Shown here: piece by piece, positions 1-64,000 of the stretch
How the letters are laid out: each line of letters starts with the position of its first letter
Position numbering within the stretch: the stretch's first letter is position 1
NCBI RefSeq assembly: GCF_000002985.6
Contig: NC_003280.10
Span: 8,242,501-8,306,500 of the forward strand
Length of the DNA: 64,000 nucleotides
Reading direction: 5' to 3'
DNA from: Caenorhabditis elegans
Lineage: Eukaryota > Nematoda > Chromadorea > Rhabditida > Rhabditidae
The notes under the pieces: model-generated
Database searches by the model: none
What the model saw: only the letters and a program-made list of their open reading frames with translations
What the model was told of the DNA's origin: nothing
Position numbers and translations under genes: made by a program

Positions 1-27
1 TATATTCAACAGAAAATCAACATTAGA

Positions 28-1190
28 ATGCTAAAAATGTTGATGAAAATTATGGTCTTGATGGGAATTGCCAATATTGCAGCATCTTTTGTGGTTTGTT
101 TCTTGTGCAATGTTAATTTCAAAATTAAAGTATCCAGGTTTCCTCGGTCAGATTCCAATCAGCTCCGATGCGCGCGTTGATAGAAATTAACCGAGGTTTG
201 TGCTGTTTCATTTTGACTTTAAGATGTTTATGAAAAATAAATAAAGTATCCATAAAAGTCAATAACGATGTGTTTTATAAAAGTAGACTATTTCTCGACT
301 GTGTTTTGAATAAAAAATCAAAGAAACATATGGAACCACTTAACAGATATTCCAGAATTTTTTGGAAACCATTACTTTTTTATTTTCAATTTGAAAAATA
401 TCTGCAAATGACTCAAGATATGCATAGAAGTATGCATGCGTCCATGTGGAATGAATTTAAAATCTGATATAATAAAATAGTTTGGTCGCATATGAAATTG
501 TTATAGTGTTCTATTTCAATTCCAGAACTTGCAAAACGATCAGTCTCACAACTGAATCAGTACGCCGGTTTTGACACTCTTGGAGGAATGGGTCTCGGAA
601 AGCGAAGTGAACCAGATCAAGCAGGAGAGAAAAGAGCATTGAGCACTTTTGATTCACTTGGAGGTAGGTGTATGTAACACGTTTCTTGTTGAAAAAATAT
701 GAAAAATGATTCATAGTTTGATCCTGCTACTCTGAGACTCTGAGACCAAATTCCAACAAAATCAAAATTTTGAAACTTCGTCTATAAGTTCGTCAATTGT
801 GCGAAGCTAATCTGAAATTAGTCATATAAAATAATGAAAATTGTTAAATAATCAGGGGGTAAGTTTTTCAAAATATTAAACTGCGTTCACTTGATCTTTC
901 GATTTTTGGAACATCTTTAGCAACTGCAAACTTCAATGTTCTTAATCACATCATTCAAGTTGTAAGATTATAAATAGATTGTCGAGATATTCATAGACCA
1001 CTACACTAATCCTTCAATTGTTCTTTTTTTCTACAATTGGTCTAATCATTGATACATCAATAAAGTTTTAGGAATGGGACTCGGTAAACGATCATCATCA
1101 TCTTCGAGAGTTTTTGTGTATGACAAGCGTGCCCTCCAGCACTTTAGCTCATTGGATACTCTTGGTGGAATGGGATTCGGAAGAAAGTGA
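28..1190 (+). CDS. nlp-5: Neuropeptide-like precursor NLP-5 (MGL/MGF-amide peptides)
   Basis: Secreted neuropeptide precursor. A Met-rich hydrophobic signal peptide starts at 28. Exon 2 (about 526-663) and exon 3 (1072-1190) encode three related peptides separated by basic sites: SVSQLNQYAGFDTLGGMGL, ALSTFDSLGGMGL and ALQHFSSLDTLGGMGF. The first two are followed by GKR, giving C-terminal amidation and dibasic cleavage. The third ends GRK at the stop, so Gly again supplies the amide. The first intron is not settled. Donors at 91 and 94 are phase 0 while the strong acceptor before 526 needs phase 1; a weaker acceptor before 507 would fit phase 0. The exon 2/3 junction (664-1071) is clean and splits the second peptide. 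I recognise the peptides as those of C. elegans nlp-5 (buccalin-like). Exon 1 is the uncertain part. Confidence 0.85.
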
Positions 1191-1765
1191 TGATTGAAAT
1201 TAATTTACCAGTTTATTGTATTGTCTCATAAAATTGAATTGACCAAATGAAGATGCTTCTTGTTTGAATGTTACATTTAAAGGTTATCTACCTCATATTT
1301 TATGTTTAGATCTTACCACACAAACGAGTGTTTTTGAGAACGGAACGAATATATGGTGAAATGTATTAGAAAAACCGGATTCTTCTGGAGAAATATTTTA
1401 TTAAAACATTTTTGAACGTTTGAAACTCGGCGCTTACAGGACCAAATTCGGAAATTGTTTCTTCCAGAGTTTCAAATAGAACACACAGAAGAAAAGTAGA
1501 CACGAGGTAGGCATGATGCAGTCACATAGGCAAGTAGGAACGGTGAGTAGTAAGGCAAGAATATGTTAGATGGTTGAGACGCAGGCCCTTACAAACATGA
1601 TTCAGAATTCAGGCCGGTATAATTTATGCACGAGGTAGGCACTTATACATGAAGAATTACCTGCCTATTGCTAATTTTACAATCAAACATAAGATAAGCC
1701 AAACGTAAGATTTTTTGTTAGTAAAAAAGTTCCTGACAAAACTTTATTTATAAATCTAGCGAGTT
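1191..1765. other. Intergenic, between convergent nlp-5 and phosphatase-like gene
   Basis: About 575 bp. It holds two direct copies of an ACGAGGTAGGCA motif (around 1501 and 1632) and a CCTGCCTA motif near 1662. This is the same TAGGCAGG-type dispersed repeat seen in the phosphatase intron (3345-3560) and near 22810-22845. No coding signal was seen. Confidence 0.5.
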
Positions 1766-3839
1766 CTATTTTCCGGATGGCTTCTTCTTAGTGATAAATC
1801 CACTCTTCGGTCCCTTTCCAACAATTGACTTTTGTGGCTTCGGCTTCTCTCCAATCGCTGCATCGTGTACAACACCAGTTGTGACAGCAAACCTAAAAAA
1901 TTTTCAAATTCCGAAAAACTGAAAAAGGATGTTGAAAACTCACTTCATGAGCATTTCACAAGCAGTCGAGTATGGCCCAACAGTACGGAAACATCCGAAT
2001 CTCTGCATCTTGATTGCCGACATTGTTTCCTTGAATCCGACTCTGTGCTCCTCGGTGATGCGGCTCACAATGATGTCAATTGTTGCATAAATTGCGCATT
2101 TTTCAACTCCAGTGGCACAAACGAGCATAATCGGACCAATGCAGACACCAGTCTTCTTAGAACTACGAATGTATTGCAGTTTGATCTGAAAAACACCGAC
2201 ACTAATAAGGAAAGTACGGTATTGGATAAAATAATGCTTATTGTTCAATTATTTGCTCAAAGAAATGATCTTAGGATCTACATTATTTAGACATTCGGAA
2301 TCCGAACTGATCGAGTTTATAACCCAATACTTGAAACTATTACAATTAAGTTTTTGAAATAACTAACCGAAGCTCTCATATCCAACATGTACTCCGGCAA
2401 CTTGGATGCATCCGCCCACTCATAGAAATGCATGAGAACAGTTTGATGATCTTGTTTCTTCTCAGTGACTGTCAGATTGAACGTCTTCATATGAGTCTCC
2501 GAATGATCATCTGATGCTTGAATCGACAATGCGGGAAAATCTTTCTTCGATCCTTTTTCCGGCCAAAATTTACGACAGATCTTGGCTTTGAGCTCACATT
2601 CTTCCAGACTCTTGGCTCCGAATTCATGAAGGAATGACTTTTCAAATCCACGATCCGAGATGTCATATGGAGCCTTGCGTTTTTGCTTCTCATCAATGTC
2701 ACCGAAGACAAGGATCATCGACGGTTTCCTTTCAGACACCATTCTCCAGAAAACATACTCGGTGTGGTCGTTGAATGGAGCTTGAGCGAAGATGTAGGCG
2801 GCTGCAATTTTAGAATTGCTCAGTTTATGAATTTATTGTTTTTTTAACTGAAGTTATACAATTCAATCTTTATTCTACCAGTTTTAAATTTTTTTATAAA
2901 CTTAAAGAAGTAGATCAATGCGATAGTACTAAGGAAAATCCATTACCTAACTATGCAGTGACTACTGGAATATTCTAGAAATGAAAAACTTGAAGTTGTG
3001 TTAGAAAACTAACATTTCTTGCTGTATCCATCAACCCATGAAGCATTATAGAAGTCATCCTTCCCATCCTGTGGAGCCAACTCAACACGCGAGTGGTCGA
3101 AGCAGTAGAGGTGTGGAATACGATTCATGTCCATGTTGTTGAGGAATTTGTCGTATGTATTTGGATAGGTCATTGCGGAGGTGTGCATTTGGTTCAAAAG
3201 CTCGGGCTGAAAATTGACTTTTTGATCATCGAAACTCTGGTAGGGTTGATCAACCCAAGCCACGGGGGCGCAACTCAAGTAAATTTTATTGTTTCTTTCT
3301 TGGTGATTTATTGAATTGATGAGCCCAGAAAATCTCAAGCGCTGGAAAGTTCAGAATGATGCAGACGCACGGGTTATAAGGTATTTACGTTGGGGTTAAT
3401 GCACGTACCTACTTATAGGAAGGCGGAAAAATTGCACGAATTAATATCTTGCCTGCCTACGTAGCTGACTACTTACTATTAGCTTCGCGTACCATGCCTT
3501 CATTCCCACGTGCCTGCATCATACAAGTTGAATTTCGGTGCACACGACACTTTCCAGACACCACAATTCGATAAAATCAAGTTAAACGGCTTGGGCCGCG
3601 CATCCGTTGGATGCCTGCCAAGGTAGAATACAACTTACCCCTTCAACAGTAACAGCCTTGAATGCTTCTTCTGGAGTGACATTCTTGTTCACCTCCTCTT
3701 CCTTTCCTTCAGCAGTTTCTCCTCCTGTTTGAGTTGTTTGGGACTCGGTGCCAGCCAATTGTCGGATTGATCCTTCGATTTCATCCTCCAGCCAAGATTG
3801 GCTTATGAATGATCTCATGAAATCCGTAGGAGTCATCAT
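1766..3839 (-). CDS. Receptor-less tyrosine-phosphatase-domain protein, probably catalytically dead
   Basis: Five exons on the minus strand (3839-3639, 3206-3014, 2801-2368, 2185-1944, 1892-1766) give 398 aa in one open frame. After a ~67-aa acidic N-terminus lies a classical protein tyrosine phosphatase fold. It has a YCFDHSRVEL stretch, then DFYNASWVDGY (the NYINASYVDGY position), YIFAQAPF (the YIATQGPL position) and WRMVSERKP. The WPD loop is WAD (about residues 260-262), so the general acid Asp is kept. The P-loop, normally HCSAGxGRTG, reads VCATGVEKC: Cys299 is present, the preceding His is Val, and the phosphate-binding Arg is Lys305. The C-terminal 40 residues are Lys/Pro-rich. It belongs to the worm-expanded intracellular PTP group, many members of which are sperm-enriched. 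It is probably a pseudophosphatase or substrate trap. Intron 1 carries an inverted repeat. Confidence 0.85.
3345..3560. repeat. Short inverted-repeat element in intron 1 of the phosphatase-like gene
   Basis: Bounded by CTGGAAAGT and ACTTTCCAG, about 215 bp apart. The interior holds inverted TGATGCAG/CTGCATCA and the TGCCTGCCTAC motif also found near 1.5 kb and 22.8 kb. It looks like a non-autonomous DNA element. Exact ends were not confirmed. Confidence 0.5.
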
Positions 3840-4411
3840 TGTAAATTGTTTATTGAAGTGTAAAGAGTAATCCGGAAGAAATTAAACAATGATTCAAAAT
3901 TGTGAAACTGTTGGAAGTTTTTTTGTTGAGTTGTTTTTTAACAGGATCACTCAAAGGTTTTCACGTAGCGGAAAATTAGAATTTTGATTAATAATTTTTG
4001 TTTAACCTTACAATTATTTTTCTTCTAGAAAATTCAGGTTTTTTCCGATTTTTAATGTTTTTTATTCCGGTCGTTCTGGGCGTGGCGGGGGTGCTTTTCA
4101 CAATTGGTAAACTGACAATAAAATAAGCTGTCTATTGATTTCTCTTGGCTGTAGTCTTTGTAGACTTTGAGAAATTGTTTGTTTGCGTGAAAAATATTTA
4201 ATTTGAAAAATTACAAAATAAATTATCGTGGCATTGCCGTACAATACTAAAAAAAACAAAAATCATCGTTAGATTGTTCTATTGATAAAGTTCAGTTTTA
4301 CTTCTCCAAATTTTTGTTGGATATCTTTCGAGCAAAAAGCTTTCGTAAGTCATACTTCAAGGTAAGAATTTTTTAGACTTCTAAAACTGACAATTATCAT
4401 CCTATTCCAGT
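3840..4411. promoter_or_regulatory. Shared divergent promoter region, phosphatase-like (-) / kinase (+)
   Basis: 572 bp separate the two divergent start codons. The kinase ATG follows a CCTATTCCAG sequence directly, which looks like a trans-splice acceptor. I could not assign a specific transcription-factor site. Confidence 0.4.
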
Positions 4412-5763
4412 ATGGGAACTCCAATTGCGCCAGTGAAAGTCAATATGGGCGACAAAATCAAGGATCAGTTCACTGTGAAGAAAAAGTTGGGAGAAGGTGC
4501 TTGTGGTCAGGTTTTCCTCGTGGATCTGATTCAAGGAGTTAGTTTGAAAGAAAGTATTCAATTACTATAAGAACTATTATAGAAGGGAAGTGCTGCAATG
4601 AAAGTAGAACCATTGATGAAGAATAAGGAGGATGAAATTCTTAAAATGGAAGTGTATGTGTTGAAGAAGTTGCAAAAGTACATAAGTCCAAATTGTAATT
4701 TTTATCTTTAATTTTCCTTTTTCAGCTCTCGCCACGTTTGTCGTCTTTTGGGGTCCGGGAAAACCGAAACATATACTTACATGGTGATGAGTGTTCTTGG
4801 AAAAGAAATTGGAGATGTTCGTCGAAGACTGCCACAGCGTAAAATGTCTGCACCATCAACTGTTCGTGTTTTCATTCAACTTGTCAAAGCTCTCCAGGTA
4901 CATATAGTTTTGAAAGGAAATTAAGAATATCTAAACTTTAGGATATGCATGAAGCTGGGTTTGTTCATCGTGACGTTAAACCTAGCAACATGGCGTTGGG
5001 AGTCAAGAACGAACAAGTTGTCTACATTTTCGATTTTGGCTTATCACGTCAGATCATGCTTCCGGATGCAAGTGGCAAGCTGAAATTGAGAGAGCCACGT
5101 AACAAGTCAATGTTTCGTGGAACTGTTCGCTATTGTAGTTTGAATGTGCATTTGCATAAGGAGCAAGTTAGTGCCACGTGTGTCTACCTCTAAACATACG
5201 TTTTTACAGGGGAGACATGATGATTTGTATGGAGCACTGTATGCCATGATCGAGACTGCTACCTCCACTCTTCCTTGGAAAGGAAAACCGAAAAAAGAAA
5301 CTTCTGCTTTGAAAGAGAAGACTACCGATGTTCAGCTGTGCAAGGTATTACTGTTAGTATTAAAATTAGCAAAACTCTGCTTGCAGGGTTGTCCAAAATC
5401 ATTCTTGGAAATTGCGACTACCCTTCGGAAGTTAACTTACAAAGAGACACCTCCATATGGCAGTTTCATGGAGAAGTTGAAGGCTGATCTTCCAAAAGGA
5501 GTCAAGATGTATGATAGTTGAGCAGTCACTTGTATTATATTTTCACTTTCAGGACTGATCCATTCGAATGGAACTTGAAAGGTGCATTGGATGAGAACAA
5601 CAATGGAAACAAGTCGGATCGTGAGGATGCAGAGCGTGGCGGTGGAGCAGATACAGTCAATGAGGTTGATGAGAGTGTGATTACTGAAGATCGTGCAGAT
5701 ACAACTTCTTCGTCAAAGAATGGAGAAGAATATGCTCCAGAAGACACTCTTGACAATATCTAG
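4412..5763 (+). CDS. Casein-kinase-1 / tau-tubulin-kinase-like protein kinase
   Basis: Seven exons (4412-4537, 4583-4677, 4726-4897, 4942-5166, 5210-5344, 5387-5508, 5553-5763) give 361 aa. Kinase landmarks are intact: glycine-rich loop LGEGACGQVF (residues 26-35), catalytic Lys49 in AAMKVE, HRDVKPSN (140-147) and DFG (162-164). The arrangement HRDVKPSNMALG, followed by an FRGTVRY activation segment in place of APE, places it in the CK1 superfamily, TTBK-like branch. That branch is greatly expanded in Caenorhabditis and is largely spermatogenic. The last ~70 residues are an acidic Glu/Asp-rich tail. The start is chosen at the first ATG, directly after the acceptor-like CCTATTCCAG. All key catalytic residues are present, so it should be active, unlike its divergent phosphatase-like neighbour. 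I would call it F35C11.3-like from memory but do not rely on that. Confidence 0.9.
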
Positions 5764-7445
5764 ATGATACTAGATTCTGGGGATGAAATTATTTTTGTGA
5801 ATGATGTTTGGCTGTAGTGAATGAATGAATGATTGAAAGCAATTTTGTTTGAATCTTTTATTTTTCATTGCAACTACTACGGCTCAAAGAATATTACAAA
5901 CATGGGTAACTTGAGCAACAAAATGGTCTTTATAGAGGTCATAGTATATTCTGAAATCACGCTTCAACTACGAACACTGCTGAAGCAAATTGGAATCTTT
6001 ATGCTTCCGATTCTCCTGGCAATACGACAACATAAGACCAATTTTTTAAAATTGAAAGCATCCAAGATTCGAATCATATTATGCTACCCTGTATTTTTAT
6101 AATTTTGTACGTAGTACCAACAACTGCTACGAAACTCTCAATTTCATAAAAACTTTCATCATTTTACAACTAAATGTAGTTTCAAAAAAAATCATGTGGT
6201 GTCTAATTATACTCGTAAACATGTTTCGAGTAGGAAAATGTTGTTCATTTGACTATTTACTGAACTAATGTTTTTTAATTTTGAAAACAAAAAAACTAGA
6301 CTCAAACAAAAAGCAGTACAGGAAAACTTGATACGACTCAGGACGAATAGTGCATGTAATAAATTTGATGAATCAGTATTTTCTCTCTATCATTCTCTTT
6401 TTCTCTCTTTACCAGTCGGCCATTTTTCATTCGTCACAAAAGTAAACAAAATCGTTTTCTCTCTTTCATTTTTAACTGTCTGTATGCCATTTCCACTGTC
6501 TCTTTCAACTCTACGCACGTCTATTTGACAATTGTACTGACACCTTGCAGCAGCATGCAGTGATAACTATATGACTAATCCATATCTTCTTTCATTTTGA
6601 ACTTTTGACAGATGCTTCTGGACTTTTAAAAACAAAAACAATTATAACTGAAAATCAATTGTAATCAAATAAAAAATGTGTTTGAAATGTAACCTTTTAA
6701 AGCAAATCGAGAAGTTGTTCATTATTTGACATACTTTTGAAGTTTTAGAAAACATTTATAAGCTTTATATTGTAAACGATCAAAAACAGTATCGAATAAA
6801 AGTACCAACCAAACAGGTATCAACAATTAGAACGTAGAACCATCATACTGAAAAAACTTGTTTTTCATTCTGCTGAAACATACATAGTTCTCGTACATAC
6901 AGTTTTGTTTTCAAATTGTTGTCAGCTGAAACATATTTTCCTAAAGTTTAATTGTTTGATTTATCAGCAAATTTACCAAAATACTCAATCTACGTGCATC
7001 TATTTGTTGAGACTAGAACATTTTTAAAGGACACCCTGATTTCTATCATATTTTTTAAAAATTTCGTGTTTTTCACCTGATTAGAATTTATTTTCACGTA
7101 AATCTAGATTTTGTCTTTTTTTGCAGGTGGATGGCGTGGATGTTCCACTTAACATAAGCTTCACTATCTTTCGTTTTAGATTTTTTTTGGGTTTGAACCG
7201 TCTGTTTTTGTTCCAGATCCCTTATAGATATCTTTGATTACCAAGCATTGTGAAGTTTTAGAGGATCTAATCTTGATATGCTCCTTCAATTCAAATCACT
7301 TTTCCCTTCATTTTTCTCTATTCAAACAACCTATTTTTCTCTCTAATTCTCTCACTCAACTATATTTCTTATCAGCTTATCAGTGTCACCTTGACAACCG
7401 CCTCTTCTCTGCTCACCGCCAGACAAAGAGCAATTCATCGGATGT
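5764..7445. other. Intergenic, pyrimidine-rich
   Basis: No convincing gene. 6385-6540 and 7290-7400 contain CT-rich tracts (TCTCTCT, TTTCTC) on the plus strand, common upstream of nematode genes. The right part is the presumed promoter of the PGAP4-like gene. Confidence 0.4.
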
Positions 7446-9218
7446 ATGGCTAAAAATATAATTGTTTCTGTAATATGGCAGTTATTTTGGTTTTCTATTC
7501 TATTTCCTATTCTTCATGTCGGAATATTGGCTGTTAGAGGAGTTGTACCCAAACTTGGATACGATGAACGACTTTTTCCAAAGTGAGATTTTAATTTTGA
7601 AATTTCCAAATTCTTTTGAATCATTTTTTAGGAAACTTTTGACGAACGACCAGGCATTAAACCAGCATCGGATTAAAATTGCAGATGGAATTTTCAAAAA
7701 TTTTACAAAATTGACAGCAACCCCCACAAGTGTAGAGATTCGAGTTGTTGCTTCAGATCGTGGAAATAATTTTCTTTATCAGGTTTTAAAATTTATAATT
7801 TAATTCCAGACATTCCCATTGCAGACAGTCATATTCTTACTAGAACAGCAATATGGAACGTTCAATTATAGTCTCAGTATTTGCAATGTGGAATCTAAAA
7901 TATTCTCGGATCTTCTAAAATTTAATTCGATAGAAATTCCTGTATATACTGTGGGCGAAAGGAATGCAAATTCTCAAAAAGTACTGAATTCAACTCTAAA
8001 CAAGGAAAATGAAGATTACTGGAAGTGCCTCGGAGCTGAAACACAGTCAAGGTGGGTAATGAAATCTATGAAGTTATTTCAAATGTTAACTTTCCAGGTA
8101 TCTATTATTAATTGAAGATGATTCAATAATAATTCCACAATTCTCAAAGCTTCTACAATCGCTTGTGATAAAATTAGATTATCATGAAAGCATAGATTTT
8201 GTGAAGTTGTATCATCCGAATTATCTACGAAAACTTCCATCTTATGTTTTGGTATGGGACAAAGGATAAGTAAGATTGGAGTTAAAAAAAATACAATTTC
8301 AGATGGGTGCCTTATCGATTCTAATTTCATTTTTATCATGTTCAGCAATCAAATCACTTTTCAAATCTTATCCAATTTTAACATTCCTAATTCTTTCCAT
8401 TGCCTGCTTCCTCGATCTCCGAACCCATGGATGCCAGGTAAGATCAGTTGATCTTGCGAACTGAAATATTAAAATGCTGTATTTCAGTTCCCAGCCGATT
8501 TTCGCTTCTACTTAACCGGTTCTGCATACATATCATATCCCGAATCATGTTGTACACCTGCTGTGATTTTTAGACAATCTTCCATTTCTAATATGCAAAA
8601 TTATTTTAGAAGAACCGTCGCTTTCAATGGTTAGTTTGAAGTTTTAAACTTTTCAAGATTTTGAGAATCAATGGTTTAACGCTTAACTATAAGCTGCTAT
8701 CAGAATTTTCTCTTCGCTAGAGAATTGATAAAATTTGAAATAATCAGTAGAACCTAAATATATTATTGAAAAGTCGGCACTATCACTTTTGAAAAAAAAA
8801 ACTCTGTAAGGTTCTGTAAATCTAAACAACTTCAGTTTAGTTGACGAACATATTGGTTCGACTTTAGATTTCTCCTTGTTAGAGTTCTAATGTATAAAAA
8901 TTAAATTTGAATTGTCATTCATCACTCGAAAAATTACACACCTTCTTGAGTTTCATGTTGTCTGCGAATATTCGATCTTTGAGCATTTTCGGTCAAACTT
9001 TTTTCGCTGAAAAGCATGTCAACAAAAAAGACAAAAAAACTGGCAGGCATCCAGACTCTTCTCATTTTGAAATGTTTTCAGGTCATGCAAAGGATCATAT
9101 TCTAGATGAATCTCCATTCACGGGTCGACAATCAGATATCAACTACGTAACTCATATCGGATCATTCAGCTCTGTTCGTCAGAGATCTGTATTTTTATCG
9201 GAATTACGAGATATTTGA
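7446..9218 (+). CDS. PGAP4/TMEM246-like Golgi glycosyltransferase
   Basis: Seven exons (7446-7582, 7632-7782, 7810-8051, 8098-8251, 8303-8437, 8488-8629, 9082-9218) give 365 aa. The order of parts matches PGAP4 (TMEM246), the Golgi enzyme that adds GalNAc to GPI anchors. There is an N-terminal signal anchor (about residues 4-28), a luminal region with LSICNVES, and the metal-binding IEDD motif (about 182-185) of a GT-A fold. A pair of hydrophobic segments (about 229-270) interrupts the catalytic domain. The second half follows with FYLTGSAY and CCTPAVIF. The split GT-A fold with an inserted transmembrane hairpin is the family hallmark. The start is the in-frame ATG that supplies the membrane anchor; a Met in another frame downstream would lose it. 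Exon 3 has two in-frame acceptors (7810 or 7825). Intron 6 is 452 bp, long for this gene. Confidence 0.7.
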
Positions 9219-11253
9219 AGATGGAACCAACTTCCCGGAAATGATGATAGAATGAATTAGAAAGAACCTGCCATCTTCTCAATGACTTATGATTTGATTT
9301 TTGAAGGGTTCATGTCAATCATATCCTCCCTCCTCTATTATTTTTGCTCGTAAACCTCGTTTTTGAGGTGTCACGTGGTTTTAACTTTTATGACGGCGTA
9401 ACTCGAACACGTGTTGATACTGAAGTTATTGTTATTAGATTTTTTCTTTTTTTCAATTTTCGAATAAAACTTAAAATTTTACTGGATTTTGTAAAGTTGA
9501 CTGTAGTCAAAAAATCAAAAGAACAATATAGTTGGTTGTGCGAAAAATAACATCGGCAATTTTCAAAGGGATTCCTCTTCTATGTTTTGATTCCAGAAAG
9601 CTTTAATGGTTTTTGAAATTATTTTCTATTTTCTCCATTTGAATGTTGTGTTTTGTTCTTAGTTGATCCACAGGAAAACTACAGTAGCAAAGCTTTCCAT
9701 ATTTGCAAGCTTATGCAATATTCAGTTCTGGATATTTTGACCAAGAGGACTGTTGCAAGCCTATTGAATTGTAATATGATTTTTCTGTTTCCTTAAATTC
9801 TATAAGATAACTTACCAAAATCTCGAGAGGTATCTGAGCTCTACAAACCAACTCCACCCACCAAATTATTTGGTTGTCCGAGATATGATGGGTACACAGA
9901 ACAGATACCAGTGATACACAGAACAACTGTCAGAACTTTTCAATATGCCAACTTTTTTCGACTTTCAAATTTTTTTGGTAGATTCATCCTTCATCCTCTT
10001 ATTTCCTCGTTTTTTACAGTTTCAAGATACAATCTTTGCAACCGTTCGTTCCTCAATGCCTCATTTAATCTCGCACCACTTTTCTTCGTTTTCCCATCAC
10101 CCCATACAGATTTCCTTTGTTCATTTTACCGCCAGGAAGAGATCTCTTTACGGGGTGTTTTAAGGGGCGTAGGCGGGGAAGGAGGGAGACTATGGTGGTG
10201 GTGATCAGGCCATTTTTACGGCTCTCGTTGAGCTGTCAAACTACTCGATTGCACTATCAAGTGGGATAGGGAAGCTGCTCCCGTTTGTGAGCACTTGTGT
10301 GTAGCCAATACACGAAAAAAGTTAGGATTTTGGATGAGTAAATAGAAAATGAGGTGATTTTGTCAATTAGGTCATTTTCGACACATTTCTCACTTGCTAT
10401 GCATTTTCTAGTCATAGCAGCGTTTTCCCCAGTGGAGTAACTTTTTCGTGATTTCAATGGGTTACTGTAGATGTAGTAGACTCTAAAAATATAATAAATG
10501 CAACCTATTCATGTCAACTAAAAAAACTCGAACCACAGTAATCCCCCTATAACTTCAGTGCTAATTTTTTTCGATTTCAATTAATTTTAACGAAGTCTCT
10601 CGTCACTTATCATTAGTGGTTCAAGTTTAATATACCGTAGTTTTCCTGGATGTTTCCTTCTTCGGAGATTCCATACAGATTTTTACACTATCATTGCCGT
10701 TGAAAAAAACTATTTTTAGTACTCTGTTCTGATGATAAAGTCGCGGACATAAAAAATAAACCAGCAATGATTCACACTCCTCGAAAACTTTGTTCACTTT
10801 TTCAAAATTTTCAATTAGGTACTGTAGTTCTGAAATTGTGTGGTTCACGCAAGGCGCATTGCACACTTTTTTATTCTCTCCAATTTTTAGCGCGAAATTT
10901 TTTTTGTGAAAACAACTGAGGACCGTTTCCACTCGATTTTCCTTTCTGCCTACAAGCCAAATAAATTCATTTCTAGTATCTTTGTTTGCTGTAACTCATT
11001 TCTGCTTCTGAATTTCGTGGAATCTTTCCTATTTTACAAAAAAGAAATACGTTTATTTTTTCTAAACAATCTTTCAACAAAAAACCATCAGCCGAATTTT
11101 CTTTTAGTTTGTCGACGATTTTCTCTCCGCACCGATGTGTTTTTTATTGTTGTGAAATTGGAGTTTACGGTTTACGGTTTTCTGCGCTCCCCATTTCCAC
11201 TTTCCGCATCAATTTCAATCTTCAATCAGTATTATTTACAGATACAAAAGAGT
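9219..11253. other. Intergenic, upstream of the PLA2-like gene
   Basis: About 2 kb. 10130-10200 is a short GGGG/GGTGG-rich stretch. Several ACTACAGTA-type motifs common in worm intergenic DNA occur, for example near 9678 and 10466. A 268-codon open frame entering from 10906 is open by chance upstream of the real start at 11254. No independent gene was seen. Confidence 0.4.
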
Positions 11254-12485
11254 ATGTTCCTCCAATCCGCCACCCTTGTCATCATAACGTTGCTACCATT
11301 ATTCAGTGGACTTGAGGTGAGACGGAGGAGGTCCGTTGCTCCTTTTCTTGGCTCGGGTGGATCACAGCCAACCGGAATGCTCATTTCACCAGAGCTCTGG
11401 CATTGTGGAAGTGAAGGAAGTACGCGGAATTATACCTATCAGGCTACTGTTCGAGATTGTCCTTCTCTTGCAGGTAGCAATTTTCTTTTAATAAATTATT
11501 ACGAAAAAGTTCTTAATTTAAAATTATTTTCAGCTGCTCTCAATCACTGCTGTGCGATTCACGACGACTGCTACGGTCAACAGAAGGGTCAAGAGAAATG
11601 CGATGAAGATTTTTGTGAATGCAATCGTGTTAGTAATTTTCAGAAATTTTTTAAAATGAAGTTCAATCGAAATAAGATTCAATTTCAAAATAAACTTTTT
11701 TCCAGATGGTAACCCGTTTGCCTACCGAAGAAGGTTACAAATGCCGTGCAGCAGCAGATGATGCATGTCTCATTCTCGCAGTGCTCGGCTGGTCCGCCTA
11801 TGGTGATTCAAATTACACTGATCCTACGAAACCATCAGCAAATGTGTTGGTTACACCTGAGACAGTTCCGAAAATGGAGAGTGACTTCATGAATTTATAT
11901 TCCAAGTGTCCTTATGCCAATAGTAAGTGGTCGAAACATTGTTTCAGTCTTTAATTATTCATTTTCCAGTAACCCTCGCTTCATGTGCTAATAATTTCGA
12001 TCTCTGTGCCGTTGTTCATTCTGTGGATTTCTGCGCCAATGATCTTTGCCACTGTATGTTGGATGCTGCCGAATCAGACGATATTCACAAGAAAGAATGT
12101 TCCCCAGCAGTAGCTCATACTTGCAGAGCTGTTTTGAGACGTAAAAAAACCCTTTTATTCCATGAGAAATTAACATTTATTTACAGATTCGAGTGACGTG
12201 CTTGCTTCCCGAAGTGTCACCAGAAACTTCATTATCGTGAGTTTTCATTAGTTTTTTTTCTTAAGGAAATATTAATTTAAAAAGTAACAATTGAAATTTC
12301 TATATCTTGCAATTTTTCAGATCGCTCTTCTTGTTCTTGCCGCAGCCTCAGTTGGTTTCGGACTTTTCTTCATGTACACACGAGTTGCTGGAGAGAGAAA
12401 GAAGGTCGAAGAAGGCAAATATCTGCAAATTCACACTGTGGAGTCGGCCCGATCAGTCAACCCATTGCTGCTCAGCGCTGACTGA
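11254..12485 (+). CDS. Membrane-anchored phospholipase A2-like protein
   Basis: Six exons (11254-11473, 11534-11628, 11706-11922, 11970-12140, 12187-12236, 12321-12485) give 305 aa. A signal peptide (about 1-20) is followed by an RRRR site (about 23-26), a possible propeptide cleavage. The PLA2 active-site helix is clear: HCCAIHDDC with catalytic His83-Asp84. The region before it (WHCGSEG) sits where the calcium loop should be but does not read as a standard YGCYCG loop. About 18 further cysteines suggest a disulfide-rich ectodomain in two blocks. One membrane segment (about 252-271) is followed by a ~35-aa basic cytosolic tail, so this is a type I membrane protein and not a secreted PLA2. 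It probably corresponds to the C. elegans PLA2-like gene F35C11.5. Catalytic activity is uncertain given the altered calcium loop. Confidence 0.85.
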
Positions 12486-13817
12486 TTTATTTCCAAAAAT
12501 GTATCTAATTCTGCAAAAATTGTTCAATAATTTATAGCACCCGTCCTTCCGTTGTTTCTTTTTTTCCTTTTTTTCTCGTTTTCTTTCCTCAAAAATTCTT
12601 TATTGCCTCCAAAAGTAGAGTTTTATCGTCGAACTTACCTAACACTAATATCATTCTTAACAGCACGAGCTTGATTGTTACAGCAATTATTTTTTAAACA
12701 AATTCCGGGTTGGAGGGATTTGATTTCTCTCCCAGATTACAAATTTATTACGGCTAGTTTTATCCCTCAAAAATTCTGTTCAATAAATACTTCATTTTGC
12801 TCTTTCGAGCATTGAATCTAAATACAGAGTTGTACAAAAATAGCTACATAGAAAGGAATTTTGAGAAGAGTTAAACAAGGATATTTCAGATCAAGGGTGG
12901 GCGGCATTTGCCGTTCGGTAAATCGGCAAATTGCCGGTTTGCTGATTTGCCGGAAATTTTCAATTCCGGAAAACTGTCGATTTGCCAAAAATTTTCAATT
13001 CTGGCAAAGTGCCGGTTTGCCGATTTGCCGGAGATTTCAGCAAATTGCCGATTTGTCGTTTGCCGGATATCAGATTTGCCGGAAATGTTTCGGGATTTTG
13101 TATACGACGTAAACTCGTAAAAATGCCTTTTTGAAAATTTTCCCGTTTTCTTTATATTTTTTCATAGAATTGGCTTACTTTTCAAAATAGATGTAGGAAC
13201 ATTCATAGGATGCGTACAATATTGCCGATTGAAATTAAATTCTGTCATTTCCAAAAAAAAAGTGCAAAACCACACTTTGCCGAATTTTTTCGGCAAAAAA
13301 ATCGTTTGCCGCTCACCCCTGTTTCAGACGATTCCATCTTTTATTTCATATAATAACTAGAGACTAGTTATTCCAATACTATCGAGCATCTTCCCTCTTG
13401 TTCTAAATATTTCAAACAGTTGAAATGCAATGGCCATGATGAGATTGTGGTGTCAGAATTAAGCGGATCGACGTAATCTCTCTCTTTTTCCGCACAAAAC
13501 CATCATTTTTGTATGTACGTATGAACCCACACATGTTTTCTCTTCAAATTGGGAAAAAATGTTTAATTTTTCAAAAGAACAAACTATTATATTTCTTTTC
13601 ACATATTTTTATTTCTTTTCACATACATATCTTCTACCATTTTGTTCCATAATTATACTTGTTCTTTTCTAAATCCCGTCGTTTCTTTTTCCTAGGGGAA
13701 AGTTTTGGTTAGATCATCGTTTGTACTTGTAGTTTGTTTAAATTGTTACACTATTTCAAACTTTGAAACTTCAGATAATTATTTTCTCTCAAAAATGTCT
13801 ATATTGTTCCAGAGACT
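12486..13817. other. Intergenic containing a hAT-like element
   Basis: Contains the transposon-like element at 12892-13321. 13585-13630 has a tandem duplication of a TTTCTTTTCACATA segment. Otherwise AT-rich with no gene seen. Confidence 0.5.
12884..13329. mobile_element. hAT-like non-autonomous element with internal TTTGCCG repeats
   Basis: Element proper is 12892-13321. The left end CAAGGGTGGGCGGCA and the reverse complement of the right end CAGGGGTGAGCGGCA match at 13 of 15 positions. Both fit the hAT consensus YARNG. Flanks TTTCAGAT and TTTCAGAC (12884-12891, 13322-13329) match at 7 of 8, the size of a hAT target duplication. The interior left half is built from degenerate copies of GATTTGCCG/TTGCCGGT and has no coding capacity. 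Confidence 0.75.
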
Positions 13818-15052
13818 ATGAACGCCTTCTGGTTGATGGCGTTTCTCTCATTAACTTCAATACACAAAGTGCATACTCAAACCGCCAACATTATAGAAAT
13901 CCAAATACCGACGGTAGGCACTTTTCGTATTTTTGCCGTTCAACGGCATATGATGATGGTCTTAAAGTATTTGTTATAAATATTGAAACGATTCCAAAAA
14001 TGAACCAATTATTATTATGTACCGTCCATTCGCGGAAAAGGGATATCCGGCCCTAAATTTTTTTTCTGTAGATTTGAATTTAAAATTCCATCAACTTCAG
14101 TTTTTATATCAAATGAACATATCTGTAAAATTTGGCACGTCCATTATGACTTAGATCGTGGCGAGACCCACTTCGAGAGAAAACGTGCGACTTGTCAAAA
14201 GGATCTTGCAAAGCTAATTCCCTGAAAGAAACGTTATATATTTTTTTCAGAATGCCCCACAATCCTCAACAAGTTGTTCGACAGTAAGGTCACTTTTCCC
14301 ATTTTATCATTAACATTAAATCAAATTTAGGCAACATGGCTAGTGTGGTCAGATTGGTCAACTTGCTCAGATGAATGTGGATCGTGTGGAGTACAAATGA
14401 GAACTCGTACATGTTTGACAACAGACTCAACTTGCACTTGTTCAGGGTTTGTGTGTCTTATGATGTGCCTTATGTTTATTTTTGAAAGTTTAGTATAAGT
14501 TAACTAATTAGTTAATTATAGTACGCACTCTAACTGCAATTTAAAAAAATTCAAGTGTTTTGTTTGAAATTCAACTTCAACCACTTTCATTTTCATCAAC
14601 TGAAAGTGGGTTAATTATTAGTGTTAGCCGAAAAGATTTCGATAGCTAAATCGTTTTTCTAACTCTGTTTCCTTCAAAAGACATAACATTGCACTCTCCC
14701 TGAAAAAATTGGCAAACACTTATGATGTTTAGTTATCAGTTTGTGAAAATGAACAAACTGATTCCGCAAATTCGCGGGACACAAATGATCAATTGCATGA
14801 GTCACCATGAAACGAATTAGGACATGCCACCCGCATAGTCGACTGCAGTTTGAACTTTTTTCTATGTTCTCACAACTTTGATCTACGAACTACCCTCGTT
14901 ATTAACCTAAACATTACAGATCTTCCACTGGCGTTCAATACTGTAACCTGGACATCTGCAGGTATCCACGTACAACATGTTGCAATAATTTCCGAGTAAC
15001 ATCGTATCTTGGAAGATTTGCATGTCTTAATGCCACTGCTTTAGAAGGATGA
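13818..15052 (+). CDS. Small secreted protein with one thrombospondin type-1 repeat
   Basis: Four exons (13818-13913, 14251-14283, 14331-14446, 14920-15052) give 125 aa. Residues 1-21 are a signal peptide ending near HTQ. The TSP1 repeat begins at WSDWSTCSDEC (about 49-59) and continues through GVQMRTRTC. These are the tryptophan ladder and RxR-strand residues of the fold. The C-terminal part is rich in cysteine (CNLDIC, TCCNNF) and may complete the domain or form an extra knot. It has no membrane segment, so it should be extracellular, perhaps a matrix or guidance ligand. WxxW sites of this kind are often C-mannosylated. The 473-bp last intron (14447-14919) is long. The start is the only ATG giving a signal peptide; an acceptor-like TTCCAG lies just upstream. 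I know no gene name for it. Confidence 0.8.
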
Positions 15053-15719
15053 AAACTTTTCTTTTTTTTGAGGGAATGGGATGTCTCATAAATGTTTCGA
15101 TTGTTTTTCGCTATTTCCTCTTTTGATCTATTATTTTAAGTGTATATCATGTTTCCATGATTATTTGTAGAAGAAGAAAAATTGTAAAAACCCTAGCTTT
15201 TCTAATCAATTTGTTCCTAATCTGACTTTGAAACCTTTGCTCTGAACGGACTCTGGCTTGTCCAAAATTTGTTTTTAAAATTGTTAGAAGTCACAGTGGA
15301 AAAAATGTAATGCAAACTGAATGAGAGAATGCTGGAGAATCCTTCTAAAAGTTTTAAACATTCTAAGTTCTAAAGAAAGTTCAAACATAAAAACTATTCA
15401 AATAAAACCTGTAATACTTTACTGTATATCAGTTAAATTTTTTCAACGTCGGTATATCTGTTTCCATTATAGGGAAGATCACAAAAAAGTATTTTTAATT
15501 TTTGCAATTATTTTTTTTTCTTGAAAATTCACAACTTTTACAAGAGATTTTCAATTTCGTGTGAAAATAATTTAACATTGATACTTTATTGAGAGATCTT
15601 GAGTAATATTAGATAAGGAAAAATTAGTGAAATGAACTCAATATGGTTCAACAACATAGTTCTGTTCACTTTAATTCATTGAACTGGTCGAAGAGGATTA
15701 TGAGCATAAACTACACATT
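15053..15719. other. Intergenic between convergent genes
   Basis: About 670 bp between the TSP1 protein stop and the minus-strand 209-aa gene stop. Short open frames in it (for example 15321-15524) have no family features. Nothing supported. Confidence 0.4.
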
Positions 15720-16630
15720 TTACAACTTGTGTACTACAACCGAATCGTCATCGATACTTCCTTTTCCACTGTCTTTTTCAGCAAAATCCTTCTCCATTTT
15801 ATCAATTTGAGAAGATTCCTCGAGCAGACGCGCGAGGACACTTGTCTCTTCAAATAACATATGTGGACGGTCGAGTGATTCTGATTGCTGAAAAATAAAA
15901 ATAAAATAGAACATTGTTTTGTTGACATGAGAATGATGATGACATTAAAAGATTAAATTGACTCGTGAGGCTGATGGTCTATAGTCTTACTCACTTGAAC
16001 AAAAAATACTGGATTCGCTTCTTCAATTCTTATGTTTGTTACAAATTGTTGTGGTGATTGTGGAACGGCGGTAGTTGAACTTGATTCTATTTCAGAAACT
16101 TCTGGAATCTTCTGATCAAGATCCAAATCCAAATTCATCATTGCAGCTGATGATTTTGATTTCTTCAATTTTAACTTCTCGGACAATCTTCTAATCGTTG
16201 CCATTGGTCCTGTTTCCTTTTTCTCACAGTTCTCACGTATCATTTTTTGAGCAGCTGTCTTGATTATCATATTCTTCCAAAGATCTTGGGGATCGAGTGT
16301 TGGTGACAACGGAGCTCCATTCACAAGAACGCGTCCTTCAGGGGTGTAACTGAAAACTTTTGGTAGATGATGTGAGTGAGTCTTTTTTCAAGCATTTTTC
16401 AAATAGGTTTGTCAAGTTGAAAGCCAACAATAGGAGTTATTTGAAACCGCTTCTGCATATTCATATTTTAGTTCAGAACGTTACAAGCTTTAATCGAACA
16501 TTTCCAAAAGAATACCAACTTACGTTCTCGATTGGCTGCTCTTCTTCCTTGGTTCGTATAAACTACTCTGCCTTGCAGCAGCATAGAATTCAACAGAAGA
16601 TTCAGCACCACTATTCATCATTCCAATCAT
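15720..16630 (-). CDS. Unrecognised 209-aa hydrophilic protein
   Basis: Three exons on the minus strand (16630-16524, 16349-15995, 15887-15720) with good donors (GTAAGT, GTGAGT) and TTTTCAG/TTTTTCAG acceptors give 209 aa. I do not recognise it. The N-terminus starts MIGMMNSGAESSVEFYAAA. A basic patch RKKSSQSR is followed by YTPEGRVLVNGAPLSPTLDP, then an amphipathic stretch around DLWKNMIIKTAAQKMIRE. Next comes a Lys-rich RRLSEKLKLKKSKSS segment resembling a phosphorylation or nuclear-localisation motif, then an acidic, Ser-rich tail. There is no signal peptide or membrane segment, so it is probably an intracellular regulatory or adaptor protein. The first Met is taken as start because it precedes the first donor in frame; MNSGAE five codons on is an alternative. 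Confidence 0.65.
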
Positions 16631-17863
16631 TTTGTTCTAAAAACCGGAAATAATTGAACTTTTTCAGAAGAAACAGTGTATAGGTCAATTGGAAAGTGTT
16701 GGTAAAATACAAGAGAATAAAACTAAGAAGAGGCAAGTCAACGGCGGCGAAAAGAAAAATAAAACACGTCTTCTGATAGTAGCGAATCGTTTTTTTTTCT
16801 TGTCAAAAGATACTAATTCGGCGGAGAGGGGGAACTAGACAGATAGTGATATGATTTTCCAAGGAATTTATGAACGGTTTGCTTTTTACTAGATCGCTCT
16901 ACGTTTACTCATCGATTCAAGCTTAAAACTTGATAAAATCTCAAAGTATTTGACTCGATTCGTGATAATTCAGATCGCAAAATTGAAAGTCAAATTGGAA
17001 TCAGCTCTGTTCTTACTAGAGCGGCTTAAATAGTTACATTCGAAAAATAGATATTGACTTAATATTAGTCACTGAGTAAACAAAATCCTGAACATTAAAA
17101 CAACTCATCAAATGGATAAAATTCGGAATGATGACAGGAACGGTTACTTTTATAGATGATAAATGACGACAGGTGTTTGGAAGAATTGGTGCAGACGTAT
17201 CTCCAATATAGAGGCTACTCGTCGAGACCATGTCGACGCTCGACGTACTGTTCTGATGTTTTTGGCGAATTGATGCAAGGCAAGAAAACGGTGGGAGAAA
17301 GAGGTTGAAGAGGGGCAGAAGACGCTACTCGCGACGTCATCGAATTAGATTAACATTTGTCATGAATCATAGTCCACGTCACGAGCTGCTAAGTGATGGA
17401 ATTGAATTGTGGGTAAAATTGAATGGGTCAAAAGAGAAATTGAATTTCTCGTGATATATTCTCTGACAATAGATAGTTTCCAGAAGATCGTTCCGTTCTC
17501 TTTTTTTTGGAAGAAATGTCATAAATAAGATTGATCTACGATTTTGATTTGCAGAAAAACGTGTCAACAAGTAGACAAACATTATAACAGATGATGATGA
17601 CTATTTTGAAAACCACAACAATGGCTCGTCAAATTTGTTCGAAATTCCAAAAGTTATGAGTCATTGGAACGGTGGTGGAAACATTTGTAGAATGAGTAAA
17701 AGAGATAAGATATACTGTTTTTTTTTTGTGTTTTGTTTCATAAATACTTGAGATTGATAGAAACGGATTTGGAATTTTGATAGAAACGGAGATGCAGTTC
17801 TCTGATTTGACCTCTTTATGGGACAAACCAATTAGGGTTAGAATTACGATATAGTTTCTGAAT

Positions 17864-17923
17864 ATGAATCACGCAGATAACCAGCTCCGCACCAATGGGC
17901 TTGCCAAATTAGTTCAAGTTACG
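17864..17923 (+). other. Possible isolated first coding exon
   Basis: An ATG opens 20 codons of balanced composition (MNHADNQLRTNGLAKLVQVT) ending exactly at a strong donor ACG|GTAAGA in phase 0. The surroundings are AT-rich with stops in this frame. No matching phase-0 continuation could be found, and it does not join the dehydratase reading frame. It may be an alternative first exon or chance. Confidence 0.2.
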
Positions 17924-19933
17924 GTAAGATGAAGTCATAGTAAAATCTCGAAATATGGTAATTCCAGAAAGTAAATCTCACAAGATGTTTTTTTTTCAAG
18001 TCGAGTTTTAATGATGAAATTTTAAAAAAAATTTCTAAAGATTCGACTAGTTATGTTATTTTTATATCCAAAATTATTTTGACCCGGTAATTCAATTAGT
18101 AACGAAAATGAAAATGATATCACTCAAAAACATCAAATTATCCACATCTCCAGTCAGAATTTGTCAGACATTTAATCAAATTGTCAAGTTTTTGTTAAAA
18201 ACTAGCGATATGTTGGGTAGAAATATTTGGGTAGAAAAATAAAGAAATATTTTGGCATATCAAAATAGAATCATTTGAATCTTTTTTCCTTCATTCCTCC
18301 AGTCTAACAGGCGCCAGTTGATCAGAATCAACATCTAGAAAATGAAAATTTTTTTTTAGAAAATAACTAATTTCCATCCCAGTGTCAGTGCAAATATTCA
18401 AAAATTGAAGATACATTTTATTTTTGATCAACTTTTAAAATTATGATGAGAATCAAAAAAATGAAGGGAAAAATGTTAAAAACTTTCTAAATTCACAAGA
18501 GTTTCCAGTTGAAAATCTGGAATTAGATGACAAAATCAGCTGACACAAAGACCACCAAGATGTACTGAAAACTGAATCATGCAACTTACCTGCACGTTTT
18601 ATAGGAGAAACGTCATTTTAAGAGAATTAAATACAGGAAAAGAAGACATTTTGAGAAAATGACTGGAGAATTGGGTAATAAATGGAAACCACAAAGTGGA
18701 ATGTTCTTTCTATGTGAACGATAAGAACGGGTTGAGCAATAAACTCTGCTGCAAATGCTTGATAATTCAAAAATTTTCATTTTTCACTACAAGCGAAAAT
18801 AAGTAAAAAAAATTAACTTTTCATAATATTGGAACATGGTATTCACGGTAGTATTGTTTTGAAATAGAATTCGTTAAATAACAGTGAATCTCGGAATCAG
18901 AAAGAAAAGATAAAAAAATTTATTCGAGACCAAGACAGAAGTAGTATTTTTGTCAGTATCTTCCGTGTTTCAAAGAACAAAACACTAACAGAGAGAAAAA
19001 AAGCAGTTTGAAGATGATTGAACGAATAGACTGGGATTTTTACAGATTATGAACAGAAAAAAAGATAACGGTAACTTGAAAATTATTTATTTATAGCCGG
19101 TAACTTTATTTGGGATAATTTAAATTTATAGGCTGACTATCATTTGGCAACACATCAGAATCAATTTTCAAGTTCAAATATTTTCCTCCGCAGCACAAGG
19201 CACAATTCAATAAATTGGATCAATCAGATACTCATTCTTCGAATTAACTAAAATTAAAATAAAGAAAAACTCTGCATTTCACCACATTTGAAGACACAAG
19301 GTACAAAAAGAAAATTGTGATTTGTGTAGTGAGACTTGCTAAAGTACAAGTCGGAACTTTAATTATTAATGAAATATTTAAATTGAAGGATACATTTTGA
19401 ATTTTCAACTTTCAATTTTCTCTCAAACTTTTCATCATTATTCGAAAGAATCTAATACATTTTTTAACATTTGATAAGCGCAAACGTTTAATTCTGATGT
19501 TTTCAAATAGTGTATGTACAATAATGCAAAAATGTAGTGCACGGACCCCAAAAGCATTGACTATCTTTTCTCATTGTCTACTAGAATATAATAGTTATTG
19601 ATATACCGTATTTCTTCTAATTAAAATAGCATTTTCTAAATTTTCAGATAAAGAAGAGGTATACCCGCTCAGCTCTGTCAACGGACCCAATAACTTTCTT
19701 AACTCGCTAACAGGTGTATCTAGAAGACAAATGTTCGACTAACAAAGTTATCAGAAATATTTTTTCTTTCTTTTGCAATACTTTTCGTTGCAAAAAACCA
19801 TTATTTGTTGAGTTACACAAAGTCACAAACATTTTACAAAAATCCACCAAAGTTTTTGAGAATCGTTCTGTTCTACCAGTCATAACCCAGAATCCATTGA
19901 ACTTCGAAAAAAACGTTTTTTGAATTGAGGGTG

Positions 19934-20822
19934 AAAAATATTTTGCCACATTTTACCAATTTCAAGTTTTTTGATATTGTAATGTTTAGCCACGTTACAT
20001 GCCGTTTTTGAACAAAAATCCAATTTTACCCATAAAACTCTTCATATCCAACGCAGAAAATTAAAATTTGGACGAAACATCGCACTTTTTAGTGCTCTAT
20101 CAGGATCCATCAAAATTGCTTCAAAAATAATGTTCATCTTCAAAATCGTCCTCCGCTCTGAAAAATGAAATCGGACCTTTGCCTTTCGGAAAATGACCAA
20201 AAAATGAAATTGGGATATGCGGGTCGAAAAAAAAATTTTTAGAAAGCTGAGAACACGTTATTTACGAATTTCATGTTCATTTTTGATGAATTTCCGTTTC
20301 AAATGGCCTGAAATTAAAACATGAACCTAATTATATTCTCACGTGACACTTTTTCGCTAAACAACAACTGGGGATTCGATCAGTTTTGCATCTTTTTAAG
20401 CAAATAATAAATTTCACGTGAGAATCGAATCGGCGCCGTTTTAATTTCAGACCATTTGAAACGGAAATTCATCAAAAATGAACATGAAATTCGTAAATAA
20501 CGTGTTCTCAGCTTTCTAAAAATTTTTTTTTCGACCCGCATATCCCAATTTCATTTTTTGGTCATTTTCCGAAAGGCAAAGGTCCGATTTCATTTTTCGG
20601 AGCGGAGGACGATTTTGAAGATGAACATTATTTTTGAAGCAATTTTGATGGATCCTGATAGAGCACTAAAAAGTGCGATGTTTCGTCCAAATTTTAATTT
20701 TCTGCGTTGGATATGAAGAGTTTTATGGGTAAAATTGTTTTTTTTTTAACGGTCTGTAACTTGGCTAAACATGACAATATCGAAAAACTTGAAATTGATA
20801 AAATGTGGCAAAATATTTTTTA
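19934..20822. repeat. ~0.9 kb palindromic repeat
   Basis: Two inverted arms of roughly 390 bp flank a ~100-bp centre at about 20330-20430. The left arm starts near AAATATTTTGCCACATTTTA (19936) and the right arm ends with its complement near 20815. The inner arms (about 20040-20310 and 20450-20730) are almost identical, and the outer parts are more diverged. No coding capacity. Probably a foldback or palindromic DNA transposon derivative; no clear target duplication seen. Confidence 0.8.
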
Positions 20823-22299
20823 GTTGTTTTTCAACAAATGTTTTTTTTCTGAAACTCAAACAATGTTCGATTATGGCGGATAAAACGGAAAAGTCTTTCC
20901 CAGTTATTGCATATGAATATCATCACTTTTGTACATCAAAACACTTCTTCGAACCTTTTAAATTTCAAGATTTCATCAGTTGAAGGTCATACAAGACAAA
21001 TTGCAAGATATCAGAGACAAAAGTTTTTTATTACAACACCAGACATGTTACATCAGGAAACCGATATTTTCTAATACCTCACATACTTGTAGTTTGTACT
21101 TTTATTCAGAATCATAAAAGTTGAATTTTCAATTACGATTACCAGACTCTTCGTCTTTTTATTTTCTGAATTTTCTTATCAAGTGTCTTCAGTCACACAT
21201 TTTGGCCTGTTCAAAGAGAAGAACCGCGTGTCTATCAAGTTCCTTCTACTGCACTCAGTTCGTCATGTACCTTAGAATTCGGGAAATTGAGAATTTGAAA
21301 TATCAATGAGGCCAAATGATCAATTGAATTAGATTTGCACGTGTAGAGAAATGATCGAATCTGTCATTTGATACCATCATGAAATTAAGAAATATTTTCA
21401 CTGATTCTGAAGATACCAAATACTGGAAAACAAACCAAATCTATCTGAAATGTAAATGTTTTAAAAATAAAGTTCCAACTTTTTTTTTCTAATTTAAAGC
21501 CTGGAAGGATAGGCGTTCATGAGTCGATGTATATGAAATGTCAGGAGTTTTCGGGTTGCAGTATGAAAAGTTACATTCATCAAAACCATCAAAGAAGAAG
21601 TTTTCTTGTAGACTAGTTTACTAATGATATTAAAGATCTTAAAGAAAATAACCAAACTTGGTTAGAACAAGCGACCTGTATAAGTTTTATACAGAACCGG
21701 ATATTAGTGTTCTCAAAGTTCAGAAAAATGAATGGAATGACCAAAGCGGAGTGGAATTTAAAGAAAATAAATGTCTCATTTTTTGTCTTATAAATCATCC
21801 TGAAAAATCTTACTTAAAAGGAACCAGGCAGTTTGATTCAGCTTTCCTTAACACTTTTCTTTTTTCCATTGCTCTTGTGTTAAGAGGGAAGTCTGAAGAA
21901 AATTGGACTTTCACATAGAAACCGTACCTAAAATTTTTTCAATTCACATTTCCAAATACCGGCTACCTCTTGAAAGTTTTAGTTTTGGAATTATCTTAGA
22001 AAAAGCCAAAACTAATCGTTCGCCAAAATAAAAACGTCACTAGTCTCTCACTTCTGACATTTTTGTAAATACAATTCAGCCAATAAACCATTCAAATGAA
22101 CTTTGCTTCTCCTTCTATCATCTGTTTCCTTATAAAATCTCGTCATTTCTTTTATTGCTTACTTGATCACATTTCGCTCCTTGATCCCTCTGTGTTTATC
22201 CATCTATCGATCGAGTGATCACCACATTTTCCCAATAAAAACACCTTTTCGAATACCTGAAACGTCGTCGAAACCGTTATCGTTGGGAGAATTTGATAA

Positions 22300-22401
22300 G
22301 GAATTTGATGCAATTTAGTGTTTTTTCGAAAGGCGGAGCTTCATTTTCAACCCACGTGTCGACGAAATCTCTTTCGGTTTTTGGCCGATCAAGACTATAA
22401 A
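22300..22401 (+). other. Probable 5' UTR exon of the threonine dehydratase gene
   Basis: A non-coding GC-richer stretch ends at a good donor (ATAAA|GTGAGT, intron from 22402). The next acceptor, AATTTCAG, lies 13 nt before the start codon at 22702. This arrangement suggests a spliced leader exon. The left boundary is a guess. Confidence 0.4.
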
Positions 22402-22701
22402 GTGAGTTTCAGGACAATTGATTGTTCTTTAGTTACTGTAAATTGGTATCACTGTTATCACAAGTTATTTAATAATAAATATCTTATTTCTCTGATTCTT
22501 CTATTTTTTATTCTTACATCAGTTTTAGAAAGTGTTATGTTTTCAAAAACAATTTTATCTAGGTTAAAATAACCAGTTTTTCTAGATTTCCTCTATTACT
22601 GCCCTTTTATTTTTTTGAATTTCTATTTTATTATTTATATATGCTACAAATTTTCAATTTATGGGAAAACATACTTATAAAATTTCAGCCTCAAAATAAT
22701 T

Positions 22702-24753
22702 ATGGTTGCTCCATCTCGAAAGAAGTCGATTATTCATCATCATGATCACTCTGTAAGTTAAAATTTCAAGTTACTAAAATATTTAAATTATCCAAAAGGT
22801 TACGGAACGGTAGGCAGGCACATCCGATTTACATGCCTGCCTAGCGCCCGTGTTTTGAATTCAAATTGTTTGTTGAAAGTTCGGCTTGAAATTTAAAAGA
22901 ATTTAAAGCCCCCCCCCCCCCCTTAGACATGAGGCAAGCTTATGTTACCTCCAATGCTCCAACATTAAAAGATGTTTTTAAAAATTAATCCAATTATTTT
23001 CAGCATGAATCAACACCTCAAAAAACTCACCATCATCGAGTGAAGCAGGCTGAACGTAAACGGACAGCAAGCATCAGTAAAGAAGATGGAATGGAATATA
23101 ACAAAAGAGTTCGAAAGCTTCATAAGGCATTCTTAACCCATGGAGCCGAGTCCCCACATGTTGATGATAAACAGACTTCTGGAAGTAACAGTGATAGTGA
23201 GTTACTGTTCTAAAGACAATATAAATTTACGAAAATTATAACTTTTCAGCTGAAGCTCCACTTTTCGATCCGGATTGTGATCCAGAGAACCCAAAGAAAT
23301 TGAAATTTTCTGATATTTCAAGTGCTGCATTTAACATTAAAAATGGAGTTCAAACAACACCATGTGTGGTAAGTTTTCGAAACAATTTTATATTTTACAA
23401 TTTTTCTTTAATTCTAACTTTTCAGCGATCTCTTCAACTGTCATCCAAGTGTGAAATGGACCTTTATTTCAAAAAAGAATATCTGCAAGTGACAGGATCA
23501 TTCAAAGAACGAGGAGCAAGATACGCTCTTTCAAAAATGGCTGAGCAATTCAAAAAAGCAGGAGTGATCGCTGCGAGCGCAGGAAATCATGCTCTAGCTC
23601 TCAGTTATCATGGACAACAAATGGGGATTCCAGTGACAGTGGTCATGCCTGTTATTGCTCCACTTATGAAAATTCAATTCTGCAGAAGCTTGGGAGCAAC
23701 AGTTATTCTCAAGGGAGAGAGTATTGCAGTGGTTGGTTTTTTTTTTGCAAGGAAGGCAATAAAACTTGAACTTTCTCTAAATTTCAGGCCAAGGACTTTG
23801 CACTTCGTCACGCTAAAGAGAATCACTTAAAGTACATTAATGGTTATGATGCAATTGATATTCTTGCTGGACAAGGAACAATTGGACTTGAAATTCTTGA
23901 TCAAGTTCCAGATGTTGATACAATTCTTGTACCAGTTGGAGGTGGTGGATTAATTGCTGGAATCGCAACAGCTGTTAAGACATTGAAGCCGGATGTTCAT
24001 ATTTATGTAAGCTCATTTCTCATAATTGCAAATTTTAAAGTAACCGTTCGAACTATTTCCATTTTAAAATGAATATTTTGTTTCTTTTTCAGGGAATTGA
24101 ATCAGAAACCTGCCCATCGTTCACTGAAGCATATGAAGCTGGCCATATAATAACTTCCCAGGCCAAAGCGTCACTTGCTGATGGTCTCGCCGTTCCCACA
24201 GTCGGCGGAAATTCTTTGGAGACAGCAAAAGGCTTGGTTGATAAGGTTTGATAGTTGATAACTGGGTCATTACAACTGATAAGAAATGTTGCAGGTTATC
24301 ACAGTGAAAGAAGAAAGCATTGCGCTGAGTATTTTAAGACTTTTGGAAGTTGAAAAGGCTGTTGTTGAAGGAGGAGGAGCTGTTGGATTAGCAGCTATTT
24401 TGGAAGGAAAAGTACCAGAATTGAAAGGAAAGAAAGTTGTTTCAATTCTTTCCGGTGGAAATATTGATACAACAGTACTTGGAAGATCAATTGAAAGAGG
24501 ATTAGCTGTAGATGGAAGACTTGTTCGTTTAGAAGTTGTCGTATCAGATAGACCAGGAGGTATTGCTGAACTAACAACTACAATTGCTCATCTTGGAGCA
24601 TCAATCAAAGATATTTTCCACGAAAGAGCATGGATCTCAACGGATGTATTCCACGTTAAAGTTAAGGTTGTGGCAGAAACTCGTGGAAAAGAGCACGTGG
24701 AGGAGATTGAGACTGCATTGAAGAAAATTTATGATAATGTTATACTTCATTGA
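22702..24753 (+). CDS. PLP-dependent L-threonine dehydratase with ACT domain
   Basis: Seven exons (22702-22752, 23004-23196, 23250-23368, 23426-23728, 23788-24006, 24093-24245, 24295-24753) give 498 aa. It converts L-threonine (and probably L-serine) to 2-oxoacid plus ammonia. Fold-type II PLP landmarks are in order: TGSFKERGA with Schiff-base Lys148, SAGNHA (172-177), the phosphate-cupping glycine loop GGGGLIAG (273-280), and SGGNI (about 399-403). The C-terminal ~75 residues (LVRLEVVVSDRPGGIAELTT onward) are an ACT regulatory domain, as in biosynthetic-type threonine dehydratases. The ~120-aa N-terminal extension is His/Lys-rich, low complexity and lacks obvious targeting features. Exon 4 can end at 23728 or 23731. 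The gene is convergent with the next gene, with only 48 bp between stops. It is K01C8.1 in C. elegans, from memory. Confidence 0.92.
22807..22922. repeat. Inverted TAGGCAGGCA repeat and a 14-C homopolymer in intron 1
   Basis: TAGGCAGGCA and its exact complement TGCCTGCCTA lie about 15 nt apart (22812-22845). The run of 14 C at 22909-22922 gives a G14 tract on the minus strand, able to form a G-quadruplex. Both are inside intron 1 of the dehydratase gene. Confidence 0.75.
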
Positions 24754-24801
24754 ACTCTCTATTTTCAAATATATTAAAATAAAACGATTTCACTGATGAA
24801 T

Positions 24802-26941
24802 TTATGTATTGGAGCAGCATACTGTTACAGTGGGCTGAAAATAAATTATTTTTAACTTTTTTTTTTGGAAAAAACCAACTTACATTTACACTTTGCTGGC
24901 ACGAATAATTATAGGGACACTGACTATAAGTAGTTGGTGTACATAGTTTCGGAGCACCATTGACAAGTAATGTCTTCCCGTTGATACAAATTAAAGAAGA
25001 AGCAAGGCGACAACATAAAAATTGGGATACTTGATTTGACGGTGCACATGAATATCCAATTGGACATGATGTGTCAAGTACAGCTGTGCAAGTACGAACT
25101 GCGTTATCCACTTCATTTTTGTAAGAATTCCAACCAGTCGGACATGAAAGGTTTTCCGGAATCGGGGTCGAACCTAAAATTCTAAATAGAAAAATCGCTA
25201 AGTTATGTGGATTTCAGTTGACGAGCCTATCTTTAATATATTTACCCGTTAAACAACACACATCTACGAACGGATCATCAGATGGTGCACAATCATAACC
25301 GGATGGGCAACTTGTGATAGCACTCGTGATTTCACAAGTATAAGTTTGACCAGCAATCTGTTGATAAACCGGTCGCCCATCAGCGCATCCGATCGTTGAT
25401 CCAGTTGACCCTTGTCCACAGCAAACATATGTTGCTAGAAGTACTGATAGCTGGCACGTGTACCCGGCCTGAAAGTTGTTTTTTTTTTGTTTCAATCAGA
25501 ATAAAATAAGATACCGATGAGCATTGTGTTCCGGGTGTTGTGCACATCTCGAGAGCTCCATTTGTAATAAGTGCAATTTGGTTGTTAGAGCAAATTCTCT
25601 GCGAGCTTGAGGATCTGCAACATATGAATGCAGAGTTGAGAGTACTTTGCATACACGATGAACCAGATGGACACGTGGATACAGAAGGACTACAGGATAC
25701 CTAAACATTATTTGGTATTAAGATTGGGAAGTTTTAAGTTCTACAACCAACCGTTCCTCCATTTGAACCAACTGCTGGTGTGAAATCAGATGGGCAAGAT
25801 GAAGTTGATATTGAAGAGGAACAACATAGAAAAGTGGAAGCAACATTAGAAGATTGTACACATTGATATCCAGTTATACAATTAGTCGGATTATTTTGTG
25901 AGCATTCTACATATCCTATCGTGGATGGTTGAGAAACTGCATTATTTGGGCATATTGGTGTAACACCAGAAGGTTGAGAACAACATATTAAAACTCCTTG
26001 ACCATTTGCAGCAGTGACACATATCGAACTGAAAACAGAGTTGATTTTTAGAAGTTACAACTTTCAATTTAATCAAAATCTTTATCAGCAAAAAGTTACA
26101 AAAAAAAACCGAAAAGGTTGGTTAAATTTTTATATTCGAACGCTAATGGGATGATGCAAGTGAATTTCTCGTCATTTCTCGACAAATATTTTGCAATGCA
26201 AGTGTGCGGAGAAATGACATGAAATGTCGTGAAATTAGCAATTTCTCCGCAATTTTTCCGCATTTCTCGACAATTCCCGACATGCGAAAAATACTCATTT
26301 TTCGTCAAAAACCACGTCATTGGTTCACGGCTTTACCTTCTCAGACTTTCACAATATTTTATTTTTCCTATTTTACACTACTTTCAACAAACGCGAAGTC
26401 TGTGAAGGTAAAGTCGTGAACTAATGACGTGGTTCTGACGAAAAATGAGTTTTTCGCATGTCGGGAATTGTCGAGAAACGCGGAAAAATTGCGGAGAAAT
26501 TGCGAATTTCACGACATTTCATGTCATTTCTCCGCACACTTGCATTGCAAAAAATTTGTCGAGAAATGACGAGAAATTCACTTGCATCATCCCATAACAG
26601 TATTTAGATACAAACAATCTAAACTTTATAAGAATTTTAAACAATATCACCTAACTTCGTCGGTCAACTTCCAAGATTATGGTAACTGAGAACAAAACAT
26701 TTGAGAAATGTTTGAAAAGATTTACTATGATATTTGTTCATTTTTAGAACATTTTTAATTTAAAAAAATTTAGAAATCACCTTGCTGGACAATCAGTATT
26801 TGATCCAACAGATGTACAAAATAAATTAGTTCCACCATTTGAAACTAACGGATTTGCATTATTCGGACATGTGAACCTTGGTTGTTGCGCACAAATGAAA
26901 GAGAAATAGAAGGATAGAATGAAAAGAATCTTGTCGTACAT
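24802..26941 (-). CDS. Secreted cysteine-rich repeat protein (lustrin-type Cys repeats)
   Basis: Six exons on the minus strand (26941-26781, 26028-25752, 25700-25515, 25468-25246, 25173-24884, 24834-24802) give 389 aa. The chosen Met starts a signal peptide (MYDKILFILSFYFSFICAQ); an upstream in-frame Met at 27010 would bury it. The rest is an array of about seven ~45-residue modules. Each carries a C-P-x-G-Y/S-x-C-x(~12)-F/V-C-C core (for example CPSGYDCAPSDDPFVDVCC and CPIGYSCAPSNQVSQFLCC) and a following C-x-N/D-G segment. This is the lustrin-cystein/WR1 repeat type found in many nematode secreted and cuticle-associated proteins. It ends right after the final CC module with no membrane anchor, so an extracellular role is likely. 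Intron 1 (26780-26029) hosts a palindromic transposon. Confidence 0.88.
26144..26597. mobile_element. Palindromic MITE with TAA target duplication
   Basis: Element proper is 26147-26594 (448 bp). It begins TGGGATGATGCAAGTG and ends with the exact complement. The arms pair almost to the centre (near 26370). TAA occurs directly on both sides (26144-26146 and 26595-26597), the target preference of PIF/Harbinger elements. It sits in an intron and has no coding capacity. Confidence 0.75.
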
Positions 26942-28106
26942 TTCTGTATGAGCCGCCCGTAGTGGAGCATGTTTGGGAAACAGAGGAGCATAGAGTGACC
27001 AGGAGCACACTACCTGAACGCAAATATAAATCGCCCGTCACTCCCATTTTGTTTGCATTGTTATTATCGGGGTATATGACTATTATCGTGTTAAAACAGG
27101 TGTGTAGACATTTTTTCCTGAATTTTTCATTCGTGCTCTGTTGAATGGATTTAGGACAGATATAATTACAGATTCAAAGTATCTTATGCATAGATAAGTG
27201 GAATGGATTTATAAAAAACACTCGCAAATCTATAAAAAACACTCGCAACTTCCTAACTCAGGAAGAAATATGTATGGGAAACGATGACTAACATTCTCCA
27301 ATGGTAGAACAATAATTTTTCGGAAATTTCAGGTAACCAAAGAACATGAAGTCCTGGAAGTAAAAAAATAATTCGTCCCCATTCGGATTTATACAAAACA
27401 TTTCTTCAAGTTCTTCCCGTTATCTCAATAATATTCTGAATCCTATTAAGCGTCAAGAGCAGCTTTACGTGTTATAAGTGGTTTGATGTCAATTGCATAC
27501 TCACCCGAATTCGCAACTACCGTAGGAAGCTCTAGTAGAAGTGAAGAAAAGAGCGAAAACGTCATCGTCTATTTTGAGAGATTTATTTTTCAAGTCGTTT
27601 AGTTTTCTTTTTTCTCCACAGAATGTTGAAATTTTATTCAACATTGCTATTTAATTGTTTAATTTTTATGTCGAAAACAATTTTAATCGGCTATATCTAA
27701 AATCGTGGCGAGACCCTCTAAAAATTTTATTTATGTTCCTTTGTTACAAAAGTGCGGGAAACTTTAAACTCTGAATTATTCGAAACGTCCCACATGTTTT
27801 TCTTCTGTGAATTTTGTGTTTGTTGACCGATTTTTGATGCAACTCTTATCATTTTTGATTATATTTATCAGGGAACTTGGTTGTCCGTGCACTTTTTCGT
27901 CTCAAATACAAAATCTCACGGCGTGACGGACAATTTCGCGAAGCATTTTGGTCTCGGCCCAATTTTCCTTCTTTCTTTTTTCTTCAAACGCATAACCATA
28001 AAAACTCCATTAGCCCAGGGAAAAGTATTGCAGCATAAATTGTGCAAACTCCCAGTATTGGTCAATTAACTGTGCGAGCAACGGTGCATTTTTCAGGACC
28101 GCCCAA
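26942..28106. promoter_or_regulatory. Divergent intergenic region, cysteine-rich gene (-) / tdc-1 (+)
   Basis: About 1.2 kb. It includes a tandem duplication of a TATAAAAAACACTCGCAA segment (about 27186-27250) and one copy of the dispersed CGTGGCGAGACCC motif (27703-27715). It is the presumed promoter of tdc-1, but no specific factor site was assigned. Confidence 0.4.
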
Positions 28107-31041
28107 ATGGTTTACGGGCTTGGCGAGGCGCTGAAGAATCTTAACAGTTACTGCCAAGAGAGAACTACTCGCATTCGAAACTCTTTGTCTCCGTCCAGTA
28201 TGTTTTTTTGTCATTTCTATTAAAAGTTAAATATCTTCTCAATCACTTGACTCGTTTGAATATAATTGAATTTGAAGGGCCTTCGATGAGTGAGGCGACA
28301 GCGACAGGAAGCAGTAGCAGCTCAAGAGCATCCACTACTATTCCTTCAACGCCTAACATGGATGTGACACCGACTGTGGAGGATCCACGCCAGAATGACA
28401 ATAACGGTAAATTGAAGAAAACTTTCAGCTGTAAACTTTTATAAAGCTTCAGGAATGACACGTGACGAATTCCGTCAATACGGAAAGGAAACAGTTGATT
28501 ATATTGTGGATTACTTGGAAAACATTCAAAAGCGACGAGTTGTTCCTGCTATTGAGCCCGGATACCTGAAAGATCTGATTCCATCGGAAGCACCAAACAC
28601 TCCGGAATCATTTGAATCTGTAATGGAAGACTTTGAAAAGCTCATCATGCCAGGAATAACTCATTGGCAACATCCGAGATTTCATGCTTACTTTCCTGCT
28701 GGAAATTCATTCCCATCGATTATCGCTGATATGCTGAGTGATGCAATTGGATGTGTTGGATTCTCTTGGGTACTGTATTAAAAAAAACAAATAGCTGACA
28801 TTTTTTGTATGTTTTTCAGGCGGCTTGTCCAGCAATGACGGAACTTGAACTTATTATGCTTGATTGGTTCGGAAAAATGATTGGACTCCCAGCAGAGTTT
28901 CTTCCATTGACTGAGAACGGTAAAGGTGGTGGAGTAATCCAATCAAGTGCTTCAGAATGCAACTTCGTTACACTTTTGGCAGCAAGATTTGAAGTGATGA
29001 AAGAACTTCGTCAGAGATTCCCGTTCGTAGAGGAAGGGCTTTTGCTGTCAAAGCTTATAGCTTATTGCTCAAAGGAAGCCCATTCTTCCGTTGAGAAAGC
29101 TTGCATGATTGGAATGGTAAAACTACGAATTTTGGAGACGGATTCGAAATTCCGTCTGCGTGGAGATACTCTCAGAAATGCGATCCAAGAAGACAGAAAC
29201 CTAGGACTGATCCCATTCTTCGTTTCCACGACTCTTGGAACCACTTCCTGTTGCTCGTTTGATGTACTATCCGAAATTGGTCCAATCTGCAAAGAAAACG
29301 AGCTATGGCTTCATGTTGATGCTGCCTATTCCGGTTCGGCGTTCATTTGTCCCGAATTCCGTCCTCTGATGAATGGTATTGAATATGCAATGTCTTTCAA
29401 TACTAACCCCAACAAATGGCTTCTTATCAACTTTGATTGCAGTACAATGTGGTAAGAACTAATCTTCTGAATTCGAAACAAAGCTTAACATTTTAGGGTA
29501 CGTGATCGTTTCAAACTCACACAGGCTCTTGTCGTAGATCCTCTCTACCTGCAGCACAGCTGGATGGGTACTGAATTCGCACTTTTTCAAACAATTCATT
29601 TCTCTGTTTTAGATAAGTCTATCGACTATCGTCATTGGGGAATTCCTCTTAGTCGAAGATTCAGATCTCTCAAATTGTGGTTTGTCATTCGAATGTATGG
29701 AATTGATGGACTGCAAAAGTATATTCGTGAGCACGTGAGATTGGCTAAAAAGATGGAGACACTTCTGAGAGCGGACGCCAAGTTTGAAATCGTCAACGAG
29801 GTTATCATGGGACTTGTGTGTTTCAGAATGAAGGTGAGTACAGTATTTAAAAATTTACTCCTAATTTCGCGGGAGTTTCCGCCTTTGATAACGGCATGTG
29901 ATGTTCACGTGACAATGTTCATTATAGATGTCTGACTGTAAAACAAAAAGAATAATAAGAACAAAAATTCTAATTTTAATTTTCAGGGTGATGATGAGCT
30001 CAACCAAACCCTTTTGACTCGTCTCAACGCTTCTGGGCGGATTCACATGGTTCCCGCATCACTGGGCGATCGTTTTGTGATCCGCTTCTGTGTATGTGCC
30101 GAAAATGCAACAGATAAAGACATTGAGGTCGCCTACGAAATTATTGCACAAGCCACTCAACATGTTCTTCGTAAGATACTTAATTGAAAAGAAGACGCCT
30201 ATAAGAACGTTTTTCAGACGACAGTGTAAAAGCTGTGATCGCTGAGGAAGATGAAGAAGCTGTGGCTCTAGAGGAGATGGTTGCTGATTTGAACATTACT
30301 GAAACTCCTGAAAAGTGTCTTACTCGACAGAACTCGGCAAATGCAGCTGAGAGTGGTCAAAAGTTGGAGAGGCAACTATCGAAAGAAGAGATTCTAGCTC
30401 AAAAACAACACGAGAGCCTTGCGAAGAAGAGGTATACACCTCAACCGCTTGATCTTGCACTTGCACCCGATTCAGATCCGGAACTTTCACCTTGCTCCCC
30501 ACAGATATTGGTTTCGTAATGTGATTCGTATACATTTTAGTTCCATTGATTTTTAATTTATTGCATGTCACTACTACATTATTGTTATTCTAGTATTCAC
30601 AATTTATTTAATTTATATATTTTAATGCATGGATTTTGTCCACCACTAACTCATTAATGTATTCATTTTTCGATTTCCTGTGAATTGCTTCGGTTTTGTT
30701 AAATGAATCGGTCGCCATGATATATATGTTTTTAACAGATCCTTCCTAGTTCGTATGGTTTCGGATCCCAAATGCTACAATCCGAAAATTGTTAGACATC
30801 TCAACATGGCCAACCATCGTAAAATGAGTCAAGATCTTTACCGAGACAGAACTTTGATGTAAGTACCAGTTAATCTCATAAGATTTGAAGCAATAATCTA
30901 TGTTTCAGGCAAACTATTTCGCATTCTCAACGTCCGAATCGTTTATCACAATCACCAGGTTCCGCGGGATCAGCGTTTTTCGATGACGATGATGATCGTA
31001 TTGTAGCCGATGTGCAAACTGGATTGCAAACCCCAATATAA
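28107..31041 (+). CDS. tdc-1: Tyrosine decarboxylase (tyramine/octopamine synthesis)
   Basis: A PLP enzyme converting L-tyrosine to tyramine, the first step of tyramine and octopamine synthesis in neurons and gonadal sheath. Core exons are 28107-28197, 28278-28406, 28453-28769, 28820-29451, 29497-29567, 29613-29833 and 29987-30170. Group II decarboxylase landmarks include HWQHPRFHAYFPAGNS, HVDAAYSGSAF with cofactor Asp346, NPNKW with Schiff-base Lys378, and DYRHWGIPLSRRFRSLKLWF. The 45-bp intron 29568-29612 is open in frame but splicing it restores the family sequence. Two C-termini are possible. Exon 30218-30519 reads to a stop (648 aa). Alternatively, a donor at 30432 joins 30739-30858 and 30909-31041 (703 aa). 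AATAAA lies at 31101-31106. The tail beyond the catalytic domain is acidic then Lys-rich, as in worm and fly TDC. Convergent with gei-14. Confidence 0.95.
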
Positions 31042-31163
31042 TAACATTAAACAATTTAATTATAAAGGAAATATAGAGAAGTAGATGGGATAATTATCAC
31101 AATAAAGATGGAATAAAAAGGAAGTGGATCCAATAGAACAGTGTGCTGATGTTTTTTCAGAAA

Positions 31164-33519
31164 TTAGAACGGATACTTTTCTTTTGTAGATTTTTTGTCA
31201 CTTTGAAACGCATCATCAAACATTTTTTGCGTCTCCGCGTCGAACTCCAGCATTGGTTGGGGTTTAGACTTCCTTCTATGAATGGAGTCGAGTGAGGCAT
31301 TAGCTGTAAAAAAAAAGATATTGGTGAATCTGAAAAATTAAACTAACTTTTTGTTTTCGAAATAGAAGATGTTGATATCTGAAACTCCATCTGTTGCGAA
31401 GTTCTATTTTTTGAAGGAGTCCTTTCAGAGAATGATTCAATATTCATCTCGTTTCCTTTCGATTCTTGGCGGAAGAATGTTGGATCCTTGAATAGTGAAG
31501 TTGAAGGCTCTTGAAAACTTGTATTTGGAGCAGTGATTGTTTTGGAAAAATCAATTTTCGATGCTCCGCGTGCTATATAATCATCAATGTCGAACTGCTT
31601 TGTTGCAAAATCTTCCTCTTCTCCATCTGAACTGATACGATTTCCAACGGCCGTTGATTCCGGACCTTTGATAGTGCTTGGCATAGTGATTCGATCACTG
31701 GATTTAAAGACATCTTCGCTGATTGGAGAAGATCTGAATAATGGCGGTGGAATCAATGTCTTTTTCATTTTAGTATCCAGCCAATTCTTCGCAATAGCAA
31801 CATCAATTTTCATAAGTTTTGAATTTGTGAAAAGAGTTTGGTCCATTTGAACTGTTGTCGCGTTTTGAGGATGTTGGATTCTTGAGAGGTCATGCATGAG
31901 AGATGTTTCGGCTTTCTCCGTTTCTGGTACAATTTCATCATCATCATTTTCGTTACGTTTCTTAGGATCTTGTTGAGCCCATGAGGTGCTCATGTTCATA
32001 ATTCGAGTTTGCGGTTTCTCTTTAATAAGCATTTTTTGAGGGTTTTTCTGAAAAAAAAAAAGTGGATACAATTCGTTTTGAACAACAAACATACCAAATT
32101 TTTAACGCTTCTCTCAAGCAACATTAATGCTACTTCGGAATATGAATTCTTCGAATCATCTCTCAACGGCAATGAGGCGATTGCCGATCCTATTCGGACT
32201 CGCATTCCAGCTCCGGCACCATCTCTGCAAAATGAATAAAGTTGATAAATTTGAAAATACATCAACACTAACGAGCTGCTCATAAAAGGTATCGAATTCT
32301 TCCAGTTATCATCATCGTCAGAATCTTTCAAGTATTGTGGACTTGGTGTCAAAAGTTTCGGAGTACTGTGATGAGAAGATGTACATTTACTACCTCTAGA
32401 TGGGGCGCGATCATCTGAAATAATTAAATATAAAAAAAATAAAAATAAAAATTATGAATACCGTTGAGATAAGGCGATTTAGAAGATCTTGAGACATTGG
32501 AATGACGCGAGCTGGTAGATTTCTCATGGACTTCTTCATCACTGGAGCTTTTTTCTTTTTGGTGTAGCCGTGATTCTGTTCTATTTTTATTATGCTGAAT
32601 TGGTGTTTTCTGACTTCTCCGTCGTTTTGTTTGTTTATTATATATTTCTTCTTCTTCTTCCTCCTCACTGATTTCCGAATCAACTGATTCTCTTTCAATC
32701 ATTTGTTTCCGTCGCTTTTTTAAATATTTTTCTTTGTTCAGCTGTCTAGAACCGTCTCCTTTATCCACTTCATAGTCGCCTTCTGCCAGTCGCCAACGAT
32801 CCTCTCGATAATATTCAGGATGTGAGGATACTCCATAGTGTCTATTTGATGGTCCGGGCTGATCATCATAGTCATCCTCAAAATGATCTTGCTCTGGAGC
32901 TCTGTAACCATTTGGAACGCCAAGGTTGTAAACAGTCTGTCTGATTTGATCGCGCATCAGATGGTTCCGATTGGGATAATATCCCATAGATTCTTTTCGA
33001 CGACCCTTATATAACATCCTTTTGATAACATCCTCCGTATGCCGAATTCGATCTTCGTCGATAGGAGGCCGAGCTGCTTCTGAGTACTTTGCATTCAAAA
33101 ACATGCCCCTTCTAGGAATGGGACGACCTCTGTCGTCTGTCAGGATATCAGGTGATCGTTCTCTTCTAGAATATTGTGATTTATGATATATTTGAGGACA
33201 ATGGCTAGACGGAGGAGGAGGATCCCACTCACGTATATCTGAAAATGAAACATTGAAAATAAAACTAAAAATCAGAAGACTCGCCTTCAGGTTGAGACTC
33301 TACATGTTGTAGGCAGCTATTCCAGCGTTTGAAATTATTGAACCTAGCTACAGGCATCAAATCAGATCCACTCGATCGCCGAATTGAAGGTTGCATAATT
33401 AGATAATCTTCCGCTACTTCTGGATATCTGCTCATTTGACCATGTAGACTTGTCCGATTCGCTCCACCAGCAGACAGTCTCGTTTTCCAAGACTTGGACT
33501 TCGGTACTCGACGATTCAT
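31164..33519 (-). CDS. gei-14: Large hydrophilic protein, GEI-14-like
   Basis: Six exons on the minus strand (33519-33285, 33238-32462, 32414-32273, 32224-32095, 32047-31348, 31303-31164) give 707 aa. The protein is disordered-looking: Arg-rich N-terminus, a proline run after EWDPPPP, a basic KKRRKQMIERES segment next to a seven-Glu run, many Ser/Arg stretches, and no membrane or signal segment. I see no catalytic domain. From position and order (between tdc-1 and the carrier) it should be K01C8.5, gei-14, named as a two-hybrid partner of GEX proteins; that name rests on memory of the locus. Intron 1 (33284-33239) begins GC, not GT; with it the frame is exact (E-D-I-R-E-W). The ATG follows a TTTTTCAG acceptor by two bases, consistent with trans-splicing. 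369 bp separate it from the divergent carrier gene. Confidence 0.7.
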
Positions 33520-33888
33520 CACTGAAAAATGAATATTGTTTATAGAAAATGATTGAAAACGTTCAAACATTGAGATCGATTAATATCACATCGCCAAATT
33601 AAAATTAAAAGTTTTGAAATCAGACCCGCAACTCACGTGAATTCACCAAAACATTTAAGTTACGTAAATGCAATTCTTGAAAACGCACATATGAAATGAG
33701 AGCAACCGTAACCTGACTCCGTGCCGAGACCAATGAGTGAAATTATGTGAAAAAAAAGATATTTAAATCACGCGCCCTTTTTTTCGCATGTGGATTTACG
33801 AGAAACACTCAACTTGACGCGCAAAGTTTATCAGTTTTTTTCATCGCTTCGTTTTTCAGCACTTTTATGGATATTCCTGTAGAAAATC
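33520..33888. promoter_or_regulatory. Divergent promoter, gei-14 (-) / mitochondrial carrier (+)
   Basis: 369 bp between start codons. An upstream ATG at 33866 opens a short 11-codon frame that overlaps the carrier start codon out of frame. The rest is AT-rich. Confidence 0.45.
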
Positions 33889-34924
33889 ATGAAAATTCCT
33901 GATTTAACTAACTATGAGCATTTGATTGGAGGATTATGTGGAGGTGTGACAAGTACAGTTGTATGTCATCCATTTGATCTTTTGAAAATTCGATTTTCAG
34001 GTTTGATTTCAATTTAATTACGCATAAAAATTAATTTTCGTCATTAATTTCAGCAAATGAAGGAAGTTCACTCAGGCCACAATATTCAAGTTATGCGGAT
34101 GCAGTTCGTAAGATTGTCCGCGTGGAAGGTGTTCGAGGATTATATCAAGGATGGACGCCAAGTCTGATTGGTGCATCTCTTTCGTGGGGACTCTATTTTC
34201 AGTGGTATAACTCTTTGAGGACAAAAATCTACGAAAATTTCTCGACAGGAAGTAAACTGGCAAATAACTTGATAAGTGGATGCATATCTGGCTCAGCTAT
34301 CATGTGCATTACTAATCCAATTTGGCTCACAAAAACTCGGTATTAAAATGATTCGAGATCAAATTAAATGTTCTGAATAGGATTTCAGACTATGCCTTCA
34401 GTATGAAAATCAACAGTCTAAAAAGTATGCAGGAATGATGGATTGCTTGAAGAAAACCGTTAAACAGGAGGGATTTTTTGGATTGTATCGAGGTTTCGTC
34501 ACGGGTGTCATAGGAACAACACACGGAGCAGTTCAAATCGCAGCATATAGCTGGATAATTGATAAAAGATGTCAATCACAAGGGTTACCTAAAGATTCAT
34601 TTTTGGTAAGTTTCAGAGAGAATCCAAGATTAGTTTATTTTATTTCAGAGTCAGACGGATTATGTTATCGCTTCTTCAACTTCCAAGGTTCTTGCCACAA
34701 CAATCACATTCCCGTATCAAGTTCTTCGTACTAGAATGCAGGATCATAATACAGATTCTCGTGGAGTTTGGAAAACAACACTAAAAACAATACATAACGA
34801 GGGAATCGGTGGACTTTGGAAAGGATGTCTTATTGCAAATGTTCGGCAACTTCCAGCTGCTGTGGTCACATTCCTCACGTATGAAAATGTTAAGCGTTTG
34901 GTCGGAATGACGAAACAAATTTAG
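33889..34924 (+). CDS. Mitochondrial folate/FAD carrier, SLC25A32-like
   Basis: Four exons (33889-34000, 34054-34339, 34389-34605, 34649-34924) give 296 aa, the standard size for a mitochondrial carrier. Three tandem ~100-residue repeats each carry the Px[D/E]xx[K/R]x[R/K]-type signature: PFDLLKIR (28-35), PIWLTKTR (second repeat, with Trp in place of the acidic residue) and PYQVLRTR (third). The Trp in repeat two and PYQVLRxRxQD in repeat three are hallmarks of the SLC25A32/FLX1 branch, which moves folate or FAD across the inner mitochondrial membrane. Each repeat also has the GLYxG/GLWKG matrix-helix motif. It lies divergent from gei-14 and convergent with mrpl-10 (230 bp between stops). 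The K01C8.7 assignment is from memory. Confidence 0.9.
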
Positions 34925-35154
34925 CTATTTATTTGTGAAGTTTAGTTTAACAATATAATTTTTCAAATAATCTTGTTGCAATAGTACTTTCTAGTTTTAG
35001 ATTAGATGTAGTGTGTACAATAAGTATATTGTTTGTTGTTTTTATTCGGGTATTTGTTTAAATGTATTTTCTTTTTATAGCTTTCATGGATTTATGGTAA
35101 TAAAAAATTCAATAACAAATCTACACTAGCTTTTCTGTTAAAAAAACGAAATTA

Positions 35155-36014
35155 TTATTTTTTTGCTTCCTGGTTTGTGGAGATATGAGAATCCAAAAGT
35201 GATGGGAGATGACGTGTAACTGTATCCAGAGAAATTGTGACTTGCGCGACTTGTTGTCCAAGAAGCTGTACTGTATGTGCTCGAAGATCTTCAAGTGAAG
35301 AAAGTTTTGCTAGTTCGCGAGCATCCACCATATCCACAATTCTACCATCGGCCATCATTACAAGTGGTTCGATCCAATTAAGTTTATCGGTTTCTTGAAG
35401 AATTGATTTGATAGCAGAAATATCTTTGGCTAGAAGGATGGCGTTATTTCCAACAAGAACTGTGTTCAGGGATGACATCGGAGTTTCTGAATTTTAAGAA
35501 GTTATTATCAAAGTCACCCAAAATTAGCTTACTATCAAAAATCTTTTTCAGAATCTTATTTCCGTAACTTCTGAACTCGATATTCTTTGATCGCAATTGA
35601 TTTTTTGCAAACCACAGAGTCCTTCCAGGAACTGGTAAGAATTGGCATACAGCCATCACACGAAACTCTTCCCTTACCATCCAATCACGAACCAAATTCG
35701 ACAAGGCTAGCTCTACGTCGGAATACTGAAAATTTTGGGTCTTAAAAAAACTGTTCTAAACGCTAAAACACAAAACCTCTTTCGACTTTCCCGTATGTTC
35801 TCTCTTAATAAGTCCCGGTGGAATACACATGTTCACAGTTGGTGGGAGCTCCGGTTTTAACGCAGCTTCAAATAAACGGCGTCTAAAAATAACATTTTTG
35901 AGAATACTCTGTCATGAATGCTAACTTGAAATGTCGTGGAGTTGGACGTGGATACTTCGAAGAAACTGATCGCACTTGTACATTGACTAGTGGTCTTAAC
36001 GACTGGTTTAACAT
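35155..36014 (-). CDS. mrpl-10: Mitochondrial ribosomal protein L10 (uL10m)
   Basis: Four exons on the minus strand (36014-35926, 35882-35777, 35725-35533, 35486-35155) give 239 aa. The N-terminus (about 1-30) is rich in Arg/Ser without acids, as expected for a mitochondrial presequence. It is followed by the uL10 fold: the YSDVELALSNLVRDW region, then LRSKNIEFRSYGNKILKKIF, which is the helix-strand that binds 23S-like rRNA at the stalk base. A later segment reads LVGNNAILLAKDISAIKSIL. The C-terminal helix (SSLEDLRAHTVQLLGQQVAQVT) corresponds to the L7/L12-binding extension. It belongs to the large mitochondrial ribosomal subunit in the matrix. The start is the first in-frame Met, three bases after an intron-like CCTGAAAAT context. 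Divergent from clec-142 with 171 bp between starts. Confidence 0.85.
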
Positions 36015-36185
36015 CCTGAAAATATTAAACATATTAGAATTTCAGACAAACGAATTTCAAAAAGTAAAGATAAATTAATTTTTTGGGATTATTCACGTGA
36101 AGTTACTAAAGAGACGGGTATACATGTATTCAACAAATACATTTTATTGTGTTTCTTAATCAATTCAGTCCCAATTATTCAAGGA

Positions 36186-38663
36186 ATGAATATACGAAAT
36201 CTTATCTTTTTATCAGTCTTGACACATTTCACCGCTGCTTTCTGTAGGTTCTTTCTTCTCTAATTTTATATTTATTTATTTCAGTATGCACAGAAGATTG
36301 GGAACTGCTGAATGTTAAAAGTGGCCCAGTTTGTTGGGCGGTAAGAATCCTCAAATTTTTCAATTCTTAACAATGTATTATTTTAAGCTACTCGATGTCC
36401 CAAATTTTGACTCCAAATTTAGCTTAGCATCTAAAGTTTGCGAATCAGCGGGAGCCGACGTGGCTACCATTCACAATTGGGCGGAAAGATCAGTTTTTAC
36501 AGGTAAAAATAATATAATGTATATTTTGTTTTCCACTTCCACGATTTTTAAGAGGGCGCAGTTACGCCGAATGGTCTCGACACGCGCGGCGAATTAATTA
36601 AAACACATGTGGTGTGCACCTTTAAGATTACTGTATTAATTTTTCTGGCAAATATTCTTCGATTTTTCTTATAACTCATACAAAAAACTATTATTACGCG
36701 TAGTAAGCATGAATTGAATACATAAAATTCATTTTAAAATGCAGAAAATTGGGAATGAAAAGAGAAAAATCGATGCCAGCAAAATTAATACTGTAAACAC
36801 GAAATTCGTTCAATTGATTCGCCGCGCGTGTCGAGACCATTCCGTGTCGAGACCATATGCGCCCCTTTAAAATTATAGAAATGGAACAATATTAGATGTG
36901 AAACTAAATTTTAAAATCAAAACTCTTCAGACTTAACAAATCGTGTGACGGAACCAACATTAACATGCTACAAATCATCCCAATTTTCTATTGAAGGACA
37001 GTTTAAAACTATAGATTATGAAAAACCACCGGAATATTTGCGAATTCTCAATGAAAAAGGAAAAATACGACTAAGTAAAGGAATTAAACGGGGGGATCGA
37101 ATCTCAATCAACTTTGCATTCAAAGCGTAAGACAGTTTTCTCTGGCACAAGATTCATCAATATTATTTGTTTCAGAAGAACAAATTTGAATGGCGTGAAT
37201 GAGTTAACGGGAGAGATTAGAATTGGGAAAAATAGTTCTCATTACTCAATTAACATCAAGTGCACATTACAAAATTCCTCACCAACAAAATTATGCGAGT
37301 TGTCTCATCCGAACTTCAAGCGCCGTCATGCAGTTCAATTTTTAAAAGAAGGAATGGAGAATCATTTAACTGTTAAATACTTTGGTAGAGTTAATCTTGA
37401 GTAAGTAATTTTTAAGCTCGAAAAAAATAAGTATGATATTTCCAGCTTTCATGGAAATCGTATTAATTTATGGGACACAGAGTTTATACTTCCTACCGAG
37501 TATTCTTATGTTGGTATGGACGAAATATCAATTGAGAACTTCATTGTAAACCGTGTGGAGCACTCGAATAATTGTCAAGGAATGGACGAATATGAATTTG
37601 ACAGACAGAGTATTTCAGTGGGAACTTTACCAAGTATCTTATTGAAAGACGAAAATATTCCTGTTCCTCGACGAACTCTCAACACTAGCACCTACGTGAT
37701 TCCTGAATATCGACTGGACTACTACGATTTTGAAGGGAGTAATTCGTTTTTGTATGATATTCGTCTTTCTCAAGATCCAAGCATCGCAGGGTAAGATTCG
37801 AATTTTATTATTCAAATAATATCTAAAACAAGCTATAATTTTGTGAATTTTGGGAATAATTTTTCTTTCAGAAACGTGGCCATCGTATTTTGGAATAAGA
37901 AGTTGAAACAAATAATTTTGAAACTCACACTAACATCCAAACGTATCAAAATAGAAGCACCAAATGAACACGGACTCTTGGTTGAGAAACTACGGAAGTT
38001 AGATATAAATACAAAAATATGTCGTGGAAGATCATTAGATTTTCGGTTCAAGACAATTTCGAAATCAAGCTCTATGGATTTTTTCACGACAGTCTCGGGT
38101 TTGGAAAAAGAAATGAATGAAGCCAAATTAGAACTTCTGAACATAAATTTCGATGAGATTCGATTTTTTTCTGACAATGGAAATTTCTATGAAGTGAAGA
38201 TGAACCCTCTGGAAGAAGTTGTGATGACGACGTGCAATTATCGGAAAATCAAATATATCGATTCGAGTGAAACAATTCCATTTCTCGATACTTGCTACCG
38301 GAAACGACGTATTTTGTGCCAAAAAAGAGCTGAGAATGCCGTTGATAAGACTATTTTGAATGAACCGAAGGAAAAAAGTGTATGGAAAGAGAAAATCATA
38401 GAAATTATTCAAACTACTCCGGAGACTAAGAAAATTGAGAAAAAAGTAGAGAAAAAGAAAGAAAGGAAAATTAAGGAAGAAGTGAAAGAGGTTCAAAAAG
38501 AAAAAAATCAGATAACCGATTTTGGCGAGTTTTAAACTCTTTTGGCAATTAATTGTTTTTAATTTCAGAAGAATTTAAGTGGACAATCATCACACTGACA
38601 AGCCTCGCAGCAGCTGCCTTCAGTGCCATAATTGTACTAAATATAGTCCGTTGCGGTTTATAA
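36186..38663 (+). CDS. clec-142: C-type-lectin-family membrane protein
   Basis: Eight exons (36186-36243, 36285-36340, 36388-36502, 36931-37126, 37176-37400, 37446-37790, 37872-38524, 38569-38663) give 580 aa. A signal peptide (about 1-19) is followed by a truncated C-type lectin half-domain: CTEDWELL, then CESAGADVATIHNWAE. The long middle (about 90-510) has no Ca-binding EPN/WND motifs; parts such as IKRGDRISINFAFKA and NRINLWDTEFILP weakly recall beta-sandwich lectins. A Lys/Glu-rich stretch precedes a C-terminal membrane segment (about WTIITLTSLAAAAFSAIIVL) with a tiny cytosolic tail. Reaching that segment needs a GC-AG intron (38525-38568); read-through would instead stop at 38535 and give a soluble form. 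Intron 3 contains a MITE. The name clec-142 comes from memory of the K01C8 gene order. Convergent with nst-1, 118 bp apart. Confidence 0.75.
36547..36870. mobile_element. MITE with TTTAA flanks in clec-142 intron 3
   Basis: Element about 36552-36865. Ends are GAGGGCGCA and the complement of GGGGCGCA. A second, inner inverted repeat built on ATGGTCTCGACACGCGCGGC pairs with its complement near 36815-36840, and part of it is duplicated in tandem at the right end. TTTAA is present on both sides. Non-coding. Confidence 0.7.
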
Positions 38664-38781
38664 ATAGTTTCGAAACAACGTTTTTTTTTCATTGTCAAAA
38701 CATGAAAAATCAACAATTCGGATAAACAGAACGATAAAGGAAAAAAAATAACAGAAAATCAAGTGATATAACAATGAGATA

Positions 38782-40688
38782 TTACATTTCCATAGCATCT
38801 CCTCCGAGCATGTTTCCAAGTGAATCCGACAGTTTATCAGCTCTGTTAGCAGTCTTTTTCGACTTTTTCTTCTGCTTCTTGATAGCTGTCTTGATGAGTT
38901 TATTGAGCTGAACGTTTCCTTCAAGAGCCAGACTTTCTGGAAGAACTGGCTTATCGTCATCCTTGGTTGGCCCTTTCACTTTTCTTCCGCTGGTTACTGT
39001 TTGCTTCTTTTCGTTAACGTCTGTTTCCATTTCATCGTCGTCATCTTCTTCTTCGTCGGAATTGTGTGGTGCAATAATGTCACTTTCCATTGGAAGGCCT
39101 TCAACGATCTGGTTTTGCTCCTCAGCAATCGCGTCAATATCAAATTCTTTGCTGAATTGTGAGACAACTTCAGCAGGAACAACAATATCTTCCTTTGCAG
39201 TTCCCTGCTCTGGTGGATGAGTGTAATATCTGAGCTTTCCTGTATTCCAGTCGTTCAATACACGTTTGGCAGCAGCATTCACATCTGGACGAGCTCCACG
39301 ACGAAGTTTTCCGATACGACGTGCAAGTTGAGCCAAGAATTGGTCAACTGAGTTAAAGTCGGCAAGATTGTAATGAAGCATAATCTGAAAAGAGACCAGT
39401 TTGAATAATTCAAAAAATTTAATCAAGGCTTTTGACGATTATTATTGTTTTAAACTTACAGTTTCCTTGCTGCAACGACGAAGGATTGCGTGAACTGGAG
39501 CAATTGGATCAAGCAAATTGTCGACGCGAATAGCATTTTTAAGAGCAACCTCAATTGGATCCAAATCCTTTTGACTGACGAGAATGACTCCCGGGGAATC
39601 AATAAGACGGATATTTTTGTCCAACTCAACTTCTTGAATTTCTCTGAAAATAAATTTGATAAGCTTAGAAAAACAACTGAATTTAACTTACTTGGTGATT
39701 CCTGGCAGATTTCCTACGTTGCATGCCTTTCTTCTCTTCAAACTGTTGATCACACTGCTTTTACCGACATTTGGGAAGCCAACAACTCCGACGCGAATGC
39801 TAGTTTTAATGTCTTTGTTTCTACAGTAATTAGCAAGAATTTTCATCACAATGTCGGCACCGACGCATTTCGAGGTCTCAGTGTTGTTCAAAATAGCGCT
39901 GTTGAAACGGCCAATATTCGACTTTTGCTCTTGTGTTGAAGCCTTGAAAGCAATTGTCGGGAATTGACCGCGAAGATACTCGAGCCACTTCTGAACGTTC
40001 TCACGGGGCACCAAATCGATTTTGTTAAGAAGAAGAACCAATCGCTTTCCACCTTTTAAGACCTGATCCTCTACAGACTTGCTACGACTGCCGAGCGGAT
40101 CTCTGGCGTCAAGTACTTGGATAATAACATCAGCAATCTCGACAGTCTTCCTAACTTCACTGGCATAAGCCTTGATTGTTTTGTCATCCAAGGTGTTGAA
40201 CTTCTCATGTTCTGCAGCACTGGCAACTTTCTTATCAAATTCGGTTCCTTGTTTCGATGCTTTTGCGACCATACTTTCAAAATTGGCTGGCAAATTATTT
40301 TTTCTCTTTTCGATGCGATGAATTTTTGCAGCTTCTTTAGCAGCTTCCTGACGAACTTTTATCTTCTCGCGCTCCTGCTCTGCTTGGACCAGAATTTCTT
40401 CTTTGAAAGGACATGAATTCGGAACACTGATAGTCTTTTCTTTTTTATTAGTGGTTCCTGTAATAAAAAATTTTCCCATTATTTCAATAGCCTTATTTGC
40501 ATTCTTTAAAACTTTACTTACCATTCTTTTTAGCCTCCTTCTTCACTTTTCTGTTATGGTCGCGAACTTTCTTCTCAATTTTGTAGCGCTTGGCGCAGCT
40601 GACTCGCTTACTGGTTTTTTCTGTAAAAGAGGTATTTTATAATATTGTTACAAATGTATATCAACTTACTCAGACAGTATTTCGCCAT
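38782..40688 (-). CDS. nst-1: Nucleostemin, circularly permuted nucleolar GTPase
   Basis: Five exons on the minus strand (40688-40670, 40620-40522, 40457-39692, 39643-39460, 39384-38782) give 556 aa, the usual nucleostemin size. The basic N-terminus ([20 protein letters not shown]) is the nucleolar-targeting domain and is followed by a coiled coil. GTPase motifs appear in the permuted order of the YlqF/YawG family: DARDPLGSR, then NKID (184-187), then GFPNVGKSS (266-274), then DSPG (310-313). The C-terminus has an acidic run ([12 protein letters not shown]) and a Lys-rich tail. It functions in large-ribosomal-subunit maturation and export and is needed for germline and larval growth in worms. 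Divergent from cct-4 with 479 bp between starts, a pairing of two growth genes. The first exon holds only six codons, which is easy to miss. Confidence 0.95.
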
Positions 40689-41167
40689 TCTCTGCTGACT
40701 GTTGGTTTCTTAAAAAGACAAATTGATTTTTCGACAAGAAAGAGGAAGAGAAACAAGAAATCGTAATATATTTTATATAATTAAATGTTTATATTATTTA
40801 TTTAAAACGTTTTTCGAAAGCAAAACATAACATGTGAAAGAAAATCGACAAGCAAGGCCAGAAAATAAAAAGAATGCGAGTATAAATTAAAGGGAGGCAC
40901 GTTGGTGAACTCAAGTGGGTCTCGCCACGAAACCAGTATTTCCACAGATCTTTCTGGCTCCCGCTTGAAAACTGAACGTTAAATTTAAAAGCTATAGAAT
41001 TTCTAGAAGAATTATTATTTGTTTCTATATTTTCATCAAAATTAATGTAATAAAAGTTCGAAAATAACATTAGAATTAAGTTTTAAAATATTATTCCCTC
41101 TATCCGTAAAGTTGTTTTATTCATTTCTTCTGAGAGTCTGACTTCAACATCATAATTTAATTTGCAG
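40689..41167. promoter_or_regulatory. Divergent promoter, nst-1 (-) / cct-4 (+)
   Basis: 479 bp. It contains one copy of the dispersed CGTGGCGAGACCC motif (minus orientation, about 40918-40930). The cct-4 ATG follows TTTGCAG directly, consistent with trans-splicing. Confidence 0.5.
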
Positions 41168-42981
41168 ATGCCACCAGCAGTTCCAGCCGCAGCTGCAACA
41201 GCCCGACAATCGGCTTCCGGTCGCGAGCGCAATTTCAAGGATAAGGACAAGCCAGAGAGTGTTCGCAATAGGTGAGCTTTGTTCCTTTTTGTTTTTAAAT
41301 CACTAGTTCATTTTCAGTAACATCGTTGCTGCAAAAGCTGTTGCTGATGCCGTCCGTACATCCTTGGGTCCAAGAGGAATGGACAAAATGATTCAGTCCG
41401 GGAATGGGGATGTTACCATCACCAATGACGGGGCTACCATCTTGAACCAAATGAGTGTCATTCATCCAACTGCTAAGATGCTCGTCGAACTTTCAAAAGC
41501 TCAAGATATCGAAGCTGGAGATGGAACAACTACTGTCGTTGTTATGGCTGGAGCTCTTCTTGATGCTGCTCAGAACCTGCTTTCTAAAGGTATTCATCCA
41601 ACTACCATTTCTGAATCTTTCCAAAGTGCTGCTGCCGAAGCTGAAAAGATTCTTGACGAAATGAGTTCACCAGTCGATTTGTCAAATGACGCTCTGCTCA
41701 ACAAGATGGCTACAACATCGTTGAACTCGAAGGTTGTTTCTCAACACTCATGGTTGCTCGCACCTATGGCAGTTAATGCTGTCAAGAAGATCATCAATTC
41801 AGAGAACGATTCCAATGTCAACCTGAAAATGATCAAGATCATCAAGAAAATGGGAGACACGGTTGAAGAATCCGAACTCATCGAAGGAGCTCTCATTGAT
41901 CAGAAAACCATGGGACGTGGTGCTCCAACAAGAATTGAGAAAGCCAAGATTGGACTCATTCAATTCCAGATTAGCCCCCCAAAAACTGACGTGAGTTGAT
42001 TGAAGAAATTAATTTTTTAAATTCGCATTCAAATTTCAGATGGAAAATCAAGTTATTATCACTGATTATGCTCAAATGGATCGTGCTTTGAAGGAAGAAC
42101 GTCAATACTTGCTAGAAATTTGCAAGCAGATTAAAGCTGCTGGTTGTAATGTTCTTCTGATTCAAAAGAGTATTCTTAGAGATGCTGTCAACGAACTCGC
42201 CTTGCATTTCCTCGCCAAAATGAAGATCATGTGCATCAAAGATATTGAAAGAGAGGATATCGAGTTTTATTCAAGAATTCTCGGTTGCCGACCAGTTGCC
42301 TCTGTCGATCATTTTAATGCTGATGCACTCGGATATGCTGATCTTGTGGAAGAGATTCCAACTGGAGGAGATGGAAAGGTCATCAAGGTGACTGGTGTTC
42401 AAAATCCAGGACATGCTGTCTCTATTCTTCTTCGTGGATCAAACAAGTTGGTGCTTGAGGAGGCTGACAGATCTATCCACGATGCTCTTTGTGTGATTCG
42501 ATGCCTGGTTAAGAAGAAGGCTTTGTTGCCAGGAGGTGGAGCTCCAGAGATGGAAATCGCTGTAAAACTCCGAAATCTGGCACAAACCCAACACGGAGCT
42601 ACGCAATACTGCTGGAGAGCATTTGCTGATGCACTTGAGCTCGTAAGTTACATTGAAAGTAATTAAAACCAATGATGGTTACGTTATACAGATTCCATAC
42701 ACACTTGCCGAAAACGCAGGATTGTCACCAATTCACACTGTTACGGAGTTGAGAAACAACCATGCTAATGGAAACAGTTCCTATGGAGTAAACGTACGCA
42801 AGGGATATGTCACAGATATGGTTGAAGAAGATGTTGTGCAGCCACTTCTTGTTACAGCATCAGCTATCAAGCAAGCATCGGAATGTGTTCGATCAATTCT
42901 CAAGATTGATGACATTGTAAGTTTATTCACAACTTATTTCTTTTCTACAACCTTCTGTTACAGGTCATGGCTGTCCGCTAA
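41168..42981 (+). CDS. cct-4: Chaperonin TRiC/CCT subunit delta
   Basis: Five exons (41168-41271, 41318-41990, 42040-42642, 42692-42916, 42964-42981) give 540 aa, full length for CCT-delta. Equatorial-domain ATP motifs are [21 protein letters not shown] and [12 protein letters not shown], and the C-terminal GGGAPE motif of group II chaperonins is present. Near the C-terminus comes [10 protein letters not shown] (a delta-type variant) and [12 protein letters not shown], the canonical end of CCT subunits. It is part of the cytosolic eight-subunit ring that folds actin and tubulin. The last exon codes for only five residues plus stop (VMAVR). The start follows a TTTGCAG acceptor at zero distance, so SL trans-splicing is likely. 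Codon use is the most biased in the window, in line with high expression. Confidence 0.97.
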
Positions 42982-43498
42982 TCAATACCTACGATTGACA
43001 AAGACAGTTCATAATACTTCCTGCTCTACCGCCTGACGAAAATTGTTACTTTATGGTTTTGCTTCATCCCAATAAGGTCTCTTAAGATGATGTCAAGTTT
43101 TAATTGCCCATCATGTGTGTTTAATACCCGTAAATGTTTTGCTGCTTTTCCGTTTGCATCCTATCCCGTTTTTTTCTGTTTTCAGTTTTGATAAAGAAAT
43201 GCCTTCAACCGTTTTAATTTTGAAATACAAAGTGTAGAATGTTGAGACATGTTGAACAGACGTAACAGTTGGTAAATAACTTCAGTTGAAAGGCACACCT
43301 TGAAGTTTTGATAAAGTTTTGTTTTAATTAAAAACGTGTTCACGTGAACCCAGTGCACGTGGCAATCAAATTTCGAAAGCCGATCAATTAAAAGTTATTT
43401 CTTTTTGCCCCGCTGCCCGGAGGAGAGCCCGTTTTTGATGCTTTAAAGGTAAATTTCAAGATATTTAAATAAATTAAAAAAAATATATATATATATCA
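42982..43498. other. 3' flank of cct-4
   Basis: About 500 bp of AT-rich DNA including the cct-4 3' UTR. CACGTGAACCCAGTGCACGTGG (around 43340-43361) contains two CACGTG-like boxes but no neighbouring start. Ends in a (TA)n run. Confidence 0.4.
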
Positions 43499-43691
43499 TC
43501 ATTTACTATATATAAAGCGCGTGTCCTTCTGTCCCTATGTAGTTTGATCTCTGATCAGAGCAACGAAATTTTGGGAAACCTTATGCTAAATGCGCAGCAG
43601 ACATCGATCGAGGTCCGCGATAGACACCGTATATCTAATGTGTTTTCTCAAAAAAGTCGGGGGCCGCGCCGTAGGTGCGGTCCACGGCTGG
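43499..43691 (+). mobile_element. Short non-autonomous Helitron-like element
   Basis: 193 bp. Starts TCATTTACTATATATAAAG after an A and ends CTGG before a T, satisfying 5'-TC, CTRR-3' and A/T insertion. A GC-rich hairpin (GGCCGCGCC, loop, GGTGCGGTCC) lies seven nucleotides before the CTGG, the usual Helitron terminator. No coding capacity. Flanked by TA-rich repeats on both sides. Confidence 0.65.
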
Positions 43692-43972
43692 TATATATAT
43701 ATTTCCGAGCATTTTAATAGCTGAAACTTTAGCATTTCGAGACTGACAAATTAACAACAATTCAAACGATGTCTCCGTGAGAAGTTATGCAGGAGGGGCG
43801 ACGGATTCCGGATTGTTGACGAAAAGGATTTGGTAAATGTGCAGACGACTGTTTAGTGTGAGTTAAATAGTTTATTTAATTCTTGGAAGAAGCGGTCACG
43901 GAAACTACAGTACTCTATACTAGATGTACTTAGTTTCGAAGTACTCGCTGTTGCAACATGTTGTGAAATATT

Positions 43973-45080
43973 CTATATTTCTTTTTTTCTGAAATTTATT
44001 AGCATTTTTTTCGTTTTATTTCTAACTGTATCATTATGGGTCTGGGTCAGGTACATCTCTCGATCGGTACTCCAGTTTGTCCCCTGAGGACATTTCAAAA
44101 TACATACAGTATATCGGGGTCTGACACTTCGGTTCACTTCAAACTCTTCCATCCTTCCAAATTCTTGGACTACTGTAGTAGTAGTAGTGGTGCGAAACGC
44201 CACGGATGATGGGCTCCCATAGTTTCCGGATCAAGGTGATTCTCCTGGATCGAAGACTTTTGTGGGGAGACCGAGGACCTCCGCTTTGGATTTGGGATCC
44301 TTCCAGAGTTTTGACGGAGTGCGGGGATTCGAGCATCTCAGCAGATGAGAGACGCTTCTCGAGGTATAACCACATTTACAGGTAGGGACGTCAGCATTGT
44401 TGATACGGGCGAAGTAGGCGGGGATCATCGTGGAGTGGCCACACACCTAAGTCTGGCGAGTTCAACTCTTGTTTCTTTAGGGAGAAGCTTCTCGTCGGTG
44501 GATACAGCCGGGATCGGTGGTCCAAGTACATTCTTCACAGCATTGTTGTTTAGGAAGGTGCTCACAAAGGTTTTTTGGCTCGCCTTTTGGATTGCTTTGT
44601 TCGTTTGGAGAGGATCCGTCCATTATCAGCGAGGCGCTTGGTGTACCTCGCTGATATTTGACGTTCTTTCGAGTGGCATTCTGGATCTCAAGTTTTTTTT
44701 TTGACGGGCGGCCAGGAGTGTTGAGCGCCGATATGTCTAACTGTTGCCTTCTTAGTTCGATCTCATCCCTCAACCGCAGTCTCTCGTAAATATGGTTTGT
44801 TGGGGAATCGCTTGTGAGCCCACAGCACGTCCAAAGGATTCCTTTGAACGCCATTTCGACTCATTTCCAGCTGCTGTCGACGGCGAGGCGTTGGTGGCCA
44901 CTGATTTGACGCTAGCTTTATCTTCCAGCATTCGGTTCACTACTAACTCTTACATCCTTCCAAATCTTCGATTACTGTTGTGTGGTCTCATTCACACAAG
45001 ATGTTTCATCTATAGTTTGATCTATACGGTCTATCTTCCCGCATTATGCGACCTTCCTCCCGCTTGCTCTGACTCAAAAA
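43973..45080 (-). pseudogene. Retrotransposon relic (C-terminal zinc-finger region of a pol-like protein)
   Basis: Read on the minus strand, broken open frames continue one another: about 44854-44477, then 44446-44231, then 44375-43973. The second has HSTMIPAYFARINNADVPTCKCG...VSHLLRC, the Cys/His cluster typical of the region after reverse transcriptase in Jockey/R1-type non-LTR elements. The first frame is Arg/Lys-rich. No reverse transcriptase core remains. A ~50-bp imperfect direct repeat (CATCCTTCCAAAT core) occurs at about 44130-44180 and 44935-44985. Stops and frameshifts show it is dead. Confidence 0.55.
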
Positions 45081-45148
45081 GAAGAGGACTGGAGAGTTAG
45101 GATGAAACTGAAGAACAGTAGAGCAAGCGGGAAGAAGAGGACCAGTAA

Positions 45149-48100
45149 CCTAATGAGTCCTGACAGAATACCGGCAGTATTCTGGGGTCTCATTAGGTTG
45201 TCGTTTCTTTTCTGAATCTCCACTCTTCCGAATGAGTCCTGACAGAATACCGACAGTATTTTGGGGTCTCATTAGGTTTCCTTTTCTTTTCTGAATCTCC
45301 ACTCTTCCTAATGAGTCCTGACAGAATACCAGCAGTATTTTGGGGTCTCATTAGGTTTCCTTTTCTTTTCTGAATCTCCACTCTTCCTAATGAGTCCTGA
45401 CCAAGGGTGTCAATTCCCGTTTCCCGTTTTTCCCATTGTCCCGTTTTTGGGGTGTTTTCACGGGAACGGGAATTCCCGTTTTCCCGTTTTTTAAATTTTC
45501 ACGGGAACGGGAATTCCCGTTTTCCCGTTTTAAAAATTTTCACGGGAACGGGAATTCCCGCTGTCCCGTTTTTTTTATTTTCACGGGAACGGGACAATTT
45601 TCCTCATGATTGTGTTTCAAATTTTAAAGTTCTGTTTTTGAGTTTTGTACCAAGACTTAAGTTCATGCAGATTAATGACTTACATGCAGTTTTTTTAATC
45701 AATTCGCCTCGAATACACTAAAATTTGCGCCAACTGTGCACTCTTTTTTTTTAAACCGCCCCGTTTGTCCCGTTTTTTGAGTGTTTCAAAAAAACGGGAA
45801 TTCCCGTTGTCCCGTTTTTAAAATTTTCACGGGAACGGGAATTCCCGTTGTCCCGTTTTTAAAATTTTCACGGGAACGGGAATTCCCGTTTTCCCGTTTT
45901 TGTAATTTTTACGGGACATTGACACCCTTGGTCCTGACAGAATACCGGCAGTATTTTGGGGTCACATTAGGTTTTAGTTTCGTTCCTGAATCTGCACTCT
46001 TCCTAATGAGTCCTGACAGAATACCGGCAGTATTTTGGTGTCTCATTAGGTTTCCTTTTCTTTTCTGAATCTCCACTCTTCCTGATGAGTCCTGACAGAA
46101 TACCGGCAGTATTTTGGGGTCTCATTAGGTCATAGTTTCGTTCCTGAATCTCCACTCTTCCTAATGAGTCCTGACAGAATACCGGCAGTATTTTGGGGTC
46201 TCATTAGGTTTTTGTTTCGTTCCTGAATCTGCACTCTTCCTAATGAGTCCTGAAAGAATACCGGCAGTATTTTGGGGTCTCATTAGGTTTCCTTTTCTTT
46301 TCTGAATCTCCACTCTTCCTTATGAGTCCTGACAGAATACCGGCAGTATTTTGGTGTCTCATTAGGTTTCCTTTTCTTTTCTGAATCTCCACTCTTCCTA
46401 ATGAGTCCTGACAGAATACCGGCAGTATTCTGGGGTCTCATTAGGTTGTCGTTTCTTTTCTGAATCTCCACTCTTCCTAATGAGTCCTGACAGAATACCG
46501 GCAGTATTTTGGGGTCTCATTAGGTTTCCTTTTCTTTTCTGAATCTCCACTCTTCCTAATGAGTCCTGACAGAATACCGGCAGTATTTTGGTGTCTCATT
46601 AGGTTTCCTTTTCTTTTCTGAATCTCCACTCTTCCTGATGAGTCCTGACAGAATACCGGCAGTATTTTGGGGTCTCATTAGGTCATTGTTTCTTTTCTGA
46701 ATCTGCACTCTTCCTAATGAGTCCTGACAGAATACCGGCAGTATTTTGGTGTCTCATTAGGTTTCCTTTTCTTTTCTGAATCTCCACTCTTCCTGATGAG
46801 TCCTGACAGAATACCGGCAGTATTTTGGGGTCTCATTAGGTCATAGTTTCGTTCCTGAATCTCCACTCTTCCTAATGAGTCCTGACAGAATACCGGCAGT
46901 ATTTTGGTGTCTCATTAGGTTTCCTTTTCTTTTCTGAATCTCCACTCTTCCTAATGAGTCCTGACAGAATACCGGCAGTATTCTGGGGTCTCATTAGGTT
47001 GTCGTTTCTTTTCTGAATCTCCACTCTTCCGAATGAGTCCTGACAGAATACCGGCAGTATTTTGGGGTCTCAATAGGTTTTAGTTTCGTTCCTGAATCTT
47101 CACTCTTCCTAATGAGTCCTGACAGAATACCGGCAGTATTTTGGTGTCTCATTAGGTTTCCTTTTCTTTTCTGAATCTCCACTCTTCCTAATGAGTCCTG
47201 ACAGAATACCGGCAGTATTCTGGGGTCTCATTAGGTTGTCGTTTCTTTTCTGAATCTCCACTCTTCCTAATGAGTCCTGACAGAATACCGGCAGTATTTT
47301 GGTGTCTCATTAGGTTTCCTTTTCTTTTCTGAATCTCCACTCTTCCTTATGAGTCCTGACAGAATACCGGCAGTATTCTGGGGTCTCAATAGGTTTTAGT
47401 TTCGTTCCTGAATCTGCACTCTTCATAATGAGTCTTGACAGAATACCGGCAGTATTTTGGGGTCTCATTAGGTCATAGTTTCGTTCCTGAATCTCCACTC
47501 TTCCTAATGAGTCCTGACAGAATACCGGCAGTATTTTGGTGTCTCATTAGGTTTCCTTTTCTTTTCTGAATCTCCACTCTTCCTAATGAGTCCTGACAGA
47601 ATACCGGCAGTATTTTGGGGTCTCAATAGGTTTTAGTTTCGTTCCTGAATCTCCACTCTTCCTAATGAGTCCTGACAGAATACCGGCAGTATTTTGGGGT
47701 CTCATTAGGTCATTGTTTCTTTTCTGAATCTCCACTCTTCCTAATGAGTCCTGACAGAATACCGGCAGTATTTTGGGGTCTCATTAGGTTTCCTTTTCTT
47801 TTCTGAATCTCCACTCTTCCTAATGAGTCCTGACAGAATACCGGCAGTATTTTGGGGTCTCATTAGGTCATTGTTTCTTTTCTGAATCTCCACTCTTCCT
47901 AATGAGTCCTGACAGAATACCGGCAGTATTTTGGGGTCTCATTAGGTCATAGTTTCGTTCCTGAATCTCCACTCTTCCTAATGAGTCCTGACAGAATACC
48001 GGCAGTATTTTGGGGTCTCATTAGGTCATAGTTTCGTTCCTGAATCTCCACTCTTCCTAATGAGTCCTGACAGAATACCGGCAGTATTTTGGTGTCTCAT

Positions 48101-50477
48101 TAGGTTTCCTTTTCTTTTCTGAATCTCCACTCTTCCTAATGAGTCCTGACAGAATACCGGCAGTATTTTGGGGTCTCATTAGGTCATAGTTTCGTTCCTG
48201 AATCTCCACTCTTCCTAATGAGTCCTGACAGAATACCGGCAGTATTTTGGGGTCTCATTAGGTTTCCTTTTCTTTTCTGAATCTCCACTCTTCCTAATGA
48301 GTCCTGACAGAATACCGGCAGTATTTTGGGGTCTCAATAGGTTTTAGTTTCGTTCCTGAATCTCCACTCTTCCTAATGAGTCCTGACAGAATACCGGCAG
48401 TATTTTGGGGTCTCATTAGGTCATTGTTTCTTTTCTGAATCTCCACTCTTCCTAATGAGTACTGACAGAATACCGGCAGTATTCTGGGGTCTCATTAGGT
48501 TTTAGTTTCGTTCCTGAATCTGCACTCTTCCTAATGAGTCCTGACAGAATACCGGCAGTATTCTGGGGTCTCATTAGGTTTTTGTTTCGTTCCTGAATCT
48601 GCACTCTTCCTAATGAGTCCTGAAAGAATACCGGCAGTATTTTGGGGTCTCATTAGGTTTCCTTTTCTTTTCTGAATCTGCACTCTTCCTAATGAGTCCT
48701 GACAGAATACCGGCAGTATTCTGGGGTCTCATTAAGTCATTGTTTCTTTTCTGAATCTCCACTCTTCCTAATGAGTCCTGACAGAATACCGGCAGTATTT
48801 TGGGGTCTCATTAGGTCATTGTTTCTTTTCTGAATCTCCACTCTTCCTAATGAGTCCTGACAGAATACCGGCAGTATTTTGGGGTCTCATTAGGTTTTAG
48901 TTTCGTTCCTGAATCTGCACTCTTCCTAATGAGTCCTGACAGAATACCGGCAGTATTTTGGGGTCTCATTAGGTCATAGTTTCGTTCCTGAATCTCCACT
49001 CTTCCTAATGAGTCCTGACAGAATACCGGCAGTATTTTGGGGTCTCATTAGGTTTTAGTTTCGTTCCTGAATCTGCACTCTTCCTAATGAGTCCTGACAG
49101 AATACCGGCAGTATTTTGGGGTCTCATTAGGTCATAGTTTCGTTCCTGAATCTCCACTCTTCCTAATGAGTCCTGACAGAATACCGGCAGTATTCTGGGG
49201 TCTCATTAGGTTTTAGTTTCGTTCCTGAATCTCCACTCTTCCTAATGAGTCCTGACAGAATACCGGCAGTATTTTGGTGTCTCATTAGGTTTCCTTTTCT
49301 TTTCTGAATCTCCACTCTTCCTTATGAGTCCTGACAGAATACCGGCAGTATTCTGGGGTCTCAATAGGTTTTAGTTTCGTTCCTGAATCTCCACTCTTCC
49401 TAATGAGTCCTGACAGAATACCGGCAGTATTCTGGGGTCTCATTAGGTTGTCGTTTCTTTTCTGAATCTCCACTCTTCCTAATGAGTCCTGACAGAATAC
49501 CGGCAGTATTTTGGGGTCTCATTAGGTTGTCGTTTCTTTTCTGAATTTCCACTCTTCCGAATGAGTCCTGACAGAATACCGGCAGTATTCTGGGGTCTCA
49601 ATAGGTTTTAGTTTCGTTCCTGAATCTCCACTCTTCCTAATGAGTCCTGACAGAATACCGGCAGTATTCTGGGGTCTCATTAGGTTGTCGTTTCTTTTCT
49701 GAATCTCCACTCTTCCTAATGAGTCCTGACAGAATACCGGCAGTATTTTGGGGTCTCATTACGTCATTGTTTCTTTTCTGAATCTCCACTCTTCCTAATG
49801 AGTCCTGACAGAATACCGGCAGTATTTTGGGGTCTCATTAGGTCATTGTTTCTTTTCTGAATCTCCACTCTTCCTAATGAGTCCTGACAGAATACCGGCA
49901 GTATTTTGGTGTCTCATTAGGTTTCCTTTTCTTTTCTGAATCTCCACTCTTCCTAATGAGTCCTGACAGAATACCGGCAGTATTCTGGGGTCTCATTAGG
50001 TTGTCGTTTCTTTTCTGAATTTCCACTCTTCCGAATGAGTCCTGACAGAATACCGGCAGTATTTTGGGGTCTCAATAGGTTTTAGTTTCGTTCCTGAATC
50101 TACACTCTTCCTAATGAGTCCTGACAGAATACCGGCAGTATTTTGGGGTCTCAATAGGTTTCCTTTTCTTTTCTGAATCTCCACTCTTCCTAATGAGTCC
50201 TGACAGAATACCGGCAGTATTCTGGGGTCTCATTAGGTTTTAGTTTGGTTCCTGAATCTCCACTCTTCCTAATGAGTCCTGACAGAATACCGGCAGTATT
50301 TTTGGGTCTCATTAGGGTTTCTGCTCATTTCTGAGTCTCCACTCTTTTTTTTGAGTCCTGACAAAATACAAGCAGTATTTTGGGTTCTCAGTAGGTTTTC
50401 GTTCGTTTCATTTCCGACTCTTCTCTTTTCCGTCTGAGTCCTGACAAAATACAGGCAGTATTTTGGGGTCTCTCACT
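45149..50477. repeat. Minisatellite, ~60 copies of a 79-bp hairpin-forming unit
   Basis: Unit of 79 bp, starting AATGAGTCCTGACAGAATAC and continuing through CGGCAGTATTTTGGGGTCTC, ATTAGG and a variable 14-nt block, then CTGAATCTCCACTCTTCCT. Copies differ mainly in the variable block (TTTCCTTTTCTTTT, TTGTCGTTTCTTTT, TCATAGTTTCGTTC, TTTTAGTTTCGTTC, TCATTGTTTCTTTT). CCTAATGAG and CTCATTAGG at the two ends of the core, with AATAC/GTATT nested inside, make each unit a potential hairpin. Copies decay after about 50300. A transposon interrupts the array at 45402-45930. Open frames of 62 codons recur simply because the unit lacks stops in one phase; they are not genes. Confidence 0.95.
45394..45938. 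mobile_element. hAT-like non-autonomous element inserted in the minisatellite
   Basis: Element proper is 45402-45930 (529 bp) with perfect 13-bp terminal inverted repeats CAAGGGTGTCAAT. The 8-bp GTCCTGAC is duplicated exactly at 45394-45401 and 45931-45938. Deleting the element and one copy restores a normal 79-bp unit, which proves insertion. The interior is a string of GGGAATTCCCGTT.. and CCCGTTTT.. repeats without coding capacity. The terminal sequence and 8-bp duplication are those of the hAT superfamily. Confidence 0.9.
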
Positions 50478-52562
50478 AGTTGTTCAGTTCATTAAAACCT
50501 ATTTTGGAACAATGAAAACTTTGAGGCAAAATGTAACTAAAAACCGTAATTCCAACTGTAAATTAGCAAGACTAATTTTTTCGTTTTTGTCTCCGTTTTT
50601 CGTCTTTCAAACGAACATTTTCTTGTTCGTTTTCAAAAATGAAATTTTGAAAAAGTCGTAGCCTAGGTGTAGGCGTATATTACGCAATAGCTTATTGAAC
50701 CAAATCTTGATACTTCCATTGTGCGATGTCTGTCTAGTCTTTCCTAATGAAATGAAAAATTAATGTTGTATTTCTATGCCACTTTTTTTTATGGAAATCT
50801 GTATAAAATTTATTTTGTTTATTTCCAAACTTGTTAATTTACTCAAGTGTAAAGTCTTCGAATTCTTTTATAGAAAAACCCTATTCATTCATATAGTTAT
50901 AGAACACATTTTTCTGCGTCACAAATTTTCATAAATCTGTGGTTATATGGCATCATAATCCTAATTGCTCGAGCAACGGAAGTACCAGAAGCTTCCAAAT
51001 CTCCGGAAGCGTGCCCCCACATAAAGAGATCTAGCAAGCATTCAAAAGTTCAGGTGCATAATTTTAGTAATGCATGACATTTCGAACGCACAGTTTTAGA
51101 ACTTTGATTGTTATTTTGTTCAATTCCGAAAATCCCATGAATATCGTTGAAAGGACTAGACCCGAATTCTCATGAATAGTGAAACTGACTTTATAGGGGA
51201 TGATTCTGAACGCTAATCACTTATTTCGCGTGGGCACTGCGGCAAAGTTCATTTGATGAAAATTCATGTAGACAAGAAAATAATAGAAATACGAGACGTA
51301 ATTACTTGCATCAACGATTATAACTACGGTTATAGATTCGGAGTCCTCTATTTTAGCATAAAGCATCAAACACTTATGTTTATGATGATATGAACTGACT
51401 GGTAGATCAATCATGATGATCAATCGGAAAGTATGAGTTTTACTAGGATCTAAAAAACAATTGTCAAATTTAATGTTTTATCTATTTATCAAAAAATTTT
51501 CTATAAATTTGGCACTTCCGTTTGAAGGCACATCCTTGTTTTATTTTTTGATAGTCTCACCACAATCTTAGCCATAATACACCCCACAAGCTTCTAATTT
51601 CACACATTTGTTCATTTGAAATAGAAAGATAAGTTTATGAAATTCCATAATTTCAACTGTAGAAATGAAGGATTCACCATTTAAAAAATGAGCACACAGT
51701 TGCAAGTTTTCGCGAACATGCGATATTGCACAAGATTTTTAGTAAAAATGATATTGCCGCATCTTCTCAACCAACTTTAGGAACTGTAGAAGTACTAATT
51801 CGGAAAGGTGCAAAAGTTGGCTGGATAATTCTGGCGAATTGAGCGTGGTTTGTAGGCCTCGCCTGCGTGGTTTGATTTATCTGAGAAACTCCGAGGCGTA
51901 TGTACATATACTTTTTTGTCGTTATAAACTATTTTATTCTGATTTTATTTCATTTATACTTCTTTAACAATTTCCACTGAATAATGGCATAATTATAAGT
52001 TTCTCAAAAGAAACCAACATGATAAAACGTTTTTAATGTTTTGAAAAAATCTGCCTTCATTATTTGTAAAATCATACCTTGGAGAGTTTCTGAAAATAAA
52101 GATGCTTCATAGAGAAACTTTGATTATGTTTTTCTTTGCTATTAGTTCAAAACATTATTAACAATAAGGTTTTCAAGTCTGACAAGCTGACACATTTTTT
52201 GAAACGTAGACTATTTGTATGTAGACACGGCTAGGGATTTGAATTTATACAGAAGATGCTCCGACATCACTTGCATCTGAAATTCCTGTTATCTCACTTT
52301 CCTGAAACTTCTTAAACTTGTTCTTAGATAAACAAGGCGTATCATTTATTGTCATCAACATCGAATTGGCTATGCGACACACAAGAGGGAATGAGTGAGA
52401 AGAGGACACAAACAATTTATAAAATTTCAAAAACAGTTGGCGCTGTACGGATTTGGAATGAGAAGAGGAAGAGAATGATGGTTTTTGGTGTGATTGACGA
52501 ATTAAGAGAAAAACAAGGAAAAAATCTCGGAAGACTAAAAATGTACACGAGTCGAGGTGGTT
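50478..52562. other. Intergenic, right of the minisatellite
   Basis: AT-rich. Short open frames (for example 51217-51423 minus, 52245-52430 minus, 52349-52606 plus) have no family features, and the last two overlap the 3' flank of the peptide gene. No supported gene. Confidence 0.4.
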
Positions 52563-52853
52563 TCACGCATAACTGGATCCCTTTGCAAGTCTGCGATATG
52601 AGTTGATGTCATGGGTGATGATGCAGTTAACAGGCGAAAAGAAACAATTCCGTGAGCCAGCCAATGCCCGAAGCTGACCTGATTTCTTCATTGTTGGTAA
52701 CTGCTCAACATAATAATAGTCTGGATTTATATACATTCTGAAAATAGAAATATTAACATTAATTTGAACTTTCCAATCAAAATGTAAACTTACGCATTTG
52801 AAACAAGAAGACAAGCGACGAGCAGGATGAAGAGCATCGAGATGCAGCTCATT
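52563..52853 (-). CDS. Small prepropeptide with allatostatin-C/somatostatin-like cyclic core
   Basis: Two exons on the minus strand (52853-52795 and 52737-52563), joined by a 57-bp intron with GTAAGT donor and TTTCAG acceptor, give 77 aa. Residues 1-20 (MSCISMLFILLVACLLVSNA) are a textbook signal peptide. Then comes a short Tyr-rich spacer (NPDYYYVEQL), a KK site (37-38), SGQLRALAGSR, the core NCFFSPVNC (50-58), IITHDINSY, an RR site (68-69) and a short tail. Cysteines 51 and 58 enclose six residues, FFSPVN. Insect allatostatin C is C-YFNPIS-C: same spacing, aromatic-Phe-x-Pro-hydrophobic order. Cleavage at KK and RR would release a 29-residue peptide; further trimming at Arg49 is possible. 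I know no symbol for it. The disulfide and receptor are inferred. Confidence 0.75.
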   Translation of the reverse strand, partial: NELHLDALHPARRLSSCFKCVSLHFDWKVQINVNISIFRMYINPDYYYVEQLPTMKKSGQLRALAGSRNCFFSPVNCIITHDINSYRRLAKGSSYA

Positions 52854-54860
52854 TTCCTCTTGTGAAGCACGGGGACACAAGCTGTGTGGATTACCTGTTA
52901 AATTAGCTCAATAATATGTCTACACGAAGAATAAAGAGTTTAGAGAAAAAAGAGAATAAAAGTAAAAAACGAGTCTGATGACTAAACTGGCAGAAGCATC
53001 ACCTAGCAGTTGCTTCGAACAAACACATGTGCCAAATACTTTACGCTTCAAGAGATAATTAACATGAATTTTTCAGTGAATCGTTATGATTAAACTTTGA
53101 TAAACTTTTTCCAAAACAGAGAAGGAATAAAAGTTGAATTCAAGAACCACAGGTCGAACATCTAAGCCAGGCTTTACAAAATCGGAATTATATTCTAAGC
53201 TGAAAAATTGAAGTGACAACTAGTGCCAACTGGTGCATAGGCATGATTTCTAAACATCTAGAGAATTTCCATAAAGCAAAATCCCATAAAGGCATAGACT
53301 TTATGAAAACAAGAAACGTAGCCATGTGAATTCAGAAAAGATGGAAGAAAGAGTCGCCTCGTATGTGCATAATAAAAATCGAAACATTCGACTTGACGTC
53401 GACAACATTGTAATTATAATCAGTAAAAAAAATAGGGAAAAGAGCGAATGATGATGAGCAAAAAGAACACAGTTGAGAACAATCCAAGTTCTCAGAATAC
53501 AAATGAGGAAGGAGTACAAAATCGGAAAAACGGAAAAAAGCGACGTAGAAATAAATTGTAAATACAAATAATTTATACTATGCTGCTTCAATTATGTCAA
53601 GTATTATTGGAAAAACGAACAACTGTACGTGCTAAATATTGGAACGTTGAATGTGCTGCAGATATAAATATTTATATATTTACTAAATTCTCAGGTGGGC
53701 GTCACCTTCTCGCCACGCCTTCAGCCTCTCCATCTGCTTCTCCGCCCCCTTTTCACATAATGGATGGGAAACGGGAGGAGAAGAGAGTATACTCGATCTT
53801 TGACATAGATAACAACACTAACTACTTATATGACGTTGCTCTGCGGTAGGGGACGGACTTCTGATGAGACTCGATGAGTCGTCAGGAGTACCGACAAAGC
53901 ACGTGGGAGACGCTTAATTGTTCCATTCTTTCATATTCCATTTTAAGTTATATGAACAAACGGAAAAAAATATATTTGTAACTGGAGCTTAAGAACTGAA
54001 AGCTAAAACAGAGAGGAGTTCAAAACTGGAGAAGTCTGGATTATAAAAATTGAAAACTCAGACTCCGAGCCATGCATCAAAGCATAAATAACCTAAGTAG
54101 TTGAATGAAAGGAAATCTGGAAATCTGAAGACAGGTGCATTACAACGTAACCTTCTAAAAATTACCTTCGCATTAGAATTATTGAAAGAAATCTGGAAAA
54201 TGAAAAAAAAACACACCGAGCTCGAAGTTTTCAGTCCGAGTTAATCGGGAATCTATTTCTATTATTGACTTGCGAAAACAAACGTTTCATCAGTTTAAAA
54301 ACCAAACCACTTCAGTACTTTCCAACGATATCAACTAACCTCATACTCTAATCAAATAAGTTTTCAATTTTGGTTCACCAGACTCATTCCTGAAACCAAA
54401 AAACCAAAAACAACTGCTTAATCATCATTAATTTCTTTATTCCTGTTTGAACAGCAGCAAATGGTTAAATGTTAACTGTCAAACATCGTTGGTTTGACGT
54501 TTAAAAGCCTGAAAATAACATTCTAAAAACGTTGAAATATTTGCAGGTGTCTATTGAAGGTGGGAATTTACTTACATAATTCAGATATGAAATTTGCACA
54601 TTTCGTCGGAAGTTTGCGTCACAATTTGGTCTAATTTGTTTCAAGCAATTTTTATCGAAATAGCTCATAGAAAATAATTCCTTTTTTATCGTGGTGGATA
54701 TGCTTTTATAGTTTTGAAAAAATTTGTAAGGTGCCTAGACAAAAGGTATAGTCTTAACGTAAAAGATAACAATCCAGTTTCATTTCCATACCCTTAACTT
54801 TTTTATATGAAATAGTATTTCTCCATCCACAGAACATACTCTGTCTGTTAATCTTCAACC
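52854..54860. other. Upstream region of the peptide gene
   Basis: AT-rich. It includes a short GC-rich patch (53695-53755) and a compact inverted repeat at 53854-53893. An 89-codon open frame at 53580-53849 has a low-complexity Ser/Pro run and no other features; not accepted as a gene. Confidence 0.35.
53854..53893. other. Compact hairpin
   Basis: An inner stem GACTC/GAGTC closes a 3-nt loop. An outer stem (CGG, ACTTCTGA against TCAGGAGT, CCG) pairs with one bulge and one G-T wobble. About 16 base pairs in 40 nt. It could be a structured RNA or a protein site; no family recognised. Confidence 0.3.
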
Positions 54861-55542
54861 ATTCGAATGAGGGGGTACGCTTTCTGTAGGGGAATTTTTC
54901 CGAAGATACGGTTTGTGTAGGGCAAAGTGCGGCGCGCCTTTTCGCAAGCCGCCGCGCACTTTTTTTCGTATTTATTTATTCTCTACTTTCAACAGGAAAT
55001 TTCGAACGGAATTACATTAGAACAAGTCAGGATACGAATTTGCTGCAAAATATTGAAAGATAAAGAAAGAAAGTTTGATTATGATCATTTTTCTAATTAA
55101 TTTATGATCAATTGTTAATTTTATGTTCCCATTTGAATCCTTTCGGTCGAATAATAAATAAATTATATTTTTTCATCGGTTGGCTCCAGTTGGATCACTT
55201 TCAGCGTCGAGTTCTTCCTATCCTGACAACAAATCACTTATCTTCGGAAACTTTTTGATGGTTTGACTGAAAAATCAATAAAAAACACTGTTTCTGGCGT
55301 TAAAAGCTCTGAAACCATTAGTATTAACGTTTAATTTGGCTCAAATAAAGCAATTCCATTGATTAACAATTTAATTCTCAATAAAATTCGTTTTTCAACG
55401 AATTCCGTTCGAAACTTCCTGTTGAAAATAAATATGAATAAAAGTGCGCGGCGGCTTGCGAAAAGGCGCGCCGCACATTGCCCTACACAAACCGTATCTT
55501 CGGAAAAATTCCCCTACAGAAAACGTACCCCCTCATTCGAAT
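54861..55542. mobile_element. Inverted-repeat transposon with ~99-bp near-identical arms and 8-bp duplication
   Basis: Element proper is 54869-55534 (666 bp). The two ~99-bp arms starting GAGGGGGTACG differ at about three positions. They include a GC-rich segment (GTGCGGCGCGCC and GCCGCCGCGCAC). ATTCGAAT flanks both ends (54861-54868 and 55535-55542). No transposase is visible in the AT-rich middle. The high arm identity suggests a young insertion or gene conversion. Confidence 0.8.
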
Positions 55543-58500
55543 AGATTATGAATATTTTTTAGATCCTCATGTGACAAAAGTAATCCTTCCGTGTATTATT
55601 GTCATCAAAATCTTCAGAAATAAGTTTCAAAAATAGAAACAATCTGTGCCCTTTTATCTCCTCGCAAACCTAGAAAATCACTCAGAAAGCTTAATTCATC
55701 ATTGTAGGATTAGACTACTATATGCAGAAGTACTTTGTCTTTTTTATTCTTCTTTATGTACCAAAGTTAGTCATATTTAATTTTAACGTCAGTGTCTTAT
55801 CGTTAACGTGTTTGTCTGCAGAAAAGTGAATTTGGTGAAGAATATATGAATGAGCAGAGTATTTTTAATGAATGAAATGATTCATTGAAAAAAACAAAGA
55901 GGAAACAAAGTGTACTCAGTTCAAGATCTCGGTAATGGGGGAAAACGTAAACGAAAATAACAATGAGTGGGAGGACAGAAAGGTTAATTTTGGAATTTCT
56001 TGCTTCAGGTCTCAACTCAGGAAACGATAACAAGAAAGTCTCAGGGTTTCAATTTTCAATAATGCACTTCATCTTGTAGAAAATTATTGATTTAATCGAA
56101 AAATTCAATTTGATCTGTTTCTACTAGCACATCTACATACTTACTTCATTGGTCTTTAATGTAGACTGACCCCCTAATTTTTCACTCATTACTAAATAAA
56201 TTATCGAGAGTCCAATTTACTTTTTTTGCAAGCATCTAGGCAGTCGTCGGTAGCTCTTGTCTTATCGTGCCTACATGAATTATTTATTTTTTTAGATTTA
56301 TACAATTGAATGCTTTTTTCATTAAGGTACATAGGTTCTTATTGTACGATTATAGTACATGCTTTACCAGAAAACTTTACTTTTCCCTACGTAAAATCCG
56401 GGTTTCTAGACAACAAAAGCACAAAACTAAAAAGTCAAATGAGTTTTCATCTAAAAGTTTTCATTATTTCTGCCAGAAGATCTCATTTATCGTTTTCAAT
56501 CATCATTATCTTCATCTTTTTGTCTGGATAGAAGTGTCGGAAAGAAACGAAAAAAACGTAGGATTCAAGACACATAAGGAACCAATAATCAGAAAAAGGA
56601 GCTTTTTTTTTATGGGAATCACTGAATTGGAAATGGTTTTCCGTTTTTAGTGCAACACACGAAATGTGCAAAAAGAAACAAGGAATGTTTCAAAAAATAT
56701 TTATTATTGATTTAAAATTTAGGAATTTCCAGGAACTTTTCTATATTTTAAAAATATAAACTAACAGACTTGGACCGTGGAGAAAACAAATTTCAAGCAG
56801 GAGATTGAATAGAACTTCAAAAATATTCAAAACTGGGACCATTTTTTTATTGTTTAGTTTTTCAACTGAGCACAATGAAAAATAGCGTTGAATAGCCATC
56901 AACTTCCCGGTTTTCAAAATTCAACCACTTATTTTAAAGAAAGTAATTTTTAAGTTTTGATGTTTGAATTTGAAATAAGAAATATATTAACTGTTTCGTA
57001 TGTAGAATAATTTCGTTTTCAAGTAAGATTTGAGCATCCATCGACAAAGTGACTACGTACTTTGAAAATTGAAAAAAAATTGGTGTACCCGAAAAACAAT
57101 AGAAAAACGCTAATCATACTCAAAACGCGTCATTGAAATAAACAAACTGTGAATTATTTCTGAAAATACGCATATTATCAAAGTTTAGCACTTATTGTTG
57201 TGCTCAAGGTTGAAGGGAAAATAAAAAATATACAGCTGTAAAAATGTAAGATTTATGACGACATTTATTAAAGCATTGAGGTACAAAAATACGTTTTACC
57301 TCAATTTATATGGGGTTACGGGTGAAATTAAAACAAATTAAAACTTAAAACCCTCGAAATTTATTAACAAACGAAACTTGAAGATCTTGATTTTTTTTCT
57401 TGAAAATCACACTTTGTTTTATCTCAGGAAGCGAGTTGAATTGTAACTTTAAATAATTAAATAACAAAAATTTGCTGGAAATTTTGAAGTATTTGCAATT
57501 TTCAAAATCAGACAATATGAAAACGCTCAACTAAAGTAAATTAACTACTAGGAAAACGATGACCTCACTGTTGCAAAGTAAGCCAATTATCATATATGGT
57601 TAGGTAACTTAGTTCATGACCTCTCAGTTTTTCTTTAACCTTTGTTGTGTAAATTTAACAAAAAAATAACACAACAAAAGTTTTAGAATTATATTTTTCT
57701 ATATCTTATTAAAAATCACAAATTTGCTGAATTTACTTTAAAAGTTACAATTCAAGTGGTTTTTTGAACAACTCTTGAATAAATTTTTCGGTAATTAAGT
57801 TGTCTCTGACTCATAAGTTCTACGAAACATTTTATCGAGAAATTTGTTCCAAGAATCAAAAATAAAATCTATGATGTGTGTCTATAGGAATGGTGCATCC
57901 CAGAAAGTAAGACATATAAGATTAACATGGATGAGCAGGGATTGGAGTCCTTGCTCAAACTCTCTTACAAAATCTGCAAAATTCTTTCGTTAAATGATTG
58001 CTTTCAATGTTTCAAAAACTTGTCAAACTGTCCCATTTTATTTGATCTCTAAATTTTGCGGTCAAGTAACTATCTGATAACAATTATACAAACTTTACGC
58101 AACTTTTGGAAATCAACATTTGAAAAAGTTAGTTAGAAAATATGATTGTAGAAAGCGAAGAATGTAATTTTCTGTGCAGTTAATATCTAATGATAATTTT
58201 TGTGAAATTAAACAATTTCCTCGACCACTATGCTCGAAGTCGTGGCTAGACCCACCCATTAAAAAAGTGTGTGTCTTTCGTGAAGAACGGACTTCTTTGT
58301 GAATATCTTACAAAGATTTAAAAATGATAAGCTTTAAAATTGAGTGGGATGTTTCATCTGTCTGCTGGTCGCTTTTCGGTCTAAATCACGAATCATGCTC
58401 ATAAAATGACGGCAGAAATCAGATTCAAAACCTTAAAGCTTCTTAGAAACCAAGAACAGAATGTGACGCTTAAAATGGCAAAAAAAGTCATGCTGACGAT

Positions 58501-61500
58501 TATGGAAATTCAATAAAATATGATCCATACATCATAAAAACCAAAAAAGTTATCGCCTACTACCAATTCAACTGCATGCCATCAATAATTTATGAATAAA
58601 TCAGAATTGTATTCATTGACAATAGTTTTTGCTAGAATAAAACAATGGTCACCAAAAATATATGTCAATCTATTTTTGGAAATTTATCTGGGATTTTCAA
58701 AGAATCGCTTTAAAAAGACATGTAGACCTATGTGCCATGGACACTTCTAATTTCAAATTTATAGAAGATTCAGAGCAGTGTGATAGAGAGAACGTCTGAA
58801 AGTACAGGGAATTTAATGAATATTGTCTTTCAACTGAACTTCGATGTTTTAAAATTTTTCTTTGACGGCCCATGTGAGTCAGCTCAAAGAAACCGTCAAT
58901 TCATTAGATGACTTTTGTATTTTGGATATATTATAATAACTTGCATGAGAATGTTCAATGAAATCATAAAAATAACAAAATATTTTTTGAAGAAAAATAA
59001 TGAACATCTCAAGATGTATGCTGTATTAAATCCTATTGAAAAGCAGTTTGGATTTTTTTTTAATTTTTGAATAAATGATGACAGTCTACATACAGATAGG
59101 GAACTAAAAAACTTGAAGCATTAATGTGAAACTAAAGCTCATAATATAATAATGCTTTTTTTTTGAAATCATCATCATAACTACCTATCGAGTTATTACT
59201 CACCTAAAACACCGTTTCCGGAATTTCCTCATTACTCTCAGGGGTCAGTACAGAGTTTCTCTGAGGGAGTTAGTGTTTAGTGAAGAAAACATTTTCCTAG
59301 CTATTATCTAGATGTGTTTTTAATTACCTACTATGAAAAAAGTCTCGCATATATCCATTCTGAGAACTTATCCAGGTTTTATTCGGAGGAAACCCCTCTA
59401 AACAAATAATAAAGTCAGACTATAGCCGCCGTATTGGGAGGCTTCTTATAGTAAATTTAATAAACCTAGTTAACAACGTTTAAGAGTAAAACGAAAATAA
59501 AATGGCATGGAAAAGCAGTTAGATTAACGGAGTCAAGAGAGAGCACGACACTAAGAATAAGAAAGAGATGGACGATACTAATTGGAATCGAAGTGTGTCA
59601 ACGATGCCCAGAGTGCTAATCGGCAGGCTGAAGAATTCAGAAAATGAATTGGGGCGGAGAGAAGACGTAAGAAAAAAGAATCTGAATGGAAATAAAGAAG
59701 ATGATACATCACACGTACAAGGGACCATTCACACGTAAACCACACAAATATGCTAGAGAATTTGGAAGAATTTGCATTTTTGCATGATTAAAAAGTTTGA
59801 TCGTTGTATGGTTATTGGCAACAGCTGGTAAATTTATGTCAAAAATGAGATAATCTAATAGTGAGCAGAAGTTATCGAAATAGGTTCAACAATAATTATA
59901 GATAGTTTAGTTATTTAGAAATTGGCAAAAAAATTTTTAAGTGAATTTCTTCCAAGGTATAAATGGTTTTGAATTCAGAAAACATTGGATTTATCAGTGC
60001 CAAACTCAAAAAAATTCTGATATAGTTCATCGTTGTTTATCGAATAGTGCTGCACCTTATCGCTCAAACATATTTCAGAAAAAAACTGAAATTTTAAACA
60101 TTAAATTACAAAAAAAAAACAAAGACCACCTGATGTTACATATCCCAAATGTACAATTTTTACGTAATGCATTTTTCAGTGTTGGAACACAATTTAAGAC
60201 TTCTGACTACAATAAGCCGTAGAAATATATTTGCAGGTATATATGTAAATATCAAACAAATTTCAATGACCACATGGGGAATGAAAAATGTAAAGCTATA
60301 TTGTTTCTGGCTATATTTATTGTAAATTTGTAAAAGTTTTAGACAATTGCCCTTAAGGGGAAACAGAATTGTACTCGTGATGAAGTAATGGGAATACCCA
60401 AGTTAATTTGCAATGTATCCATAAGAAACTGCAAATACAACTACACGCACACATATCCAATGAAATTGGGCACAACACACGCACTGCGACTCGAAAAATT
60501 TACACTGTTCTGATTGTGAGAAAATGTGTGCATTGCAAACATAATACCTACTGTGGTGCACATCGCAAATTAACTGTATATCAGACTACTCCCTTCTCGA
60601 TGTTTATTCTGTAAAGAGACCCCCCTTTTCTACCGATAATTCAAAGCTCTATTTTATGGGTTCAAGTTAGTTTTTGTTAAAAATCAAGGATTAAAATATT
60701 TCAGATCAAATTACTAATACTGTCTAAATATTATCAAAACAGATCATTGAAAATTTGACATCCATTAATCATAATATTTTGACTTTTTGTGATTCTGTTT
60801 TTCATATTTGATTTGAAACACGGAAACCTATCAAATGCCGGGGCTTCTTTTTAATCGTCCAAACGGTAAACATAATTAAATCGAGTATCCTCATAAAATA
60901 CGTCAACAGCTTTCGAAGAAAAACGATTAACGATTTTTGCAGAAGGGGACTTTTTGAAATTCGGAGAAACAAATTTGCAGAAGGCGTTAAATTGTGATGA
61001 GATGAGAAGAAGGGGCGGGCTCAGGCGGCTCCGTTTGTGAGGTCAGATGACGTTTCCGGTCGGGAAAAGAAAAAATAGGGAAATAGTTTAGACATGAATG
61101 AAAAATCGACAAAAAAACGGATGACACATTGTGTCATTTTTGATGTCATCTCTAAAGTTTGAACTTTCAATCATGCGGTTATCTCGGTTTTTTTTAGAAT
61201 GACGAAGCTAGAAAATCGGGTGTTTCGGAGCAATTCAAACTTAAATGTTTTTGTGACAATAAATATTTTCATACAGTATTCTGATTTTAAAAAATCCTAC
61301 CAGTTTGGGCTTTCAGTGGGAAAAGCTTGCATTTTAATACACTTCACGATACCAAACTAAATTTCCAAAACGTAGCCTCGGATAACTGAAAAGTTCATTC
61401 CACAGTTTTCCCCAGAAAATCGCTTGCTTTAAATCAAAACAGGCAATCCGGAATCGTGAAAAATCGAATATCAAGCTTTAAAATTCAATTTCGCACTTTC

Positions 61501-63382
61501 TAAAAAGCATCAATTAGGGAAAAGTAGACGATTGGTTAAAGCGGAACTGGAGTAGGAAGGATTAATGGGTACAGACACTGACAATTGGAAAATAAATAAC
61601 CTCTGAAATTATTTCTATTTTTATTGAGGCTCTTGCTTTTATCATAATTGTTGTTTTGTTGGACTAGACTCCGCTGAAAGAACATATCCTAGTACAAAAT
61701 GAGCATTACAGGCTCAAGGGAAAGAACCTCGGACAACTCAATTCACTCAAGTCTCGAGCCACCTATGTGTAGAGTTATACATAATGAAATGAAAAACAAT
61801 TTTTAAATTTTTAACTCAAAATACTCTTTATTTTATTTTGTGCATCATAAAATGTTACCAAAAAGTAGAATACTATAATGTGTTACAGTTTTTTTTGTTA
61901 GTTTTATTTTCAAATTTTTTAGAATAAACTTTTGGTATATTCGAAAAATTTTGCGTTATTTTCGCTTGTATGACGCTTATAATAAGTCACAGAAGACAAA
62001 AAAGTTCAACAGTTTCACAATGATATTTTCTAATTTCATCGCAATAGTAATTCCACACATTTTCCCAACAATAAAATACCCCTTATAGAAATCGCAAAAT
62101 TATTCCCAAAGCACAAACTTATAGAAACACACTTTTTCTGCAAACCAAATAATTAAGTTTTGGTTGAAAATTTGCAATCAATTTATGAGCTTAAAATATT
62201 TACAAGTTCCGCTGGAAAACAATTAACTGACGTATGAGCAGTTTTACTATGATATATTTAGAAATGATCTTTAGAAGTCAAATGTAATTTTGGAATTTTC
62301 GAGGGTTCACGGATTCAGTAATAAAAATAGTAAGATGACGTTACTAAACTTTAGTAGATGCTCTGAATCTTCGAGCAATGATAGGTACTTGAAGCTCGTC
62401 TACTTGAGATTTTGAGATTTTTCAAACAGTTTGAGGTCTCACGTTTGTTGTCTTTTTTTGCCTACGCCTTTCGGTGTTCATTGAAACAGAAAAGTAAGCA
62501 ACCTCCGAGTATGTCTTGTTACTCTAGGTAAGAATTTCGATGAGTAAGTTACTTAATGAAATTGCAAAAGGCGACTCAATGTTCGTTTCCTCTTTTAAAC
62601 ATTACTTCCGTTTCTTTTTCGAGATGTCAGTTTATTTTATTATTGCAGATGCGTGCCAGTCCAAAATAATTAAATTAAGGATCAAAGAGAAATTCAAAAC
62701 AGACAATGAACTTTTGAACTTGTACATTAGGTATAGACTGTTCAAGCTGTCAAATTGAAAATCTGATCAAGTGAGCCCAATCCATGTCTAGTCTTGTTTT
62801 CAATTTCGTCACAATTTGATTACAGTTGTTCGGTAATTGTTCATTTTTGTTTGTTTTCTCCAAAAAGAAAGAACACTTCCGTGAGCACATTCAAGTGTAC
62901 AGATTTTTTGTTAAAATATCTAGACCAAAAGAGAAAATAAATCAAAATGGAAAAAATACATAGGATTATTTCAACAAATTATAAACGCTAACGTTATACC
63001 GCGTTGAAAGCATGAGACTATTCAAAAGAACTAGTGTTTCCAACTGGACCTACCTCTAAATAAAAGATAAAATGCAATTAAAACTGGTGAAGCGTATTCA
63101 ACATTTTAATTTTCCCCTCCAACTTTTTATGGTGGCATCTAAAGGGTAAGTACTACCAAGAAAAGACCATTTTTACTTCCTTTTCAAGTGGCAAAAACTG
63201 AATTACCGCAATTGAATTTTGCTCTTTTTGTCAGAAGCGTAAGCTCAATAAATTAATTCATATAAATCCAAAAAAATTGTGGATATGAATATAACAGGGG
63301 TTCACAAAAATTGTGATGGGGTTCTTGCAAGATACAAACAATTGTTCGATTCGAGAAAATACAAACTGAACAATAAAGAACT
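55543..63382. other. 7.8-kb gene desert
   Basis: No supported gene on either strand. AT-rich with scattered short open frames. One variant of the dispersed CGTGGCGAGACCC motif occurs at about 58242-58254 (CGTGGCTAGACCC). A GC-rich island at 61008-61068 (GGGGCGGGCTC, GGTCAGATGACG) could be a promoter or enhancer; no gene start follows clearly. Could include long introns or regulatory DNA of the gene at the right edge. Confidence 0.4.
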
Positions 63383-63817
63383 TCAGATTAGCTTGCTCGC
63401 TTTGGATCCATTGTTTTGAATCGGTGTGGTCCCTCCATTCTTGTTTTGACTGAGTTTTTTAGGTTTTGTGGATCCGTCAGGTGGGCACACGAGAAGTGGA
63501 GTGTTGTTAGAAAACGCAGAGAGAGGGCCTCCTGAAAGTGTGTTTTATACAAGGTAATCGGTGGCAACTGCTTGGCAACGGTTTGAGACTTTATAGAACC
63601 ACTTGAGAAATTTCAATAAGTTGACAATGTTTTTTTCCAGAAAGTAACCACCGTCTGCCAACCAGTTAACTTACCATCTGAAGGATTTGAACCTCCACCA
63701 CTAACTGGACCTCTTTGTGTGAGAGCACTTATCATAACTGCAGTTGTACTTCTTCCAACAACTGGCTTAATTTCGTGTGGTTGAAGAACTCTTCGTCTTT
63801 TCTTTGGAAGTTTAGAT
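63383..63817 (-). CDS. 3' end of a nuclear-type protein, cut by the right edge
   Basis: Two exons on the minus strand (63817-63675 and 63531-63383), joined by a GTAAGT donor and TTTCAG acceptor in consistent phase, give the last ~97 residues of a protein whose start lies outside the window or upstream. The segment opens SKLPKKRRRVLQPHE, a classic basic nuclear-localisation signal. It continues as a low-complexity Ser/Gly/Asn-rich tail (PVSGGGSNPSDGG, PKKLSQNKNGGTT) ending SKASKLI. There is no domain, so no function is proposed; a transcription or chromatin factor tail would fit. The 64 kb edge is reached before any start is seen; 63818-64000 looks intronic. Confidence 0.6.
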
Positions 63818-64000
63818 CTGAATGAGCCATTTAATTAAATGAGTTCTCACACAAAAGTAATCCAGATCGCAGAAGAAAAATATTTTCTGAGCTGTGGATA
63901 ACTCAATAAAGAGTTAGTGAAATTCAATTTATTATGACCAAGGAACAAGTCATAATTTTTTCTGATATAACGGTTGTTTTGTGGAAAACAACAGCGCCTA

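Follow-up and report, generated by a model that had tools for sequence, protein, structure and literature searches.

Does a small peptide gene in the Caenorhabditis elegans genome encode the worm's counterpart of allatostatin C (AstC) and somatostatin? The window that we analysed is a stretch of 64,000 nucleotides (NC_003280.10, positions 8,242,501 to 8,306,500), for which a sequence-only reading had proposed a two-exon gene with a 77-residue product and had taken it to be the nematode member of that ligand family. The 77-aa, two-exon gene was borne out on the minus strand at 52852-52563, with a one-base shift of its start: the reading had begun at 52853, the ATG lies at 52852 and the intron occupies 52793-52738, and the end of the coding sequence at 52563 agrees. 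The coding sequence comprises 234 nt in exons of 59 and 175 nt and translates to 77 aa. The features of the locus, in window coordinates, are:

52794..52852, minus strand: coding exon 1, with the ATG, the hydrophobic leader MSCISMLFILLVACLLVSN (delimited by eye) and two bases of the Ala20 codon
52738..52793, minus strand: intron of 56 nt, GTAAGT...TTTTCAG, GT-AG, phase 2
52563..52737, minus strand: coding exon 2, with spacer, KK, Cys-loop peptide, RR, short tail and stop
52596..52682, minus strand: predicted mature peptide, residues 39-67, SGQLRALAGSRNCFFSPVNCIITHDINSY, with a putative disulfide C51-C58
52688-52683 and 52595-52590, minus strand: KK37-38 and RR68-69, predicted processing sites
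52623..52646, minus strand: loop codons CFFSPVNC (G000:C2:8295123-8295146:-)
52895..52900, minus strand: possible 5' splice or trans-splice acceptor, TTTAACAG followed by GTAATCC, 42 nt before the ATG
52345..52350, minus strand: AATAAA, candidate poly(A) signal, ~210 nt past the stop

The precursor consists of a leader that is hydrophobic by eye and carries S-N-A before the assumed cut, followed by MYINPDYYYVEQLPTM, KK, SGQLRALAGSRNCFFSPVNCIITHDINSY, RR and LAKGSSYA. All of the residues to which the reading had pointed (KK37-38, C51, P55, C58 and RR68-69) are present in the translation, with six residues between C51 and C58 and an FxP core (F53-S54-P55) in the loop. The peptide occurs in a single copy, as residues 39-67 of 77; nine residues follow C58, then RR and a tail of 8 aa, and the C-terminal placement of AstC-type peptides is only partly reproduced. 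Pfam returned no match for the precursor, and the 29-aa predicted peptide, used alone as the query, had none in the PDB. RNA folding was unremarkable for this gene (z -0.35), and codon usage did not mark exon 2 as coding, as 618 of 1873 open non-coding stretches scored as high. Uninformative codon usage is what one might see in a chance ORF or in a dead gene without a product; against such a reading, the splice consensus and frame of the window gene are intact, and its relatives, described below, bear on the same point.

To place the gene, we searched the whole genome (100,286,401 bp, 7 contigs). The loop codons of CFFSPVNC, with a TCN serine, had a single match, and a protein search recovered the two exons of the window gene and one other place, on C4 (RNCFFSPMGC, E=0.0196). 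The broader pattern C-x-F-S-P-x-x-C, again with a TCN serine, gave 59 matches compared with 32 for the reversed control, so common a motif that the loop pattern alone is weak evidence and would, taken by itself, sit well with a chance ORF. The reading frame of the loop was printed for all 59 matches. Ten were kept, and 49 were set aside by the look of this frame rather than by a systematic search for leader exons. Those kept were the window gene, seven other genes with a [RK]NC[FY]FSPxxC loop, a gene at C2:9.775 Mb with the loop RRCIFSPIHC, and NLP-99. The residues [RK]N stand directly before the first Cys in nine of the 59 matches, eight of them in kept genes and one in a rejected match (L065), and this feature is independent of the search pattern. 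Two pattern matches, L053 and L065, were rejected on closer look.

Three variants of the pattern were also run. Requiring N before the Cys gave 54 matches against 11 reversed, many of them near-identical, repeat-like words, and added RNCFFTPVQC on C6 (L071), the ninth of the close paralogs. A pattern with N or an AGY serine in the loop showed no excess (14 matches versus 18 reversed); four of the 14 were fetched, of which three looked like chance and one was an AstC-like gene on C1. An aromatic-loop pattern likewise showed no excess (26 versus 34 reversed) and added no gene. Eight further places were fetched from the N-before-Cys and aromatic-loop patterns, with L071 the one kept, and the rest of these matches, unless already known, were judged on their letters alone, so the family count is a lower bound. 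The genome thus holds at least nine scattered genes whose loop reads [RK]-N-C-[FY]-F-[ST]-P-x-x-C, the window gene among them; this count leaves out NLP-99 and the C2:9.775 Mb gene (RRCIFSPIHCLF), whose introns are in phase 2 and then phase 1. The single match in a bacterial and archaeal collection (L079), at first taken for nematode contamination, was due to chance, since it lies on a bacterial contig and has W at the place of the second Cys. Pfam gave nothing relevant for the paralog at C4:13.15 Mb (best E 0.058, below the cut-off) and no match for four further precursors including NLP-99, six of the 12 precursors having been scanned in all. The nine genes were not found by their loop letters in open-licence main texts, where the relevant paper found was that on NLP-99; limited to such texts, this search does not show the family to be unpublished or unannotated.

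The spliced models of 12 genes contained no internal stops. In all nine [RK]NC gene models, a phase-2 intron lies after the leader exon and before the loop exon, an agreement that is partly guided, since exons were picked by eye with the frame in mind; the choice of phase is narrowed by the acceptor sites that lie immediately 5' of the loop exons. Neither the window gene nor its eight close paralogs have an N-terminal phase-0 intron. Most of the nine genes have tails after the second Cys, long in several, and the dibasic site before the loop is missing in three of the nine precursors. Three loop-peptide genes are clustered within ~6 kb at C6:8.218-8.225 Mb, on both strands (L051, C6:8215500-8223500; L071, C6:8224300-8225300). 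The two C4 paralogs (L006, 817-1641; L043, minus strand) resemble each other in the tail that follows the loop (LSADFRN and LFSDFRN), which is perhaps a second conserved peptide. An intron of the C4:13.15 Mb gene contains a Lys-Pro-rich possible alternative exon with its own stop (L006, 921-1071).

We next asked how far these resemblances exceed what the searches had built in. Leaving the window gene out, we built a profile from eight loop genes, of which seven are [RK]NC genes and one is the AstC-like gene on C1. Among the 2756 window ORFs of at least 15 aa, it picked out the window ORF at E=1.3e-6, followed by the next at 0.061, a score that is partly circular because most of the profile genes had been found through the pattern of the window loop itself. 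For the same reason, the shared C, F, S, P and C are partly a product of selection: the search pattern was derived from the window loop. Across the 12-codon cores of the nine genes, pairwise mismatch at codon positions 1, 2 and 3 was 0.241, 0.102 and 0.581. Divergence is dominated by wobble positions, indicating selection on the protein, with the qualification that picking loops by their residues also favours such a mismatch at the fixed residues. Kinship within the nine genes is well supported, and so is the membership of the window gene in the family. Given the profile score, partly circular as it is, the wobble-dominated divergence across paralogs and the intact gene model, we regard a chance ORF or a dead gene as highly improbable.

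The link from this family to AstC was examined in the same manner. A profile of all nine genes scored the C1 AstC-like gene at E=0.17 and the C2:9.775 Mb gene at 0.03, and gave no match to NLP-99 up to E=1; it was run on ORFs of 60 mostly motif-selected loci, in which the best chance-looking ORF reached 0.014. Since the C1 gene and NLP-99 are not separated by this profile, the kinship of the nine with AstC is suggestive only. It rests on the loop pattern and the intron, the profile contributing no independent sequence statistics.

The C1 gene, at 5.854 Mb, was the one AstC-like precursor among the fetched N/AGY-serine matches. It encodes MVKFF...IERNRCFFNPITCY and ends in ERNRCFFNPITCY before the stop, with the loop CFFNPITC-Y and introns in phase 0 and then phase 2. 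The AstC-type gene of C. elegans is described as having one phase-0 and one phase-2 intron (Zhang et al. 2020, PMC7536072), and from this fitting gene plan the C1 gene is probably the 'ASTC' of that paper. Like the window gene, it has a C-x-F-x-P-x-x-C ring and a loop exon preceded by a phase-2 intron; unlike it, it ends in CY and a stop, carries an N-terminal phase-0 intron, has N in place of the loop S and has R directly before the Cys. A tRNA-like stretch was noticed by eye in the first intron of this gene, at the boundary of L080 and L070; ARAGORN found no tRNA in either piece, the stretch spanning the cut between them.

A second comparison is offered by NLP-99 (T05A8.3; PMC9881375), reported as the C. 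elegans ortholog of somatostatin and AstC with NPR-16 as its receptor (Park et al. 2026, PMC13082328), and whose synthetic peptide has a C9-C16 ring (PMC13082328). It shares with the window gene a leader, a single C-x-F-S-P-x-x-C loop and dibasic sites. It differs in its loop, CEFSPLSC, which is followed by LL and KRRRR, and in having a single, phase-0 intron; 5 of 12 core residues are in common.

Beyond the worm, the marks given for protostome AstC are an FxP core and cysteines spaced by six residues; in vertebrate somatostatin and cortistatin, which belong to the same class of disulfide-ring peptides, ten residues separate the cysteines, and FWK stands in place of FxP (PMC7536072). An N-terminal phase-0 intron is apparently conserved in somatostatin and AstC genes and is present in Drosophila, and a C-terminal phase-2 intron occurs in the AstC genes of Drosophila and C. 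elegans (PMC7536072). The window gene has the ring size, the FxP core and the phase-2 intron, and, in contrast to the Drosophila gene, it has no phase-0 intron. AstC peptides stop shortly past the second Cys, in arthropods one residue beyond it, whereas the window peptide continues for nine residues before RR; a 'C-terminal PISCF motif' is named for arthropod AstC (PMC11959706). Because the phase-0 intron is missing and the C-terminal placement is partial, we filed the window gene as AstC-like and not as an established AstC ortholog.

These comparisons answer the question with which we began. That the locus is an AstC-like, small two-exon gene with a C-x-F-x-P-x-x-C loop and the layout of a secreted peptide has held up; that it is 'the' nematode member has not. 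Its loop and cysteine spacing would fit a single nematode ortholog of AstC and somatostatin, yet NLP-99 and NPR-16 have already been published in this role (PMC13082328), the C1 gene suits the canonical AstC gene plan much better, and at least eight close paralogs contradict the uniqueness that such an ortholog implies. With at least nine related genes, the window gene is one of many and not the worm's single AstC or somatostatin counterpart, and we consider the single-ortholog proposal very improbable.

A different possibility is that the family consists of nematode cyclic secreted peptides whose loop arose independently of AstC, and whose action lies at other receptors, in defence or in the gonad. 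Several observations point that way: the profile does not clearly connect the nine genes with either the AstC-like gene or NLP-99, they do not have the phase-0 intron, several of them have long tails past the second Cys, and the starfish FxP-type peptide ArSS1 did not activate somatostatin/AstC receptors (PMC7536072). Conversely, they match the AstC-like gene in ring size, in the FxP core and in having a phase-2 intron ahead of the loop exon, and we judge an independent origin unlikely. We favour, at a probability of roughly two in three, an expanded AstC-like family of cyclic neuropeptides of which the window gene encodes one secreted preprohormone. Under this expanded-family reading, the nine or more paralogs would have multiplied in this lineage from an AstC-type gene, with the phase-2 intron upstream of the loop exon retained.

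AstC and NLP-99 suggest how the product would be made and act: the precursor, if expressed, would enter the secretory pathway and lose its leader. Cuts at KK and RR would then free the 29-residue peptide, in which a disulfide between C51 and C58 may form a ring whose turn carries F-x-P, as it does in allatostatin C. The F-S-P turn could engage a somatostatin/AstC-like GPCR, of which the worm has several; the one engaged would probably be Gi/o-coupled like NPR-16, and the peptide would most likely serve as a neuropeptide or hormone.

Candidate receptors are several. Receptor survey tables list six in C. elegans, two of eight being placed nearer galanin receptors, and the nearest C. elegans counterpart of the insect and human receptors is npr-24. 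In an early SSTR homolog from C. elegans, the TM7 signature of vertebrates is missing, and its ligands may be different ones (PMC3524798). For two receptors, ligands of other kinds have been proposed: nlp-3 for npr-17, and endocannabinoids for NPR-32 (PMC9674138). NPR-16 is described as having NLP-99 for its sole known activator; the nlp-99 phenotypes are weaker than those of npr-16, and the authors suggest that redundancy may exist (PMC13082328). We tentatively raise the possibility that at least nine unrecognised AstC-like cyclic neuropeptides exist beside NLP-99 and the canonical AstC, the ligands having multiplied together with an enlarged set of somatostatin-like receptors (npr-24, npr-18, T02E9.1 and others). 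If so, a family of nine or more somatostatin/AstC-class ligands would have gone unnoticed in the best-mapped nervous system. The nine genes would be direct candidates for the worm's somatostatin-like receptors and for the redundancy suspected by the NLP-99 authors, and would offer a test case for the joint expansion of ligand and receptor families.

The remaining observations concern the surroundings of the gene. Its neighbours in the window include a pyridoxal-dependent decarboxylase, a TCP-1 chaperonin and a GNL3L/Grn1-type GTPase, and Rfam and tRNA scans of the 64-kb window were empty. A 79-bp minisatellite of ~57 copies with 91% match (45931-50472) lies in the gap that separates the peptide gene from the neighbouring gene region. 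A short array of the same unit is found at 45149-45401, and 41-bp arrays are found at 45455-45594 and 45793-45916. About 2 kb upstream of the peptide gene is a 129-nt inverted repeat (54849-54977 and 55426-55554), whose arms are 93% complementary and 448 nt apart and which looks like a fold-back element.
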